From Elusimicrobia bacterium RIFOXYA2_FULL_39_19 (lineage in GTDB: Bacteria > Elusimicrobiota > Endomicrobiia > CG1-02-37-114 > XYA2-FULL-39-19), in NCBI GenBank assembly GCA_001800285.1, contig MGVC01000048.1, forward strand, positions 1 to 52,742: 52,742 nucleotides of DNA. The letters run 5' to 3'. Every line of letters begins with the position of its first letter. Within the stretch, counting starts at the first letter, position 1. Positions 1 to 52,742 of this stretch are shown here, in pieces. The notes beneath the pieces were generated by a model that did not search any database, had not been told where the DNA came from, and worked only from the letters and a program-made list of their open reading frames with translations. The position numbers were made by a program, and so were the translations under genes.

Positions 1-73
1 CCTCCCATTAAATTATATATAAGATTATAGCCGTTTACACAGTTTATTTTACAAACTCAAATTCAAATATTCA

Positions 74-118
74 TTAGACATTTTGTTAATTAAATGATAT
101 AAATAAGTTTATTATAAT
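74..118 (+). promoter_or_regulatory. Possible promoter region of the polysaccharide cluster
   Basis: TAGACA at 74-79 and TATAAA at 98-103 are 18 bases apart and fit a sigma70-type promoter. A perfect TATAAT also lies at 113-118 but has no good -35 at the right distance. Either could drive the gene starting at 154. The rest of 1-153 is AT-rich and shows no gene. No Shine-Dalgarno sequence is visible before the first start codon. This is pattern matching in very AT-rich DNA, so confidence is low. Confidence 0.35.
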
Positions 119-153
119 GTAACTTTTATTTTGTATTTATATGAGATAAAATC

Positions 154-1143
154 ATGCAAAAGAAAATATTTATTACAAAAATAAAAAACAATTTAAGTGA
201 AGCTATATTTAATGGTCTCGAATGGATAGACTATAAAAATTTAATACCTAAAAATTCAAGGATTGTAATCAAACCTAATTTTACTTATCCTGCATATAAG
301 CAAGGGGTAACTGTTTGTCCTGAAACCATTGAAAAAACAGTTAGTATCCTATCAAGTCTCACTAATGACATAACTATTGTAGAATCCAATGGCGGAAGAA
401 ATGCCTGGCAGGCAGAAGAGGCATTTGAGGGGCATGGCCTACTGCCAATCCAGAAACAATATGGGATAAAACTGGTAAACCTTACCAAATGTGAAACAAA
501 ACCTATGAATTTTAAGGCAGGGAAAACCGATTATTGCATTCCTTTGCCGAAACTTTTACTTGATGAAACAGATGTATTCATAAATTTATGTATTCCAAAA
601 ATTCACTGCATGACAGGTATAACCCTTAGTTTGAAAAACTTATGGGGCTGTGTTCCCGATGTAAACAGACTTTTTCATCATCACGTTTTCAACTATGCTA
701 TTTGTGCAATAAATAATGCAATAAAACCTAAAATTATCATTGGTGACGCAATGTACATGTTAAACCGCAACGGGCCAATGTATGGTGACCCTGTAAAAAT
801 GAACACCATAATCGTATCAAATGATGTCGGATCTTTTGAGCTTGCTTGTTGTGATTTTATGAGTACAAATCTTAATAAAATAACTCATTTGAAAACTGCA
901 CGCAAATTAGGGATTGTTCCTGAAAACTTAAATGAAGTAAAATTAAATATTACTGAAATTCCAAAAAACAAATTTTATTTGAAGCGAACCCTGAGAAACT
1001 GGATTGTTTTAACTGCATTTAACAGCAGGATCATCAACTGGCTGTTTTATGGCCCAAGCATAGGAAAAATTCTTCATGACATACTATATTTTTTCAATAA
1101 ACCAGACCATCTGAAGGTTAAAGATACAGGAGAAGGAGCATGA
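154..1143 (+). CDS. DUF362 domain-containing protein
   Basis: The 329-residue protein has the DUF362 layout: an early IVIKPNF segment (about residues 46-52), a CPETIEKTV stretch, and an IVESNGG motif about 25 residues later, followed by the NLCIPKIH and LSLKNLWG motifs in the middle. Many DUF362 proteins carry 4Fe-4S ferredoxin motifs; no CxxCxxC cluster is seen here. The biochemical role of DUF362 is not settled. Its stop overlaps the start of the next gene (ATGA), so the two are probably translationally coupled. It opens a polysaccharide cluster, which suggests a role in sugar or surface-glycan metabolism, but that is inference. Confidence is good for the family and low for function. Confidence 0.8.
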   Translation: MQKKIFITKIKNNLSEAIFNGLEWIDYKNLIPKNSRIVIKPNFTYPAYKQGVTVCPETIEKTVSILSSLTNDITIVESNGGRNAWQAEEAFEGHGLLPIQKQYGIKLVNLTKCETKPMNFKAGKTDYCIPLPKLLLDETDVFINLCIPKIHCMTGITLSLKNLWGCVPDVNRLFHHHVFNYAICAINNAIKPKIIIGDAMYMLNRNGPMYGDPVKMNTIIVSNDVGSFELACCDFMSTNLNKITHLKTARKLGIVPENLNEVKLNITEIPKNKFYLKRTLRNWIVLTAFNSRIINWLFYGPSIGKILHDILYFFNKPDHLKVKDTGEGA

Positions 1144-3311
1144 AGCAAGTTATTCAAAACTACAAAACCGGAGAATTGAAGTTACTTGAAGTACCATCCC
1201 CTTACTGTAAAAGCAATTCAGTCATAATCCAAAACATGGTTTCTTTAATCAGTATTGGTACTGAAAAACAAATGATTGAGTTAGGCCAAAAAAGTTTGCT
1301 TGGCAAAGCAAAAGCAAGGCCGGACCTGGTAAAAAGATTTATTGCAAAAGCAAAAAAAGAAGGCTTAATAAAAACTTTTAATGAAGCCCTGGGCAGAATG
1401 GATAACCCCGTTCCCCTAGGTTATAGTTCTTCCGGTATTGTCATAGAAGTAGGGAGGGATGTTCATAAATTCACCCCTGGTGACCGTGTAGCCTGCATAG
1501 GTGCCGGTTTTGCATCTCACGCTGAATTCGTTGCCATTCCTGAAAATCTTTGCGTTAAACTTCCTGAGAATGCCGTTACAAAGGAACCTGTTTCTTTTGA
1601 AGAAGGATCATTCGGTATGCTTGGGATTGTGGCCTTGCATGGAATAAGATGTGCAAATCTGAAATTCGGAGAAAATGTTGCCGTAGTCGGATTAGGTTTA
1701 CTCGGTCTTATTTCAGTACAAATACTGAAAGCTTACGGCTGTCAGGTTATAGCCACAGATATAAGCAATTCAAAACTGGATATGGCTAAAAAACTTGGAG
1801 CTGACGTAGTATGCGTATTACCTGAATTCGTAAATAAATGTAATATATTAAGCGAAGGTGCCGGCGTTGATGCGGTAATACTTACTGTTGCAACTAAAAC
1901 CGAAGAACCTGTTAACCTGGCAGTAGAAGCCTCAAGGTTCAAAGGGAAAATTGTACTTGTAGGGGTAGCTGATATTCACCCTAATAGAAATGAAATGTGG
2001 CACAAAGAAGTAGAAATCATAGTTTCATGCGCTGGCGGCCCAGGCACATTTGACCCTTTTTATGAAATACAGGGTATCGATTATCCTTTTGGCTATGTGC
2101 GCTGGACAGAAAATAGAAACCTGCAGGAATTTTTAAGGCTTATTGCTGATAAAAAAATAAGCATGAGTTCATTGATAACACATAGATTTTCTATTAATGA
2201 AGCAGAAAAGGTGTATGAAAACCTTATGTCTAATACCGGCGGTCCGTATGTTGGTGTAACTCTTAATTATCCTGAAAGCAACTCAAAAAAGAATACAATC
2301 ATATTAAAAAATACCCAGCAAAAAACCGAAAAACAAATTTCGTTGGGCGTTATTGGTGCAGGACTTTTCGGAAAAGCACTGATGCTACCGGCATTAAAGA
2401 AAAACAAGGCATTTAATCTTCATACTATATCTACAGCTACAGGGCCAAATGGCCAGAATGTAGGCTTAAAATACGGCTTTTCTGCATGTACTACTAACTA
2501 TAAAGAAGTAATAGCTAATCCGAATATTAATGCCCTTATGATTCTAACATCCCATAGCGCTCACTGTTCTATGGTACTAAAAGCTCTTGATTCCGGAAAA
2601 CATATTTTTGTAGAAAAACCATTATGTATAAATGAAAATGAACTTTCCAGAATTATTACAGCTTACGAAGCATTAAATATAAAACCTGCTTTTACTGTTG
2701 GATATAACAGAAGATTTTCACCTTTAGCGCTCAAACTAAAGAATTTCTTCATTAACAGACAGGACCCGCTAATTATGACATACAGGGTAAATCCAGGATT
2801 TGTCCCTGCTGACAGCTGGGTACATCAACCAGAAGAAGGGGGCAGCAGGATTATAGGTGAAATGTGCCATTTTGTGGATATGATGCAATATGTAAGCGGA
2901 AGTTTAGTGTCAAAAGTATTTGCTGAACGTATAAGCGCAAATAATAAAACTGCTTTAAACAGTGATAACATTTCTATTACTTTTAAATTCAATGACGGCT
3001 CTATAGGAAATCTTATTTATACTGCTTCTGGTGACAAGTCATTTTCCAGAGAAAGAATGGAAGCTTTCTGTGAAGGCAAAACCATTGTATTGGATGATTA
3101 TAGGATACTTACTACTTTTAATAACGGCAAACAAAACAAAATATCGCTTTGGAACCAGGATATGGGCTACGATTCTGAAATTTCTAATTTTGCCGAAACC
3201 ATACTGGGAAAAACAAAACCTATTCTTACTCCCGAAGAATTCTTTAATTCTACCCTTACTGTAATCAAAGCAAATGAATCTGTTGATAAAGGTGGGCCAG
3301 TTTTAATATGA
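1140..3311 (+). CDS. Bi-domain oxidoreductase (zinc-type alcohol dehydrogenase fused to Gfo/Idh/MocA)
   Basis: Two NAD(P)-binding enzymes are fused in 723 residues. The first ~370 residues resemble medium-chain dehydrogenases, with a Rossmann GLGLLG at about 184-189. From about residue 400 a second Rossmann motif (VIGAGLFGKA) begins a Gfo/Idh/MocA oxidoreductase, with its typical EKPL motif near 490 and a substrate-binding beta-sheet domain after it. Fusions of this kind are known from exopolysaccharide and LPS clusters, where they are thought to alter sugar precursors; substrates are unknown. An AGGAG sits seven bases before the start, which overlaps the previous stop. The end overlaps the next gene by ATGA. 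Length and motifs look intact for both halves. Confidence 0.85.
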   Translation: MKQVIQNYKTGELKLLEVPSPYCKSNSVIIQNMVSLISIGTEKQMIELGQKSLLGKAKARPDLVKRFIAKAKKEGLIKTFNEALGRMDNPVPLGYSSSGIVIEVGRDVHKFTPGDRVACIGAGFASHAEFVAIPENLCVKLPENAVTKEPVSFEEGSFGMLGIVALHGIRCANLKFGENVAVVGLGLLGLISVQILKAYGCQVIATDISNSKLDMAKKLGADVVCVLPEFVNKCNILSEGAGVDAVILTVATKTEEPVNLAVEASRFKGKIVLVGVADIHPNRNEMWHKEVEIIVSCAGGPGTFDPFYEIQGIDYPFGYVRWTENRNLQEFLRLIADKKISMSSLITHRFSINEAEKVYENLMSNTGGPYVGVTLNYPESNSKKNTIILKNTQQKTEKQISLGVIGAGLFGKALMLPALKKNKAFNLHTISTATGPNGQNVGLKYGFSACTTNYKEVIANPNINALMILTSHSAHCSMVLKALDSGKHIFVEKPLCINENELSRIITAYEALNIKPAFTVGYNRRFSPLALKLKNFFINRQDPLIMTYRVNPGFVPADSWVHQPEEGGSRIIGEMCHFVDMMQYVSGSLVSKVFAERISANNKTALNSDNISITFKFNDGSIGNLIYTASGDKSFSRERMEAFCEGKTIVLDDYRILTTFNNGKQNKISLWNQDMGYDSEISNFAETILGKTKPILTPEEFFNSTLTVIKANESVDKGGPVLI

Positions 3312-4525
3312 ACATTTTATTAATTTCTGATTCTTACCCTCCAGAAGTTCGTTCAGCATCTCAATTAATGGGGGAAATGGCTCTAGAACTAAAAGCAAGA
3401 GGCCACAATATATCTGTAATCACCACCTGGCCTAAATACAACATTAGTGATAAAGACAAATCGTTGAAATATGAAATCAATACTATTGAAAATGGTATTC
3501 AGGTAATTAGAATCAAAACTCTTCCTTTACATAAAGCAAATCCCATAATACGCGGAGTAGCTAATTTATTATTACCTTTATCTTTCTACAATGCTGCAAA
3601 AAAATGGATAAAAACCAACATTGATATTATCATAGTCTATTCGCCACCTCTTACCCTGGGCATCACTGCCGCCAAACTTAAAAAACTCTACAATGCAAAG
3701 TTTATCATGAATGTACAGGATATTTTTCCGCAGCAGGCTATTGATCTTAAAATCATGAATAATAAGTCATTAATATTTTTATTTGAAGCCATTGAAAGTT
3801 ACTGCTACAAAATGGCCGACATTATAACTGTTCACTCACAAGGAAATTTTAATTATCTAAATAACATCAAAAAAATCAGTTCTGATAAACTTAAAATAGT
3901 TCATAACTGGATGGATCTCAAACCCTATGAAAGCGTAATTTCTAAAAATACTTTTAGAAGAAAATACAATCTTGAAAACAAATTCATTATTCTATACGCT
4001 GGTGTAATCGGCTTGCCTCAAGGATTAATACAAATAGTTGATGCTGCAATCAAGTTGAAAAACGAGAAAGATATTGTTTTTCTTTTGGTTGGCGACGGGC
4101 TGGATAAAAATAATATAGTAAATGAATCAACAAGACTTGGGTTAACCAATATTTCCTTTCAAAATTTTGTTTCGTTAGAGGATTATCCTGAACTTGTAAA
4201 GGAATGCAATATTGGACTTGTCTGTTTAAGCTCAAAAAACAAGACACCTGTTGTCCCTGGAAAACTTCTGGGGTATATGGCAGCCAAAATACCCGCTATA
4301 GCTATATTAAACAAAGAAAGTGACGGACACCAGATTATATCTGATGCAAAATGCGGTTATTCTGTTATATCCGGCGAAGATTTAACCGGTTTTGTAAATC
4401 ATGTTCTGAACATAAAAAACAATAAAGATCTTTGCAATACTTTAGGAATAAACGGAAATTCTTACCTGAAAAAACATTTTACCAAACTGATATGTATAGA
4501 TGCATATGAAAATTATTTTAATTAA
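3308..4525 (+). CDS. Glycosyltransferase family 4 (WbuB-like)
   Basis: The 405-residue protein has a GT-B fold signature. The N-terminus (ISDSYPPEVRSAS, then ELKARGH) is typical of WbuB-like GT4 enzymes, and the acceptor half ends near the QDIFPQ motif. The donor half contains YAGVIGLPQGL, the LVGDG segment, and a VPGKLLGYMAAKIP stretch at the place of the usual E-x7-E motif. It probably transfers a sugar from a nucleotide donor to a lipid-linked acceptor at the cytoplasmic face of the inner membrane. Its start overlaps the previous stop, so it belongs to the same operon. Donor and acceptor cannot be read from sequence. Confidence 0.88.
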   Translation: MNILLISDSYPPEVRSASQLMGEMALELKARGHNISVITTWPKYNISDKDKSLKYEINTIENGIQVIRIKTLPLHKANPIIRGVANLLLPLSFYNAAKKWIKTNIDIIIVYSPPLTLGITAAKLKKLYNAKFIMNVQDIFPQQAIDLKIMNNKSLIFLFEAIESYCYKMADIITVHSQGNFNYLNNIKKISSDKLKIVHNWMDLKPYESVISKNTFRRKYNLENKFIILYAGVIGLPQGLIQIVDAAIKLKNEKDIVFLLVGDGLDKNNIVNESTRLGLTNISFQNFVSLEDYPELVKECNIGLVCLSSKNKTPVVPGKLLGYMAAKIPAIAILNKESDGHQIISDAKCGYSVISGEDLTGFVNHVLNIKNNKDLCNTLGINGNSYLKKHFTKLICIDAYENYFN

Positions 4526-4540
4526 AAACCGGAGGTTTTA

Positions 4541-5578
4541 ATGTCAGACAAAGAATATTTAAATCATTACGAAAACAAAATAATACTTGTAACTGGTGGG
4601 GCAGGGGCAATTGGGTCAAATCTGGTAAGAGAACTATCAAAATGTAATGCAAAAATGATTATGATCCTGGATGATTTATCTTCTTCTGAAATGTGGAATG
4701 TCCCAGCCTTGTCAAATGTCATGTTTATTAAAGGCGATATTTTAGATGAAGAAAAATTAAAAAGAGTTTTCTTTGAAAACCCGGATTATGTCTTTCACTT
4801 GGCAGCTTTTTTTGCAAACCAAAACTCTATAGATTACCCTGAAAGAGACCTTTCAGTAAATGGCATGGGAACATTAAAGCTCCTTAGATATTCGCAAATG
4901 AACCGCGTAAAAAGATTTGTATATGCTTCAAGCGGATGTTCAATATATGGATCAAAAGCACCATTACCTTTAACTGAAGAATTTATGTCTTTACATCTAA
5001 GTTCTCCATATCAAATTACAAAAATGCTTGGTGAATTATACTGCAACTATTTTAATCATCAATATAATCTGCCTGTAGTAAAAACCAGGTTTTTTAACTC
5101 TTATGGCCCAGGTGAAATCCCCGGCCAATACAGAAACGTAATTCCTAATTTTATTTATTGGTCCTTAAAAGGTGTCCCTCTTGCTATTACAGGCACCGGC
5201 GAAGCCACAAGAGATTTTACATATGTCGGTGATATAGTTGATGGACTCCTACGCGGAGGATATTATGAAACAGCTATCGGACAGGAATTCAACCTTGCTT
5301 CCGGTGTAGAAACACAAATTTTAGGGCTCGCGGAACTTATTAACAAGTTAACCGGGAACAAGGCAGGTATAAACTTTGCACCCAAAAGAAAATGGGACAA
5401 TAAAGACCGCTTATTAGCTTCTGTTGATAAAGCAAAAAAACTAATTAATTATGCTCCAAATACACAATTCGATGAAGGTATAAAAACTACCATTGAATGG
5501 TTTAAAAATAACTGGGATAATATTGATAAATCAGCAAGTTTTCCTCCAGGAATGTCCTCCGCTGTAAGGAATAAATAA
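4541..5578 (+). CDS. NAD-dependent epimerase/dehydratase (extended SDR)
   Basis: This 345-residue protein is an extended short-chain dehydrogenase acting on nucleotide sugars. The NAD-binding GGAGAIGSN motif is at about 19-27, DILD follows the second strand, the catalytic Y157-xxx-K161 (PYQITK) is present, and the SSGCSIYG stretch gives the catalytic serine. RDFTYVGDIVDG is the usual C-terminal signature. It could be a UDP-glucose/GlcNAc 4-epimerase or a dehydratase; the sequence alone does not decide. A strong GGAGGT ribosome-binding site lies four bases before the start. It overlaps the next gene by one base (TAATG), which is a nucleotide-sugar dehydrogenase, so both probably make activated sugars for this cluster. 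Confidence 0.9.
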   Translation: MSDKEYLNHYENKIILVTGGAGAIGSNLVRELSKCNAKMIMILDDLSSSEMWNVPALSNVMFIKGDILDEEKLKRVFFENPDYVFHLAAFFANQNSIDYPERDLSVNGMGTLKLLRYSQMNRVKRFVYASSGCSIYGSKAPLPLTEEFMSLHLSSPYQITKMLGELYCNYFNHQYNLPVVKTRFFNSYGPGEIPGQYRNVIPNFIYWSLKGVPLAITGTGEATRDFTYVGDIVDGLLRGGYYETAIGQEFNLASGVETQILGLAELINKLTGNKAGINFAPKRKWDNKDRLLASVDKAKKLINYAPNTQFDEGIKTTIEWFKNNWDNIDKSASFPPGMSSAVRNK

Positions 5579-6891
5579 TGACAAACAATTCTTTAGTTAA
5601 TTCATTAAAAACCTCGATAACTTCCCAAAATGCTGTTGTTGGCGTTATTGGACTTGGGTATGTAGGACTGCCTTTACTTATGCTTATTTCGAAGAAAGGA
5701 TTTAAGACCTATGGTTTTGATGTTGACCAAACCAAAATAAAATATCTAAAAAACAAAAAAAGCTATATTTCTCATATTTCCGATGACCTCATTAAATCAA
5801 TTACTAATTTTACTCCTACATCTGACTACAAATATCTATCCAAATGCGACATAATAATAATTTGCGTACCCACGCCCACAACAGAAACAAACGAACCGGA
5901 TCTCAGCTATATAATCAATACCGGTAAAGCAATACTGTCAAACATTAAAGTAAACCAGCTTATTGTATTGGAAAGCACAACTTATCCTACAACAACACGT
6001 GATGTTTTGAAACCAATACTTGAATCCAATGGATTAAAATGTGGAAAAGATTTTTTCCTTGCATTTTCGCCAGAAAGAGAAGACCCTGGAAATAAGGATT
6101 TTAACACAGAAAACATAACTAAAATTGTAGGTGGAATTGAAAAAATATCATCTGATCTTGCTTCAACTTTTTATTCAAGTGTAATTAATAAAGTATTTAC
6201 TGTATCATCTACTGAAATAGCTGAAACCACAAAAATGCTTGAAAATACTTTCAGAGCTGTGAATATTGCATTAGTAAACGAACTAAAAATACTATTAGAC
6301 CGGATGGGAATAGATATATGGGAAGTTATTGAAGCCTCAAAAACAAAACCATTCGGATTTATGCCATTTTATCCCGGACCCGGGTGGGGAGGACATTGTA
6401 TTCCGGTAGACCCTTTTTATTTGTCATATATTGCAAAAAAATATGATTACACAACAAAATTCATTGAACTTGCAGGGCAAATCAATATTAGGATGCCTGA
6501 ATTTATTGTAGAAAAAACTGTAGATGCGTTAAATAAAAGAAAGACACTCATCAATGGGGCAAAAATTCTAATTTTAGGAGTAGCATACAAGAAAGATATT
6601 GGTGACCAGCGTGAATCGCCGGCTTTTAAAATCATTGAACTTTTAGAAAACAAAGGAGCGAAGGTTGATTATAATGATCCTTATGTACCTGTCATCCCTA
6701 AAATGAGAAAGTTTAAAATGAATAAATCCTCAATTTGCCTATCTCCTAAAACTATCAAAAAATATAATTGTTTGATTCTTGTAACTAATCATTCATGCTA
6801 TGATTACAAAATGATTTCTAAATCTGCGAAACTAATCATAGATACAAGAAATACATTTAAAGAACATTCGTCCAACATTATCAAGGCTTAA
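5578..6891 (+). CDS. Nucleotide-sugar dehydrogenase (UDP-glucose/UDP-HexNAc 6-dehydrogenase family)
   Basis: The 437-residue protein oxidises the C6 hydroxyl of a UDP-sugar to a carboxylate using two NAD. The N-terminal Rossmann motif is GVIGLGYVG (22-30), and the catalytic cysteine C274 lies in GGHCIPVDPF. LGVAYKKDIGDQRESPA marks the C-terminal UDP-binding domain. The HCIPVDPF form is typical of the WbpA/WecC/TviB branch, which acts on UDP-N-acetylhexosamines, rather than of UDP-glucose dehydrogenases. That substrate call is inference. It supplies a uronic acid sugar for the glycan built by the neighbouring transferases. Length and motifs are complete. Confidence 0.92.
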   Translation: MTNNSLVNSLKTSITSQNAVVGVIGLGYVGLPLLMLISKKGFKTYGFDVDQTKIKYLKNKKSYISHISDDLIKSITNFTPTSDYKYLSKCDIIIICVPTPTTETNEPDLSYIINTGKAILSNIKVNQLIVLESTTYPTTTRDVLKPILESNGLKCGKDFFLAFSPEREDPGNKDFNTENITKIVGGIEKISSDLASTFYSSVINKVFTVSSTEIAETTKMLENTFRAVNIALVNELKILLDRMGIDIWEVIEASKTKPFGFMPFYPGPGWGGHCIPVDPFYLSYIAKKYDYTTKFIELAGQINIRMPEFIVEKTVDALNKRKTLINGAKILILGVAYKKDIGDQRESPAFKIIELLENKGAKVDYNDPYVPVIPKMRKFKMNKSSICLSPKTIKKYNCLILVTNHSCYDYKMISKSAKLIIDTRNTFKEHSSNIIKA

Positions 6892-6909
6892 TAACTTATA
6901 GTATACAAC

Positions 6910-7872
6910 ATGCCAAATTGCCCATTATGTGAAACATATACAACCAAGGAAACATCACAAAACAGCCTTCCTCTGTCCTCTAATCTGTTTCTATCTAAAT
7001 TAATTAAAAGTGTCGACAAAATGCCTGACTATTCATTGTTATTGTGTGATAAATGCCACCTAATTTTTACTGACCCGATGAAAGGGCCGGGAAGTGAATT
7101 TTATGAAAGTGATTTTTTACCCTATAAAATTGGCAGAATCCTTGATAATCAACAAATCCGTTGGCCGCAAAGGATTTTTCTAAATACCGGGACTCCAGGA
7201 AAGGGTGATCTTCTTGATGTAGGCTGTAACACCGGATTGTTCTTAACTGAAGCCTTAAAATCGGGATATAATGTAACCGGTATTGATTTTGACCATAATG
7301 CAATTTCCATTGCTAAGCAAAATCCATTACTCAAAGAAATTTATTTGTCAACATTGGATAATTTCATACCTAAAACAAATATAAAATACGATATAGTTAC
7401 TTTATTTGATGTATTAGAGCATCTTGACGATGTAAAAGTTATATTTAAACAATTAAAAACAATTTTAAAACCCGGTGGATATCTTGTTTTAAGCATTCCA
7501 AATAGAGACAGGGGAATTGATATATTCAATGAATTAGATTTGCCACCACATCATTTAACTCACTGGAACGCTAAAGTCCTTACATCTTTTTTAGTCAACA
7601 AAGGATTCAATATAATAAATATTGATAATATAATTAAATACGATGATTTAGCATTATATATCAGTAATAAAACAAGTATTGGGTTAGTAAAAAACAAAAT
7701 AGGAAACAACAAAACTGACAATCTTTCTACTAATACCATTAAAATGCTTAAAATCTTATCTAAACTTAAAAACATACTTTCATTTCTTTTAGGAAGACTT
7801 TTATATTTACCATTGCTAATATTTAAAACACAAAGTCCAACAATATATGTACTCGCTCAATTGAAAAAATAA
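6910..7872 (+). CDS. Class I SAM-dependent methyltransferase with N-terminal zinc ribbon
   Basis: The 320-residue protein starts with two CxxC pairs (C4/C7 and about C46/C49) that should bind one zinc. It continues with a Rossmann methyltransferase: LLDVGCNTG near residue 98-106 is SAM-binding motif I, VTGIDFD is motif II, and FDVLEHLDD is the acidic motif typical of UbiE/Coq5-like enzymes. LKPGGYLVLSIPN follows. Similar proteins in polysaccharide clusters O- or N-methylate sugars or modify lipid-linked intermediates. The C-terminus has a hydrophobic stretch that may touch the membrane. One-base overlap with the next gene places it in the operon. Confidence 0.88.
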   Translation: MPNCPLCETYTTKETSQNSLPLSSNLFLSKLIKSVDKMPDYSLLLCDKCHLIFTDPMKGPGSEFYESDFLPYKIGRILDNQQIRWPQRIFLNTGTPGKGDLLDVGCNTGLFLTEALKSGYNVTGIDFDHNAISIAKQNPLLKEIYLSTLDNFIPKTNIKYDIVTLFDVLEHLDDVKVIFKQLKTILKPGGYLVLSIPNRDRGIDIFNELDLPPHHLTHWNAKVLTSFLVNKGFNIINIDNIIKYDDLALYISNKTSIGLVKNKIGNNKTDNLSTNTIKMLKILSKLKNILSFLLGRLLYLPLLIFKTQSPTIYVLAQLKK

Positions 7873-9116
7873 TGATATATTTATTTGGTATTTTCATTTT
7901 TTTAAACTCGTTTCTTCCGAAAGCAGGATTTAACACAACCCTTTTACCCTTTCACTTAAACCTAACAGACATTATTTATCTTATACTACTCAGTTTCTGC
8001 TTTTATAAGCTTGATTATAAAAAAACGTTTAAGCTATTTTTACCAATTTACTTGATATTCGCATGGGGAATTGTGTCTTTTTTACACAGCTACTATTCTT
8101 CAGTACCTTTACAAGATATTTTAGATGAATTTCTCAGGCAATATATATACATCTTCATACCAGTTATAATTTATCGTTTAATAATCGACGAAATTAAAAT
8201 AAATATTTTAATTAAATACTTTTTAGCTGGATTGATATGCTTGTCATTATATGGCATTCTACAGAGTGTTTTCAGCGTAAATTTTACAGAATTCTCTAGA
8301 AATATCCTTTATAAACTGGGTTATCCTCCAAACTCTTCTTTTTATCCGGATTCACAATCACCTAATTTTGAAAGAATAACAACGACATTATTATCTTATA
8401 ATTCTACAGGACAATATCTTGCATCTTCAATCATCTTTTTTTTAGCACAGTTTTTTTTAAACAATAAATTAAAGCGAACAACTAATATCTTAATAATCAT
8501 TTTCATCGTTTTAAGCACTATTATTTTAGTCCTTACGAGATCCAGAAGTTCATGGATTGGTTTTTTTGCTTCATTATCCGTTTTTGGATATATCATTTTA
8601 AATAAACGCTTCTGGCTTTTTCCGCTTGGCTTTGCAATTATAATGTCTTTATTTATCTTTTTTAATGAAAATATAAATACACGAATAAAATCGTTCATTT
8701 CATTAAAAAATGATTTTTCTACTCAAGTCAGAATTCAAGCAATAAAATCTTCTGTTAAACCTTTTTTGAATTCGCCTTTAATTGGGCATGGTCTTGGCAC
8801 ATATTCTGCAAGAAAAATACCAGGTGATAGAGTAATTTTTGAAGGATTGGATTGTTTTTATGTTAATTTTATACTTACAAATGGCTTACTTGGTCTAATG
8901 ATATTTTTAACTCCTGTTTTACTTGTTTTCAATAAATCGTTGTTGCTATTCAATCAAATCAAAACAAACGGATTTATTGTAGGAACTTTTTGTTCATTAA
9001 TTGTATTCCTTGTTGGTGCATTTTTTGATTCCATGCTCACTACTTCAACATATATTATCGTCTTATATTGGTTTTACTATGGGCTTTTATTAAGAGAATT
9101 ACATGAACACAACTAA
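7872..9116 (+). CDS. O-antigen polymerase/ligase-family membrane protein
   Basis: The 414-residue protein is almost entirely hydrophobic, with around ten or more membrane segments. It carries the Wzy/WaaL-type signature: a LTRSRSSWIGF turn in the middle, then a large periplasmic loop with the GHGLGTYS motif. It should either polymerise repeat units on the lipid carrier or ligate the finished chain. In the same operon as a flippase and an initiating phosphotransferase unit downstream, a Wzy-like polymerase is a reasonable guess, but ligase cannot be excluded. Its last 14 bases overlap the flippase gene. Confidence 0.82.
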   Translation: MIYLFGIFIFLNSFLPKAGFNTTLLPFHLNLTDIIYLILLSFCFYKLDYKKTFKLFLPIYLIFAWGIVSFLHSYYSSVPLQDILDEFLRQYIYIFIPVIIYRLIIDEIKINILIKYFLAGLICLSLYGILQSVFSVNFTEFSRNILYKLGYPPNSSFYPDSQSPNFERITTTLLSYNSTGQYLASSIIFFLAQFFLNNKLKRTTNILIIIFIVLSTIILVLTRSRSSWIGFFASLSVFGYIILNKRFWLFPLGFAIIMSLFIFFNENINTRIKSFISLKNDFSTQVRIQAIKSSVKPFLNSPLIGHGLGTYSARKIPGDRVIFEGLDCFYVNFILTNGLLGLMIFLTPVLLVFNKSLLLFNQIKTNGFIVGTFCSLIVFLVGAFFDSMLTTSTYIIVLYWFYYGLLLRELHEHN

Positions 9117-10605
9117 AAAAACCGCATCTTTAATGCTTATTTCAACTTTAACAAAACCTATAAATTTCTTAAAAGAAATTATTATTGCAGCTATTTTTGG
9201 TGCAGGAACCGCCAGGGATGCATTTCTAATAGCTTGGCAGGTCCCAAATGTTGTCGGCAGTTTTGTTTTTGAAGGATTACCGCAGATATTTATTCCATGG
9301 CTTGCAGATATAAGAAACAAGAAGGATTATAGTATCATTTTGTCTACAATACTAAACATTTTCTTTATAATATTTACTATTTTCAGCTTTGTTTTATATT
9401 TTGGTTCTTCATACTGGATCAAACTTATAGCGCCATTTATTTCTAAAGATACGTTCATACTATCATCTTCATTGTTGAAAATAATGTCATTTTCTGTTCT
9501 TTCTATGGGTTTTAGCACTATTTTAACCGGATTGCTTTATTCATATGGAAACTTTATTATTCCTACAATAATTGTTCCTATAATGAATGTAGTTATTATT
9601 GCTGCAGTTTTGATTGGAGCTAGTATTTGGGGAATATATTCTCTTGCAACCGGTGTAATTATAGGAAGCTTTGCCATGGTATTTATCCAATTGATAAATT
9701 TAAGAAAAATAAAATATTCTTTCAATTTCCAAATGGACGATAATATTAAAATATTACTGCTTCTTAGTGGCAGTTTTCTCATAGGAACCTTCCTTTTTAA
9801 TTTAGCTGCAATAGTTGAAAAAATATTCGCCTCTACTTTACCTACCGGCAACATATCTTATCTTGATTATGCTTTTCGTATCTTTCAGCTTACATACAGC
9901 TTATTTTTACCAATTACTATTGTTATTTTTCCAAAATTGTGTGAAACATTAAATTCTGACCATTTCTCTAATCTCATCACAAAAGGTCTAAAAACAATAA
10001 TATTTCTTGTTATACCGGTTTCTATAGTTCTTTTCTTTTTTCAGTTACCAATAACAAAAATCATCTATCAAAGAGGTGCTTTTACTGAACACAACACTAT
10101 ATCTACATCTTATTTAATGGGTATTTATTCTCTGGGATTAATACCTCATAGTTTAAACTATCTTCTAATTCATGTTTTTTATGCAACCAAATCAATGAAT
10201 GCAAGAATAAAATACAGTGCATTATATTTAGTTTCAACAGTATTTTTTAATTTTCTGCTCATAAATAAGTATGGCGCAGCCGGAATAGCGGCATCAAATT
10301 CATTAGCTGCACTTATTTGCACTTTTTTTCTTGTTTATTCCGTAAAAATGAAAATCCAAATAAAAGTATCAGAAATATTATTTTCTTTTTTAAATATCGC
10401 CTTTATATCCATAATATCCGTTTATTGTGCTAAATATGTGTATATGTTTATATCATATTCTTTAAATTCTTTACTGAGTTTATCGATTTCATTAATTATT
10501 TTTTTCCTTTTATATTTATCACTCATGTACTTATTTAAAGTACCTGAATTAAAATATTTTAAAGACCTTATTCCTGAATTTACTTCCAGGTTTAAAAAGA
10601 AATGA
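9103..10605 (+). CDS. murJ: MurJ/MviN-family lipid flippase
   Basis: The 500-residue, polytopic protein (about 14 predicted membrane helices) has the MurJ/MviN N-terminal pattern: FGAGTARDAFLIAWQVPN followed by EGLPQIFIPWLAD. It also has the YQRGAFTEHNT motif typical of MurJ. MurJ flips lipid II for peptidoglycan. This copy lies inside a polysaccharide cluster with no separate Wzx in view, so it may flip the polysaccharide-lipid intermediate instead, or do both. The symbol reflects family membership only. It overlaps the upstream gene by 14 bases and the downstream one by ATGA. Confidence 0.85.
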   Translation: MNTTKKTASLMLISTLTKPINFLKEIIIAAIFGAGTARDAFLIAWQVPNVVGSFVFEGLPQIFIPWLADIRNKKDYSIILSTILNIFFIIFTIFSFVLYFGSSYWIKLIAPFISKDTFILSSSLLKIMSFSVLSMGFSTILTGLLYSYGNFIIPTIIVPIMNVVIIAAVLIGASIWGIYSLATGVIIGSFAMVFIQLINLRKIKYSFNFQMDDNIKILLLLSGSFLIGTFLFNLAAIVEKIFASTLPTGNISYLDYAFRIFQLTYSLFLPITIVIFPKLCETLNSDHFSNLITKGLKTIIFLVIPVSIVLFFFQLPITKIIYQRGAFTEHNTISTSYLMGIYSLGLIPHSLNYLLIHVFYATKSMNARIKYSALYLVSTVFFNFLLINKYGAAGIAASNSLAALICTFFLVYSVKMKIQIKVSEILFSFLNIAFISIISVYCAKYVYMFISYSLNSLLSLSISLIIFFLLYLSLMYLFKVPELKYFKDLIPEFTSRFKKK

Positions 10606-11984
10606 ATAGACTAACTTATTACATATTAGCTATTTTAATTGTTATACAAATTAGAGGAGATGGTTATTTTCCGTTTCCTAAAACGTGGCCCATGTCAATT
10701 TGGTTACCCCTTGTACTTTTTCATACTATTGCTATTATTCTATTTGTATTTCTATCATTAAAACAGCTGTTAAATGATGAATTAGAACCTTTAAATATAA
10801 TTTCTGATAAAAACAAACATCTTTTAGTTGTCGTAATAACTCCTTTTTTATTATTAATTGGTGTATTCGGACTTCAATATATCCAATCTCAATATTTTAA
10901 CAACATTGGTTACTTGATTTCGGTAAAAGCATTAAACGCTTATTTCGTTATCAGTTTATTTTCTTTTATTATTTATAATATTTATACTATAAAATTTAAT
11001 AGAGAAAATGTATTACTTTTTCTTATTTTGCTTTTTTCATCATACTTAATAGCTAAGATGCTGCCGATTGCTTCTTTTCCAATTACAGCAAAAAGATCCG
11101 ATTTACTGCCTATTCTCAAAGAAGCAGGGAGAGCCATTCTTTCTGGACAAAATCCTTATAAATACTATTTGCTTGATAACGGTATTTTAACACAAAATGT
11201 GCGCTTTCCCGGCCTCATGATCAGCTATATTCCAGCAGTTTATTTCAATTTTGATTTACGATTCATCACATTATTTTTCGAATCCTTCATATTTTTAATA
11301 CTTGCATATCTTATTATAAAATTTAAAGCTGCTACAAAAATATTTCCCTATGAATTATTGCTTGTTTTGATTGCATTTTTTCTGCTTCCTTATTGGCACT
11401 TCAGGCATGAGCTTTACGAAGCTCCTTTCTGGATGTTATTGACCGTAGTTATTTTTGCTCTATACAGAAATTTTTTCTGGATGTCTGCCATAGTGTTGGG
11501 CTTATTAATATCTATGCATCAATGGGGTATTCTTTTTGCCCCTTACTTGGCTATCTATCAATATAAAACTACTAACTTAAAGAAAACAATCCTGATGATT
11601 TTTGTTTCATCTATAATTGCCATTACCGTATTTTTACTTATACCGGGATTTAATGTTAAAGATTTTTTTGAACATACCATAGTTTTCTATAAGAAAGTCA
11701 TTAATGAAAAAGCATTTCCGCCTTTAGGCATGTTCTTTACGCCATATTTCTCTAAATTAAACTTAACAGGACTGTTACAGCCTATACAGGTACTTCTTCA
11801 GATACCTTTGCTTTTTATGGCCTATAAGCATGGTAAGAGAATAGAAGTTATTTTAGGCATTCTTGCTGTATCTTTACTTTGTTTCTTACTATTTAATCCT
11901 GTTGTTTGGACCTATCAATATCTTTTGTTGGTATATCTTTTAATACTCGGGCTCTATTTTAAAATTCTTAAAAAGGTAATTTAA
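10602..11984 (+). CDS. Polytopic membrane protein, possible GT-C/DUF2029-type mannosyltransferase
   Basis: The 460-residue protein has about 11-13 hydrophobic helices. No catalytic signature is certain, but the layout recalls GT-C glycosyltransferases (GT87/DUF2029): an early periplasmic loop with a KRSDLLP segment, then GQNPYKYY and FPGLMISYIP. GT-C enzymes use polyprenyl-phosphate sugars as donors at the periplasmic face. A polyprenol-phosphate mannose synthase-like gene lies four genes downstream (15176) and could make such a donor. This is inference. A general O-antigen membrane protein is the alternative. It is fused to its neighbours by an ATGA overlap upstream and no gap downstream. 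Confidence 0.6.
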   Translation: MNRLTYYILAILIVIQIRGDGYFPFPKTWPMSIWLPLVLFHTIAIILFVFLSLKQLLNDELEPLNIISDKNKHLLVVVITPFLLLIGVFGLQYIQSQYFNNIGYLISVKALNAYFVISLFSFIIYNIYTIKFNRENVLLFLILLFSSYLIAKMLPIASFPITAKRSDLLPILKEAGRAILSGQNPYKYYLLDNGILTQNVRFPGLMISYIPAVYFNFDLRFITLFFESFIFLILAYLIIKFKAATKIFPYELLLVLIAFFLLPYWHFRHELYEAPFWMLLTVVIFALYRNFFWMSAIVLGLLISMHQWGILFAPYLAIYQYKTTNLKKTILMIFVSSIIAITVFLLIPGFNVKDFFEHTIVFYKKVINEKAFPPLGMFFTPYFSKLNLTGLLQPIQVLLQIPLLFMAYKHGKRIEVILGILAVSLLCFLLFNPVVWTYQYLLLVYLLILGLYFKILKKVI

Positions 11985-13049
11985 ATGCGTATTGGAATAG
12001 ATATTCAATCAACTACTGGCAAACCTTCCGGACTTGGATATTACACACTAAATCTTATAAACAGCCTGAAAACTGTCGATATTAATAATGACTATTATTA
12101 TTTCAAAAACAATTTATTTACCGGACATTTAAACACACTGGAAAGAATTTTTTGGGAACAAGGCATACTTTCATTTAATAGTTTTGACAAGAACATTGAC
12201 ATTCTTCATGTTCCCGGTTTTTCACCACCTGTCATAACCAAAGCAAGGCTTATTGTTACGGTACATGATTTAATTGGCATGAAAATGCCAGAGAACAATC
12301 TTGGGTTTTTCTCAAGATTTTACTGGGGAAAATACTTGCCTGCAACTGTTAAGAGAGCTGATTTAATTATTACAGATTCAATTCATTCAAAGAAAGATAT
12401 AGTAGAATTATTAAAAGTACCGGAAAAAAAAGTAAGAGTTATTTATTTATCTGCAGGAAACAATTATAAACCTGTCAATAACCCTGACAAAATTGCGCAA
12501 ATCAAAACAAAATACGGAATATCTGACTTTAAATATGCCCTATTTGTTGGCAATATTGAACCAAGAAAGAACATTCTTTCTATTATAAAAGCCTGGTCAA
12601 GAATAAAAGAACCAATTAAACTGGTTATAGCAGGATCAAAATCTAAATATTCTGACACAGTATTTAAAACCATTAAGGAGAACAACCTTAAAGAAAATAT
12701 TATCGCAACTGATTATATAGATATTAAAGACTTGGTATATCTTTATAATGGCGCAAGCTTTTTCATCTATCCTTCGCTTTACGAAGGATTTGGTCTGCCT
12801 GTGCTCGAAGCCATGTCCTGCGGAATTCCGGTAATTACCTCAAAAACCACTTCTTTACCTGAAATAACCGGCAATTCAGCGATAACAATAGACCCTAATA
12901 ACATTGACGAACTGTTTGAATCCATAAATTCATTAATTAAAGATGACATCTTAAGGAAAAATCTATCTGCTAAAGGACTATTGAAAGCATCTGAGTTTTC
13001 ATGGGAAAAAACTGCTAAAGAGACTCTTAAGGCTTACAGGGAAATATGA
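11985..13049 (+). CDS. Glycosyltransferase family 4
   Basis: This 354-residue GT-B enzyme begins with RIGIDIQSTTGKPSGLGYY, the substrate-binding loop common in mannosyltransferase-like GT4 proteins. VTVHDLIG and KRADLIITDS mark the N-terminal domain, FVGNIEPRKN the start of the donor domain, and YEGFGLPVLEAMSCG the E-x7-E nucleotide-sugar motif. It resembles WbdA/MtfB-type mannosyl- or related transferases, and the GDP-mannose genes downstream fit that. Donor identity is inferred from context only. The end overlaps the following GT9 by ATGA. Confidence 0.92.
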   Translation: MRIGIDIQSTTGKPSGLGYYTLNLINSLKTVDINNDYYYFKNNLFTGHLNTLERIFWEQGILSFNSFDKNIDILHVPGFSPPVITKARLIVTVHDLIGMKMPENNLGFFSRFYWGKYLPATVKRADLIITDSIHSKKDIVELLKVPEKKVRVIYLSAGNNYKPVNNPDKIAQIKTKYGISDFKYALFVGNIEPRKNILSIIKAWSRIKEPIKLVIAGSKSKYSDTVFKTIKENNLKENIIATDYIDIKDLVYLYNGASFFIYPSLYEGFGLPVLEAMSCGIPVITSKTTSLPEITGNSAITIDPNNIDELFESINSLIKDDILRKNLSAKGLLKASEFSWEKTAKETLKAYREI

Positions 13050-14137
13050 ATAAATACATTTTTAAAAAGAAACTAAATATTATTTTAGCCTCTTTAGTTG
13101 ATTTTATTGGCTACCGGTTTTTTATAAACAAGCCAATAAAAACTCTCGAATACAAAAAAATATTAGTAATCAGGCTTGATCAATTAGGAGACATCGTTTC
13201 CACTATCCCTGTATATAGTCAAATAAAAAGTACTTATAAAAACTCAGATATATACGTACTTACTACAAAACAAGGCAGTGACCTGCTTAAAAATAATCCG
13301 CACATCAAGGATATTATAACCTTTAATTGCCCCTGGCACGGCAACGGTAAATTTTCATTAAATGAAATAAACAAAGTCAGGACTGTAATAAAAAATGAAA
13401 AGTTTGATTGCGCTTTAGAATTAAAAGGAGATTTAAGAGATATTGTTTTTCTTAGGTCCTGTTCAATCAAAAACATTATTGGTTATGGCTCTACAGGTGG
13501 TGGATTTCTACTTTCAAACGAGATTCTTTTTGATAAATCATTGAATAATGTCAACAGAAATCTTGCTCTTTTGAAAGGTATTGGCATTAATCCGATTTTT
13601 AATGAAAAACCGGTTATTAATTATGAAAACAGTGAAGAAAACATTTTTTTAAATAATAAACCAATAAATAATAGGAAAATTGTGGCATTTCACCCGTTCG
13701 CAGGAACCCGGGCAAAAATGTGGCCTATTGAAAGATTTAAAGAATTAATAACAAAATGCAGAAACAATCTAAACATATATTCCATACTTATTGGGAAAGA
13801 CTTGCTGGCAGATTCCGGCAGTATTGCTGATTTATCTTTGTTAGGAAAAACTAATATTGCGCAGCTCATCTCTGTATTAAAAAATGTTGATCTTTTAATA
13901 ACAAATGATTCTGGCCCCGCGCATGTAGCTTCTGCTTTGGGAACACCTGTGCTTATAATCTGGGGGGGCACATCAGACCCGCGAATATGGAAACCGCTTG
14001 GGGAAAATGTAACAATTATGCATAAGCCTATTGAATGTATGCTTTGTGAAAAGAAAGAATGCTCAGAAATAACCTGTTTAAATGACATTTCTGTTGATGA
14101 AGTTTATAAATCAATAAATTTATTAATAAATAAATAA
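13046..14137 (+). CDS. GT9 (heptosyltransferase-family) glycosyltransferase 1
   Basis: The 363-residue GT9 protein has the N-terminal RLDQLGDIVSTIP motif, AFHPFAGTRAKMWP at the start of the second domain, and NDSGPAHVASALGTP as the conserved donor-site motif. The C-terminus carries a cysteine group (CMLCEKKECSEITC) like that of ADP-heptose:LPS heptosyltransferases. GT9 enzymes mostly build the inner LPS core from ADP-heptose. No ADP-heptose synthesis genes are in this window, so the donor is unproven. It is the first of three GT9 genes in this cluster (others at 14139 and 15888). Confidence 0.9.
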   Translation: MNKYIFKKKLNIILASLVDFIGYRFFINKPIKTLEYKKILVIRLDQLGDIVSTIPVYSQIKSTYKNSDIYVLTTKQGSDLLKNNPHIKDIITFNCPWHGNGKFSLNEINKVRTVIKNEKFDCALELKGDLRDIVFLRSCSIKNIIGYGSTGGGFLLSNEILFDKSLNNVNRNLALLKGIGINPIFNEKPVINYENSEENIFLNNKPINNRKIVAFHPFAGTRAKMWPIERFKELITKCRNNLNIYSILIGKDLLADSGSIADLSLLGKTNIAQLISVLKNVDLLITNDSGPAHVASALGTPVLIIWGGTSDPRIWKPLGENVTIMHKPIECMLCEKKECSEITCLNDISVDEVYKSINLLINK

Positions 14138-14138
14138 C

Positions 14139-15179
14139 ATGAAAAACAATATTTTAATATTTAAATTATCTTCTATTGGCGATATCCTTATGGCAACGCC
14201 ATCTTTTTCTGCTATAAGAAAAACTAATCCTGATTCTAAAATCGTTATATTAACAGGCCTATGGTCAAAAGAAATTATCATAAATAACCCCAATATTGAT
14301 GAAATTATTGCAATAGATGAGAATATTTTTTGGAACAAAAGAATATTTCAAATAATCAAACTATACTTTAAATTGAAGAGTTATAATTTCCAGAAAGTTT
14401 ATCAAATGCACTGGTCGCCGTTCTTCAACCTTTTCTTTAAATTGTTGGCTATACCTGAAAGGACAGGTTTCAACAGAAACAATAAAGGCTTCTTCTTAAC
14501 TAAAACAGTTGATTATACAGAAGGGAAGAAAAATATTACAACTATCCAAAGTTATATTAAACTTGCCGACAATGAATACCTTAAATATCCAGACAACCCG
14601 CAAATTTTTCTAACTCAAGAAGAAACATCGTGGGCCAAAAACTTTTTAGCAAAACATAACATTAAACCTTCTTGTATACTTGGAGTAGCTCCCGGAGGAG
14701 GCAAAAATCCAAAAACGTTTATGCCCTCAAAAAGATGGCCTATAGAATATTTCACGAAGCTTTCACAAATGATTGCAAATAAAAATGATTGTTTTTTAAT
14801 TGTATTTGGCGGAGACTCGGATAAAGACCTATCAGCAAATATAACAAAACATATAGCCAACACAAACTTGATAAACCTGACAGGTCAACTATCCTTAAAA
14901 CAAACAGCCGCGTTGATGGCCCATTGCAAATTAGTAATTTCTAACGATTCCGGTTTATTACATTTGGCAATAGCATCCGGCACAAAAACAGTTTCAATTT
15001 TTGGCCCTACATCACCTTATGACAAATTCCCTAAAAATGATAATAATACGTTTTTCTTTAAAGCAGCTGAATGCAGTCCGTGTTATGTTAATGGTAATTT
15101 TCCAAACTGTATAGACCATTCTTGTATGAAACAAATTCTACCTGAAGCTGTCTTTTCGAAAGTAGAGGGCATGTTATGA
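14139..15179 (+). CDS. GT9 (heptosyltransferase-family) glycosyltransferase 2
   Basis: The 346-residue protein shows KLSSIGDILMATPS at the N-terminus, GVAPGGGKNPKTFMPSKRWP at the domain border, and SNDSGLLHLAIASGTKTV at the donor site, all as in WaaF/RfaF-type heptosyltransferase II. The C-terminal cysteine group (CSPC...CIDHSCM) matches that family. It starts one base after the preceding GT9 stop and overlaps the next gene by ATGA. It probably adds a heptose or similar sugar to a lipid A-core-like or carrier-bound acceptor in the cytoplasm. Confidence 0.9.
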   Translation: MKNNILIFKLSSIGDILMATPSFSAIRKTNPDSKIVILTGLWSKEIIINNPNIDEIIAIDENIFWNKRIFQIIKLYFKLKSYNFQKVYQMHWSPFFNLFFKLLAIPERTGFNRNNKGFFLTKTVDYTEGKKNITTIQSYIKLADNEYLKYPDNPQIFLTQEETSWAKNFLAKHNIKPSCILGVAPGGGKNPKTFMPSKRWPIEYFTKLSQMIANKNDCFLIVFGGDSDKDLSANITKHIANTNLINLTGQLSLKQTAALMAHCKLVISNDSGLLHLAIASGTKTVSIFGPTSPYDKFPKNDNNTFFFKAAECSPCYVNGNFPNCIDHSCMKQILPEAVFSKVEGML

Positions 15180-15901
15180 AATCACTTTTATTAATTCCAA
15201 CATACAATGAAATTAATAATATTGAAAAGTTAATCGGTGAAATTTTTGCCTTAAAATTGAATTTGGATATTTTGATAATAGATGACAATTCTCCGGATGG
15301 CACGGGAAATATTGCAGATAAGCTTTCAAAATTACATAACAACCTGTTTATGCTTCATCGGACTCAAAAACAAGGATTAGGAAAAGCATACATGCAGGGT
15401 TTTGAATATGCGCTTGAAAATAAGTATGACAATGTGATAACAATGGATGCTGATTTTTCACATAATCCGCAATACCTTCCGGAATTTTTAAAACAACTTA
15501 ATAATTTTGATCTTATTATTGGATCTCGTTATATTCCGGGTGGAGCAATAACCGGCTGGCCTTTTAAGAGGTTATTTTTAAGCAAATTCGGCAATCTTTA
15601 TACAAGAATAGTTACCGGTACAACCGTAAAAGACAATACAACCGGATATACGGCATTTCATACAAATCTTCTTACTAATATTATGTATAATCAAATATCA
15701 TCAGAAGGATATGGTTTTTTTATTGAATTTAAATACAGAGCTTTTATAGCCAAATCGAAAATTCTCGAAATACCAATAATTTTCACAGACAGAATTGCCG
15801 GAATTTCAAAAATTTCCAAAAACATTATATTTGAAGCATTACTGCTTGTCTGGAAATTGAGATTTCAAAGGAATACATTTATCAAATATGCGCGGAAATA
15901 A
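15176..15901 (+). CDS. Polyprenol monophosphomannose synthase-like GT2
   Basis: The 241-residue protein matches the Dpm1/Ppm1 catalytic domain: LIPTYNEINNIE at the start, IDDNSPDGTG (donor binding), MDADFSHNP (metal-binding D-x-D region) and GSRYIPGGAITGWP. The C-terminal membrane domain of some relatives is absent, and length is normal for the soluble form. The enzyme transfers mannose (or a related sugar) from GDP-mannose to polyprenyl phosphate at the inner membrane. GDP-mannose synthesis genes lie at 18474-21321, and a possible GT-C acceptor enzyme lies at 10602. Fourteen-base overlap with the next GT9. Confidence 0.9.
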   Translation: MKSLLLIPTYNEINNIEKLIGEIFALKLNLDILIIDDNSPDGTGNIADKLSKLHNNLFMLHRTQKQGLGKAYMQGFEYALENKYDNVITMDADFSHNPQYLPEFLKQLNNFDLIIGSRYIPGGAITGWPFKRLFLSKFGNLYTRIVTGTTVKDNTTGYTAFHTNLLTNIMYNQISSEGYGFFIEFKYRAFIAKSKILEIPIIFTDRIAGISKISKNIIFEALLLVWKLRFQRNTFIKYARK

Positions 15902-17030
15902 ACTTTTTAACATTCTTGATTACTATGCCGGAATACCTTTAATCTTCGCAATAGGGTTGGTTAAACACCTACACAGTATTCCAAAACCACAGAAACCCCA
16001 AACAATTTTAATAACAAAATTGTCTGCCCTTGGTGACACAGTACTATTAATACCGGCCTTGAGGGAATTAAAAAAAGCATTTCCTTCTTCAAAGATAAAT
16101 TTTATAGTTACTTCAATTAACAAAGAAATAGCGCAGAAATGCCCTTATGTAGACAATGTTATTGAATTTAAAGTTTCTCGGGCCGTAAAAAACCCGCTAT
16201 ACCTTCTCAACTTCATCTTGCAGCTCCGTAAACTAAATCCTGATGTAGCCATTGACGCAGACCAATGGTTAAGAGTTTCAGCTATATTAAGCTTCCTATC
16301 AGGTGCCAAAAAATTAATCGGGTTTAATACCCAAGCCCAGCATAAACACTTTTTATTTACACATACAGTCCCTCATATCAAAAAAAGACATGAAATTGAG
16401 TGTTTCCTGGATTTAATAAGGCAACTCGACATTAAAGCAACAGATAATTCATTAGAATATTGGATAAATACTGATGAAGATAAACAAGCTATTGATATAT
16501 TAAAATCTTTTGGGGTTCAAGAAAATGATAAATACCTGGTAATACACCCTGAAGTACCACTTCATAGAGAACAGAAACAGTGGCCGGAAGAAAAGTTTGC
16601 TGAATTAATTGAAAAACTTGCAGATACCAAAAAAATAAAAATACTAATAACGGGGACAACTCCAAATAATTCATTGAAAAACAGGCTTAAAAATATGGAT
16701 TACCAAAAACTTACACGAGTGGTTTTTATGCCGAAACTTTCAATCGGTGTTTATGCCTCTGTTTTAAAACATTCCAAACTGCTCTTATGCAATAATACGG
16801 GAATAATGCATCTTGCTTGCGCTCTTAATATTCCTGTCATAGGGTTGCATGGATCAATATCTACAGAAAAGTGGGGGCCTGTCGGCCAAAAGAGCATAAC
16901 AATAAAAGCTGATATCGATTGTTCACCCTGTATTTATCTGGGATTTGAGTATAACTGCAATGAAAATAAGTGCATGAATTCCATAAATACTTCCGAAGTA
17001 TTAAACAATATAAACAGTATTCTTAAATAG
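15888..17030 (+). CDS. GT9 (heptosyltransferase-family) glycosyltransferase 3
   Basis: The 380-residue GT9 protein has an extra N-terminal stretch of about 35 residues with a hydrophobic segment (GIPLIFAIGLV) before the usual KLSALGDTVLLIPALREL motif. IHPEVPLHREQKQWPEEKF opens the donor domain and NNTGIMHLACALNIPV replaces the more common NDSGxxH. The C-terminal CSPC...CNENKC cysteine group is present. The asparagine-for-aspartate/serine change at the donor motif suggests a different donor or acceptor from the other two GT9 enzymes. It is the last gene of the first polysaccharide operon; a new promoter follows at 17042. Confidence 0.88.
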   Translation: MRGNKLFNILDYYAGIPLIFAIGLVKHLHSIPKPQKPQTILITKLSALGDTVLLIPALRELKKAFPSSKINFIVTSINKEIAQKCPYVDNVIEFKVSRAVKNPLYLLNFILQLRKLNPDVAIDADQWLRVSAILSFLSGAKKLIGFNTQAQHKHFLFTHTVPHIKKRHEIECFLDLIRQLDIKATDNSLEYWINTDEDKQAIDILKSFGVQENDKYLVIHPEVPLHREQKQWPEEKFAELIEKLADTKKIKILITGTTPNNSLKNRLKNMDYQKLTRVVFMPKLSIGVYASVLKHSKLLLCNNTGIMHLACALNIPVIGLHGSISTEKWGPVGQKSITIKADIDCSPCIYLGFEYNCNENKCMNSINTSEVLNNINSILK

Positions 17031-17041
17031 TAAAAGCGGTT

Positions 17042-17070
17042 TTGCAATTGATTTAATAAAATTATATAAT
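17042..17070 (+). promoter_or_regulatory. Sigma70-type promoter before the sugar-phosphate transferase
   Basis: TTGCAA (17042-17047) and a perfect TATAAT (17065-17070) are separated by 17 bases. Transcription should start near 17077, giving a leader of about 13 bases before the ATG at 17090. It divides the polysaccharide region into two transcription units. Confidence 0.6.
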
Positions 17071-17089
17071 TTTGCCTCACATAACATAA

Positions 17090-18472
17090 ATGAAACAAGA
17101 CTATAGAAATCACAATTATCTTATTTTTTTAGCACTACTTTTTCTGGGAGACATGTTTCTTGTCTACCAGTCATTTCTTATCAGCTATAATACCCGATTC
17201 TTCTGGATTTCTTTAACAAATATCTTTCCTCCGATAAAAGGAATTCCCAACATATCCACTTACAAGCAATTTTTTTATCTTGCAGTACCCTTTTGGGCTA
17301 CTGCCTTTGTTTTAATGGGCTTTTACAAGAGAAATTTTGAATCAGACCTTGATGAATTAGTTACAATTGTAAAAGGAAGCATTCTTTCAACTATCTTAAT
17401 GATGGCTATAACCTTTGTATATAGAGGATTTGAATATTCAAGATTTTTTATAGGCATTAACTGGATAGTAAGCACAGTTTTATTATTCATCTGGCATGAA
17501 ATTATTAAAAACACCTATAAATCCATATCCAACCGCACGCATAATGCTCTAATAATCGGCAATGCTAATGAAATTGATTTTATTAAAAAAACCTTAAAGA
17601 AAAATCCCCATATCAGGCCGTTTTTCCTGTTCGAATACAACAATCAGGATAATTTATTCAACTTTATAAGCCAAAAAAACATTGAAGAAGTGTTTGTAGT
17701 AAATTCTTTATTTACTACAAAAGAACTTGCAATCATTTCTGATAAATGCGAGGAAATGCAGATTAGTTTAAAAATTGTTCCGGACCTGCTGCAGCTGAAA
17801 TTTGGTGAACTGGTAATTGACCAGTCTCTTGGTATACCTGTATTTTCTTTAAAATCACCATCTTTAGTGGGTCTGAACTTCTTTTATAAGCGCATTTTTG
17901 ATATTTTCCTGTCAATTATTTTTCTATCCCTCGTATCAATTCCCTTAGCTTTTGTGGCTTTCTTTATCAAGATTGATTCTAAGGGCACTATTCTTTATTC
18001 ACACAAAAGAATGGGTTATAAAAGTAAAACTTTTCACTTCTATAAATTTAGAACCATGGTTATTGATGCAGATATTCTTCTTGAAAAAATAAAACACCTC
18101 ACTGAAAGAAAGGGCCCTGTTTTTAAAATGAAAAACGATCCAAGAATTACCAAATTTGGTAAATTCTTAAGAAAATACAGTATTGATGAAATTCCTCAAA
18201 TTATAAACGTTTTGCTCGGTGACATGAGCCTTGTTGGGCCCAGACCCCAGGTACTGTGGGAAGCTCAGGCTTACGATGATTTTGCTAAAAGAAGATTAAG
18301 TGTTCTTCCCGGTGTAACCGGTCTTTGGCAAGTATCGGGCAGGGCTTCTTTAAGCTATGAAGAAATGATAGAACTAGACATTTATTACCTTGAGAATTGG
18401 TCTTTAGGTCTTGATTTGAAAATAATTTTTAAAACATTTCCGGCAATTTTCAGTAAAAAGGGAGCTTATTAA
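17090..18472 (+). CDS. Polyprenyl-phosphate glycosyl-1-phosphate transferase (WbaP/WcaJ-like)
   Basis: The 460-residue protein has the full initiating-transferase architecture: several N-terminal membrane helices (about residues 15-150), a central Rossmann-like domain, and from about residue 266 a bacterial sugar transferase domain. KRIFDIFLSI begins that domain with its reentrant helix, YKFRTM and LRKYSIDEIPQ are the core motifs, and SLVGPRPQ with GVTGLWQVSGR close it. It moves a hexose-1-phosphate from a nucleotide sugar to undecaprenyl phosphate, the first step of polysaccharide assembly. Its own promoter lies just upstream and the nucleotidyltransferase starts one base after its stop. Confidence 0.93.
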   Translation: MKQDYRNHNYLIFLALLFLGDMFLVYQSFLISYNTRFFWISLTNIFPPIKGIPNISTYKQFFYLAVPFWATAFVLMGFYKRNFESDLDELVTIVKGSILSTILMMAITFVYRGFEYSRFFIGINWIVSTVLLFIWHEIIKNTYKSISNRTHNALIIGNANEIDFIKKTLKKNPHIRPFFLFEYNNQDNLFNFISQKNIEEVFVVNSLFTTKELAIISDKCEEMQISLKIVPDLLQLKFGELVIDQSLGIPVFSLKSPSLVGLNFFYKRIFDIFLSIIFLSLVSIPLAFVAFFIKIDSKGTILYSHKRMGYKSKTFHFYKFRTMVIDADILLEKIKHLTERKGPVFKMKNDPRITKFGKFLRKYSIDEIPQIINVLLGDMSLVGPRPQVLWEAQAYDDFAKRRLSVLPGVTGLWQVSGRASLSYEEMIELDIYYLENWSLGLDLKIIFKTFPAIFSKKGAY

Positions 18473-18473
18473 A

Positions 18474-19529
18474 ATGAAAGCACTCATACTTCTGGGTGGA
18501 TTTGGTACAAGATTAAGACCCTTTACCTGCCAGACACCTAAACCATTATTACCAATTCTTAATCAGCCGTTTATAACTTACCAGCTGAATTTGTTAAAAA
18601 AATACGGCATTAAGGAAGTAACATTTTGCCTTAGCTATAAAGCTGAACAATTTAATAAATTTGTAGGCACAGGCAAAAATTTTGGTTTGAAAGTAAATTA
18701 TGTATATGAAGACAAACCGCTCGGTACTGGAGGAGCCATAAAAAATGCAGAAAAATATTTCGATGAAACCACAATAATACTTAATGGCGATATTTTAACT
18801 GATATAAATATCAGCGAAATTATGAAATTTCATAATAATAAAAAAGCTGTTCTTACAATTAGCCTCATTCGTGTTAAAGACCCCACAATTTACGGACTTG
18901 TTGAAACAGACAAAAACCAACGAATTGAAAAGTTTCTTGAAAAACCTTCATGGGATGAAGTCACATGTAATACTATAAACGGCGGTATATATATCTTTGA
19001 ACCGGAGCTGCTAAGTTACATTCCGCCAAACATTAATTATTCTGTTGAACGCGGGCTTTTTCCAATGCTTCTTGAACAGAAAAAAAACGTTTATGGCTAC
19101 ATTTCAAATCCCTACTGGATTGATATAGGAACTGTAGAAAAATACAAACAAACACACTTTGATATACTCAACTGCAATGTTAATGTTCCGGTCCCTGGTA
19201 AAAAACTCAGGAACAATGTGTGGGTAAAAAACAAAGCTTCAATTGACAAAACCTCAACACTAACCGGCAAGATTGTTTTAGGTAAAAATACAAAAATAGA
19301 ACAATTTGTCCAATTGTCTGGGTGTGTATCAATCGGCTGCAATTGCATAATAAGAAAAGGCTCTCAAATCATAGATTCAATCATTCTCGACAACACAGTA
19401 ATCGAAGAAGGCGTCAAAATAGAAAACTCACTGATTGGAAATAATTGCAAAATTGAATCAAATTCTATAATAAATTCCGGTAATGCTTTGGGTGACAAAA
19501 CCCATCTTACGAAATTCTCAAACATATAA
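18474..19529 (+). CDS. NDP-sugar pyrophosphorylase (mannose-1-phosphate guanylyltransferase-like)
   Basis: The 351-residue protein has the nucleotidyltransferase signature LGGFGTRLRPFTCQTPKPLLPI at its N-terminus, GTGGAIKNA for substrate binding, LNGDIL for the catalytic metal site and YWIDIGTVEKY near the end of the domain. From about residue 240 it continues into a left-handed beta-helix of hexapeptide repeats. This two-domain form matches eukaryote-type and bacterial GDP-mannose pyrophosphorylases, but glucose-1-phosphate enzymes look similar. The cupin and phosphohexomutase next to it fit GDP-mannose formation. AGGGAG precedes the start. Confidence 0.88.
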   Translation: MKALILLGGFGTRLRPFTCQTPKPLLPILNQPFITYQLNLLKKYGIKEVTFCLSYKAEQFNKFVGTGKNFGLKVNYVYEDKPLGTGGAIKNAEKYFDETTIILNGDILTDINISEIMKFHNNKKAVLTISLIRVKDPTIYGLVETDKNQRIEKFLEKPSWDEVTCNTINGGIYIFEPELLSYIPPNINYSVERGLFPMLLEQKKNVYGYISNPYWIDIGTVEKYKQTHFDILNCNVNVPVPGKKLRNNVWVKNKASIDKTSTLTGKIVLGKNTKIEQFVQLSGCVSIGCNCIIRKGSQIIDSIILDNTVIEEGVKIENSLIGNNCKIESNSIINSGNALGDKTHLTKFSNI

Positions 19530-19543
19530 ACTTAGGAGGAAAT

Positions 19544-19873
19544 ATGAAAATAGTGAACAAGCCGTGGGGAAAAGAAATCTGGATTGCTTATACAAAGAAG
19601 TATCTCGGGAAACTCCTTATAATAAAGAAAGGCCACAGATTAAGCAGACAATACCATAGAATCAAAGACGAAACCCTTTACTGTGATACCGGCAAATTCA
19701 TAATGGAAATAGGCAGAAAAACAATTACCGTTAAACCCGGAGACTCTATAAGAGTAAAACCAAATACCATACACCGCATGTGGGCAAAATTTTCTGATGT
19801 CAGAATCATTGAAACCTCCACTTCTCATCCGAATGACAGAGTCCGTATAGAAGATGATTACAAAAGAAGATAA
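19544..19873 (+). CDS. Mannose-6-phosphate isomerase type II-like cupin
   Basis: This 109-residue, single-cupin protein starts with KPWGKEIW, then GHRLSRQYHRIKDETLY (the metal-binding His and Glu), KPGDSIRVKPNTIHRM, and an ETSTSHPNDRVRIEDDY tail. That tail is characteristic of the C-terminal domain of mannose-1-phosphate guanylyltransferase/mannose-6-phosphate isomerase fusions. Here it stands alone beside the nucleotidyltransferase. It may interconvert fructose-6-phosphate and mannose-6-phosphate. A strong AGGAGG site (19534-19539) sits four bases before the start. Confidence 0.88.
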   Translation: MKIVNKPWGKEIWIAYTKKYLGKLLIIKKGHRLSRQYHRIKDETLYCDTGKFIMEIGRKTITVKPGDSIRVKPNTIHRMWAKFSDVRIIETSTSHPNDRVRIEDDYKRR

Positions 19874-19896
19874 TATTTAAAGGATAACCTCATAAA

Positions 19897-21321
19897 ATGA
19901 GCATAAAATTCGGTACTGAAGGCTGGAGAGGGGTAATTTCAAGAGATTTTACTTTTGACAACGTTGCAAAAGTAACCCAATCTATAGCAGATTACTTAAA
20001 ATCTCTAAAAACCCAGTCTACAACCACAAAAAAAACAAAGGTTGTTATAGGATACGATAACCGTTTCCACTCTGAAAACTTTGCCAACTGTTGCGCGTCA
20101 GTGTTTAAACAGAACGCTTTTGACGTCATACTTTCCGACACTTCTGTAACTACTCCAAACTTATGCCTTACCACAAAGTCACATGAAGCCCAAATAGGCA
20201 TAATGATAACAGCCAGTCATAATCCGCCAAAATTTAACGGCCTTAAAGCTAAAGCACAATACGGCGGGCCTGTACCCGAATGGCTAAACAAAGAAATAGA
20301 AAAAAACATACCAAATAATTCAATAGCCTATAGTATTGACCCGGAAAACCTTAGTTTTTCTAACATTAAAGATGAATATATTGACTATATAAAAATGTCT
20401 GTTGACCTAAAGCTTATCAGTAAAGTCAAAAAAAACATTGTGTTTGATTGTATGCACGGCCCGGCTTACAGATACATTGATGCACTTTTGGGTTCCAATT
20501 CAAAAAACGTTATAAAAATCAGAGATTACCGTGATGTGACTTTCGGCGGGTTTAACCCTGAACCTATAGAAAAATACATGGAAATAACCAAAAAAACGGT
20601 AAAGAAAAATAAAGCAGCCATCGGAATTACAACCGATGGTGATGGTGACAGGGTAGGCATTGTTGCTGACGGCGGCTGGTATCTGCCTCCTCATACAGTA
20701 TTTCCTTTATTGCTTTATTACCAGGTAAAATATAAAAATCAGTTCCCAAAACTAGTGCAAACCCTTTCTTTAGGTTATCTTTCAGAAAGAATTGCCAGAA
20801 AATACAATCTTAGTTTTGAAGAAACCCCAGTAGGATTCAAATACATTACAGAAAAAATCCTAAAAGAGGAAAACATTTTTGGCGGAGAAGAATCCTGTGG
20901 GTATGCACTCCCTAACGGGTTACCTGATAGAGACGGCATTCTCTCCGGGCTTACAATCCTTGAAATGCTGGCAATGTCAGGAAAAAAATTGTCAGTATTA
21001 GTCAATGAAATGTACAAAGAATTTGGAAAATCATCATTTTCCAGAGTTGACTTTGCATTACCTGAAGTCATTTATAACAAAGATGACTTTGTAAATCAAA
21101 TAAAGGGCTTTATTTCTGAAAAAATAAATGGTAAAATGGTCAAACAAGTAAAAACATTTGACGGCATAAAAATAGTTCTTAACGACGATTCATGGCTTTT
21201 GCTAAGGCCTTCCGGTACCGAACCTCTGTTGAGGGTTTATTCAGAAACACAAAATGAGGCAGATAACCGCAAGCTTATCAATTATGGAAAAAAAATAGTG
21301 TCAAACTACTTTAAAAAATAG
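19897..21321 (+). CDS. Phosphoglucomutase/phosphomannomutase family protein
   Basis: The 474-residue alpha-D-phosphohexomutase shows all four active-site motifs in order: the phosphoserine loop TASHNPPKFNG (about 105-115), the metal loop TDGDGDRVG (about 246-254), the sugar loop GEESCGYA (about 330-337) and the phosphate loop RPSGTEP (about 437-443). It converts hexose-6-phosphate to hexose-1-phosphate. In this cluster it most likely supplies mannose-1-phosphate (or glucose-1-phosphate) to the nucleotidyltransferase two genes upstream. The family often accepts both sugars. It ends 21 bases before metK. Confidence 0.93.
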   Translation: MSIKFGTEGWRGVISRDFTFDNVAKVTQSIADYLKSLKTQSTTTKKTKVVIGYDNRFHSENFANCCASVFKQNAFDVILSDTSVTTPNLCLTTKSHEAQIGIMITASHNPPKFNGLKAKAQYGGPVPEWLNKEIEKNIPNNSIAYSIDPENLSFSNIKDEYIDYIKMSVDLKLISKVKKNIVFDCMHGPAYRYIDALLGSNSKNVIKIRDYRDVTFGGFNPEPIEKYMEITKKTVKKNKAAIGITTDGDGDRVGIVADGGWYLPPHTVFPLLLYYQVKYKNQFPKLVQTLSLGYLSERIARKYNLSFEETPVGFKYITEKILKEENIFGGEESCGYALPNGLPDRDGILSGLTILEMLAMSGKKLSVLVNEMYKEFGKSSFSRVDFALPEVIYNKDDFVNQIKGFISEKINGKMVKQVKTFDGIKIVLNDDSWLLLRPSGTEPLLRVYSETQNEADNRKLINYGKKIVSNYFKK

Positions 21322-21342
21322 CCGCAAGAAAGGAGAAAAAAG

Positions 21343-22512
21343 ATGAGCTTTATTAGAAAAGATTTCTTTTTCACATCAGAATCAGTAGGAGCAGGACATC
21401 CGGACAAGGTTTGCGACAAGATTTCGGACGGGATACTTGACGAGGTGCTCAGGCAGGACCCAAGAGGAAGAGTAGCATGCGAAACATTTGTAACCCTTGG
21501 ATTAGTTATTGTGGGTGGGGAAATAACCACAAAAGCTTATGTTGATGTACAAGGCTTAGTTAAAAAAACAATAAAAGCTATTGGTTATACTGATCCTAAA
21601 TACGGCTTTGATTATAAAACCTGCGGAATACTCAATGGTATTCATGCTCAATCTCCAGACATTTCAATGGGTGTTGATACAGGCGGAGCTGGAGACCAGG
21701 GAATAATGATAGGTTATGCCAACAATGAAACAAAAGAACTTATGCCTATGCCAATCACTTTAGCGCATAAATTAATTGAAAGAGTTGACCTTATGAGAAC
21801 TTCGGGTCAGCTTCCTTATTTAGGGCCTGACTGCAAATCACAGGTTACTGTAGAATATGTAAAAGGAAAACCCGCAAGAGTAGATGCAGTTGTAGTTGCC
21901 TGCCAGCACACAGAAGAAGTGCTTGATAAATCAGGTAAATACATGGCAGAATCAGCAAAAAAACAAATGCTCAAAGAAATAATTAACCCGATAATCGGCA
22001 AACTTGCAGATTCAAAAACAAAATATTTTATTAATGCAACCGGCAAATTTGTTATCGGCGGGCCGGCTTCAGACACGGGTATGACCGGTAGAAAAATCAT
22101 CGTAGATACCTACGGCGGCTGGGCACAGCATGGTGGCGGCGCATTTTCAGGCAAAGACCCCACAAAAGTTGACAGATCTGCCACCTATATGGCAAGACAT
22201 ATTGCTAAAAACATAGTTGCAGCCAATCTTGCTGATGAATGCACAGTTGAGCTTTCCTATTGTATCGGAGTAGCTGATCCGGTATCAATCATGGTTGACA
22301 CACACAATACAGGGGAAATTAGTGACGAAAGATTGGAAAAAATTGTCAGAGATGTGTTTCCATTAACACCAAGAGGTATTATTGATTACCTCAAACTGCT
22401 GAGGCCAATATACGGTAAAACAGCGGCAGGCGGCCATTTCGGCAGAAAAGATGCTGATTTCTTATGGGAAAAAACAAACAAAGCTGATGAATTAAAAAGA
22501 GCAACAAGATAA
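21343..22512 (+). CDS. metK: S-adenosylmethionine synthetase
   Basis: MetK makes SAM from methionine and ATP. The 389-residue protein has [12 protein letters not shown] (11-22, including the catalytic His19 and metal-binding Asp21), [12 protein letters not shown] (about 116-127) and [16 protein letters not shown] (about 264-279), the diagnostic ATP/phosphate loops. An AAGGAG site lies a few bases before the ATG. It is followed at once by ahcY, so the pair makes SAM and clears its product SAH. The methyltransferase at 6910 is one local SAM user. No SAM riboswitch is seen in the 21-base gap before it. Confidence 0.97.
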
Positions 22513-22540
22513 ATCTAAATCATTAACCAATGGAGTAACC

Positions 22541-23797
22541 ATGAAACATCACGTAAAAAACATGAATCTTGCCAATGACGGCAAGAACCGCATAGAATGG
22601 GCAGCAAAAGAAATGCCTGTTTTAGACCTCATCAAGAAAAGATTCAACAAAGAAAAACCGCTTAAAAACTACCGGTTAGGCTGCTGTCTGCATGTTACCA
22701 CAGAAACCGCCAACCTTGCTATTGCGTTAAAGGAAGGCGGAGCCAAAGTAGTACTTTGCGCATCAAACCCCTTATCCACACAAGATGACGTAGCTGCAGC
22801 ACTGGTTAAACACTATGGCATACCGGTTTTCGCTATCAAAGGCGAAGATAACAAAACTTATTACAGCCATATTAAGGCTGTCCTTGAATCAAAACCGCAA
22901 ATAACCATGGATGACGGCGCAGACCTTGTAACAATGCTGCATACCACATTTAAACAGCTCCTTCCTAATATAGTAGCTGGTACAGAAGAAACAACAACCG
23001 GTGTTATCAGGCTAAAAGCTATGGCAAAAGACGGTGTATTAAAATACCCGGTTATTGCTATTAATGATGCTTTAACCAAACACTTCTTTGATAACAGGTA
23101 TGGCACAGGACAGTCAACAATTGACGGCATACTCAGAGCCACCAATGTTCTGCTTGCAGGAAAAAACTTTGTAGTATTAGGTTACGGCTGGTGCGGGCGC
23201 GGACTTGCCATGAGAGCAAACGGTATGGGCGCAAATGTAATAATAACCGAAATAGACCCCATTAAAGCCATTGAAGCAAAAATGGACGGCTATCAGGTTA
23301 TGCCTATGAGCGAAGCTGCAAAAATAGGGGATATCTTTGTAACCTTAACAGGTGATATTTCCGTTGTAAGAAAAGAGCATTTCACCCAGATGAAAGACAA
23401 TGCCATAGTAGCCAATTCAGGCCACTTCAATGTAGAAATTGATATAGTTGACCTGAAAGCTATGAGCAAAAAGATAAGAAAAGTCAGAGAATTTGTGGAT
23501 GAATACACCCTTAGCAGCGGTAAAAAAATCTGCATCCTTGGCGAAGGCCGTTTAATTAACCTTGCCTCAGCTGAAGGCCACCCGGCAAGCGTTATGGATA
23601 TGTCTTTTGCAAACCAGACCCTTTCCGTAGAATACCTTATAGATAACTATAAAGCGCTTGAAAACAATGTCTATTCAGTTCCAAAACTCATTGATGAAAA
23701 AATTGCAGAACTTAAGCTCAATTCAATGGGTGTAAAAATAGACAAACTTACAGAAAAACAGAAAAAGTATTTAGATTCCTGGTCAGAAGGAACTTAA
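22541..23797 (+). CDS. ahcY: Adenosylhomocysteinase
   Basis: AhcY hydrolyses S-adenosylhomocysteine to adenosine and homocysteine with bound NAD. The 418-residue protein contains [19 protein letters not shown] at the start, [11 protein letters not shown] (about 123-133), an [19 protein letters not shown] stretch (substrate closure region) and the NAD-binding [10 protein letters not shown] near 213-222. It is the shorter form without the ~40-residue insert of many bacterial and eukaryotic enzymes, and it ends in the usual lysine/tyrosine tail (KQKKYLDSW). A GGAG precedes the ATG, and an intrinsic terminator follows the stop. Confidence 0.97.
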
Positions 23798-23808
23798 TAA
23801 AAACATAA

Positions 23809-23851
23809 ACACTAAAGCGCCTGGATAAAACAGGCGCTTTAGTGTAATTTT
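23809..23851 (+). terminator. Intrinsic terminator after ahcY
   Basis: A perfect 15-bp stem (23809-23823 with 23831-23845) encloses the loop GATAAAA and is followed by AATTTT. The stem is GC-rich at its top (AGCGCCTG). It should end transcription of metK-ahcY and insulate the secreted-protein unit, whose promoter begins 12 bases further on. Confidence 0.88.
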
Positions 23852-23862
23852 GCCCAAACAAA

Positions 23863-23891
23863 TTGACATTTTGACAGTTATTTTGTAAACT
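23863..23891 (+). promoter_or_regulatory. Promoter of the secreted-protein/PorV unit
   Basis: TTGACA (23863-23868) and TAAACT (23886-23891) are 17 bases apart. A second TTGACA (23871-23876) follows the first but has no -10 at the right distance. Transcription should start near 23898, only about three bases before the ATG at 23901, so the message may be leaderless or nearly so. No Shine-Dalgarno sequence is present. Confidence 0.65.
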
Positions 23892-23900
23892 TACCATTAG

Positions 23901-26900
23901 ATGAAAATTAAAAAATTACTCATCCTCCTAATCATCTTCCCTTTAATATCTCTAATCTTTGCTTCCAAAGCTTTTTCATCCGTTCAGACATCTACAGCTA
24001 TAGTATCAGGCCTTTGGAATTCTACTCACACATGGGTTGAAGGCAGAATACCTACTGTTGCAGATGGTGTAACAGTAACCGATGGTTTTACCTTGTATGT
24101 AGATACAATTGCTCCCTGCAGAGCTCTAGAGGTAAGATTATCTCAATTTTCAAATCTCGTCTTTTTACCTGATGGTATCACTGGCAGTTCGCTTACTATC
24201 TCAGGAGACCTGGTTCTTGATAGAGGCTCTGATGTTACCATGGATTCAAATAATAACAATGATTATTTTTATTTGAATGTAGGCGGGAACGTTGCATTAC
24301 AAAACGGAAACAGTTTTCTAATAACTGCAGATAAAACAAATTCTAATTTCAATGTAACCGCAACAGACATAATCCTTACAATTTCTGATTATTCTTCTTC
24401 GCTTTTCACAAGCACTATTTCTGCTACATCAAATATAAATATCTATGCAAGAAAAATCACTATTGATCCAGAATGTTCTTTTGAAGCTTATGCAAACTCA
24501 CCAAGTGCAAATTATACGATAACCGTTTGGGATGAAGTCTCTGTTGCATTGTCAGGATGTTTTTCATATGTCATAAATTCTGGAGCTGGCACAATATCTC
24601 TAAACTCCATTTCAAACGAAGGTACATTTACAGTAAGAACAGTACCAATAGCAACCACATCAATAATTAACATTGGAAACACTCTCAATGAAGGATATAT
24701 GAGTTTTATTGGCCCTGATCCAAACCCGGCAAATATATCCAAGCCAGACCCGGCATCAACCACAAGAAGGCTTAAGCTTGTGGGCAATTACAATAATTCT
24801 TATTTAGTTACCTCAAAAACTGCAGTAGAAACAAACGTAGGATTAACTCTTGAAAACGTTGAAGCAACAAATATTGGGACATTTGACTACATATTGCCTG
24901 ATGGAAATGAAGCTTATGGCATCTGTATTATCGGTTTATCAGCAACTATTGAAGGTAACAAATCAGATCGATTTAGAATTTACAACTGTGACATTAATAA
25001 CTCTGCAGATACAGGGCTTTTTTTCAGAAATATAACAAGAGCCAATAATGCATGGTATACTCAAGGTATATCTTCTTCAATAATAAGAGATAATTGGCGA
25101 AATGGTGTTTGGTTAAAAAATGTTACCAAATGTGACATGAGAAATTGTATCGTATATAACAATTCTGGATCAAATATTGGTTATGGCGTAATTTTAACAA
25201 ATGAATCTAATCAAAACAATTTATCTGATAATGATATATATGGAAACAAAATTATTGGCTTATATTTAAATAACTCTGACAAGAATTTAATCTACAACAA
25301 CAAAGTACATGACCAAACTCCCGGTAATGGACAGGAAGGCATCTATTTGTATCAATCACAGAAAAATGTATTAGTGTACAATAGTTGCTATAGCAATCCC
25401 GTCCATGGAATTGCTTTAGAATATGACTCTATAAATAATTACTTAGCCGCAAATAAATGCTCTAAAAACTCAGAAGGCGGATTCAGAATAAGATATAATG
25501 CAGATGGGAACATATTTTTAACAAATATTAGTTCTGAAAACACAAGAGCCGGATTTACTTCTCATTCGTCCAAAGACACTCTTTGCGTAGAAGATATTTT
25601 AAAAAACAATGGTATAGGAGATGTTTATATCGAAGGTGAAGAAAATATTGGCTATCTTTCACAAATATGGATGAAAGGTTGTTTATTTCAAAGCACTGTT
25701 ACTTTCACAAATACTCCTGAAAAGCAAGAATTTACAAAATCTAACTCCTGGGTAATAAGCCAAAAACACAATGGAACTAACGGTATTACTGATGTTTGGG
25801 GCCAGTTCTCTATGCCTCAAACGGCCCATAATTGGCATACCCCTGCTCTTTTGTCGTACAACTACTACAATTCGTTGTATAGCGGCAAATCACACGGATG
25901 GAATACCACCTCAAATGTCCAGTATGATACCCCAATGTTAAGATATGATGATGGAGGTGAAGATGGACCGGGAATGCCTGTTGACGGAACAAATGATATA
26001 ACTTCAGTAACCACAAGCTCAACCACAAAAACAGAATTATGGATTGTTACTTATAATTCATCACAAAATAGATGGACTGTCTGGGGGTCAAGCTCAGGAC
26101 TACAAACAAGAGGCGGGCCTGAAGGAACAGGACTGTTAAGGCCAGATGCTGACTATAGCAGTGACAATGGGGAAGTCCGTTTTAGGATTACCCATCATAC
26201 CACACCAATATCTCCGGGTGAACAATATGTCTTTATAACTATTGCAGATTCAAAAGATCAAAACACACAAAAAAAACTTGAATTATGTGATTTTTCCGAT
26301 CCTAATTATATAGGCTCAACTTTTACAAATAATACCGGCGCCACCATTGATTTTGTGGGAACATCTACTGCGCCTACTATAGTAACCCGAAAACTTGCCC
26401 AGGACATTCCTGATACAAACTTTTATTACAACTTAAATCTTGGCGGTATAATAAACCAGATAAAATATACTAATTTTTCTTATCTTGATGGCAGAGGGCT
26501 TTTACTAAACGCAAAACCGCTTGTAAACACAGAAAACATCCGCATTGAAAGCCTGCAGACAGGAACCACCTATTCAACATACATTTCAGCTGTTGGTATT
26601 ATAGACCATTACATTGATTCTCTTTACATAGAAACAACAACCGTAACAGGCGTTTATGGCGTACGCGCTGATAACTCTTCCATATATATAAGAGATTATG
26701 TACGCCCATTTTTATCGGATAAAGTTACAGGAACAGGCGCTGTTTACTGGGACCCGACGTTAGTTTATACCGGCCAGACAGGTTTTTTAGCAGACGGTGT
26801 TGAACCCAACTATGGTTCTCAAACCACAGCCAGGGAATTTCAGGTAAAATATTTTGATAGAGGTTTAACAACTGGCGGAAATGCCCCAACCACAGTTCAG

Positions 26901-29111
26901 GTTTGGATAGACATCAACGATAATGGTACCTATGAACAAAATGAAAGAATAGGCATGAAACCCCGCCCCGGTGTAGGAAATGACAGTGACTATTCAAATG
27001 GAGAAGTTTATTATTATATTCTTTCAACATCAACTTATGATGGTGACGGGATGATAGCATATCGGTTCTTTGCTCCAAACCCAAATAGCATGACAATCTC
27101 TACTTATACCTACAACATATATAGCATCAACAACATAGTTATAAGCACTTTTGAAGCAACTGGCTTTGCTACACAAACAAGCACATTTATAATACGTGGG
27201 ACGCCGCCAAGGGCCACTGTTTCCACTCCAAATACAGAACAATCAGGATTGGTTGTTATCAGTTATAATCTTATTGATACAGATAACAAAACAGCTCCAA
27301 GAAATTACTGCTCCGTACTGTTTGAATACAAAGATCCTTCAACAGGATTATGGAGTCCTGCTACCATTGGCCCCGGGTCAGAACCAATAGAAGATTTAGA
27401 ATCCAGCACCTTGTCAGGCACTACACATTATTACACGTGGGACTCTGCCGAAGATTTACCTAATAAAGATGTATCCACTTCTATAAGAATAACACCAACA
27501 GATGAAGACGGTACAGGCTCTTCAATTACATCCGGATCTTTTGCTCTTGATAACATTATCGGTTCAAGAATTATATTTATTTCTTCTGAACAGGAATTAC
27601 TTACGGGCTCTACATCCCAGGTAGTAACGGTTCAAATACAGGATGATGCTAACAATAAAGATATTGATGCAAACATTTCCCTGACTTTAATGAGCAATTC
27701 TACAAATTATTCTTTTGTCAGTTCTACTGCAAACATCCTTATAAACTCAGTACTATCCAATGCCGGGGAAGCAAAATTTAAATACCGTGATGAAAACAGG
27801 GGCCAGCCTACAATCACTGTTTCCTATTCAGGGTTGCAGGCAGCATCCCAGGTTTATTACATAACCAAAGATGTAAGTGCAATAAAGTCTACTCTTTCAA
27901 TTACAGAAACTGAAACAGTCGTGGGCTCATCGCAATCAATGGTAAATGTAATTGTCACATTAAATGACTTGGACGGAAACCCGGTATCCGGCAAAAGCGT
28001 TTTGATTTCTGTTTCAGGAACAGACAATTTTATTACTCAACCTACTGACAAAACCAACACAAGCGGAATTGCCTATGCTTCATTCTGGTCTACAAAAGCA
28101 GAATTGAAAACAGCAAGAGCTACAGATTCAACAGATAATATTCTCATTCTTTCCAGCGATACAATTACATTTACCAACGACATAGTTAACGCAAACACCT
28201 CAACAGTATCAGTCTCCAGCTCTCTTGCCCAGCTTGGAACAACAGTAAATGTTTCAATAACCTTAAAAGATAAATACCTAAATCCAGTCTCAAACAAACA
28301 GGTAATAGTACAATTAGACCCGCCAGGAGATACTATTTTAATTTCTAATAATATCACAAATGCTTCAGGCCAAATTACTACCACTGTCACAGGTAATTCA
28401 TCCGGACAAAAAATGGTTACAGCAACAGACCAAACAGATGGTATTCTTTTAGCATCAACTGCCACAATAACATTTCTGTCTGAATTTTCTATGGACATCA
28501 GTTCACCCAATGTAGATACAATTACTCCTGCTGACGGTTCAACTGCTTACGCTGAATTTACCACGGTATCTGCCATTTTATCAGACATAGGCTCCGGAGT
28601 AAACTTTTCATCATCCACTTTAACTTTAACAGGCCCATCAGGAAACATCTCAGGCACACTATCTTATACAGCAAACACACTAACCCTTACTTTTGAATCA
28701 CAAAGCACAAACGGAACCTACACTACAAAAGTAACCGTGTACGATGATGCAAATAATTTCACAATACGTTATTCCAGCTTCACTCTTAATATAAGAAACC
28801 CTGAAGAAACATTCAAAAACGGCACTTATTCCTATCCAAACCCCAGTACAAACGGAAACGTGGTAATTAACTACAGTCTGTTAAATACCGCCAACAGAGT
28901 GACTCTGCGTATCTATACTATAGCCGGGGACTTAGTCAGAGAAGAAGTACTTGACGGATCTGCAGGAACAAACAAAACCTACAACTGGGATTCAAAAAAT
29001 CAGGCTGGAAATTTCGTAGGGTCCGGAGTATACATTATAAAAATGATAGCTGAAGAACCAACTAGAAAATTTTCAACATCAAAGAAACAAATAGTTATTA
29101 AACGCAGATGA
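23901..29111 (+). CDS. Large secreted beta-helix/Ig-repeat protein with FlgD-like (type IX-like) C-terminal domain
   Basis: The 1736-residue protein begins with a lysine-rich n-region and hydrophobic core (LLILLIIFPLISLIFA) ending near AFSS, a Sec signal peptide. An adhesin-like segment (GLWNSTHTW...PTVADGVTV) follows. About residues 360-560 form a NosD/PbH1-type right-handed beta-helix with regular short repeats rich in asparagine and glycine. From about 1221 come three invasin-like Ig repeats (near 1221, 1326 and 1430), another Ig-like domain near 1530, and from about 1632 a FlgD/type-A sorting-like domain (YPNPST, LRIYTIAGDLV, WDSKNQAGN, GSGVYIIKM) ending in KKQIVIKRR. It is likely exported across both membranes and shown at the surface; binding target is unknown. 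The ATGA overlap ties it to the PorV-like gene. Confidence 0.85.
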   Translation: MKIKKLLILLIIFPLISLIFASKAFSSVQTSTAIVSGLWNSTHTWVEGRIPTVADGVTVTDGFTLYVDTIAPCRALEVRLSQFSNLVFLPDGITGSSLTISGDLVLDRGSDVTMDSNNNNDYFYLNVGGNVALQNGNSFLITADKTNSNFNVTATDIILTISDYSSSLFTSTISATSNINIYARKITIDPECSFEAYANSPSANYTITVWDEVSVALSGCFSYVINSGAGTISLNSISNEGTFTVRTVPIATTSIINIGNTLNEGYMSFIGPDPNPANISKPDPASTTRRLKLVGNYNNSYLVTSKTAVETNVGLTLENVEATNIGTFDYILPDGNEAYGICIIGLSATIEGNKSDRFRIYNCDINNSADTGLFFRNITRANNAWYTQGISSSIIRDNWRNGVWLKNVTKCDMRNCIVYNNSGSNIGYGVILTNESNQNNLSDNDIYGNKIIGLYLNNSDKNLIYNNKVHDQTPGNGQEGIYLYQSQKNVLVYNSCYSNPVHGIALEYDSINNYLAANKCSKNSEGGFRIRYNADGNIFLTNISSENTRAGFTSHSSKDTLCVEDILKNNGIGDVYIEGEENIGYLSQIWMKGCLFQSTVTFTNTPEKQEFTKSNSWVISQKHNGTNGITDVWGQFSMPQTAHNWHTPALLSYNYYNSLYSGKSHGWNTTSNVQYDTPMLRYDDGGEDGPGMPVDGTNDITSVTTSSTTKTELWIVTYNSSQNRWTVWGSSSGLQTRGGPEGTGLLRPDADYSSDNGEVRFRITHHTTPISPGEQYVFITIADSKDQNTQKKLELCDFSDPNYIGSTFTNNTGATIDFVGTSTAPTIVTRKLAQDIPDTNFYYNLNLGGIINQIKYTNFSYLDGRGLLLNAKPLVNTENIRIESLQTGTTYSTYISAVGIIDHYIDSLYIETTTVTGVYGVRADNSSIYIRDYVRPFLSDKVTGTGAVYWDPTLVYTGQTGFLADGVEPNYGSQTTAREFQVKYFDRGLTTGGNAPTTVQVWIDINDNGTYEQNERIGMKPRPGVGNDSDYSNGEVYYYILSTSTYDGDGMIAYRFFAPNPNSMTISTYTYNIYSINNIVISTFEATGFATQTSTFIIRGTPPRATVSTPNTEQSGLVVISYNLIDTDNKTAPRNYCSVLFEYKDPSTGLWSPATIGPGSEPIEDLESSTLSGTTHYYTWDSAEDLPNKDVSTSIRITPTDEDGTGSSITSGSFALDNIIGSRIIFISSEQELLTGSTSQVVTVQIQDDANNKDIDANISLTLMSNSTNYSFVSSTANILINSVLSNAGEAKFKYRDENRGQPTITVSYSGLQAASQVYYITKDVSAIKSTLSITETETVVGSSQSMVNVIVTLNDLDGNPVSGKSVLISVSGTDNFITQPTDKTNTSGIAYASFWSTKAELKTARATDSTDNILILSSDTITFTNDIVNANTSTVSVSSSLAQLGTTVNVSITLKDKYLNPVSNKQVIVQLDPPGDTILISNNITNASGQITTTVTGNSSGQKMVTATDQTDGILLASTATITFLSEFSMDISSPNVDTITPADGSTAYAEFTTVSAILSDIGSGVNFSSSTLTLTGPSGNISGTLSYTANTLTLTFESQSTNGTYTTKVTVYDDANNFTIRYSSFTLNIRNPEETFKNGTYSYPNPSTNGNVVINYSLLNTANRVTLRIYTIAGDLVREEVLDGSAGTNKTYNWDSKNQAGNFVGSGVYIIKMIAEEPTRKFSTSKKQIVIKRR

Positions 29112-30097
29112 AAATAAATAAATATATCACAATCATTTCTCTTGTTGCCTCCTTAAGTTATACCGCTTTTGCGGGTAATGATACCGGTACAACCACTGCC
29201 GCATTTTTAAAAATCATTCCGGGCGCCAGGCCAGCAGGCATGGGAAATGCTTTTACGGCAATTTCGGATGACTGCAACGCAATATACACCAATGCCAGCG
29301 GTATATCACAGGTAAAGTCACTGCAGGTATCAGCGTCACACATAATCTGGTTTGAAGACATTACCAATACTTCTATTGCATTGGTACAGCCTATGGGCCT
29401 AAATGCTGTCGGTGTCGGTATTAACTATCTATCAATGGGTGCAATAGAAGCAAGAGACAATTTTGGCAATATTCAAGCTGAAAACAGTACAGTAAACAGT
29501 AATGTAATATCACTGGCATACAGCCGTAAAATTTCCAGCCAGTTTAGCGTAGGCATAACAGCGAAAAATGTAACTCAAAAACTTGGTATTTATTCAGGTT
29601 ATTGCGCTACTACTGATATTTCTTCGCTTTATAAAACAAAAGCAGGGGAAGGGGATTTCTCAGCAGGGATAGCTTTGCAAAACCTTGGTTCCCAGATGAC
29701 TATTGCAGATGTCAGCAACCCAATTCCGGCAATTACAAGAGTTGGTTTTTGTTATGCACCGGTAAATATTTTGAAAATCGCTATTGATATTGATAAATCA
29801 AACGACAGTGACATGAAAATTGCCGCCGGTGTTGAATACATATACCAGAGAGCTTTTGCCTTTAGAGCCGGGGCAACCCAAATTGACAAATTAACACAGA
29901 TGAAAGGTGTAACTTTAGGCATAGGAACACGAAGCACTCTTGAAAAGAAAGCTCTTTGGGAAGAAGGTGTTATGGAAGAATCTAAAGAAGAAGGTTCAGA
30001 ATTTGATTTTGATTACGCCCTTACCCTTTTAAATGAAGACCTTGGCTATACCCACCGCATAACTTTAACTTACAAGCTTGGCAATAAACTCCGCTAA
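29108..30097 (+). CDS. PorV/PorQ-family outer-membrane protein
   Basis: The 329-residue protein has a Sec signal peptide (hydrophobic stretch, then SYTAFA). The mature start AAFLKIIPGARPAGMGNAFT followed by NAIYTNASGIS is the hallmark of PorV/PorQ-family barrels, related to FadL-type porins. The rest consists of alternating amphipathic strands and ends in a strand (HRITLTYKLGNKLR). In Bacteroidetes, PorV carries type IX cargo from the translocon to the attachment complex by recognising the cargo's C-terminal domain. Here the gene directly follows and overlaps a gene with such a domain, which supports a cargo/shuttle pair. No other type IX core genes (porK, porL, porM, sov) lie in the window. 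Confidence 0.87.
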   Translation: MKINKYITIISLVASLSYTAFAGNDTGTTTAAFLKIIPGARPAGMGNAFTAISDDCNAIYTNASGISQVKSLQVSASHIIWFEDITNTSIALVQPMGLNAVGVGINYLSMGAIEARDNFGNIQAENSTVNSNVISLAYSRKISSQFSVGITAKNVTQKLGIYSGYCATTDISSLYKTKAGEGDFSAGIALQNLGSQMTIADVSNPIPAITRVGFCYAPVNILKIAIDIDKSNDSDMKIAAGVEYIYQRAFAFRAGATQIDKLTQMKGVTLGIGTRSTLEKKALWEEGVMEESKEEGSEFDFDYALTLLNEDLGYTHRITLTYKLGNKLR

Positions 30098-30127
30098 ACA
30101 GCATTAAAACTGCCCTTTTTTCCTCAA

Positions 30128-30156
30128 TTGACACTATTAGTAAAAAATGATAAAAT
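30128..30156 (+). promoter_or_regulatory. Sigma70-type promoter of rmuC
   Basis: TTGACA (30128-30133) and TAAAAT (30151-30156) are exactly 17 bases apart. Transcription should start near 30163, leaving a leader of about 95 bases before the ATG at 30258. The leader has a small ACCG/CGGT inverted pair but no clear riboswitch or Shine-Dalgarno sequence. Confidence 0.65.
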
Positions 30157-30257
30157 TTAAATCTAAACCGATAAAATTATACCGGTAATAGAAGTGTAGG
30201 ACTGATATCTCATATCTGCACTAAAAACTCTCAAAAATCACCTTTTTAAAAATCAAA

Positions 30258-31343
30258 ATGACTCAAATCAGCTTTTTTTTAATGTTTTTAGTTGTTATTT
30301 TAATTATAGCTCTCGTGATAGCATTGTTAAAAAACAAACCGGAACAAAAAAATGACCAGTCTTTTGCTCTTTTACAACAACAGGTAAATCTGTTAAAAGA
30401 TCAGGTAAGCAAAGATATCACGTCAAGCTCTCAATTAGTAGATGAACGATTAAAATCCATGATTGACAGTGTAAATAAACAACTTACAACGGTTGATAAA
30501 ACATTAAGCGACCGGATGGATAAGAACAATATAATAGTAAACAACGTTCGGGAAAACCTGGGCTCTCTTTCTCAGGCAACTGAGAGAATAAGGGAAATAG
30601 GCAAAGATATTTCATCTTTACAGGAAATTCTCCGTTCTCCAAAACTCAGAGGTTCCTTGGGGGAACTATTTTTAAGTGACCTGCTTTCCCAGATACTTCC
30701 GTCTGTAAATTATTCTTTACAATATAAATTTAAAAACGGGGAAACGGTAGATGCCGTAGTAAATATCGGTGAAAGGCTTATAAGTATTGATTCAAAATTT
30801 CCGCTTGAAAACTTTATAAAATTAACTGAATTAAAAACAGAAGAAGAGAAAAGATCCCAAAAGAAAAAATTTGTTTCTGACGTAAAAAAACATATTGATG
30901 CTATAGCTTCAAAATACATTGTATCTGATGAAGGTACTTTTGATTTTGCACTCATGTATATACCGGCAGAAAACGTATACTATGAAACAATCACCAAAAG
31001 TGACTACTCTGATGATAAACCCGTTTCTTCCTATGCTCTTGAAAAAAAGGTTGTTCCTGTATCACCAAATTCACTTTACGCCTATTTGCAGGTGATTATA
31101 CTGGGTTTAAACGGCCTGAAAATAGAAAAGAATGCCCAGGTAATCTTAGAGCATCTTCAGCGTTTAAAACTTGATTTTGAACGGTTTAAAACTGATTTTG
31201 ATGTGCTCGGGAAACACATAACCAGCGCTAAATCAAAATATGATGATACAGATAAACGTTTAAACAGATTTGAAGATAAACTGCTTCAATCAGGACAACC
31301 CGGTCAGGAAACTGAAGAACAGCCGCTTTTGATAGAGAAATAA
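30258..31343 (+). CDS. rmuC: RmuC-family DNA recombination protein
   Basis: The 361-residue protein has one N-terminal membrane helix (about residues 3-24), a coiled-coil stretch to about residue 120, and a nuclease-like domain. SPKLRGSLGELFL opens the conserved part, and NGETVDAVVNIGERLISIDSKFPLENF gives the conserved acidic residues and lysine expected for a PD-(D/E)XK-like fold. RmuC limits recombination at inverted repeats; its biochemical activity is not well known. It sits alone between a promoter and the tRNA pair. Confidence 0.92.
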   Translation: MTQISFFLMFLVVILIIALVIALLKNKPEQKNDQSFALLQQQVNLLKDQVSKDITSSSQLVDERLKSMIDSVNKQLTTVDKTLSDRMDKNNIIVNNVRENLGSLSQATERIREIGKDISSLQEILRSPKLRGSLGELFLSDLLSQILPSVNYSLQYKFKNGETVDAVVNIGERLISIDSKFPLENFIKLTELKTEEEKRSQKKKFVSDVKKHIDAIASKYIVSDEGTFDFALMYIPAENVYYETITKSDYSDDKPVSSYALEKKVVPVSPNSLYAYLQVIILGLNGLKIEKNAQVILEHLQRLKLDFERFKTDFDVLGKHITSAKSKYDDTDKRLNRFEDKLLQSGQPGQETEEQPLLIEK

Positions 31344-31358
31344 GTATTACTGTAACAT
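31329..31358 (+). promoter_or_regulatory. Possible tRNA-Glu/tRNA-Leu promoter
   Basis: TTGATA (31329-31334), inside the end of rmuC, and TAACAT (31353-31358) are 18 bases apart, about 40 bases before tRNA-Glu. The match is only moderate; read-through from rmuC is an alternative. Confidence 0.28.
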
Positions 31359-31400
31359 AACACTGCAAATGATCTTTTAAAACCAAGACTAAACAGTTTT

Positions 31401-31473
31401 GGTCCCATCGACTAACGGTTTAGGTCGTAGCCCTCTCAAGGCTGAAATACGGGTTCGAATCCCGTTGGGACCA
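31401..31473 (+). tRNA. tRNA-Glu (anticodon CTC)
   Basis: The 73-base cloverleaf has acceptor GGTCCCA (31401-31407) paired with TGGGACC (31466-31472), a D arm at 31410-31426, anticodon stem TAGCC/GGCTG with loop CTCTCAA (anticodon CTC at 31434-31436 or equivalent loop centre), and T arm ACGGG-TTCGAAT-CCCGT (31449-31465). The CCA end is not encoded. It reads GAG. Confidence 0.93.
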
Positions 31474-31500
31474 GTTTAAAATCCAATAACCTTAAAATGC

Positions 31501-31589
31501 GCCGGCGTGGTGGAATGGCAGACACGCGGGTCTCAAAAACCCGTGTCCGTTATGCGGGCATGTCGGTTCAACTCCGACCGCCGGCACCA
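31501..31589 (+). tRNA. tRNA-Leu (anticodon CAA)
   Basis: A class II tRNA with a long variable arm (TGTCCG...CGGGCA, about 31544-31560). Acceptor GCCGGCG (31501-31507) pairs with CGCCGGC (31579-31585); anticodon stem CGGGT/ACCCG holds loop CTCAAAA with anticodon CAA (31534-31536); T stem GTCGG/CCGAC. The discriminator A is followed by an encoded CCA (31587-31589), unlike the other three tRNAs here. It reads TTG. Confidence 0.95.
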
Positions 31590-31613
31590 TAAATTTATTT
31601 AAACTAAAAACAC

Positions 31614-32477
31614 ATGTTTAATTTTCCTAAGTTTCTTTATCACCTGACTCCGGCAGTTCCGGTAGAAACCATAGAATTCAAGCACAAAAGAGATAATGTC
31701 GAATTAAAAGCTGTAATATGGAAACCAAAAGGACCCGGACCTTTTACCTTAATACCTTTCGACGTGGGACTGCAATTTCGCATATGGGAAATACCCTTAG
31801 CCGCCAAGATTATGGCAAGAAGCGGTTATGCGGTCATGGGAACGGAATATAAAAGAGTAGAAATAGCAAAAGGCGAAGTAAATGATTTTATTAACGCCAT
31901 TGATCATTGTTATAATAACTTCTCATTCTTAAACAAAGAGACTATTCTGGTAGGTGTAAGCATGGGAGGCGCAACCATGCTTAATATTGCTTCAAAAGTT
32001 GGTGCAAAATACGATATTAAGGCAGTTATTGCCATGGGACCATTTGCAGATTTAGCAAGGGCTTATTATTACACTAACGGTTATCTTGGAGCACACAACA
32101 GAATAGATGAAAGGGCAAGATTACTGAGTTTATATCAAAAATACGCTTTTACCAATCCTGTGGAAGACCCTAAGGAGTTTTTTATAAGGTCACCGCTTAA
32201 CTTTGTAAAAAATATAAAATGCCCGGTATACCTGGTGCATGGAAAAAAAGATGAAATAGTATCAGTTGATCATTCTATACAACTGTATCATAAAATGAAG
32301 GAGCTTAATAAAGAGGTTTATCTGACCATATTTCCGGGTGAAGGTATTCATACACCTTTAAAATTCAAATCCATGATGAGGCGTTTTAACTTTATAGGAT
32401 TTGCCAGAACCTGGAACCACGTTCATAAACTACTTAATAATTTAAGAAAGAAAAAGGTTAACCATGAAAAAAACTAA
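31614..32477 (+). CDS. Alpha/beta hydrolase family protein
   Basis: The 287-residue protein looks like a serine hydrolase of the dienelactone hydrolase/prolyl oligopeptidase type. The nucleophile elbow is GVSMGG (serine near residue 115), VYLVHGKKDEIV provides the acid, and GEGIHTPLKF the histidine. A beta-rich start (VETIEFKHKRDNVELKAVIWKP) resembles acyl-CoA or ester hydrolases. There is no signal peptide. The substrate is unknown. Its last 14 bases overlap argF, so the two are probably co-expressed, though no shared pathway is obvious. Confidence 0.85.
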   Translation: MFNFPKFLYHLTPAVPVETIEFKHKRDNVELKAVIWKPKGPGPFTLIPFDVGLQFRIWEIPLAAKIMARSGYAVMGTEYKRVEIAKGEVNDFINAIDHCYNNFSFLNKETILVGVSMGGATMLNIASKVGAKYDIKAVIAMGPFADLARAYYYTNGYLGAHNRIDERARLLSLYQKYAFTNPVEDPKEFFIRSPLNFVKNIKCPVYLVHGKKDEIVSVDHSIQLYHKMKELNKEVYLTIFPGEGIHTPLKFKSMMRRFNFIGFARTWNHVHKLLNNLRKKKVNHEKN

Positions 32478-33423
32478 AGACTTACTGTCAGTAATTGATT
32501 TTACTAAAAGTGAATTTATCCACATCTTTAATTTAAGCGCTTCTTTAAAAGAAAAACTTAAAAAAGGTAAAAAATATCTGCCTCTTACAGGCAAGACCTT
32601 GGCCATGATTTTCCAGAAACCGTCAACCAGAACCAGAACTTCTTTTGAAGTCGGTATGACTCAGCTGGGAGGCCACGCCATATTTTTAAGCAGCCAGGAA
32701 ACACAGGTAAAACGCGGAGAAACCTTTGCCGATACTGCCAGAACCCTTTCAAGATACGTAAACGGCATTATGGTACGGGCAGACGCACATAATGACATTA
32801 TTGACTTGGCAAAAAATGCCAGCGTACCTATAATTAACGGTTTAAGCGACATGGAACATCCCTGCCAGATAATGGCTGATATATTCACTATAATTGAAAA
32901 AAAGGCTAAACCCATGGATTCAAACACCTGGCAGAAAAAAGGCCTTTATGACATCAAAATCACTTATATTGGCGATGGTAACAATGTAGCTAACTCTTTA
33001 TTACTTGCCTGTGCTATTATGGGCATGAAAATTACAGTATGCACCCCTAAGGGTTATGAACCTGACAACAATATCCTTGATATGGGAAAACGTATTATAG
33101 AAAAGTCTAAGGGCACCATTGAGATTCAGAATGACCCTTTTGAAGCGGTAAAAGATTCCGATGTGCTTTATACCGATGTCTGGACCAGTATGGGAAAAGA
33201 AAAAGAAAAAGAGGAAAGGATGAACATTTTCAAAAATTATCAGATAAACAAAAATCTTATATCTAAAGCAAAACCTGATGTTCTTATCATGCATTGTCTT
33301 CCCGCTCACCGCGGTGAAGAAATATCTACAGAAGTCATGGATGGGCCGAATTCCATAGTCTTTGACCAGGCCGAGAACCGCTTGCACGTGCAAAAAGCCA
33401 TACTAGTATATCTCTTAGGTTAA
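32464..33423 (+). CDS. argF: Ornithine carbamoyltransferase
   Basis: ArgF joins carbamoyl phosphate and ornithine to give citrulline for arginine synthesis. The 319-residue protein has the carbamoyl-phosphate motif STRTRTSFE (54-62), HPCQ near residue 131, and MHCLPAHRGEE near 275-285, the last being diagnostic for ornithine over aspartate carbamoyltransferase. No other arginine genes are in the window. The start overlaps the hydrolase gene by 14 bases, and a weak AAAGG precedes it. A run of alternating Lys/Glu (about residue 240) lies in the variable loop and is unremarkable. Confidence 0.96.
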   Translation: MKKTKDLLSVIDFTKSEFIHIFNLSASLKEKLKKGKKYLPLTGKTLAMIFQKPSTRTRTSFEVGMTQLGGHAIFLSSQETQVKRGETFADTARTLSRYVNGIMVRADAHNDIIDLAKNASVPIINGLSDMEHPCQIMADIFTIIEKKAKPMDSNTWQKKGLYDIKITYIGDGNNVANSLLLACAIMGMKITVCTPKGYEPDNNILDMGKRIIEKSKGTIEIQNDPFEAVKDSDVLYTDVWTSMGKEKEKEERMNIFKNYQINKNLISKAKPDVLIMHCLPAHRGEEISTEVMDGPNSIVFDQAENRLHVQKAILVYLLG

Positions 33424-33428
33424 CTTTT

Positions 33429-33746
33429 ATGCGTTATTTGGTAGTTTTTATTACCTGTTCAAACACTAAAGAAGCTGACAAAATTGCACAAACTCTGCTT
33501 AAGCTTAAACTGACTGCCTGCGCAAACCTGATTCCTGAAATAAAATCTGTTTACTGGTGGCAGGGTAAAATAGAAAACTCTTCGGAAACAATGATGATTT
33601 TAAAAACAAAAACCAGCCTGCTTTCAAAACTTATTAAAGAAGTAAAGAAACTGCATTCTTATTCGGTGCCTGAAATAATAGCGTTGCCTATTACAAAAGG
33701 CAATCCTGATTATCTAAAATGGATTAATGAATCGGTAAGAGCTTAA
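33429..33746 (+). CDS. cutA: Divalent-cation tolerance protein CutA
   Basis: The 105-residue protein is full length for CutA1. It has the ferredoxin-like core with VFITCSNTKEADKIAQTLL, then LTACANLIPEIKSVYWWQGKIE and YSVPEIIALPI, all highly conserved. CutA forms stable trimers and was linked to copper tolerance in Escherichia coli; its true role is uncertain. It starts five bases after argF and is followed by def. Confidence 0.95.
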   Translation: MRYLVVFITCSNTKEADKIAQTLLKLKLTACANLIPEIKSVYWWQGKIENSSETMMILKTKTSLLSKLIKEVKKLHSYSVPEIIALPITKGNPDYLKWINESVRA

Positions 33747-33757
33747 CGGAGGCATAA

Positions 33758-34270
33758 GTGGCTATACTGGAAATTAAAAAATATCCCGACCCTATATTAA
33801 AAAAGAAAACAAAACTTGTAAGAAGCATTAATGCTGATATTAAAAATGTTATCAGAGATATGTTTGAAACTATGCGTAAAGCAAACGGTGTAGGATTAGC
33901 TGCTAACCAGGTTGGATTGCCGCTTAAAATAGTTGTAATCTCTATTCCTAAAGAAACGAGTCAGCCTGATAATTACGTACTTATTAACCCGAAAATTGTC
34001 CAGAAAAAAGGGAAAATGATTGATGATGAAGGTTGTTTGTCTTTTCCGGGTTTATATGTCCAGCTTAAAAGACACAAATACATAAAAGTTAAAGCTTTAG
34101 ATGAAAAAGGTAAAATATACGAAATTGAAGGTATCAATCTTTTATCTAAAGCACTTCAGCATGAAATTGACCATTTAGAAGGCAAATCTTTTATTGACAG
34201 GCTTCCGATTCTTTTAAGGCTAAAAGCCAAGAGGGAAATCAAACGCAGAATTAAGGCAGGAACCTGGTAA
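33758..34270 (+). CDS. def: Peptide deformylase (GTG start)
   Basis: Def removes the formyl group from nascent proteins. The 170-residue protein contains the three signature motifs: GVGLAANQVG (44-53), EGCLSFPG with the metal-binding cysteine C93, and QHEIDHLEG with H135, E136 and H139. The start codon is GTG, fixed by GGAGG at 33748-33752 five bases upstream and by normal family length (Met-Ala-Ile-Leu-Glu). It is the last plus-strand gene; the next gene converges with only 11 bases between stops and no terminator is visible. Confidence 0.96.
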   Translation: MAILEIKKYPDPILKKKTKLVRSINADIKNVIRDMFETMRKANGVGLAANQVGLPLKIVVISIPKETSQPDNYVLINPKIVQKKGKMIDDEGCLSFPGLYVQLKRHKYIKVKALDEKGKIYEIEGINLLSKALQHEIDHLEGKSFIDRLPILLRLKAKREIKRRIKAGTW

Positions 34271-34281
34271 TTCATCTCTAA

Positions 34282-34941
34282 CTAATCAGACCGCATACTA
34301 AGCTCATCAGCTTCTTGAGTTATCCTATTAAGCTCATTTTCTAATTCAACTGCTTTCAGGGCCAAATCATCATTTTTCTCTATATATACCGGATTGCCAT
34401 ATACTATAAAGGCTTCATTAAAGGGCATCGGAAGTAAATACTGATCCCAATTATTAAAAATCCTTTTTCTTTTTGCAGATACTGTTATCGGAATGATAGG
34501 TTTATTTGTCTTTTGAGCTATAAATAAAATACCTTCTTTTACCTTATATACGGGTCCTTTAGGTCCATCAACAGCAAAGGATGCATCATTTCCTTCTTCT
34601 ATCCGTTTAATCATTTCAATCGTGCCTTCAATAGCCCCGCGTTTTTTGTGCGAGCCTCTTACCGGTTTATATCCAAGCTTTTTTACAAAACAAGTCTGTA
34701 ATTCACCGTCTTTTGAATAACTTGTCATAATGTAAATACTGCTGAATCTATGTGTAAATATCAGCAAAAACTGGCGCCCGTGCCAGAAAGCATATATTAC
34801 GTTTTTACTTTTTTCACGCGCTTTTTCCAGAAATTGAGTGTTTATTTTTTTTACTTTTGTGGTATAACCTATCGAAGCAAATAAGAGAAATGCTATTAAG
34901 GAAAGGATTTGGTTTTTCAGGCCTTCAAAGAAAAGATTCAT
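34282..34941 (-). CDS. DUF374 lysophospholipid acyltransferase-family protein
   Basis: The 219-residue protein matches DUF374, a branch of the PlsC-like acyltransferases. A hydrophobic N-terminus is followed by YAFWHGRQFLLI (the conserved histidine), SYSKDGELQ, RGSHKKRGAIEG and FAVDGPKGPVYKVKEGILF, and then PIIPITVSAKR. Relatives are often found with LPS or Kdo-related genes and may acylate lipid A-type molecules at the inner membrane; the exact substrate is not known. Its start overlaps the preceding gene by ATGA, so it closes the yajC-secD-secF run. Confidence 0.88.
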   Translation of the reverse strand: MNLFFEGLKNQILSLIAFLLFASIGYTTKVKKINTQFLEKAREKSKNVIYAFWHGRQFLLIFTHRFSSIYIMTSYSKDGELQTCFVKKLGYKPVRGSHKKRGAIEGTIEMIKRIEEGNDASFAVDGPKGPVYKVKEGILFIAQKTNKPIIPITVSAKRKRIFNNWDQYLLPMPFNEAFIVYGNPVYIEKNDDLALKAVELENELNRITQEADELSMRSD

Positions 34942-35507
34942 TTTTTACTTTTAGGAAGCCATTTAACAATTGCTGTATTAAAATACTGCGGTTTGATATT
35001 TCCGGCCTCATCAATAGAAACATCAATACTTTTAATATCAATATTATTCAGGATATTCTTTTCCATATCACCGCTTTGTTTTTCCAGCGCAAGCAAGTGG
35101 CAATCATCTTCTGTTGCCTCCTCACTTAATATACGGTATACAAATGCCAGGCTTCCTGTACAAGCTTCTAAGCCCAGGCTGTTTAATATTTGTTTGCGTT
35201 GTTCGTTATTATTGTCAGCTGAGGTTTTGATTTTACTTTCTATACCTGAACCTATGGACACAACTATTACACTTACTGCTACAGGTTTTGGTTTCTGGTC
35301 AAAGCTTAAACCAAACTTTGATTTTGCTTCTTCTATCTGAAAAGTTTCAAAGATACTTGCGGGAGACAAATATTCCGCCGATTTATCAATTTCACCTGAA
35401 ATAGCCTCATCAATTTCGGGAGTATATTCCTTAATTTCCGAAGTTAGCTTCAGATTTTTAAAAATTTCTTTTTTACGCAGTGTAACCTTGAATTTCTTTA
35501 TTTTCAT
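34938..35507 (-). CDS. Uncharacterised protein, weak resemblance to cobalamin-dependent methionine synthase activation domain
   Basis: I do not recognise this 189-residue protein with certainty. It has no signal peptide or membrane helix. A middle stretch (VVSIGSGIESKI, then ILNSLGLEACTGSLAFVYRIL) recalls the MetH activation-domain pattern of TLG..ID.. followed by LDA.GS.AVE, seen in short stand-alone relatives. The SAM-binding part of MetH is not evident, so this is only a hypothesis. It is joined by ATGA overlaps to secF upstream and the acyltransferase downstream, so it is translated with them. A Sec-related role is the alternative suggested by position. Confidence 0.6.
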   Translation of the reverse strand: MKIKKFKVTLRKKEIFKNLKLTSEIKEYTPEIDEAISGEIDKSAEYLSPASIFETFQIEEAKSKFGLSFDQKPKPVAVSVIVVSIGSGIESKIKTSADNNNEQRKQILNSLGLEACTGSLAFVYRILSEEATEDDCHLLALEKQSGDMEKNILNNIDIKSIDVSIDEAGNIKPQYFNTAIVKWLPKSKK

Positions 35508-36412
35508 TTTTTATTTTTCTTATTCCTATAAAGTGTCCACTCATAAACTATGGGGCTGGCAACAAAAACGGTTGAATAGGTTCCTATAATACAGCCAAAA
35601 AGCAGTGCCAGGGAAAAATCATGAATAACTTCACCACCAAAGAAATAAAGGGTTAAAAGTACCATTTCTACAGTTAAGGAAGTAATGATAGTCCTGGAAA
35701 GTGTCTGATTTACACTTACATTTAGTACTTTATCCAGCGGATCTTTCCTTAAAAGAGAAATATTTTCTCTGATTCTGTCATAAATTACAATAGTGTCATT
35801 GATTGAATAACCTGCCAGAGTAAGAAAAGCCGCAACAATGGTTAATGTAATCTCTTTATCAAGGAGTGAAAACAAACCCAATGTAATGAAAACATCGTGA
35901 ATCAGTGCAACTACGCCTGAAATACCCCAAATAGCAGACTTAAATCTGAAGGCAACATAAACAATGATACCCATAAAAGAAAGCAATATTGCCCATATTG
36001 CTTGAGTTGATAAATGAGCACCTACCGTAGGGCCCACAAACTCGGTACGTTCTATTGTAAAGTCCTTTGTAGTTTCAGATTTTGCAAGGCCTTCCCGTAT
36101 CTTTGCAGTTACTGACTCAGCGATATCCTTATCGCCTTTCACTCTTATAAGCACGGAATTCTTTTTAGGAAAACTCTGCAGTTCAAAAGAGGGAATTCCG
36201 CTTTCTGATAATATTTTTCTTACCTCTTCAATCTGAAACGGCGCAGTGAATCTAACCTCCTGCATCAATCCGCCTTTAAAATCAATACCTAAATTTAATC
36301 CGCCATGCAGTAATATTGACACAATACTGATAACTATCATCGCTGCCGAAATACCAAAAAAAGTATGCCTCTTGCTAATGAAATCAAAATTGGTTTTATT
36401 TAACATTCTCAT
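35504..36412 (-). CDS. secF: Protein translocase subunit SecF
   Basis: SecF works with SecD and YajC to pull secreted proteins through SecYEG using the proton gradient. The 302-residue protein has GIDFKGGLMQEVRF after the first membrane helix, a periplasmic domain, and the five C-terminal helices with AGYSINDTIVIYDRIREN and the LTLYFFGG segment. Length is normal. It overlaps secD by ATGA at its start and the next gene at its end. Confidence 0.96.
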   Translation of the reverse strand: MRMLNKTNFDFISKRHTFFGISAAMIVISIVSILLHGGLNLGIDFKGGLMQEVRFTAPFQIEEVRKILSESGIPSFELQSFPKKNSVLIRVKGDKDIAESVTAKIREGLAKSETTKDFTIERTEFVGPTVGAHLSTQAIWAILLSFMGIIVYVAFRFKSAIWGISGVVALIHDVFITLGLFSLLDKEITLTIVAAFLTLAGYSINDTIVIYDRIRENISLLRKDPLDKVLNVSVNQTLSRTIITSLTVEMVLLTLYFFGGEVIHDFSLALLFGCIIGTYSTVFVASPIVYEWTLYRNKKNKK

Positions 36413-37830
36413 AGATTTATTTTCTCCACTATTTTCTTTTGAAATAAGTAATCATATATTACCTTTGTAACAAATATTGCCGTGAACATGCTGATTATGA
36501 TACCAAGGGTAAGAGTTACGGCAAAACCTTTTATAGGACCTGTACCAAACTGGAAAAGGAACGCAGCAGCAATTAGTGTTGTTATGTTTGAGTCAAGAAT
36601 TGCAGACAAGGCTCTTTCATAGCCTAAATCCATCGCTACACGGCTTGTTTTGCCAAGTTCCAGCTCATCACGCATTCTTTCCAATATAAGAACGTTTGCA
36701 TCTACTGCCATACCAAGTGAAAGTATCATACCCGCTATGCCCGGAAGAGTTAAGGTAGCATGTAAAACAGCCATGGCTCCCAAGATCATAATAAAGTTAA
36801 GTACAAGGGCAAAATTCGTAATTATTCCTGACAAAGGTTTGTAATAAACAATCATGAATATCATGATTAGGATAAGCCCGAAAATACTTGCAAGTGTACC
36901 GGCTTTTATTGAATCTTCTCCAAGTGACGGTCCAACGGTACGTTCTTCAATGATTTCTACCGGGGCAGGTAAAGCACCGGCACGGAGAATCATAGCATAG
37001 AATTTTGCTTCTTCCATAGTGAAGTTACCTTCTATAACTGCTCTTCCATCAGGTATTTTTGACCTGATCACCGGGGCTGATTGAACTACACCATCAAGCA
37101 CTATGGCTAAATTTCTGTTAATGTTCGTTTCTGTTACGCGTGAAAATAATTTTGCGCCGTCATCATTGAATTCTATTCCAACTCTTGGCAGGCCAAACTC
37201 TCCGCCAAGCTCTACTTTTGCATTTACCAGGTAAGCTCCGGTGAGTTCCGGTATGGCTTTTACAATATAGAATTCATCTTTGTTTCTTCCGGAAAGCATT
37301 ACATATCCCGTAGGAACCAACTTTAAAATTTCTTTGTTGGTCGTGGCAGAACTAAACCTGATACCAAGATCCTTCATTTTATTGCTTATAGTTACGCCTT
37401 TTTCTGAAGAATCTACCATGCGGAATTCCAACAAGGCTGTTTTACCTATAATTTCCTTGGCTCTCTGCGGGTCTTTTACGCCTGGCAGCTGGACAGTTAT
37501 CCATTTATCTCCCTGCCTGGTAATTAAAGGTTCTGTTACCCCGAACTGGTCAACTCTGTTTCTTATAATCTCAATAGCGCGGTCTATGGCGTCTGTAAGA
37601 TCTGTGTCTTTTTCAAGTTTTTTTTCATCAAGCTGTAATATCAAATGCGTGCCGCCTCTTAAATCAAGGCCCAGATTTATTACTTTACTTATAATTTTGT
37701 CACGTGATAATTCTTTGCTTTCCCTTTGTTCGGCTGTCATTGAGTACCATTGAATTGTGGGAAAAAGAAAGTAAACAACAACTGCCATTACCGCAATAAC
37801 AACATAAATCTTAGTTTGTAGTTTATTCAT
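36409..37830 (-). CDS. secD: Protein translocase subunit SecD
   Basis: The 473-residue protein has one N-terminal helix, then GLDLRGGTHLILQL, the periplasmic P1 domain (RNRVDQFGVTEPLI, QLPGVKDPQRAKEIIG), and six helices in all, with the conserved LGMAVDANVLILERMRDEL region carrying the proton-relay aspartate. Together with SecF it powers late steps of Sec export. The secreted proteins in this window (23901, 29108, 39268 and 42918) would depend on it. Gap to yajC is three bases. Confidence 0.97.
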   Translation of the reverse strand: MNKLQTKIYVVIAVMAVVVYFLFPTIQWYSMTAEQRESKELSRDKIISKVINLGLDLRGGTHLILQLDEKKLEKDTDLTDAIDRAIEIIRNRVDQFGVTEPLITRQGDKWITVQLPGVKDPQRAKEIIGKTALLEFRMVDSSEKGVTISNKMKDLGIRFSSATTNKEILKLVPTGYVMLSGRNKDEFYIVKAIPELTGAYLVNAKVELGGEFGLPRVGIEFNDDGAKLFSRVTETNINRNLAIVLDGVVQSAPVIRSKIPDGRAVIEGNFTMEEAKFYAMILRAGALPAPVEIIEERTVGPSLGEDSIKAGTLASIFGLILIMIFMIVYYKPLSGIITNFALVLNFIMILGAMAVLHATLTLPGIAGMILSLGMAVDANVLILERMRDELELGKTSRVAMDLGYERALSAILDSNITTLIAAAFLFQFGTGPIKGFAVTLTLGIIISMFTAIFVTKVIYDYLFQKKIVEKINL

Positions 37831-37833
37831 GGT

Positions 37834-38172
37834 TTATACCGCTTTTTTTTCAATTTCTGCGGCCGGGGTTAATACCTGGGCTATGGCAGATTTGAGGATT
37901 TGTATTTTTGTGTTTTCATCAATTTTCATTTCTACTACATCCGGTTTCACGCTTATTATCGAACCGTAAATACCTCCGGAAGTAACTACGTTATCACCCT
38001 TTTTCAAGGCATTTAAAAGCTTTTTGTGTTCCTTGTCTTTTTTCTGTTGCGGCCTGATGAGTAAAAAGTAAAAGATAAAGAAAATAACCACAAATGGGAT
38101 AATGGAACTGAATGCTCCTGCCGGATCACCGGCAACTGCGCCTGGGGTTTGTGCGTAAAGCAATGAAATCAT
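37834..38172 (-). CDS. yajC: Preprotein translocase subunit YajC
   Basis: The 112-residue protein has a short, glycine/alanine-rich periplasmic start (QTPGAVAGDPAGAF), a single membrane helix (FVVIFFIFYFLLI) and then RPQQKKDKEHKKLL and LKKGDNVVTSGGIYG, which is the YajC signature. It forms a subcomplex with SecD and SecF, whose genes follow directly. Confidence 0.96.
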   Translation of the reverse strand: MISLLYAQTPGAVAGDPAGAFSSIIPFVVIFFIFYFLLIRPQQKKDKEHKKLLNALKKGDNVVTSGGIYGSIISVKPDVVEMKIDENTKIQILKSAIAQVLTPAAEIEKKAV

Positions 38173-38173
38173 T

Positions 38174-39268
38174 TTATTTCTCCTTTGTTCTTGATAAAAT
38201 TTTTACTATTGCACCTGCAATATTTATTCTTATTAACTCATTTCTTTCATATTTGTACAAGTCATCCAGAATTTCAATTGATTCCGACCCTCCGTACAGG
38301 GCCATAATATTCACGGCTTTCTGCCTTGCGTCAGCATCCGTAGACCTTAACGAAGCAATAATAAAATTACTGTTGATTGTATCCCCGAGTTTATAAAGGG
38401 ACTCTAACGCATAGAGCCTTACAAATCCGTTAGTATCATTTAATTTTTCTCTGAGCCGAGGAACATACTTTGGGTCACCAAGATAACCAAGAGACTCCGC
38501 TGCCGCCATTCTTAGCACTTCATCCTTATCTTCAAGTAAACCTGCTATATTCTCACCATAAGTTTTGTCGCCTATTTTTCCTAAAGCGATGCAAGCTGAC
38601 TGTTTAACGCCTTTATCCCAATGTTTTAAAAATGATTTTAAAGTGTCCTTTACTTTTTCTTCTTTCAAGTCGCCTAATACTTCACACGACTTCTGTCTTA
38701 CCACCATTTCATAACTGTTAAGACCTTCAATAAACAGCTTCTCATCGGTTCGGTCACCCGTTTTCATAAGAGCTATAATCGCCGCATCTTTTATTTGGCC
38801 GTCTTTATCTTTAGACAGTTCTTTTAACAGAGAGATTGATGCTTTATCTCCTGTTTCACCAAGAGCTTTAACGGCTTTTGCACAGGTCATATTTTTCACC
38901 ATAGCTTTAGCGCGCTTCGTAGGAGGGTCATTATATTGCACTACTACTTTACTTTTAATAATCTCTATGAGTACCGCAATACCCGATTTATCATCAAGCA
39001 TTGACAAACCTCTTGCCGCTTCTATTTTTACCAGCTCTGATTTGTCTTTCAGAAAACTCTTAATTGTTTGAATTGAAGATTTATCCTTTAAATCAGAAAG
39101 GGTTTTTATGGCTTCAATTTTTATGGTTGTTTCAGAAGATTTCAGGCCGTCTTTAATAATACCCGTATATCTTACTCTTAACGTTTCGGGTTTATCCAGC
39201 GCAAAAACATTGTTTGAAATTGCGTAAAAAAATAAAACAAAAACAATTTTTAAAATATTACGTTGCAT
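38174..39268 (-). CDS. Secreted HEAT-repeat protein
   Basis: The 364-residue protein has an N-terminal signal peptide (IVFVLFFYAISNNVFA) and then about nine HEAT repeats covering most of residues 35-355. Each repeat is near 30-35 residues with pattern VR..A..ALG.LGD, for example AAESLGYLGDPKYV and ACIALGKIGDKTYG. HEAT repeats form a curved alpha-solenoid for protein binding. No catalytic residues are seen. It lies between tgt and yajC with no gap, so it is probably made with the Sec subunits, but its partner is unknown. Confidence 0.85.
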   Translation of the reverse strand: MQRNILKIVFVLFFYAISNNVFALDKPETLRVRYTGIIKDGLKSSETTIKIEAIKTLSDLKDKSSIQTIKSFLKDKSELVKIEAARGLSMLDDKSGIAVLIEIIKSKVVVQYNDPPTKRAKAMVKNMTCAKAVKALGETGDKASISLLKELSKDKDGQIKDAAIIALMKTGDRTDEKLFIEGLNSYEMVVRQKSCEVLGDLKEEKVKDTLKSFLKHWDKGVKQSACIALGKIGDKTYGENIAGLLEDKDEVLRMAAAESLGYLGDPKYVPRLREKLNDTNGFVRLYALESLYKLGDTINSNFIIASLRSTDADARQKAVNIMALYGGSESIEILDDLYKYERNELIRINIAGAIVKILSRTKEK

Positions 39269-40399
39269 TTAACGGTTGTTTCCTTTGTATTTATCGAAGA
39301 ATTTTTCTTTTTGGGAAAGGAAGTTATCTTCGTCTATTGAAGTGCTAATTAAATTGATTAATTTTAGCATAAAAAACAAATTGTGTAAAGTAAGTAACCG
39401 AAGAGAAAGCAGTTCTCCTGACCTGAAAAGATGGTGGATAAATGATCTGGAATATTCAGTACAGACCGGACAAGAACAACCCTCATCAAGAGGGCCAAAA
39501 TCATTGCTATACTGTGCATTTCTAATGTTTACTTTTCCTGAAAAGGTAAGAGCCTGGCCATTTCTTCCGTTTCTGCTGGGAAGCACACAGTCAAAAACGT
39601 CAATACCGTTTTCAATATAAGCCCAAAGCTCCTCCGGCGTACCAACTCCCATGGCATAACGGGGTTTATCTTCCGGAAGCAGTGGCGCCGTATTTACTAC
39701 TATCTCATTTGTTATGTCTGCCGGTTCACCTACGGCCAAGCCACCCAGGGCATAACCATCAAAATCAATTTCAATGGTTCGCAGTGCGCTTTCTTTTCTT
39801 AAATCAAGATAAGTACTGCCTTGAACAATGCCGAACAAGAACTGTTTTTTGTTTACACGTTCAGTTTTTGATTCTACAAACTGTTTTTTACAGCGTTTTG
39901 CCCAGTCTATAGTCATTTCCATTGAATTTTTTGCGTATTCGTAAGTTGACGGGTAGGGAACACATTCATCAAAACACATCATAATATCTGACCCCAGTTC
40001 CATTTGCAAATCCATCACGCTTTCAGGAGTAAATAAATGTGAACTGCCGTCAATATGCGACTGGAATTTTACGCCTTCTTTTGTTATTTTTCTAAGTGTT
40101 GAAAGGCTGTAAACCTGAAATCCGCCCGAATCTGTAAGAATGCTTCTGTCCCAATTAATATATTTATGTAATCCGCCGGCAGAATTTATAAGTTTTGCAC
40201 CCGGCCGAAGATAAAGGTGATATGCATTTGAAACAAAAAGATGAGTACCTATTTTTTTTAATTCTTCGCTTGATACTGTTTTTACAGTCCCTTGTGTAGC
40301 TACGGGCATAAATACGGGTGTATTTACTTCACCATGCGCTGTACGCATAATGCCTTTTCTGGCCCGGGTTTCTTTTGATTTCTTTATTATCTCAAACAT
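39269..40399 (-). CDS. tgt: Queuine tRNA-ribosyltransferase
   Basis: Tgt swaps guanine-34 for preQ1 in tRNAs with GUN anticodons. The 376-residue protein contains LTDSGGFQVYSL (the first active-site aspartate), GVGTPEELW, VFDCVLPSRNGRNG (the nucleophilic aspartate) and a zinc site (CSCPVC...H). The open frame begins six bases earlier at a TTG (40405), but AGGA at 40406-40409 touches that codon and lies six bases from this ATG, so 40399 is the better start. QueA and QueH, the next two enzymes of queuosine formation, lie upstream in the same run. Confidence 0.96.
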   Translation of the reverse strand: MFEIIKKSKETRARKGIMRTAHGEVNTPVFMPVATQGTVKTVSSEELKKIGTHLFVSNAYHLYLRPGAKLINSAGGLHKYINWDRSILTDSGGFQVYSLSTLRKITKEGVKFQSHIDGSSHLFTPESVMDLQMELGSDIMMCFDECVPYPSTYEYAKNSMEMTIDWAKRCKKQFVESKTERVNKKQFLFGIVQGSTYLDLRKESALRTIEIDFDGYALGGLAVGEPADITNEIVVNTAPLLPEDKPRYAMGVGTPEELWAYIENGIDVFDCVLPSRNGRNGQALTFSGKVNIRNAQYSNDFGPLDEGCSCPVCTEYSRSFIHHLFRSGELLSLRLLTLHNLFFMLKLINLISTSIDEDNFLSQKEKFFDKYKGNNR

Positions 40400-40420
40400 G
40401 TTCAATCCTTTTAAAATAAT

Positions 40421-40675
40421 TTTAGTGATTTGTCGTTAGTTGTTAAGTGATTAGTGAAGCACTATAGCATCTGCTTCATCTTCGGCAAAAACCGCCGAAG
40501 AACATCCCCTGTCGCTAACCGCTTCTGCAATATTCGCGGCTATTTGCCGCATTGCATAAGCAGCTTTAGGGGATACCCTACAACGCATTCATCCCCGAGT
40601 TTACACTCGGGGCATTCTGCGAAAGCGGGTAAAAAATTTTACTAACCACATAATCACATAAACACTTAATCATTA
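40421..40675 (+). repeat. Structured intergenic element, MITE-like
   Basis: This non-coding block between queA and tgt is more GC-rich than its surroundings and full of palindromes: CTTCGGC/GCCGAAG (40480-40486, 40494-40500), ATCCCCT/AGGGGAT (40504-40510, 40568-40574) enclosing GCTT.TGCAAT/ATTGCA.AAGC and GCGGC/GCCGC, then CCCCGAGT-TTAC-ACTCGGGG (40593-40612). AT-rich flanks carry related, roughly inverted TTAAGTGATTA-type words. It resembles a non-autonomous mobile or REP-like element, but with one copy in view that is inference. Strand is arbitrary. Confidence 0.5.
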
Positions 40676-40679
40676 TTTT

Positions 40680-41720
40680 TTAAATAATCAGCATCGCATC
40701 GCCATAAGAATAAAATCTGTAGTTATTTTTTATGGCCTCATTATATGCGTTAAATATTTTATCCCTTCCAGCTAAAGCACAAACCAATGCAAGGGGGGTA
40801 GACTGTGGAGTATGGAAATTCGTGAGCATGATATCAATACATTTAAATTTGTAACCAGGCGTAATAAAAAGCCCTGTTTCTCCGGAATCATGGTTAATTT
40901 CGCCATTATTATCAGCTAAGGTTTCTAAAGTCCTTACCGATGTAGTGCCTACCGCAATTATTCTTTTGTTTAAACGTTTTGCAATATTTATTATGTCTGC
41001 CTGGCTTTGATCAACAAAATAGCTTTCCGGCAGCATTTTATGTTCAGTTATATCCTTTGTGCTTATAGGTTTGAAGGTACCCCAGCCCACATGCAATACA
41101 ATTTCTGCAATATTAACACCTTTATTTTTTGCTTCATTCAATAGTTCATCTGTAAAATGTAAGCCCGCTGTAGGCGCTGCAATTGAACCGGTATTTGACG
41201 CATACACAGTTTGATAGCGCTCAAAATCTTTCTTTTTGAATTCAGTACAATCAGTATTTCTTTTAATGTAAGGCGGGGTAGGCATTTCTCCGAATTGTTT
41301 AATAATATTTTTCACGCTTATACCATCATCAAATTCCAGTACAAATTCCCCGGAAACATCTTTCCCGGATACTATTGCGGATGCCTTATTATCTCCAAAA
41401 ATAATTCTGCTTTTTTGTATTTTATCTCTTGTAAGGACAGACCATCTGGAGCGGGCTAATTCCCTGACAAACAGCAGCTCTACTTTACCGCCGGTGGCTT
41501 TTTTTGCCGCAACCCTGGCAGGGAACACCCTGGTTTTATTTATTACCAGACAATCGCCGGAAGAAAAATAACTGCAGATGTTTTTAAAGATATCATGTTT
41601 TAGTGTATTGTTTTTTCTGTCTAAAATCAGGAGTTTGCTTTCATCTCTTTTTTCCTGCGGGATTTGGGCTATGCGTTCTGCCGGAAGGTTAAAACTGTAG
41701 TCTTCAATAGGAAGCTTCAT
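40680..41720 (-). CDS. queA: S-adenosylmethionine:tRNA ribosyltransferase-isomerase
   Basis: QueA transfers the ribosyl part of SAM to preQ1-modified tRNA, giving epoxyqueuosine. The 346-residue protein is full length. It has YSFNLPAERIAQIP and KRDESKLLILDR at the start, then VINKTRVFPAR, GSIAAPTAGLHFT and LHVGWGTFKPI, and ends with LTNFHTPQSTPL and FYSYGDAMLI, all conserved in QueA. It uses SAM, so metK (21343) feeds it. Four bases separate it from the SpoIID-like gene upstream. Confidence 0.96.
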   Translation of the reverse strand: MKLPIEDYSFNLPAERIAQIPQEKRDESKLLILDRKNNTLKHDIFKNICSYFSSGDCLVINKTRVFPARVAAKKATGGKVELLFVRELARSRWSVLTRDKIQKSRIIFGDNKASAIVSGKDVSGEFVLEFDDGISVKNIIKQFGEMPTPPYIKRNTDCTEFKKKDFERYQTVYASNTGSIAAPTAGLHFTDELLNEAKNKGVNIAEIVLHVGWGTFKPISTKDITEHKMLPESYFVDQSQADIINIAKRLNKRIIAVGTTSVRTLETLADNNGEINHDSGETGLFITPGYKFKCIDIMLTNFHTPQSTPLALVCALAGRDKIFNAYNEAIKNNYRFYSYGDAMLII

Positions 41721-41724
41721 TGGT

Positions 41725-42918
41725 TTATTCTTCCCAGGTTTCTATTTCAGTGTAAGGATAGTAATGTTTTAAGATTTCTTTATATTTGTATTTTTTTTCA
41801 GCCATACCTTCCGCACCCCACTGGCACATACCTACACCATGGCCCCAGCCGTAACCCGTAAATAAATAGGAATCAGCTTTTGTTTTCTTTATAGAAGATA
41901 TTTTTGTACTTTTAATCACCGATGGGTCTACAATCAAACGGAATTTTGCCGCCCTGATAGTAATTTCACTGAACTTACCATCCTTCTTTTGATATTCTAA
42001 CCGCAAATCTTTCAATCTGCCGGTTTTTGTTTTGCCTTTGAAATAAATACCGGTTATTTTTGCTATAGCGGGATAACCTTTATTATTTAGTTTTTTTCTT
42101 ATAATGCTTTCGGCAACGCTTTTTGACCAATAATACTGCTTGCACTTTGAGCAGAAAGCACATCTGACACCTTTTAAGTATACCGGCGTTGTATTGCCGC
42201 CTTCCCAGACATATTTAGGGTCTTCTGTGTAACCCGCACAACATGAATGGAAAACAGTATTAACTAATATTTTATTATAAACCAGCACTTCCCCGCGGGT
42301 TTTGGAAATGGCGCGATTGGTTCTTTCATCTTCACCTTCGAGGCCTCCATAAACCTGGCAGTGAACTTCATTACAGAGCGAAAAACCCTCTTTCTTATGT
42401 CGGTCAATATTTTTTAACGCAAAGGTACGGGAAACAACTGCCTGTGCTTTAAGAGCTTCTTCCGGCCAACCTGGGTCTACTTCTCTTGTAAGTATGCCGC
42501 ATAAATAGCTTTCAAGGCCCAGTTCGTTTATTACGGTCAGCTTGCCGTCAGCCATCAGTTTGATCGATATGCTGTCATGGTATCTTCTGCCGTTAACTCT
42601 AATAAAATGAGCGTCACTTTTAGACAAAAAACGCACTTCACCTGAAAAAACTTCATTCTTGCCTATTATTATGCCTTTTGTAAAAGGCTTTATCAGGTAT
42701 ATATCCTGGTTATTCAGTGGGGTCTGATTCCCTGTTTCCAAATTACAGTAATAATAATCGCCTTCACAGCCAATGTTAACCGAGCTTACATTTTTTAAAA
42801 TAGCTATTCTTACTACGGTTTCAGGAAGCCTGGCACAAAAAAGCAAGCTGGTCTTTAAAAGAATTACCATAAATAAAACACAACATGTGAGTAATTTTAT
42901 TGTATTTTTTCTTATCAA
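41725..42918 (-). CDS. SpoIID/LytB domain-containing protein
   Basis: The 397-residue protein begins with a basic n-region and hydrophobic stretch (LLTCCVLFMVILL), a signal peptide or anchor. The SpoIID domain has LGLESYLCGILTREVDPGWPEEALKAQAV, VVSRTFAL, a TRGEVLVYN segment and the terminal GWGHGVGMCQWGAEGMA motif. SpoIID in endospore formers is a lytic transglycosylase acting on denuded peptidoglycan; in non-sporulating bacteria it probably trims cell-wall glycan during division or growth. There is no sign of sporulation here. The start codon is TTG, with AAGGTGG a few bases before it; an ATG 17 codons on is an alternative but would cut the signal peptide. Confidence 0.87.
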   Translation of the reverse strand: MIRKNTIKLLTCCVLFMVILLKTSLLFCARLPETVVRIAILKNVSSVNIGCEGDYYYCNLETGNQTPLNNQDIYLIKPFTKGIIIGKNEVFSGEVRFLSKSDAHFIRVNGRRYHDSISIKLMADGKLTVINELGLESYLCGILTREVDPGWPEEALKAQAVVSRTFALKNIDRHKKEGFSLCNEVHCQVYGGLEGEDERTNRAISKTRGEVLVYNKILVNTVFHSCCAGYTEDPKYVWEGGNTTPVYLKGVRCAFCSKCKQYYWSKSVAESIIRKKLNNKGYPAIAKITGIYFKGKTKTGRLKDLRLEYQKKDGKFSEITIRAAKFRLIVDPSVIKSTKISSIKKTKADSYLFTGYGWGHGVGMCQWGAEGMAEKKYKYKEILKHYYPYTEIETWEE

Positions 42919-42967
42919 CTTGCCACCTTATCAGTCTTTAGTCTTTTTGTATCAACCTATCACTTAT

Positions 42968-43504
42968 CTACTTATCAACAGTTTTTATTGAATACCTGCA
43001 TCCGCAATACTTCTGCATATACAATTTTCTTTCATAAATTTCCTGTTTGCCTTTATAAAATGCCGGCCGGAAATCTTTATAGTAAAACTTTATATTTAAT
43101 TCAGCGGCAATACTTTCACCGCAGGATTTTATTATTTCATGTTTCTGGTAGGGGCTGGATAAAAGGGTGGTGGAAAAACTTTGAATATGCTTTCTTTTTG
43201 CTTCAAGAGCAGTTTCTTTTAATCTTATCTGATAGCATATTCTGCATCTTAGCGGTTCTTCAATATCTTTTCCCAGGGCTAAATCAAAGAAATCTGCGGT
43301 CTCTTCAGGCTTTTCAATTATAGTATAATTTATCTGTTTTGAATACTCTAAAAGAGCGTTTTTTCTTTTTAATTGTTCATCGGCAGGAAAAATATTCGGG
43401 TTATACCAGAAGCCGGTAACTTCAGCAAAAGCCTTTCTCAATTCTTCAATAACTTTCGGTGAACATACTGCGCAACAATGATGTAAAAGGACATTTTTTT
43501 CCAT
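42968..43504 (-). CDS. queH: Epoxyqueuosine reductase QueH
   Basis: QueH (DUF208) reduces epoxyqueuosine to queuosine in tRNA, replacing the unrelated QueG. The 178-residue protein has the expected cysteines: HHCCAVCSP at the start (C10, C11, C14), LRCRICYQIRL near 84-90 and YCGCRYS near the end (about C168 and C170), which bind an iron-sulfur cluster and a second metal. FWYNPNIFPADEQLKRK is also typical. With queA and tgt in the same run, the last three steps of queuosine formation are clustered. Confidence 0.94.
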   Translation of the reverse strand: MEKNVLLHHCCAVCSPKVIEELRKAFAEVTGFWYNPNIFPADEQLKRKNALLEYSKQINYTIIEKPEETADFFDLALGKDIEEPLRCRICYQIRLKETALEAKRKHIQSFSTTLLSSPYQKHEIIKSCGESIAAELNIKFYYKDFRPAFYKGKQEIYERKLYMQKYCGCRYSIKTVDK

Positions 43505-43506
43505 TT

Positions 43507-44352
43507 TTATTCAAATCCAAGCAGAAACCGGTAAACACACTCCGGCAGGTCGGCGCTATACCCGCCTTCAAGAAGAGCAAATCTGGGCAGGTTAAGCTCT
43601 TTTATCATAGAGGCTATTTTAGTATATGTAAACGTGTCAAGCAGTATATCTGTTAGCGGGTCAGCTTTATAAGTATCAAAACCGGCGGAAACGGCAATTA
43701 TTGCCGGTTTAAAATCCTTGATTTTTATTAACGCTTCTTCAAGTTTTAACAGATAATCTTTTTCCTGGGTGCCTGCAGGCAGTGGGAGATTTATACAATT
43801 TTTTACCGATTCCAGGCCGCTTCCAGGATACAGGGGAGACTGGTGCAAAGAAACAAAAAGGACATCTTCTTTTCCCTGGAAAATACTCTGGGTTCCGTTT
43901 CCATGATGACAGTCAATATCTAAAATTGCAATTTTACCTTTGCCTTCCTTTAATAATGACTTTACAGCTATGGCAATATTATTAAAGTAGCAAAAACCGC
44001 CGAAATGGCTTCTGGTTGCGTGATGTCCCGGAGGCCTGGTAAGACAGAAAGAGACATTTCCTCTCACTGCTTCGTTAGCTGTTAAAAGGGCACCGCCGGC
44101 AGAAAGCAAAGCATAATCATAAATCCGCGGAATGATGGGAATATCTAAATCGGCATAATTGCCTGTTTTTACTTTATCTACCATTAACTTTGTATGTACC
44201 GTTAAAAGATCGGTTTCTGTACAGGGCTTTGGTTCAAGAAAAGAAAAACTTTTGTCTGAAAGATATTCATAAACAAGTTTTACACGTTCCGGAGACTCCG
44301 GGTGAGCATCATGCCTGTATTCCCAGCAGGTTTTTGAGGTAACTATCTTCAT
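43507..44352 (-). CDS. Histone deacetylase-family (acetoin utilization/acetylpolyamine-type) hydrolase
   Basis: The 281-residue zinc hydrolase shows all catalytic features of class II-type deacetylases: RPPGHHA (H110, H111 charge relay), GFCYFNNIAIA, ILDIDCHHGNGTQ (zinc ligands D147 and H149) and SAGFDTYKADPL with the third zinc ligand. Bacteria have no canonical histones, so acetylated small amines or proteins are the likely substrates. It lies between ruvB and queH with short gaps (13 and 2 bases), so it is probably co-transcribed, although no functional link is evident. Confidence 0.93.
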   Translation of the reverse strand: MKIVTSKTCWEYRHDAHPESPERVKLVYEYLSDKSFSFLEPKPCTETDLLTVHTKLMVDKVKTGNYADLDIPIIPRIYDYALLSAGGALLTANEAVRGNVSFCLTRPPGHHATRSHFGGFCYFNNIAIAVKSLLKEGKGKIAILDIDCHHGNGTQSIFQGKEDVLFVSLHQSPLYPGSGLESVKNCINLPLPAGTQEKDYLLKLEEALIKIKDFKPAIIAVSAGFDTYKADPLTDILLDTFTYTKIASMIKELNLPRFALLEGGYSADLPECVYRFLLGFE

Positions 44353-44365
44353 AATATTATTTGGA

Positions 44366-45421
44366 TTATTTCTTCGACGGCGGTGTATCGCCCTGGAATG
44401 GTATTTCGGTCTGTGTCTGAGGTTTTGGTTTTTTTAAGTGCTCATATGCCGCCGCAGTTACTACCCTGCCCCGGGACGTTCTGGCCAATAAACCGGCCTG
44501 TATCAAATAAGGTTCATAGACATCTGTAAGAGTATCCGCTTCTTCAGATACTGCTACAGAAAGCGTATCTATACCTACAGGCCCGCCTGAAAATTTATCA
44601 ATCATGGTACTTAATATTCTTATATCCATAGAGTCAAGCCCCTTGGCATCTACACCCAGGGAAATCATGGCATCTTCAACAATAGGTAGGGTAACATTGC
44701 CGTCTGCGCGCACATCTGCAAAATCACGTATTCTGCGAAGAAGCCTATTGGCTATGCGCGGGGTTCCTCTACATCTTAAAGCAATTTCTACAGCTGATTC
44801 TTCTGTCATATTAACTTTCAATATTTTGCTTGATCTCAGTATTATTGATTTCAGTTCTTCTAAGTTGTAAAAATCCAGATATTCCACAATACCGAACCGG
44901 GCCCTCATGGGTGAGGTAAGAAGTCCGGCGCGGGTGGTAGCTCCTATAAGAGTGAATCTTGGAATATCAAGTTTTATAGTTTTGGCGCTGGGTCCCTGGC
45001 CGATAATTATATCAAGCTTAAAATCTTCCATTACGGGGTACAATGCTTCTTCGACGACATGATTTAAACGGTGGATTTCATCAATAAAAAACACATCACC
45101 TTCAGAAAGACTGGTAAGTATGGCTGCCAAATCGCCTACCCGTTCAAGCACGGGGCCTGTGGTAGAGCGCAGGTTAACGCCAAGTTCATTTGAAATAATA
45201 TGTGCAAGAGTTGTTTTACCAAGACCGGGCGGGGAATAAAACAGGCAATGGTCCAGAGGTTCGTTTCTTTTTTTTGCCGCTTCAATAAACACCTTAAGAT
45301 TTTTTTTAAGTTTCTGCTGGCCTACAAATTCAGTTAAATCCCTAGGCCTAAGGGTTGTCTCTACTTTTTCTTCTTCCGGTGTTACCGTTTTTGCGGTTAA
45401 GTTTTCTTCGTTATTTATCAT
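44366..45421 (-). CDS. ruvB: Holliday junction branch-migration ATPase RuvB
   Basis: RuvB is the AAA+ motor that drives branch migration with RuvA. The 351-residue protein has [12 protein letters not shown], Walker A PPGLGKTT (64-71), Walker [11 protein letters not shown], sensor [12 protein letters not shown], and the winged-helix C-terminus with [12 protein letters not shown] and [11 protein letters not shown]. Its start overlaps ruvA by ATGA. The tail after residue 330 is proline/lysine-rich and probably disordered. Confidence 0.97.
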
Positions 45422-46026
45422 TGCAGGTACTTTAATGCCCTTTTTATTAATTCGTTTACAGGTGGCACGTTATCTAAACCGGCCAAAGTTTCGTCTATAG
45501 CCTGCCTGGCCTGGTTTTCACGGTAACCCAGCGAAACAAGCGCCGCTATGGCATCTTCTGAAATGCTTCCTGACATTACAGGCCATTTCTGAGGGCCTTT
45601 AATTTGCAGTTTTGACAACTTATCCTGAAGCAAGGCCACGATTTTTTCCGCTGTGGGTTTTCTGAACCCGAATATGGATATTAAGAGCTTTGTATTTTTT
45701 TCCTGCACTGCCTTTTGGAAATCCGGCAGAGATTTAGTGGCTTTATCCATATAATCCAGCGCCTTTTTTGAACCTGTGTTTTTCAGGCCTTCTTTGAAAA
45801 CAAGGAATATATCTTTTTCTTCCAGCGTATTAAAACCATATAGCGTAATACCTCCGCCGTATAACCCTTGAGTTTCTACAATATACAGTTTTGCCTGTTT
45901 GCCGATTTGAGGCAGTTTTTCATAAGTGGTAGCAGAAATGTTAAGCTCGTAACCGATACCGTTAACTTTCAAAATTACATTTTCTACCGTTTTATGATCT
46001 ATTATTCCTTCAAGAAAAGCTATCAT
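45418..46026 (-). CDS. ruvA: Holliday junction branch-migration protein RuvA
   Basis: RuvA binds four-way junctions as a tetramer and loads RuvB. The open frame reaches 46062, but the family begins with MIAFLEG, which is the ATG at 46024-46026; this overlaps the ruvC stop by ATGA like the other junctions of this operon, giving 202 residues. [11 protein letters not shown] belongs to the OB-fold, and the C-terminal domain ([20 protein letters not shown]) binds RuvB. The helix-hairpin-helix region (about 70-130) is more diverged than usual ([12 protein letters not shown]). Confidence 0.95.
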
Positions 46027-46511
46027 AGTTTTAGGTTTAGCGATGCCGAATTCAAATGGCAAAGGCCTACTGCCATGGCATCCGCAATATCATCCGGAGT
46101 AGGGATTTCCTTAAGTTTTAAAAGTATTTTTACCATACGCTGAATCTGCTGTTTGTCTGCCGCGCCGTAACCGGTAACGGACATTTTTACCAGTTTCGGG
46201 TTATATTCCCTGATAGGCAGGTTGTTTCTGGCAGCAACTAACACTATTACACCCCGCGCCTGGCTTGTTGCAAGAACCGACTTGTTATTCATGAACAGAT
46301 ACTGTTTTTCCAGGCTTACTACGTGAGGTTTATATTTATTGATTATTTCTTCAAGAGTTGAGTAAAGGGCAGTCAGTCTTTGGGGTAATTCTGTTGTAGC
46401 TTTTGTTTCTATACAGCCGAAATCAATTATTTTATTATCTTTTCTGGCATTCTGTTCTATTACAGCCCAGCCGCATCTGGCTAGGCCGGGGTCAATGCCT
46501 AAAACTATCAT
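46023..46511 (-). CDS. ruvC: Holliday junction endonuclease RuvC
   Basis: RuvC cuts Holliday junctions. The 162-residue protein has the RNase H-like fold with catalytic D7 in GIDPGLARCGW, the glutamate in VSLEKQYLFMNNKS, and the paired aspartates in TPDDIADAMAVGLCH. ARGVIVLVAARNNLPIREYNP and KMSVTGYGAADKQQI are typical. It is joined by ATGA overlaps to yebC and ruvA, the common yebC-ruvCAB order. Confidence 0.97.
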   Translation of the reverse strand: MIVLGIDPGLARCGWAVIEQNARKDNKIIDFGCIETKATTELPQRLTALYSTLEEIINKYKPHVVSLEKQYLFMNNKSVLATSQARGVIVLVAARNNLPIREYNPKLVKMSVTGYGAADKQQIQRMVKILLKLKEIPTPDDIADAMAVGLCHLNSASLNLKL

Positions 46512-47263
46512 ACACCCGCTTTCTCCAGGATTTCTTTGGGTATGTCAAAGTTTGCATATACGTGGTTTATATCATCGCTGTCTTCCAGCTCATTCATTAG
46601 GGCAATCATCTGTTCTGCTTCTTTGCCGGTAAGCTTTATATAGGTTTTAGGAAGCATGGTAACTTCTGCATCTACAATAGGAATGCCTTTTTTTTCAATT
46701 TCCTGCTTTATTTTTTCAAAAGTATCCGGCGTAGTTACTATTTCATAAGAGTCCTCATCATCGCTCTGGAAATCTTCTGCGCCAAGTTCCAATGAAAGGC
46801 TCATTAACTCATCTTCGTTTGAATATTTGGCTTTTTCTATGGTTATGCTTCCCTTTTGGGTAAACATCCAGTTTACACAGCCGTTTTCTCCAAGGTTTCC
46901 GCCGTGATTGGAAAACATTTTCCTTATTTCACTGGTAATCCTGTTTTTATTATCAGTAGTTGCTTCCATCATTACCGCAACTCCCGCCGGCCCGTAACCT
47001 TCATATACAATTTCTTCATAAGTTACACCTGGAAGTTCACCTGTGCCCCTCTGAATGGCTTTCTTTATATTATCCTGAGGCATGTTTGCTTCTTTTGCCT
47101 GGTCCATGGCTTTGCGTAAACGGGCATTATTATCTATGTTTCCACCGCCATTTTTTGCGGCTACAGTGATTTCTCTGATTATTTTTGTAAAAATCTTTCC
47201 GCGCTTGGCGTCAATTGCTCCCTTTTTATGTTTTATACCAGCCCACTTTGAATGTCCTGACAT
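46508..47263 (-). CDS. yebC: YebC/PmpR-family protein
   Basis: The 251-residue protein begins with SGHSKWAGIKHKKGAIDAKRGK, followed by ITVAAKNGGG and the GYGPAGVAVMMEATTDNKNRI segment, all diagnostic of YebC. Family members bind DNA as regulators, and some aid ribosomes stalled at polyproline stretches. A strong GGAGGT site (47271-47276) lies seven bases before the start, and a promoter lies just upstream, so it is the first gene of the long minus-strand run. Confidence 0.96.
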   Translation of the reverse strand: MSGHSKWAGIKHKKGAIDAKRGKIFTKIIREITVAAKNGGGNIDNNARLRKAMDQAKEANMPQDNIKKAIQRGTGELPGVTYEEIVYEGYGPAGVAVMMEATTDNKNRITSEIRKMFSNHGGNLGENGCVNWMFTQKGSITIEKAKYSNEDELMSLSLELGAEDFQSDDEDSYEIVTTPDTFEKIKQEIEKKGIPIVDAEVTMLPKTYIKLTGKEAEQMIALMNELEDSDDINHVYANFDIPKEILEKAGV

Positions 47264-47300
47264 CTTAAATACCTCCGAACTATTAATAATTTAGTTTCTA

Positions 47301-47329
47301 ATTCTATAAAATATGCGGCTTAAAGTCAA
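47301..47329 (-). promoter_or_regulatory. Promoter of the yebC-ruvCAB run
   Basis: Read on the minus strand, TTGACT (47329-47324) and TAGAAT (47306-47301) are 17 bases apart. Transcription should start near 47294, about 30 bases before the yebC ATG, leaving room for the GGAGGT site. Confidence 0.7.
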
Positions 47330-47339
47330 AAAAAGCAGA

Positions 47340-49769
47340 TTATCTCAATGCGTTAAGCCGTTCCTGCGCCATCTGGTTTTTTGGGTCCAATTCCAGCACT
47401 TTTTCAAATGCTTCCATAGCGCCGGCCCTGTCATTTTTCTGCATGTAGGCAAGACCTAAATTCAGCCAGGCGGGCAAGTTGTTAGTGCTCAAATTAATCA
47501 CTTCTCTGTAATGATTTATTGCAAGGTCTATGTTACCCAAGGTAAAATTTGCGTTAGCATAATAAAAATGTGCCTTATAGCTGCCGGGGAAAATTTCTAC
47601 CAGCTTTTTGCTTAACCTCTGCACTTCAGGCCAGTTTTTAGCTTCAATATTTTTTTCTGCTTGTTTAAGAATATTATCGTATTCAAGTATCGGATCATAC
47701 TTCATGCCCGCTTTATCCAGGGCAATCTGCAGGTTATGTTTAGCCATCTGAAAATCAGGGTTTAGCTCAACAGCTTTCCTGTAAGCTTCAACTGCTTTTT
47801 TGTGTTCATTTTTCTTTGTATAAGCAAAACCCAAATTATTCCAGAAATCCATGTTTTGAGGGAAAAATATTGCAGCACGTTCAAATAATGCTATGGCATC
47901 ATCATTATATTTGTCAATATTATTAAGGAATACGTTTCCTAAAGCAAAATATGATTCCTGTGAAATCGGATTTATATAAAGTGACTGCGTATAGTTTTGC
48001 ATAGCTTTCTGCATATCGCCCTGTTGCGTATAAACTGTTGCCAGGTTAAAATGTATTTCATCATAACCGCAGTTGGCTCCCAGCGCATTATAATACGACC
48101 AGATTGCTTTATTTTTATCTCCGACACGGGCATAACAGTTACCCAGTTCATATTCACTGTTTACTTCGCTGTTGTTTTCATGAGCTTTTTCTAAATAGGG
48201 AATTGAACCTGCCACATCGCCTTTTTTAGAATATTTAAAACCTTCAAAATAATTTATTTCGCCTGCAAAAAAACCAAACCACTTAATTATAAAAAATATG
48301 AAAACCACTATAACAAGAGCAAAAATTCCTTTAAAAAAACCGTTAACTTTATAGGTTTCAATTTTTTTTGAATCATCAAGCCCGGAGATTAATCCCATAT
48401 TAAACCAGAAAAGAAAGGCCGGCACACAAAACTGGGTAGAAACATTTCCGAATATATTATCAATAAACATGCCTGAGGTACCGCCTACCAGGGCAAGGAC
48501 TATAAGTTTTTTTTCTTCATTAACCGGACTTTGGTAAAGTTTGATACCGTAAGTAATAACCGAAACCAGGAACCACAGGTATAAAGCCAGCCCTACGGAA
48601 CCTATCTGGGACCAGTATTCAAGTATTTCATTATGGGCATTATTAGCGTGAGTCCTGAAGCCTCTGTAAAGCTCGTTAAATAGACTCTTACCCTGATAGA
48701 AAGGATAGAATAATTCAAACAAACCCCAGCCTTTGCCAAACACCGGGTCATCTTTCACCATACCCCAGGCGCTAGACCATATCATAATGCGCTGATGCAT
48801 GGGCCCGTATGACATTTTTGATACATTCTTGATTTCTGTAATTCTTGAGATGGGTGTTGACCCGCCTGAACTCCTGGGCCAGAAAAGGAAAGTAAGGCCG
48901 ACAAAACAAACAAGTGCTATTATCCATTTCTTTTCTCTGATAAAAATAGATTTATTTTTTTGATTCTTGTAATCTTTATAAAGGAAAAACAACATTACGG
49001 AAATGACAGTTAACAAACCCATCCATGAAGACCTGGTCATGGTGGCAACTATTGAACAGAAATACATTTCCAACGTTATTAAATAAAAGAATTTTTTAGT
49101 GGAAGAAATCTGGCTTAAATAACCCGCTAAAATAAGGGGAAAAAGCATAACCAGATATGAGGACATGAAGTTCGGGTTGCCGAAGGTAGAAACAGGTCTG
49201 CCGCCAAACGGGTTAAGAGCTTTCGGCCAGATTGGCTCCATGCCAAGATACTGCAGAATAGCGTAAAAAGAAGCTACGAAACCTACAAAATATAGTATTT
49301 TAACTACTGCATTAAAGAATTTTGCGCGGTCCTGCCTTTCAAATATTACTGGAATAAGCAAAGCAGCTATATAATAGGAAAGCAGAATATTTACAACCGT
49401 AAATATCAGTTTCTTAAAACCTTCAGAATAGATGCTTGAATAGAGATAGTTTTTATTAAAACCGGCAAGTTTAATTCCATCTTCAATAATTCCATGGACG
49501 AGATACGGCTGTCTTGAAAACAGTGCAACAAACCACGTTAATACCGCAAAAGATGTAAATAATAATAACTGCATATCTACAGGGCTTTTTACAATTTTAA
49601 TAGACCCTTTTTTTATGCTATCGCATAAAAACACTATCCATATAATCAGAATAATCACGTTAAGCAGAAAAATCTGAAAGTAGTACGGGTTTCTTGTAAG
49701 GTCGGTAAAAAATATAATAGGTGGAAAAATTAAAAGGAAATATATCGCATACTTATAGAATTTTGTCAT
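47340..49769 (-). CDS. O-antigen ligase/TPR fusion protein 1
   Basis: The 809-residue protein has about 12 membrane helices in its first 490 residues, with Wzy/WaaL-type motifs: MTRSSWMG (near 243), VFGKGWGLFE, and NAHNEILEYWSQIG (near 376) with the conserved histidine. From about residue 505 come several TPR repeats, such as the ALFERAAIFFPQNMDFWNNL and AVEAYRKAVELNPDF units. Such fusions in other diderms ligate or polymerise glycans on lipid carriers, and the TPR part probably binds partner proteins or the substrate chain. It follows a paralogue six bases upstream. Substrate is unknown; one link is the polysaccharide locus at 154-21321. Confidence 0.85.
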   Translation of the reverse strand: MTKFYKYAIYFLLIFPPIIFFTDLTRNPYYFQIFLLNVIILIIWIVFLCDSIKKGSIKIVKSPVDMQLLLFTSFAVLTWFVALFSRQPYLVHGIIEDGIKLAGFNKNYLYSSIYSEGFKKLIFTVVNILLSYYIAALLIPVIFERQDRAKFFNAVVKILYFVGFVASFYAILQYLGMEPIWPKALNPFGGRPVSTFGNPNFMSSYLVMLFPLILAGYLSQISSTKKFFYLITLEMYFCSIVATMTRSSWMGLLTVISVMLFFLYKDYKNQKNKSIFIREKKWIIALVCFVGLTFLFWPRSSGGSTPISRITEIKNVSKMSYGPMHQRIMIWSSAWGMVKDDPVFGKGWGLFELFYPFYQGKSLFNELYRGFRTHANNAHNEILEYWSQIGSVGLALYLWFLVSVITYGIKLYQSPVNEEKKLIVLALVGGTSGMFIDNIFGNVSTQFCVPAFLFWFNMGLISGLDDSKKIETYKVNGFFKGIFALVIVVFIFFIIKWFGFFAGEINYFEGFKYSKKGDVAGSIPYLEKAHENNSEVNSEYELGNCYARVGDKNKAIWSYYNALGANCGYDEIHFNLATVYTQQGDMQKAMQNYTQSLYINPISQESYFALGNVFLNNIDKYNDDAIALFERAAIFFPQNMDFWNNLGFAYTKKNEHKKAVEAYRKAVELNPDFQMAKHNLQIALDKAGMKYDPILEYDNILKQAEKNIEAKNWPEVQRLSKKLVEIFPGSYKAHFYYANANFTLGNIDLAINHYREVINLSTNNLPAWLNLGLAYMQKNDRAGAMEAFEKVLELDPKNQMAQERLNALR

Positions 49770-49775
49770 AGAAGG

Positions 49776-52223
49776 TTACTTAGAGGTGCCCATCATCTTC
49801 TGCAAGTCAGGATCCTGTGGGTTTACTTCATGAATTCTCTGAAGTAATTTGGGAACTTCCTGTGTGCGGCCGGTTTTATTTAAAACAATAATGTAGTTCT
49901 TCATTGCGGACACGTTTGTATCGCTAAGTTGTATGGCTTTCTGGTAATACTCTCCGGATTTCTTTAAATCACCAGCCATATACCTCAGGTTACCAAGGTT
50001 CGTGTAGGTTTCACTATACTCATAATCTCTTCTCTTGCCCCAGTCTTCCCAGTAAAAACAGTGATATATTCCTTTATGTATTTCACAACTGGCAGGAACA
50101 CTTTCTGCCGGCCTGCCTAATTGCTGAGAAACCCATTCTTTTTCATCATTGCCTTTTTTTGCCAATGCATCTTTTGTATATAAATGTCTGTAATAGGTTT
50201 CTTCAGCTTTTAGGGGTTCATTTAACTGCATGTAAACATATGCCAACCTGTAGTAATTCTGCGCAAATATCGGATCTATCATGTGGTACATCTCGAATCT
50301 TCTGACTGCCTCGTGCCAATAATATTTTGCCTTTTCCATATCTCCGCGGGACCTGTAAGTTTCGCCTAGTTTAAGATAAAGCAGTCCGGCCTGATGGTGC
50401 GACTGAACATAATTTGGAGCCAGAGTCCACACATCCTGATACTTGCTTAGGGACCTTTCCGGGTCCACTCTTCCTTTATTTAGTATATCAATACCAGTCC
50501 AGGATTTATCTGTTTCATGGTCACCCCATTCCGGGTGGGACTGACGGTCAAGGGTCCAGCGGTCATTAAACACATTTCCCATAAAGTAATGGGCCATAAT
50601 AAATCCGTAATTTTTCTGGGCAACAATGTTATAATTACTTAATGCATCTGACCATTGTCCCTGTTTAGAATGGAATATTGCAATGTTATGATGTACGTCA
50701 CCTATAAAATATCCTCTGAACACACCGTCAAAAGGCACTTTAACGCCAAAAAGTGTAAATCCGGTAATGCCTACTATTGATAAAATAATTGCAAGGGCAC
50801 CGGTTAAATAATCCATAACAAGTAAAATGACTACCTGTATGGCTCTTCTAAGCGCTTTTGGGATGGGGTTTACATTTAAAGCTTTTTGCGGGGTTTGTGA
50901 TGGGAACGGATTATGGATACTAAGCATATTTATTAAGCCAACAAGCAGCCACAAAAAAATACCTGATGATACAAACCTTAAAGAAACACAAACTAAATTA
51001 TGGGAAAGCATACCTATAAATGCTGATAAAAAACCCAGCATATAGTAAGCTCTTGGATCAATAATAAACTTCTTTTCCTTAACTTTACTTCCGGGAGGCG
51101 GCATTTCCATTTCTGAAAATGTTTTCAAGTTTCTGTACCCGGTAGCTATACACATAGCCAGTACCCAGATAAATATGGCAAAACCTACCAGGCCTTCGTC
51201 ATACCAGACTTCTAAGTATTCATTTTCCGGATGATCAGATTCGGTATTGTGTTTTGCTTCAATGAAAAATATCTGCGGCCTGCGGAATGCAGGATAAGTA
51301 ACATAAAATGTTCCTATACCGGTACCAAGTATAGGATGAGTATTTATCATTTCCCAGCAGGACATCCATGTATACACCCTGAATTTTACGGAATCTGTCC
51401 TTCTATTTACCTGGTCCGTTACAGCATACGCACAGACTAAAAGCACGCTGATAACGATTATAGATACTATTTTTCTTATGTTTTTTCTCTGGAAGTGCGC
51501 GAAAAACAGAGCGTAGAAGATACAAAATGTTATAAACCCGGTAGTAAAACCTATCCAGGCGCCTTTTGAAGAAGTTGCTATTGCATTAAATGCAGTCATT
51601 AGGAATAAAACAAGGAAAAAAACCTGTCTTGTTTTAAAAAACATTGCCAGAGATATCGGCCCTAAAACCACAAGAAAATCACCGTAAAAATTCGGGTTTC
51701 CAAAGGTAGAAAATACTCTGGTGCCAAATGCGCCGCGCCATATAAACGGGTCTAACCCCTTATTTTCCATACCCCCTGGGAAAAACCTTGTATCAAGATA
51801 CTGTACAATTCCATAAAAAGTTGCTACAAAACAGGCAAAAAACAGCCAGCCAAAAAGCTTTTTGAGTTTTTCTTCAGAATTAAATTCTTTCATTACAAGA
51901 AGAGCAATTCCAAAATAAATCATTTTTCTAATTAATTCCATCTCGCTGGCGTATTTAAGGGGAGACCTGAGGTGTGAAACCACATTTGAAAGTATTACAA
52001 GCAGAATGGGAAGCAGAACTACCAGGTATTTTTTGAAATATTCGGAATCATATTCTTCAAGCAATTTGATAATCCATAAAGCAAGCAGTATGGCGCCGCC
52101 GATATGAATTAGGGTTATTTTAATCTGGCATGAATCATAGGTACGAAGATAGAAAGCTATTGAAACAGTGAAGTAGAGTATGGGAAGGAAATGTTTTATT
52201 ATCTTTTCTAATGTTTTAACCAT
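49776..52223 (-). CDS. O-antigen ligase/TPR fusion protein 2
   Basis: The open frame extends to 52262, but that start lies inside tRNA-Thr (52238-52309), so the ATG at 52221-52223 is chosen, giving 815 residues beginning MVKTLEKII. The N-terminal ~500 residues are polytopic with O-antigen ligase motifs: SSKGAWIG, HPILGTGIGTFYVTYP, and HPENEYLEVWYDEG (near 330) carrying the conserved histidine. TPR repeats follow from about 510, including YRLAYVYMQLNEPLKAEETY and the final TNLGNLRYMAGDLKKSGEYY unit. It shares architecture with its neighbour at 47340 but is clearly diverged, so the pair looks like an old duplication. It starts 14 bases after the tRNA end and may share its transcript. Confidence 0.85.
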   Translation of the reverse strand: MVKTLEKIIKHFLPILYFTVSIAFYLRTYDSCQIKITLIHIGGAILLALWIIKLLEEYDSEYFKKYLVVLLPILLVILSNVVSHLRSPLKYASEMELIRKMIYFGIALLVMKEFNSEEKLKKLFGWLFFACFVATFYGIVQYLDTRFFPGGMENKGLDPFIWRGAFGTRVFSTFGNPNFYGDFLVVLGPISLAMFFKTRQVFFLVLFLMTAFNAIATSSKGAWIGFTTGFITFCIFYALFFAHFQRKNIRKIVSIIVISVLLVCAYAVTDQVNRRTDSVKFRVYTWMSCWEMINTHPILGTGIGTFYVTYPAFRRPQIFFIEAKHNTESDHPENEYLEVWYDEGLVGFAIFIWVLAMCIATGYRNLKTFSEMEMPPPGSKVKEKKFIIDPRAYYMLGFLSAFIGMLSHNLVCVSLRFVSSGIFLWLLVGLINMLSIHNPFPSQTPQKALNVNPIPKALRRAIQVVILLVMDYLTGALAIILSIVGITGFTLFGVKVPFDGVFRGYFIGDVHHNIAIFHSKQGQWSDALSNYNIVAQKNYGFIMAHYFMGNVFNDRWTLDRQSHPEWGDHETDKSWTGIDILNKGRVDPERSLSKYQDVWTLAPNYVQSHHQAGLLYLKLGETYRSRGDMEKAKYYWHEAVRRFEMYHMIDPIFAQNYYRLAYVYMQLNEPLKAEETYYRHLYTKDALAKKGNDEKEWVSQQLGRPAESVPASCEIHKGIYHCFYWEDWGKRRDYEYSETYTNLGNLRYMAGDLKKSGEYYQKAIQLSDTNVSAMKNYIIVLNKTGRTQEVPKLLQRIHEVNPQDPDLQKMMGTSK

Positions 52224-52237
52224 AATAACCAAGTAAC

Positions 52238-52309
52238 AGCCGGGGATGGGAGTTGAACCCACGGCCTACGGTTTACGAAACCGTTGCTCTGCCACTGAGC
52301 TACCCCGGC
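52238..52309 (-). tRNA. tRNA-Thr (anticodon CGT)
   Basis: On the minus strand acceptor GCCGGGG pairs with CCCCGGC, the D arm is GCTCAGTGGCAGAGC, the anticodon stem ACGGT/ACCGT holds loop TTCGTAA (anticodon CGT), and the T arm is GTGGG-TTCAACT-CCCAT. The discriminator is T and CCA is not encoded. It reads ACG. Confidence 0.94.
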
Positions 52310-52333
52310 AGAAACCAGAAAATAAAAACAAAA

Positions 52334-52405
52334 TGCCGCGGAAGAGAATCGAACTCCCGACGCCAGGTTTTTCAGACCTGCGCTCTACCACTGAGCTACC
52401 GCGGC
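52334..52405 (-). tRNA. tRNA-Phe (anticodon GAA)
   Basis: Acceptor GCCGCGG pairs with CCGCGGC, D arm GCTCAGTGGTAGAGC, anticodon stem CAGGT/ACCTG with loop CTGAAAA (anticodon GAA), T arm GGGAG-TTCGATT-CTCTT with two G-T pairs, discriminator A. CCA is not encoded. It lies 24 bases before tRNA-Thr, so the two are probably one transcript. Confidence 0.93.
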
Positions 52406-52432
52406 ATTTCATTTACCTAAATTTCAATGTGT

Positions 52433-52461
52433 ATTATATATTAATTATTTTTGATTGGCAA
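52433..52461 (-). promoter_or_regulatory. Promoter of the tRNA-Phe/tRNA-Thr unit
   Basis: On the minus strand TTGCCA (52461-52456), inside the last codons of the ytxH-like gene, and a perfect TATAAT (52438-52433) are 17 bases apart. The start should be near 52426, about 20 bases before tRNA-Phe. It may also drive the O-antigen ligase genes downstream. Confidence 0.65.
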
Positions 52462-52677
52462 AATTTTTTCTTTTGCTTTTGCAATAAAACCTTCGGCTTT
52501 TTCTTTACCTTCATCTATCCAGTCCTGGGTTTTATCTTCCATATCTTCCATCAAGGTCTTTATTTTCTGTCTCGTTTCTTTTCCTGATTTCGGGGCAAAA
52601 AGTATACCCATTGTTGCGCCGATTGCTGCTCCGAGTAAAAAAACAAGAACCGTTTCTGCGGAACTTTTTTCTGACAT
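52441..52677 (-). CDS. YtxH domain-containing small membrane protein
   Basis: The 78-residue protein has one glycine-rich membrane helix (VLVFLLGAAIGATMGILFAP) ending in APKSGKETRQKI, the YtxH signature, then a charged, probably helical tail (residues 37-78). Relatives are general-stress or membrane-associated proteins of unclear role. A strong GAGGAGG site lies just before the ATG. An 11-bp palindrome lies further upstream at 52703-52727. Confidence 0.88.
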   Translation of the reverse strand: MSEKSSAETVLVFLLGAAIGATMGILFAPKSGKETRQKIKTLMEDMEDKTQDWIDEGKEKAEGFIAKAKEKILPIKNN

Positions 52678-52702
52678 ATCAGCCTCCTCTATCTCTTTTT
52701 CG

Positions 52703-52727
52703 TAATGTCAAAAATCTTTTGACATTA
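52703..52727. repeat. Perfect 11-bp palindrome upstream of the YtxH gene
   Basis: TAATGTCAAAA (52703-52713) and TTTTGACATTA (52717-52727) surround the three bases ATC. Each arm contains TTGACA, facing outwards in opposite directions, so it could be an operator or a pair of divergent -35 boxes. It has no T-run immediately after it on either strand, which argues against a terminator. Confidence 0.6.
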
Positions 52728-52742
52728 TTATGCTTTTTTATA

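Follow-up and report, generated by a model that had tools for sequence, protein, structure and literature searches.

A four-hairpin, apparently mobile element nested in an AT-rich hairpin repeat between queA and tgt of an Elusimicrobiota genome

RESULTS

A structured insert between queA and tgt

The window analyzed here is the whole of a 52,742-nt stretch of DNA (contig MGVC01000048.1) from Elusimicrobia bacterium RIFOXYA2_FULL_39_19. Within it, the frames of tgt and queA are separated by 274 nt (Table 1), in a gene run whose other gaps between frames range from a few bases to about 50. A preliminary description of this DNA considered a structured insert to be out of place at this junction. 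The block folds far better than its shuffled versions (z of -8.8 on the minus strand and -8.5 on the plus strand, with none of 200 shuffles as good). At least three hairpins and flanking inverted AT-rich words had been described. The structured GC-rich block stands, with four hairpins at about 40454-40628. The inverted words are also present (TTAAGTGATTA at 40443-40453 versus TAAACACTTAA at 40659-40669, 91%, and a 16-nt pair, 81%) but are not the ends of the element; instead, they form both arms of a second repeat family that hosts the insertion. The locus is indeed a compound palindrome, with a four-hairpin element nested within an AT-rich hairpin repeat. The minus strand of the element reads CCGC...GCTTCAC with TTAC to its left, so that the insertion can be written TTAC^CCGC...GCTTCAC^ (borders marked by ^).

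Table 1. Features of the queA-tgt junction (positions in the window)
Feature	Position	Strand	Basis and remarks
tgt	39269..40405	-	Frame; name from the preliminary description; match in 28/30 genomes searched, own included
queA	40680..41720	-	Frame; name from the preliminary description
Whole insert: AT-rich hairpin repeat with GC-rich element nested inside	40406..40679	n/a	Frames, junction lengths in relatives, rebuilt flanks
Mobile element, 175 nt, four hairpins	40454..40628	+	Copy comparison; ends ambiguous by at most 2 nt (to 40456-40630)
Hairpin H1 (TGAAGCA/TGCTTCA)	40455..40478	+	Fold and copies; extra ATGGGC..GCCCAT hairpin within H1 in other copies
Hairpin H2 (TCTTCGGC/GCCGAAGA)	40479..40501	+	Fold and inverted-repeat search
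Hairpin H3 = 69-nt core	40505..40573	+	Core model R2 match G000:C48:40505-40573; also solo in other genomes of the phylum
Hairpin H4, outer stem ACCC...GGGT, inner hairpin CCCCGAGT/ACTCGGGG	40575..40630	+	Fold and inverted repeats
Left arm, AT-rich host hairpin	40421..40453	n/a	8-base words such as GTGATTA; TTA(G) at apex end
Apex (TAAAAAATTTTACTAA) and right arm, AT-rich host hairpin	40630..40672	n/a	Inverted words, motif count, rebuilt flanks

Copies in the genome and junctions in relatives

When the genome to which the window belongs (G000; 3.09 Mb in 86 contigs) was searched at the DNA level for the block, 56 matches were obtained; part of the GC-rich core is covered by 34 of them, 5 of which are located at contig ends. 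Besides the window's own, there are 13 long copies with 95-100% identity. Both ends were present in 24 of 30 fetched copies, which run for 176-197 nt from GTGAAGC to GGGTAA. Variation among the copies involves entire hairpins: some have and others lack, near the left end, a 14-nt piece that includes an ATGGGC..GCCCAT hairpin, and two copies (L022 and L024) have a different hairpin in place of the upper part of the central one.

The distance between the protein matches of queA and tgt is 277 nt in G000 but only 18 and 9 nt in G001 and G002, the other two family members searched, which identifies a lineage-specific insertion and not a conserved cis-regulatory RNA. Among the 28 queA-tgt loci compared, the junction of G003 has 228 nt of other sequence, eight loci have 664-776 nt separating the tgt and queA matches, and 16 have no queA match within the fetched stretch. 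At one locus (L194), G339 has a composite insert that includes a solo core, whereas G338, a genome of the same genus, lacks the insert and has 33 nt between the flanking matches; for another core (L199), the G338 counterpart looks like a decayed remnant. A non-autonomous mobile element had been one of the readings offered for this block, with a single copy conserved at orthologous junctions named as the sign of a regulatory RNA. What we observe are 34 places matching the core, short junctions in both family relatives and another composite insert that a relative from the same genus lacks; the mobility of the element is well supported.

Ends of the element and target duplication

Ends were read in 46 copies, those outside G000 being hand-picked among the model matches described below. 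Four copies (L061, L048, L077 and L057) are unreadable at one end, and one (L106) has A at both ends but AAA instead of TAA. The G-type copies all have the end bases GTG(A/G)A...GTAA (26/26) and the A-type copies ATGAA...ATAA (15/15). Hence, the purine R (G or A) is identical at both ends in 41/41 readable copies, and four more, read further out (L061, L077, L089 and L091), agree on R. Most copies outside G000 end in ATGAAG...GGATAA rather than GTGAAG...GGGTAA. In G000, the end dinucleotide is always GT (24/24), an A precedes GTGAAG in 21/24 copies and follows GTAA in 20/24, and the base following TTAC in the rebuilt site is T in 21/24.

A search for target duplications at the copy borders, as had been proposed, found none: the mean longest flank repeat was 2.88 nt, versus 2.91 nt for mispaired flanks (24 full copies). 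RTAA is fixed at the right end (TTAY on the minus strand) in all 41 readable copies with no duplication longer than the control, although a duplication of the 2 bp RT fits equally well. This last point bears on whether the element could be a MITE, with degenerate ends, of a conventional DDE transposon, since the presence of RT at each end may reflect a 2-bp duplication; such a duplication would explain the identical end bases as well as an IS200/IS605-like reading does. The hallmarks of MITEs are terminal inverted repeats of 15-30 bp and target-site duplication. No terminal inverted repeats are visible in the plus-strand ends, GTGAAGCAC and GCGGGTAA; a 2-bp duplication is compatible with the data, but the invariant GT of G000 follows the subfamily of the element rather than the site. 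We consider a MITE origin improbable, and the label MITE-like, taken strictly, is not supported for this element.

The TTAC/TTAT bases lengthen the stem of H4 by pairing with an internal complement. We infer that this complement acts as a guide, such that the choice of target is linked to pairing with the element's own stem. Solo cores, by contrast with the compound element, lack these ends and may move differently.

Strand placement

IS200/IS605-family elements target the lagging-strand template (in the passages of PMC6006769 dealing with them), and therefore the TTAC strand would be expected on the G-rich strand. Using the GC skew of 18-20 kb (for the window copy, of the entire window) as a stand-in for replication direction, we found this placement for 19/25 G000 copies (P = 0.015), with four loci nearly skewless and two pairs sharing one stretch. 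Outside G000, it was seen in 8 of 17 hand-picked copies, giving 27/42 overall (P = 0.088). The strand bias of the TTAC side in G000 is suggestive only.

The AT-rich host repeat and nesting

When the flanks of the window copy are joined (...GTTAAGTGATTAG^TAAAAAATTTTACTAACCACATAATC...), they form an AT-rich hairpin cut at its apex, AG^TAAA (TTTAC^T on the other strand). Intact repeats of such form occur elsewhere, for example, GTGATTAG TAAAATCTTTTACTAACGACG (L332), and the AT-rich motif GTGATTANGTGRTTAGTAAA has 152 matches in the genome with up to three mismatches, versus 7 for a reversed control. The joined flanks of the nested copies L001, L002 and L003 resemble the intact hairpin by eye, most clearly for the window copy, and L005 and L010 have, also by eye, the left half of the host repeat in common. 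Two or more AT-rich words were present at the ends of 4/25 copies versus 14/5595 control windows, an enrichment that is overstated because the control windows include coding DNA.

In the genome, the AT-rich repeat is present in very large numbers; it consists of 8-base words (GTGATTA), forms hairpins and occurs as a five-unit tandem array at G000:C49:34623-35349 (L111). It flanks one gene (L265) of the 23S rRNA intervening-sequence protein family PF05635; at a second S23/four-helix-bundle gene (L266), whose flanks are partly N, no such repeat was seen by eye. A gene of this type is a candidate owner of the AT-rich repeat.

Nesting is seen within the cores as well. In G034 and G208, another hairpin lies inside the apical loop of several cores, and in L079 and L244 the loop holds a further core (by eye). 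One internal junction is occupied by a different repeat in L077, L079, L086 and L252 (by eye). Insertion may prefer hairpin loops, a tendency based on a small number of sites.

Relatives in the phylum

Two covariance models were used, one of the whole element (R1) and one of the 69-nt core (R2). R1 had matches at an E value of ≤0.01 in 8 of 95 genomes of the class, strong ones besides G000 being G034, G037, G048 (of the same class as G000) and G024; a full compound copy was present outside the class in G205 (L224). At an E value of ≤0.001, R2 matched 15 of 340 genomes from the phylum, and in 13 of these the E value was below 1e-12. A recount of cores in 12 genomes gave 35 in G000, 33 in G048, 25 in G034, 14 each in G200 and G339, 12 in G205, 11 in G037, 7 in G208, 6 in G338, 3 each in G024 and G210 and 1 in G001. 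An exact pattern scan of named species genomes found nine stretches in three genomes, all Elusimicrobia or Endomicrobiales. The relatives seen so far, by model among the 340 genomes and by exact pattern among the named species genomes, thus belong to one little-studied phylum, Elusimicrobiota. Viral contigs had no exact match to the core pattern, leaving carriage by phages without support, and no description of the element was found in the open-license papers searched.

Some arrangements were noted in passing. Solo cores occur in tandem at spacings of about 75-151 nt (L197, L200, L216 and L232). In two genomes (G208 and G210), a portion of a terminator-like hairpin recurs ahead of the core. 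Three solo cores of G000 (L186, L191 and L192) have extended flanks in common, in which GTAGTAG precedes the core and either GTAGTAG or GTAATAG follows it; they represent another composite form.

Conservation of the core hairpin and the genes around it

The preliminary description suggested examining covariation across copies, and compensatory change in the core hairpin proved to be strong. In 28 cores, 93.9% of cells were paired, versus 32-51% in slid structures, and 101 cells were changed on both sides, versus 29.3 in shuffles, none of 500 of which reached 101; 19 of 23 pairs were affected. Such change is what would be expected of a structured RNA or a transcription or processing element selected at gene ends, with its copy number reflecting selection. 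Two other observations point the same way. The upstream frame ends on the element's own TGA in 5/24 full G000 copies (excluding L017, where a 180-amino-acid frame ending on this TGA is antisense to a longer frame), and three solo cores, their stem retained, begin at the 3' ends of tRNA-Ser genes. These three cores (L185:977-1042, L187:1009-1074 and L190:1048-1113, all in G000) start on the last four bases of the tRNA, TCCG, with which their bottom stem pairs (L187 has a compensated change); the tRNA anticodons are GCT, CGA and TGA.

Selection as an RNA would, however, be hard to reconcile with the absence of the element from the two short orthologous queA-tgt junctions and with a core present in only 15 of 340 genomes. 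The core stems on the plus strand have 41 G-T versus 61 A-C combinations (P = 0.06; first 106 of 110 aligned matches, 103 distinct); there is no excess of G-U and therefore no sign of selection as a plus-strand RNA, though this lean toward A-C would suit the minus strand. Flanking genes lie in both orientations relative to the element (++ 55, -- 40, +- 19 and -+ 18 of 155 entries, a few of which overlap; 13 have no clear neighbors and 10 lie inside frames, 4 of these examined by translation). No Rfam family reached threshold in the window element or at the cores of 11 scanned loci. We regard an RNA selected at gene ends as quite unlikely, and the suggestion of a structured RNA or processing site specific to the queA-tgt junction is not supported, given the empty junctions and the lack of a plus-strand G-U excess. 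It is possible that the core hairpin acts as a DNA hairpin or as a minus-strand RNA.

Elsewhere in the 11 loci, three tRNAs and one cobalamin riboswitch were matched, the latter at L235:808-942 (G210), in the same stretch as a solo core.

Among the copies in frame within genes, one (L016) lies inside a 663-amino-acid frame without a Pfam match, one (L226) lies in ribBA, where the two matched parts are separated by 24 residues more than in a solved RibBA, and the others are in a histidine kinase (L229) and a TPR protein (L230). A coding origin of the element was considered and rejected: one plus-strand frame is open through most but not all G000 copies, and open frames this long (about 60 codons) are, by estimate, not rare. 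The remaining role of this frame is as a route for in-frame inserts.

Search for a mobilizing enzyme

The element could also be a true REP/BIME-type element moved by the REP-associated Y1 transposase (RAYT) of the same genome. Like the REPs described in passages of PMC3733652 and PMC6006769, it consists of small hairpins that are mostly intergenic and sometimes in frame in genes. G000 has 6 Y1_Tnp matches, the five other genomes searched all have some (33 in total), and GTAG precedes the core hairpin on the minus strand of G000 copies (GTTGTAGGGTATCCCC). Against this, a scan of all 39 Y1_Tnp loci with both models, including flanks of about 1.5 kb, found no copy of the element closely beside a gene. 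At one G034 locus, a shortened core was matched weakly at a distance of 1.45 kb from the gene (17-19 bits, E value of 0.009-0.03, whereas true copies score at least 38 bits), another locus had a 16-bit match (E value of 0.19), and the remaining loci had nothing of note. A short BLAST search of the element against the six Y1 loci of G000 gave no match. Three of these loci (L034, L035 and L036) have Y1 genes flanked by GTAG-type hairpins that by eye are unlike the window element, and are probably ordinary REP-transposase units. By inspection, the GTAG/CGTC foot is not conserved across genomes, GTAG being present before H3 on the minus strand of G000 copies but not retained in those of other genomes. 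A RAYT-driven origin appears unlikely, and of the earlier term REP-like we retain size, hairpins and location but neither the foot nor the proximity to Y1 genes.

No parent element with the ends described above was found among the loci of Y1_Tnp, the transposase type searched. As a separate approach, an autonomous parent was sought beside partial copies; none was seen at L109 and L028, where the frames were read and none was transposase-like, or at L110 and L108, inspected as sequence only.

DISCUSSION

The element described here occurs as dispersed copies with precise ends, a fixed RTAA and the same R at both ends, with no detectable target duplication and with a short queA-tgt junction in relatives. 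How it moves has to be deduced from these features. The explanation that we prefer, with a probability somewhat better than even, is that of a non-autonomous four-hairpin mobile element, probably moved as single-stranded DNA by a trans-acting transposase into the apex of an older AT-rich repeat. An AT-rich hairpin repeat would first have settled between queA and tgt, and the four-hairpin element would then have entered the apex of this hairpin, probably as a single strand. The transposase would act in trans and may be of the HUH/Y1 (IS200/IS605-like) kind; the target would be chosen with the help of pairing to the element's own stem, and hairpin loops would be preferred as insertion sites. At the queA-tgt junction, the element is probably a passenger between two genes, with no specific function.

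The element resembles REPs, MITEs and IS200/IS605 derivatives, although it lacks the defining features tested for REPs (conserved foot and RAYT neighbor) and for MITEs (terminal repeats). Its insertion signature is closest to that of IS200/IS605 (IS608, ISDra2 and transposase-less derivatives), except that a transposase is missing and that one feature of the ends differs. Shared traits are hairpins near both ends without terminal inverted repeats; apparent insertion 3' to TTAC (or TTAT), with a similar tetranucleotide at the far end (TCAC/TCAT here); pairing of the target bases within the end stem of the element; and, as a suggestive point limited to G000, location of the TTAC strand mostly on the G-rich strand. 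For IS608, passages of PMC5934647 describe insertion on the 3' side of TTAC, with TTAC retained in the left flank, cleavage sites TTAC (CL) and TCAA (CR), guide sequences that pair with the cleavage sites and target, and a preference for C after TTAC. As these two IS608 sites, so described, differ in their last base, the identical last base at the two sites of our element is not an IS608 trait, and the base after TTAC is mostly T here rather than C. Other differences from the IS200/IS605 family are that no tnpA was found with the ends of the element (39 Y1_Tnp loci), that the element has four hairpins in 175 nt and that the apex of a hairpin repeat is a recurrent target.

Other known palindromes are similar by description. 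REP, BIME and REPIN sequences with a RAYT are likewise dispersed intergenic hairpins, some in frame in genes and some paired; our element is longer and modular, does not conserve the GTAG/CGTC foot and is not close to the Y1 genes examined. ERIC and similar enterobacterial repeats are intergenic palindromes of 100-200 nt without coding capacity. Compared by description, the element shares these properties with ERIC and differs in belonging to another phylum and in its prominent module exchange and nesting. Rickettsia palindromic elements, as portrayed in passages of PMC10969869 and PMC3733652, are palindromic, about 150 bp long (PMC10969869) and in part located in frame in protein genes, as are our copies in ribBA, a histidine kinase and two others. 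This likeness is one of description; the bacteria are unrelated, and most of our copies lie outside genes. Integron attC sites were a further identity considered and provisionally set aside.

A broader interpretation, which we advance tentatively and consider possible rather than probable, is that there exists a phylum-wide set of palindromes that move as single strands, choose their targets by pairing and use the loops of older palindromes as landing sites. Such palindromes would grow by nesting (core in core, foreign hairpin in core, compound element in AT-rich hairpin) while the folded form is kept, and would sometimes become parts of proteins. Tolerated protein insertions are suggested by copies that lie in frame in genes, ribBA among them.

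In summary, the end, target and host loop of a small bacterial palindrome can all be read from one genome. For Elusimicrobiota genomes, the model of the 69-nt core offers a means of flagging repeats and spurious short frames during annotation. A preference for landing in hairpin loops, if real, would make it possible to test how mosaic palindromes arise in bacterial intergenic DNA.
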